Shown: positions 1 through 5,581 of the stretch, piece by piece
How the letters are laid out: every line of letters starts with the position of its first letter
How positions within the stretch are numbered: the stretch's first letter is position 1
NCBI GenBank assembly: GCA_027022065.1
Contig: JALVZS010000141.1
Span: forward strand, 2,729 to 8,309
DNA from: a bacterium
GTDB taxonomy: Bacteria; Thermosulfidibacterota; Thermosulfidibacteria; Thermosulfidibacterales; Thermosulfidibacteraceae
Direction of reading: 5' to 3'
DNA: 5,581 bases
The notes under the pieces: model-generated
Database searches by the model: none
What the model was told of the DNA's origin: nothing
What the model saw: the letters and a program-made list of their open reading frames with translations, nothing else
Position numbers and translations under genes: made by a program

Positions 1-320
1 CCTCTAAGTATTGCGGAAAGCACATCGCACACCCTGCCTTGGGCACCGACTATGGGCTCTATCCCCTCTTGTTCAAAGAAAGAAGCCGCCCTTTGCCCCA
101 TACCTCCTGCAACTATTACATAGGCACCCTCCCCCTTCACAAAGGACGGAACGATTCCAGGACCATGGACATTAACAAAGGGATTCTCCTTTACCTCAAC
201 AGAGATAATCTCTCCATCCTCATCCAGCTCCACAAAGGTAAAAAACGGAGCCCTTCTAAAGTGAGAAGCAACCTGGGCATTTAAGCCTCCCGGAGCCTCT
301 GTGGCAAAGGCTATCTTCAT
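1..320 (-). other. Possible internal translation product: stand-alone Nitro_FeMo-Co domain protein
   Basis: An ATG at 320-318 begins exactly where family homology begins (MKIAFATE) and is preceded by a good ribosome binding site. Stand-alone proteins of this family are about 100-130 residues and start in the same way, so this reading would give a normal-length small cluster-binding protein. It shares the frame of the upstream MerR domain, so it is either an alternative product of the fusion gene or, if a sequencing or assembly error removed a stop, the true separate gene of a merR-nifX-like pair. Confidence 0.45.
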
Positions 321-620
321 CTTCAACCTCCCATGAGTCATGTAGTAGGCACATGAGGCCCTTTTGCCCTCCGGACAGTTTATAACCCTCCAGCACGGAG
401 CCACGGAAAAGAGCTTCTTAACCCCCGCTATGTTTACCCCTTCCTCAAGCAAAATCCTTATGCACTTCAGCTTCTGCACATCGCTTTCAGAGTAAAACCT
501 CTTTCCCCCTATGCGCACAGGAGAAACAAGCCCCTCCTTCTCGTATATCCTGAGCATCCTGGGATGAACCCCAACCATCCTGCTGGCTATCCCTATGGGA
601 TACACAGGCTCCTTCACCAT
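1..620 (-). CDS. MerR (HspR-like) regulator fused in frame to a Nitro_FeMo-Co (NifX/NifB-type) domain; 3' end beyond the window
   Basis: I translated this frame by hand from the ATG at 620-618; it stays open to the left edge (206 complete codons). Residues about 7-71 form a MerR-type winged helix-turn-helix; the core GVHPRMLRIYEKEGL and the following GGKRFYSESDVQKL strongly resemble HspR-type members, so it should bind an inverted-repeat operator. Residues 76-90 hold a C-x5-C-x7-C motif (C76 followed by W77, C82 by P83, C90 by AY), a possible metal or redox site. From residue 101 (MKIAFATEAPGG) the protein matches the Nitro_FeMo-Co family (PF02579), with SHF, ENPF and GIEPIVGAQG signatures; members bind Fe-Mo or Fe-S clusters or act in cluster assembly. 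That domain is almost complete at the window edge. No stop separates the halves, so I call one fusion gene, but a strong internal start at 320 could also yield the second domain alone. Its ligand and target genes are unknown. The merR start has only a weak AGGT as ribosome site. Confidence 0.8.
   Translation of the reverse strand, partial: MVKEPVYPIGIASRMVGVHPRMLRIYEKEGLVSPVRIGGKRFYSESDVQKLKCIRILLEEGVNIAGVKKLFSVAPCWRVINCPEGKRASCAYYMTHGRLKMKIAFATEAPGGLNAQVASHFRRAPFFTFVELDEDGEIISVEVKENPFVNVHGPGIVPSFVKGEGAYVIVAGGMGQRAASFFEQEGIEPIVGAQGRVCDVLSAILR
321..332 (-). promoter_or_regulatory. Strong internal ribosome binding site inside the MerR fusion gene
   Basis: Read on the minus strand, GGGAGG (332-327) lies six bases before the ATG at 320. 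This is as good as the site in front of cydA and much better than the one in front of the MerR start at 620. It encodes part of the inter-domain linker (HGRLK), so its presence may be chance codon choice, but spacing and position at the domain border argue for real internal initiation. Confidence 0.5.
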
Positions 621-626
621 ACCAAT

Positions 627-655
627 TACCTATGACATGACAATGAAATTGTCAA
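627..655 (-). promoter_or_regulatory. Possible promoter of the MerR fusion gene
   Basis: On the minus strand TTGACA (655-650) matches the sigma-70 -35 consensus perfectly. At a 17-base spacer the -10 candidate is TAGGTA (632-627), a poor match; at a 19-base spacer it is GGTAAT (630-625), better and of the length typical of MerR-controlled promoters. Either -10 lies so close to the ATG at 620 that a transcript would be leaderless or start within the first codon. The -35 is convincing and the -10 is not. Confidence 0.3.
638..654. promoter_or_regulatory. Perfect 7-3-7 inverted repeat, candidate operator of the MerR-type gene
   Basis: TGACAAT-GAA-ATTGTCA is a perfect palindrome with 7-base arms, 18 bases before the ATG of the MerR fusion gene. 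It overlaps most of a consensus TTGACA box on the minus strand (655-650). A palindrome covering the -35 region suits repression, as with HspR. The sequence differs from the classical HspR element (CTTGAGT-N7-ACTCAAG), though both contain a TTGA core. Autoregulation by the adjacent gene product is inference. Confidence 0.45.
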
Positions 656-687
656 GTAAAAGGAGGAAGGGGCCTAGTAGACCTCCT
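656..687 (-). terminator. Weak hairpin at the end of cydB, possible partial terminator
   Basis: On the minus strand AGGAGG (687-682), within the last cydB codons, can pair with CCTCCT (666-661), followed by TTTAC, giving a run of four T. The stem is only six pairs with a 15-base loop, so termination would be inefficient. Some read-through from cydAB into the MerR fusion gene is therefore likely. Confidence 0.25.
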
Positions 688-1711
688 CCCCGTAAACATC
701 TTCTTCCGTTAGCTTTCCAGAAAAGTTCTTATACACCCAGAACTTGTAGGCCAGCATAATTGGAACGAATATGAAGGCCACAGCGGTCATCACCTTTAGC
801 GTTAATGGACTGGAAGAGCTGTTGTATACGGTAACGCTGTAGGCCGGGCTTATGCTTGAAGGAAGCAGGTTCGGAAAGAGTCCAGCAAGCCCCCAAGCTA
901 CTGCACCTATTATGGTGAGGGCAGAAGAAAGCCAAGAGGCCAAGGCCTTTCTTGACCTCAGAAACACAAAGGTGAGAACAAAACCTGCAATCGCCAAGAG
1001 GGGAAAAACGAAAAGAACAGGATGCCTGAAATAGTTATTCCAAAGGTTTGTGAAAACAATTGAAGCCGCCAAAAACAGAGCAGACACGGCAAACTCAAAA
1101 GGCCAAAGCTTCAGAGCAAGAGTCCTTGCCCTCTCCTCCAGCTCTCCAGTTGCTCGGTAGTAAACCCAGGAAGCCCCATGAACGGCAAACATCAGCACAA
1201 ACAAAACTCCGCCAAGAATGCCGTAAGGATTGAGAAGGGAAAAAATGCCCCCGTGTATAATCCCCTTCCCATCAACGGGAAGCCCTTTAAAGATATTAGC
1301 AAAGGCCACACCCAAAAGAACAGTGGCAAGAAGGCTGGAAAGCGTAAAAACCGTATCCCAGCGCTTCCTCCATAGAGGATCCTCCTCCCTGCTTCTGAAC
1401 TCCAGGGCAACTCCTCTAAATATCAGGCAGAAAAGCAGTAGAAGAAGCGCGGCGTAAAGCCCACTGAACATAATGGCATAGGCCCTTGGAAATGCAGCAA
1501 AAGTGGCACCTCCCGCCGTTATCAGCCACACCTCATTGGCGTCCCAGAAGGGCCCTATGGCGTTGTAAACCATCCTCTTGTGCGTTTCGCCTCCTGCAAG
1601 CTTTGGAAGTAAAAGTCCAGCCCCAAGGTCAAAGCCGTCTAGCACAAAGTACCCTGTCCACAGCACTCCCCAGAGCACAAACCATACAACTTGAAAGATA
1701 TTCCTCTCCAT
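674..1711 (-). CDS. cydB: Cytochrome bd quinol oxidase subunit II
   Basis: CydB is the structural partner of CydA in cytochrome bd, a membrane oxidase that reduces O2 to water with quinol electrons at high oxygen affinity and without proton pumping. The 345-residue product has the usual family length, and repeated hydrophobic segments fit the expected 8-9 membrane helices. Family signatures are visible: LDGFDLGAG at about 24-32 in the first helix, GPFWDANEVWLITAGGATF at 53-71, NPYGILGGV at 161-169, and a C-terminal YNSSSSPLTLKVM (296-308) leading into FVPIMLAYKFWVY. I start at 1711 rather than the upstream in-frame ATG at 1762: AAGGAGGTG lies just before 1711, MERNIFQ leads directly into helix one, and the longer start would overlap the end of cydA by 38 bases. 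It sits 13 bases after the cydA stop, so the two are surely co-transcribed and probably translationally coupled. No small CydX- or CydH-like frame is evident in the 53-base gap that follows. Confidence 0.96.
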   Translation of the reverse strand: MERNIFQVVWFVLWGVLWTGYFVLDGFDLGAGLLLPKLAGGETHKRMVYNAIGPFWDANEVWLITAGGATFAAFPRAYAIMFSGLYAALLLLLFCLIFRGVALEFRSREEDPLWRKRWDTVFTLSSLLATVLLGVAFANIFKGLPVDGKGIIHGGIFSLLNPYGILGGVLFVLMFAVHGASWVYYRATGELEERARTLALKLWPFEFAVSALFLAASIVFTNLWNNYFRHPVLFVFPLLAIAGFVLTFVFLRSRKALASWLSSALTIIGAVAWGLAGLFPNLLPSSISPAYSVTVYNSSSSPLTLKVMTAVAFIFVPIMLAYKFWVYKNFSGKLTEEDVYGEEVY

Positions 1712-1716
1712 AGCCA

Positions 1717-1725
1717 CACCTCCTT
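1717..1725 (-). promoter_or_regulatory. Ribosome binding site that fixes the cydB start
   Basis: AAGGAGGTG on the minus strand is a near-perfect anti-Shine-Dalgarno match, with the GGAGG core seven bases before the ATG at 1711. Its first A is the last base of the cydA TGA stop (1727-1725), an arrangement suited to re-initiation by ribosomes that finish cydA. Confidence 0.8.
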
Positions 1726-3029
1726 CAAGCCCTTTCAGGGCCCCTTTTGGCGTATTTGGCAAGTAGGTAAAAGTCTATTATGCCCAGTGCAGTATAAACT
1801 ACTATAAAAGCCGTAAGAGATACGAGAACCTGAAAAGGTGAAATGGGAGAAACCGCTTGCTCGGTCTTCATCAGTCCATAGACTATCCAGGGCTGCCTTC
1901 CCACCTCAGCTACCATCCAACCAAGCTCGCAGGCTATGTAGGGAAGAGGGATAGAAAGAAGGAGCAGTTTAAGAAGCAACCTAGATTCTTCAATGCGGTT
2001 CCTTTTAATCCAGGCCCAAAGGGAAAGAAGCACAAACAGCATACCTAAGCCCACCATAAGCCTAAAGGAGAGGAAGGTAAGAAGTACAGGAGGCCTCTCA
2101 TCCCTGGGAAAGTCCTTAAGCCCCTTTACCTCTGCACTAAAGCTGTGGTGAGCGAGAAAGCTAAGAAGCCCTGGTATCTTGCCCAACTCAATGGCGTTTC
2201 TTTCGTGCTCAGGATCTGGCCAGATGAAAAGATACATAGGGGCTCCCTTTTTGGTCTCCCACAGGGACTCCATGGCCGCAAGCTTTGTGGGCTGTGTCTT
2301 GGCCACTTCGGCGCCGTGCAGATGACCGTTGAAGACCTCAAATAAAGCGAAAACCAAAGCAAAGGTGGCTGCCACCCTAAAAGACTTCTTGAAAAAGTCA
2401 ACTTCGTTCCTTTTGAGAAGATGATACGCACACACCCCCATCACGAAAAACCCAGATAAAATGTAAGCAGCAGAAACCGTGTGGAAAAACTCAAGCCAGC
2501 CGAAGGGATTTGTAAAGACCTTCCAGAAGCTTGCAAGTTCTGCCCTTCCGTTTCTCATCACATATCCTACGGGATGCTGCATCCAGCCGTTTGCCAGAAG
2601 TATCCACAAAGCAGAGATATTGGAGCCAACGGCCACAAGCCAAATGGCAAGGCAGTGAAGCCTGGGAGACAGCCTCTTCCACCCAAAGTGCCAAACGGCT
2701 ATAAAGGTGGACTCAAGAAAGAAGGCAAGAGTAGCCTCAATGGCAAGAAGAGAACCAAAAACATCACCCACATACTCCGAATAGTAGCGCCAGTTGGTTC
2801 CAAACTGGAACTCAAGGGTTATACCCGTAACCACTCCCAGGGCAAAATTGATGAGGAAAAGCTTTCCCCAGAACCTGGCCGCCCTTTTGTAGTCCTCATC
2901 CCCAGTTTTTACATATAGGGTCTCGTAGATAGCGGTAAGAACAGAAAGCCCCAAGGTCAATGGAACAAAGAGAAAATGGAACATAGCGGCCACGGCAAAC
3001 TGCAACCTTGAACCCATAAGAACATCCAT
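1725..3029 (-). CDS. cydA: Cytochrome bd quinol oxidase subunit I, short Q-loop type
   Basis: CydA oxidises quinol at the outer face of the membrane and carries hemes b558, b595 and d. Over 434 residues it follows the E. coli protein closely (SRLQFAVAAMFHFLFVPLT, FGTNW, ALWILLANGWMQ). Residues equivalent to known ligands and functional positions are present: H18, H183 and M325 for heme ligation, E98 and E106 of the heme/proton pocket, and K249 and E254 of the Q-loop (TKLAAMESLWET), followed by GRQPW at 377-381. It is about 90 residues shorter than E. coli CydA (522) because the C-terminal Q-loop insertion is absent, placing it in the short Q-loop group; the C-terminal tail is also short. Nine membrane helices are expected. 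The start is supported by GGGAGG six bases upstream. cydB follows after 13 bases, and amtB is divergent. All catalytic positions are intact, so it should be functional. The heme d versus bb' content cannot be read from sequence. Confidence 0.97.
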   Translation of the reverse strand: MDVLMGSRLQFAVAAMFHFLFVPLTLGLSVLTAIYETLYVKTGDEDYKRAARFWGKLFLINFALGVVTGITLEFQFGTNWRYYSEYVGDVFGSLLAIEATLAFFLESTFIAVWHFGWKRLSPRLHCLAIWLVAVGSNISALWILLANGWMQHPVGYVMRNGRAELASFWKVFTNPFGWLEFFHTVSAAYILSGFFVMGVCAYHLLKRNEVDFFKKSFRVAATFALVFALFEVFNGHLHGAEVAKTQPTKLAAMESLWETKKGAPMYLFIWPDPEHERNAIELGKIPGLLSFLAHHSFSAEVKGLKDFPRDERPPVLLTFLSFRLMVGLGMLFVLLSLWAWIKRNRIEESRLLLKLLLLSIPLPYIACELGWMVAEVGRQPWIVYGLMKTEQAVSPISPFQVLVSLTAFIVVYTALGIIDFYLLAKYAKRGPERA

Positions 3030-3049
3030 GACCCGCCTCCCTATAGAAT

Positions 3050-3068
3050 TTTTACTTTAAAGGTAAAA
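3050..3068. promoter_or_regulatory. Imperfect 19-nt palindrome at the cydA promoter, candidate operator
   Basis: TTTTAC-TTTAAAG-GTAAAA has perfect 6-base arms and a near-symmetric centre, with one mismatched pair overall. It begins 20 bases before the cydA ATG and covers four bases of the predicted -10, a position where a bound repressor would block initiation. It does not match FNR (TTGAT-N4-ATCAA) or Rex (TTGTGAA-N4-TTCACAA) consensus sites, so the regulator is not identified. Confidence 0.35.
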
Positions 3069-3094
3069 TAAGTAATTTTAGGTTTATTAGTCAA
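3065..3094 (-). promoter_or_regulatory. Predicted sigma-70-type promoter of cydAB
   Basis: On the minus strand TTGACT (3094-3089) and TATTTT (3070-3065) are separated by 18 bases. Transcription would start near 3058, leaving a leader of about 28 bases that contains the cydA ribosome site. Both boxes are good but imperfect matches; the region is AT-rich, so chance matches are possible. Confidence 0.4.
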
Positions 3095-3105
3095 GATAGT
3101 TTTCT

Positions 3106-3120
3106 GCACAACTTATGTGC
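3106..3120. promoter_or_regulatory. Inverted repeat GCACA-N5-TGTGC between cydA and amtB
   Basis: The 5-base arms are perfect around an ACTTA spacer. The element lies just upstream of the predicted cydA -35 and upstream of the amtB start, a place from which one regulator could act on both genes. Short arms make chance occurrence plausible, and no known box is matched. Confidence 0.25.
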
Positions 3121-3152
3121 TACATTTTATTCTTGAACCTGCATAAACCATG

Positions 3153-3158
3153 TACAAT
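3153..3158 (+). promoter_or_regulatory. Possible -10 box for amtB
   Basis: TACAAT matches TATAAT at five of six positions and would start transcription about 25 bases before the amtB ATG. No convincing -35 stands 16-18 bases upstream; the nearest TTGAAC (3133-3138) is only 14 bases away. This would fit an activator-dependent promoter, or be a chance match. Confidence 0.25.
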
Positions 3159-3190
3159 TTCCGCAGACAAAAAGGCAAAGGAGGTTTGGA

Positions 3191-4405
3191 ATGCACGTCA
3201 TTAATAAGGCGGACACCACCTGGCTCTTAATCTCAAGTGCTTTGGTGCTCCTCATGACTCCGGGACTTGCCCTCTTCTACGGAGGAATGGTGAGAAGCAA
3301 AAACGCCGTAAACACACTGATGATGAGCTTCGTCTGCATGGGCATAGTTACAATTGAGTGGATAATTCTGGGGTATTCCCTATCCTTTGGAAGCGGGCTT
3401 GGAGGATTTTTGGGAGGACTAAACCACATATTCCTCAACGGAGTAACCTCAAATCCCTCAAAGGATTATGCGGTTACCGTCCCTGAGTATGCCTTTGTAA
3501 CATTCCAGATGATGTTCGCCATTATAACGCCCGCTCTCATCTCAGGAGCCTTGGTGGAAAGGATGAAGTTTTCGGCCTATATTCTATTTATCCTTTTGTG
3601 GTCCATCTTTGTTTACAACCCCATCTGCCACTGGGTATGGGCAAAGGATGGATGGCTCTATAAGTTAGGAGCATTGGACTTTGCAGGAGGCACAGTGGTT
3701 CACATAAACGCAGGAATATCGGCCCTTGTGGCAGCCTTTGTTTTAGGAAGGAGAAAGGGATTTATGAGGGAACAGATCCTTCCCCACAACGTTGTGCTCA
3801 CCGCCTTGGGGACGGGGCTTCTCTGGTTTGGATGGTTTGGTTTCAACGCGGGCTCTGCCCTTGAAGCGGGAAAGCTCTCCAGTTTGGCCTTCATCACGAC
3901 CCATGTGGCGGCGGCAAGCGCTGCCTTTGCCTGGATGATAGCGGAATACATAAGGTTTGGAAGGGCAAGCACCATAGGCTTCTGCTCAGGGGCCGTGGCG
4001 GGTTTGGTTGCCATAACCCCTGCAAGCGGGTTTGTGGGAATAAAGGGGGCCTTGGCCATAGGGCTGATTGCAGGAGCACTCTGCTCCTACACCGTGGAGC
4101 TTAAAATAAAGTTCGGATACGATGACTCTCTGGATGTCTTTGGTGTTCACGGCATAGGTGGACTTTGGGGAGCCATTGCAACGGGCATATTCGCAAGAGT
4201 TGGAGCAAAGGGACTGCTTCTGGGCAACTTTAGCCAGCTTCTAAAGCAGATTCTGGCCTGTGCGGCAACCATCGTGTACTCTGCAGTGCTCACTTTTGTT
4301 ATCCTAAAGCTCATAGAGGCCGTCATAGGCCTTAGGGTTACAAGGGAAGACGAGGAAATGGGACTGGACCTCACACAGCACGGAGAGGAGGCCTACAAGG
4401 TGTAG
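3191..4405 (+). CDS. amtB: Ammonium channel of the Amt/MEP/Rh family
   Basis: AmtB conducts ammonium across the cytoplasmic membrane as a trimer, supplying nitrogen when ammonium is scarce. The 404-residue product is full length for forms without a cleaved signal peptide and should have 11 membrane helices. Diagnostic elements are present: PGLALFYGGMVR at 24-35, phenylalanine gate residues F109 and F218 (in WFGFNAGSA), W150 of the outer recruitment site, D163 in DFAGGTVVH, and the twin pore histidines H171 and H320 (DVFGVHGIGG). The C-terminal tail GLRVTREDEEMGLDL followed by HGEEAY keeps the conserved segment that contacts PII proteins (GlnK) in family members, so PII gating is likely. AAAGGAGGT six bases upstream supports the start. 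Unlike many amtB genes, no glnK or glnB adjoins it; the next gene is convergent and cydA is divergent. I see no sigma-54 promoter upstream. Function is confident; the symbol amt would serve equally. Confidence 0.96.
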   Translation: MHVINKADTTWLLISSALVLLMTPGLALFYGGMVRSKNAVNTLMMSFVCMGIVTIEWIILGYSLSFGSGLGGFLGGLNHIFLNGVTSNPSKDYAVTVPEYAFVTFQMMFAIITPALISGALVERMKFSAYILFILLWSIFVYNPICHWVWAKDGWLYKLGALDFAGGTVVHINAGISALVAAFVLGRRKGFMREQILPHNVVLTALGTGLLWFGWFGFNAGSALEAGKLSSLAFITTHVAAASAAFAWMIAEYIRFGRASTIGFCSGAVAGLVAITPASGFVGIKGALAIGLIAGALCSYTVELKIKFGYDDSLDVFGVHGIGGLWGAIATGIFARVGAKGLLLGNFSQLLKQILACAATIVYSAVLTFVILKLIEAVIGLRVTREDEEMGLDLTQHGEEAYKV

Positions 4406-4422
4406 GGGACTTCCCCTGCACC
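4399..4422. terminator. Hairpin between convergent amtB and EAL genes, probable bidirectional terminator
   Basis: The segments 4399-4408 and 4413-4422 form a 10-pair, GC-rich stem (one G-U pair) with a four-base ACTT loop. It contains the amtB TAG stop and fills the 17-base gap up to the stop of the converging gene. Neither side is followed by a clear T run, so it may act as a terminator of both transcripts, as a 3' end stabiliser, or need Rho. Confidence 0.55.
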
Positions 4423-5581
4423 CTAACTTAAAAACTTCTCAACCAGCTCCTTCTCGGGCATGGGCCTTGCCAGATAAAACCCCTGAACATAGTCGCAGTT
4501 GGCCTCTTCAACCGCCCTCAACTGCTCCTCCGTCTCCACCCCTTCCGCCACGGTCTCAATACCAAGAGCATGGGCTATCTCAACAATGGCCTTAACAATC
4601 TTAAACTCCCTTCCCCTTTCCTCCACCCCTTTTATGAAGGAACGATCTATCTTCACCACATCCACAGGAAGGCTCTTCAGATAAAGGAGAGAACTATATC
4701 CCGTCCCAAAGTCGTCTATAGCTATCTTAACAGGCCTCAGCTTCACAAGCTCTATGATATCCCTGGTCTTTTCAAGATCCTTTGCCATGCTCCTTTCTGT
4801 TATCTCAAGAACCACATTGAATCCGTTCCTGTTGGGAACGATGGAGTGCACCATCTTGGTAAAGCTGGGATCAAGAAAGCTTCTCGCAGATATGTTCACG
4901 GAAACAGCCACATTCCACTGCCTTGACTTATCTATGGCATTTTCAATAGCCTTTTTCTCAAATGCCCTGTTGTATCTACTGTTTTCAAGGTAATCAACAA
5001 ACTCCCCGGGAAGATGCAAAGAACCATCCTCCGCCTTTATCCTTACTAAGGTCTCCACCCCTACAAGCCTCATACTCCTAAGCTCAAAGTAGGGCTGGTA
5101 GTAGAAGACCAGCAGATTCTTCTCAACGGCCCTTGCCACCATTTGCTCGGCTCTTAGGAACTGGGAAAGCTTGTCCTGAAGCGCCTCATTGAAGAACTCA
5201 ATAACCCCCTCTCCCTTCTGCTTTGCGGAGAACAAAGCGGCAAGTGCCTTCTGATACAGCTCAAAGAACTCCAAGGCATCTGCTGGGTACACCGAAACCC
5301 CCATCCTGTAGCTGGCGTGAAGCGTCAGCCCCTTTATCTTGAAAGGTTCCTTAAAGACCTCTGCGATCCTTCCCACCACCTTAAGTAGGTCATCCTTTCT
5401 CCTTACACTGGAGATTAAAAGGCCGAACTTATCACCCTCAACCCTGGCAAGAATATCCCTCTTTGATATAGCCTTCCTTATCCTCTCGGCTATGGCCCTC
5501 AAAAGCAGATTTCCCATCTCAAAGCCATAGGTGTAGTTGACCTTGCTCAGACCGTAAACATCAAGCACAACCAAAGCAGCC
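4423..5581 (-). CDS. GGDEF-EAL protein, degenerate GGDEF and likely active c-di-GMP phosphodiesterase; 5' end beyond the window
   Basis: The frame is open through the right edge, so the start and any N-terminal sensor domain are not visible; the first complete codons read AALVVLDVYG, already inside the GGDEF domain. Numbering is by the 385 visible codons. The GGDEF domain (about 1-130) is degenerate: the signature reads EGDKF (48-52), the usual ND substrate pair reads NY, and the RxxD inhibitory site is missing, so cyclase activity is unlikely although GTP binding cannot be excluded. The EAL domain (about 145-383) keeps the catalytic set: E176 in ETLVR, N229 in VNIS, E259 in LEITE, DDFGTGYSS at 289-297, K310 in VVKID, E346 in AEGVE and Q366 in YVQGF. 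It should therefore cleave c-di-GMP to pGpG, perhaps with allosteric control by the GGDEF half. EAL is changed to ETL, a mild variant. It converges on amtB with a 17-base gap and is not in an operon seen here. The ATG/TTG candidates inside the window are not the true start. Confidence 0.9.
   Translation of the reverse strand, partial: AALVVLDVYGLSKVNYTYGFEMGNLLLRAIAERIRKAISKRDILARVEGDKFGLLISSVRRKDDLLKVVGRIAEVFKEPFKIKGLTLHASYRMGVSVYPADALEFFELYQKALAALFSAKQKGEGVIEFFNEALQDKLSQFLRAEQMVARAVEKNLLVFYYQPYFELRSMRLVGVETLVRIKAEDGSLHLPGEFVDYLENSRYNRAFEKKAIENAIDKSRQWNVAVSVNISARSFLDPSFTKMVHSIVPNRNGFNVVLEITERSMAKDLEKTRDIIELVKLRPVKIAIDDFGTGYSSLLYLKSLPVDVVKIDRSFIKGVEERGREFKIVKAIVEIAHALGIETVAEGVETEEQLRAVEEANCDYVQGFYLARPMPEKELVEKFLS

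Follow-up and report, generated by a model that had tools for sequence, protein, structure and literature searches.

A MerR-type regulator fused to an ORP domain at the head of a predicted metal-cluster operon

Results

The window analyzed here is a 5,581-nucleotide stretch of bacterial DNA (contig JALVZS010000141.1, positions 2,729 to 8,309). At its left edge, directly after cydAB and in the same direction, as the first-pass annotation had stated, lies a gene that joins a MerR-type DNA-binding domain to an ORP (orange protein; Nitro_FeMo-Co, NifX-like) domain. The features of this gene and its upstream region are as follows:

3..620, minus strand: MerR_CW-ORP fusion gene, 206 codons seen from the ATG; the gene runs out of the window at its 3' end, which falls in a scaffold gap of 10 Ns
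408..602, minus strand: winged helix of the MerR_1 family for DNA binding, HspR/GlnR-like (residues 7-71)
462..464, minus strand: Cys53, invariant in 6/6 fused proteins and found in 14/16 stand-alone MerR_CW proteins; absent from HspR
351..395, minus strand: CW-x4-C-x7-C motif (Cys76, Cys82, Cys90), equal to the first half of the stand-alone MerR_CW Cys domain
3..320, minus strand: ORP/Nitro_FeMo-Co domain from Met101, GGMG/HGPG subtype; Pfam match at residues 114-204 (9-281)
249..263, minus strand: HFRRA, residues 120-124, where other ORP domains have HFG[RH]C
636..656, no strand assigned: putative operator; the inverted repeat, CTTGACAATTTCATTGTCATG when read on the minus strand, immediately precedes the fusion gene and overlaps its TTGACA box

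Farther to the right, judged by eye from the translations, are an ORF resembling an Amt-type ammonium transporter (3191-4405, plus strand) and, truncated at the edge of the window, a GGDEF/EAL-like protein (4423-5580, minus strand). Both are unrelated to the fusion.

The frame runs from 620 to the left edge without a stop, and a Pfam domain search bore out the earlier hand-translated reading of a winged helix, a C-x5-C-x7-C motif and a Nitro_FeMo-Co domain in one chain. MerR_1 (PF13411) was matched with an E-value of 1.9e-17 (63.5 bits, gathering cut-off 21.6) and Nitro_FeMo-Co (PF02579) with an E-value of 2.6e-16 (60.1 bits, gathering cut-off 26.3). The cysteines of the motif occur in the pairs C76-W77 and C82-P83 and in C90-A91-Y92. 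Since the window starts right after the scaffold gap (L002 2719-2728), the C-terminal end of the protein is missing; about 25-40 residues fall in the gap, and the five complete orthologues run on for some 25-35 residues more. An LC-x-PHE...C tail ends four of these five orthologues. A single 367-aa protein running across the Ns was considered and rejected, as the next NifX gene is separate in relatives (-4 to +87 nt). In the fold model, one half is GlnR/MerR-like, and the ORP half has fold matches in TM1816, PH0822 and apo-ORP 2wfb. GlnR/TnrA-type members are also among the best matches, and the model, in which the linker (residues 80-100) has low confidence, contains no long helix beyond residue 73.

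Conservation was assessed in nine genomes of the window's order, its own included; the same nine make up the whole candidate phylum. Five of the eight other genomes carry the full fusion without a stop, with 61-69% identity over the whole length (L033-L037). A sixth (G001) carries it up to the point where its contig ends. The fusion is missing from two genomes (G002 and G008, 2/9 of the phylum), both MAGs; contamination reaches 6% in one of them, and the other has a completeness of 73%. The first-pass annotation had named two separate genes or a missing base as the result that would overturn a fusion. Because the orthologues carry the same stop-free two-domain chain, the frame is a genuine fusion and not an assembly error. 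Elsewhere, other phyla do have MerR_CW and ORP as separate genes, as expected if two neighbors had been read through by chance. However, the same joint is common to six genomes from three families, and the identity across it rules out a frameshift, a missing stop or another artefact, so that chance read-through of adjacent genes is hardly credible. The MerR-ORP fusion is thus a genuine and conserved protein of a little-known group of anaerobic-type bacteria.

Outside the phylum, a survey of 386 genomes, nearly all of them sampled across the domain, gave no MerR-ORP fusion. Searches of 82 genomes of the phylum of G052 and 98 genomes of the phylum of G029, with strict E-value limits that weak cases could escape, also gave none. 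Viral contigs contained no relatives of the fusion protein, and a viral or mobile origin was rejected. The collection of papers that was searched contained nothing relevant on MerR with orange protein, or on DUF134 with the dinitrogenase domain.

The fusion gene is followed by NifX2 (a second Nitro_FeMo-Co protein), two MinD/ParA-type ATPases with inserted ferredoxins, Mrp/NBP35 and DUF1847. This order was taken from the window's own contig, which ends within the Mrp gene, and from L033-L037 as far as their contigs reach; the Pfam assignments of the neighbors come from L033. NifX/ORP genes, MinD-ferredoxin ATPases and Mrp, which together define an ORP-type operon, are all present, and by gene content the fusion gene heads an ORP-type metal-cluster operon. 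An oxygen or redox link had been suggested from the position after cydAB. This position says little, because none of the five complete orthologues has cydA or cydB in its flanks; cydAB is a neighbor only in the window's genome among those compared. The same phylum also encodes proteins of 403-414 aa that resemble cation diffusion facilitators and end in a Nitro_FeMo-Co-like domain (L040, L106), and their genes adjoin a metallo-beta-lactamase-like gene.

Unfused counterparts of the regulator were found in other phyla. G181 carries the closest MerR relative (53% identity) as a gene of its own, 138 aa in length and followed by MinDFd_A, MinDFd_B and a separate ORP gene. The same MerR_CW stands at the head of NifX2/MinDFd operons in G401 and G402, from the phylum of G181, and in G267 a separate MerR_CW gene is divergent from NifX2-MinDFd_A-MinDFd_B-MrpORP. 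These stand-alone Cys-rich proteins share with the fusion the winged helix, Cys53, the CW-C-C motif and the adjoining ORP-type operons. They have two CW-C half motifs, the second being CW..C..C-x2-C, whereas the fusion retains only the first half (Cys53, 76, 82 and 90) and has the ORP domain where the second half was. Judged by sequence, the fusion arose from two genes of one operon, and ORP took the place of the latter half of the Cys-rich domain in the regulator.

Other stand-alone members with the double CW-C motif lie beside genes for a Pyr_redox_2 flavoprotein and DsrE (and DsrC) (L086, L089, L095). Because of these adjoining genes, a sulfur-linked signal is suggested for the stand-alone Cys-rich MerR group. 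Regulators of the PadR or DtxR type head further ORP-type operons or genes (L096 4444-4893, L097 2676-3086, L133 4514-4894); by these cases, the regulator family next to ORP genes often changes.

Other helix-turn-helix (HTH) families are also fused to ORP domains. A DUF134 helix is joined to an ORP domain in G029 and G238, and the G029 gene is just upstream of NifX2-MinDFd_A-MinDFd_B. These DUF134-Nitro_FeMo-Co proteins (PF02001 + PF02579) resemble the fusion in having the HTH N-terminal to the ORP/NifX domain and, in G029, in lying near NifX2 and MinD-ferredoxin genes. They differ in that their HTH is sigma-region-4-like and not MerR, the HFG-x-C motif is kept and the CW cysteines are absent. 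An ArsR-type helix is fused to an ORP domain in G434. L138 1366-2262 (minus strand) encodes a 298-aa protein with an ArsR-type winged helix and a GGMG-type Nitro_FeMo-Co domain, making ArsR a third HTH family with an ORP domain. Most of the long PF02579 frames from outside the phylum proved to be NifX2 carrying a Gly-rich or ferredoxin tail; one more DUF134 fusion was among them. Since MerR, DUF134 and ArsR are different HTH families, HTH and ORP domains have been joined independently at least three times.

A CTTGACAATTNNATTGTCAAG-type dyad is present upstream of the fusion gene in 6/6 genomes that have upstream sequence. Across these six, CTTGACAATT is invariant and is followed by ATT(G/T)T.A, and the dyad has 7-9 of 10 pairs. 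When the nine genomes were scanned with TTGACAATNNNATTGTNA, the site upstream of the fusion was recovered in all six (five exact, G003 with one mismatch); the other matches were scattered one-mismatch sites and one exact site in coding sequence. The exact dyad copy in a genome without the fusion (G002:C14:3350-3367, L114) is within a chemoreceptor-like coding sequence and was taken as chance. A perfect dyad, CTTGACAATTACAATTGTCAAG, also lies between the divergent unfused MerR_CW and NifX2 genes of G267. Shuffling the dyad in single genomes gave values of 0.003-0.25, which is weak for some genomes, and so the case for the dyad rests on its conservation. The HspR operator HAIR is CTTGAGT-N7-ACTCAAG (PMC6102357). 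The fusion dyad, CTTGACA-N7-TGTCAAG-like, shares the HAIR geometry and the outer CTTGA/TCAAG, but the inner bases differ.

The promoter is less clear. In the window's phylum the -10 box is ambiguous, with candidate spacers of 15, 17 and 19, so that the promoter does not tell repression from MerR-type activation; HspR-like repression is mildly favored. Unfused relatives have a perfect TTGACA-N16-TATAAT promoter. In the phylum of G181, this promoter recurs, its spacer hardly varying. L130 has three copies, ACTTGACAAAAATTATTTCCA(T/C)CATATAAT at 361, 2855 and 7314; one is at the MerR gene and the others precede the NifX2 part and an MBL-fold gene, and they possibly mark a small regulon.

The ORP half was then examined for cluster ligands. 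The CxHFGHC motif of MrpORP has been proposed as a [3Fe-4S] ligand site (PMC6345978). The fused proteins do not have this motif; 7/7 carry HFRRA (HFRMA in one) instead. Among 18 other aligned ORP domains, the DUF134 and ArsR fusions included, the G of HFG-x-C is retained in 18/18 and the C in 17/18. The first-pass annotation had proposed a regulator with its own Fe-S or metallocluster domain. A domain of the cluster-binding family is indeed fused, but the loss of HFG-x-C puts cluster binding by this domain in doubt, and it may not bind a cluster. The four invariant N-terminal cysteines (53, 76, 82 and 90) look like better sensor candidates than the ORP half, and because of the motif loss these cysteines, with the C-terminal C/H tail, are the likelier ligands. 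Two other roles for the ORP half may be considered. The compared genomes of the phylum yielded no GGMG-type ORP domain other than the fused one, and therefore the fused protein may itself serve as an ORP subunit. The ORP half may also dimerize the protein, since the model has no long dimerization helix after the winged helix and the Di-Nase domain of MrpORP is a dimer.

Discussion

Because the fusion stands at the operon head with its own conserved DNA dyad, the operon probably has in it an integral sensor that also controls transcription. In our judgment, the better-than-even reading is an operon-specific autoregulator that answers the cluster or redox state of the operon. The MerR/HspR-like half would bind as a dimer to the 636-656 dyad, where this overlaps the TTGACA box in the gene's own promoter, thereby controlling the fusion gene, NifX2, the two MinD-ferredoxin ATPases, Mrp/NBP35 and DUF1847. 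The ORP half, alone or with Cys53/76/82/90, would sense cluster loading, redox or partner occupancy of the ORP machinery, and the sensed state of the metal-sulfur machinery made by the operon would give feedback. A one-protein sensor, as proposed before, thus remains the most natural reading of a conserved fusion with a promoter dyad at the head of an ORP operon, while its supposed tie to oxygen or redox through cydAB is not supported.

The ORP half could instead be a mere ORP subunit of the assembly complex, joined for co-expression or recruitment, with sensing (of sulfide, persulfide, zinc or redox) left to the cysteines of the regulator, on which the stand-alone MerR_CW proteins must rely. 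To judge by position, those proteins regulate although they have no ORP domain, and some of them adjoin the Pyr_redox_2/DsrE/DsrC sulfur genes. The fusion has also retained Cys53/76/82/90 while losing the HFGRC motif of the ORP half, and no other GGMG ORP gene was found in the phylum. Yet the fusion gave up the second half of its Cys site, and the joining of ORP to the unrelated HTH families DUF134 and ArsR suggests that this domain is in itself of use for signal input. We regard this explanation as a minority possibility, though a serious one.

It is more doubtful still that the ORP half is mainly a dimerization module that has lost its cluster and replaces the missing MerR coiled-coil helix, leaving the protein bound constitutively to the dyad. 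The change from HFG-x-C to HFRRA, the model without a long dimerization helix past residue 73 and the dimeric Di-Nase domain of MrpORP would all fit. However, ligand binding seems to be kept, to judge by the conserved cysteines and by the C-x-PHE tail that most orthologues have, and the positions of stand-alone MerR_CW genes indicate that the regulator can work with no ORP domain attached. A bolder form of the autoregulator reading, which we hold to be possible but less likely than not, is that the fused protein is both the cell's only ORP subunit and the DNA-bound regulator. Cluster loading or MinD-ferredoxin docking would then move it directly on or off the promoter, and ORP would have been recruited at least three times, by MerR, DUF134 and ArsR, as a general metallocluster-sensing input domain.

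The ORP operons of anaerobes encode proteins with unusual clusters, and a regulator that carries an ORP domain offers a direct handle on the input signal of the system. Together, the predicted operator and the independent DUF134 and ArsR fusions point to Nitro_FeMo-Co domains as sensor domains.

Among known regulators, the fusion has features in common with HspR, the HAIR-binding MerR-family heat-shock repressor. HspR gave its best NCBIfam match, and the operator geometry, CTTGA-N11-TCAAG, is common to both. The earlier description as HspR-like holds for the DNA-binding half only. The fusion scores 67.2 bits against the HspR equivalog NF047375 (cut-off 105), has no chaperone genes nearby and carries Cys53/76/82/90, which HspR lacks; moreover, an HspR-type paralogue is encoded elsewhere in the same genome, flanked by dnaJ-like and clpB-like genes. 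HspR identity was therefore rejected. With the metal and redox sensors SoxR, CueR and MerR, the fusion shares a MerR DNA-binding half and conserved cysteines. The four-Cys motif of SoxR is CX2CXCX5C; the fusion, with C-x5-C-x7-C, does not have it, scores 19.9 bits against the SoxR model TIGR01950 (cut-off 116.9), lacks a long dimerization helix in the model and has an operator without a clear 19-20 bp spacer. None of the equivalog models reached its cut-off.

A close parallel to the locus as a whole is in Desulfovibrio vulgaris, where MrpORP (DVU2109) has an Fe-S-binding Di-Nase domain fused to Mrp (PMC6345978) and the orp operons are controlled by sigma54, the enhancer-binding protein DVU2106 and IHF (PMC3897727). 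Both systems have MinD-ferredoxin-like ATPases, Mrp, Di-Nase/ORP proteins and a Di-Nase domain within a fusion. They differ in the fusion partner, Mrp in D. vulgaris and a MerR-type regulator here, and in that no MerR-type regulator controls the D. vulgaris operons. The fusion is a candidate regulator for ORP-type operons other than sigma54/DVU2106. Among the HTH-Nitro_FeMo-Co proteins already known, MerR-ORP is a new variant.
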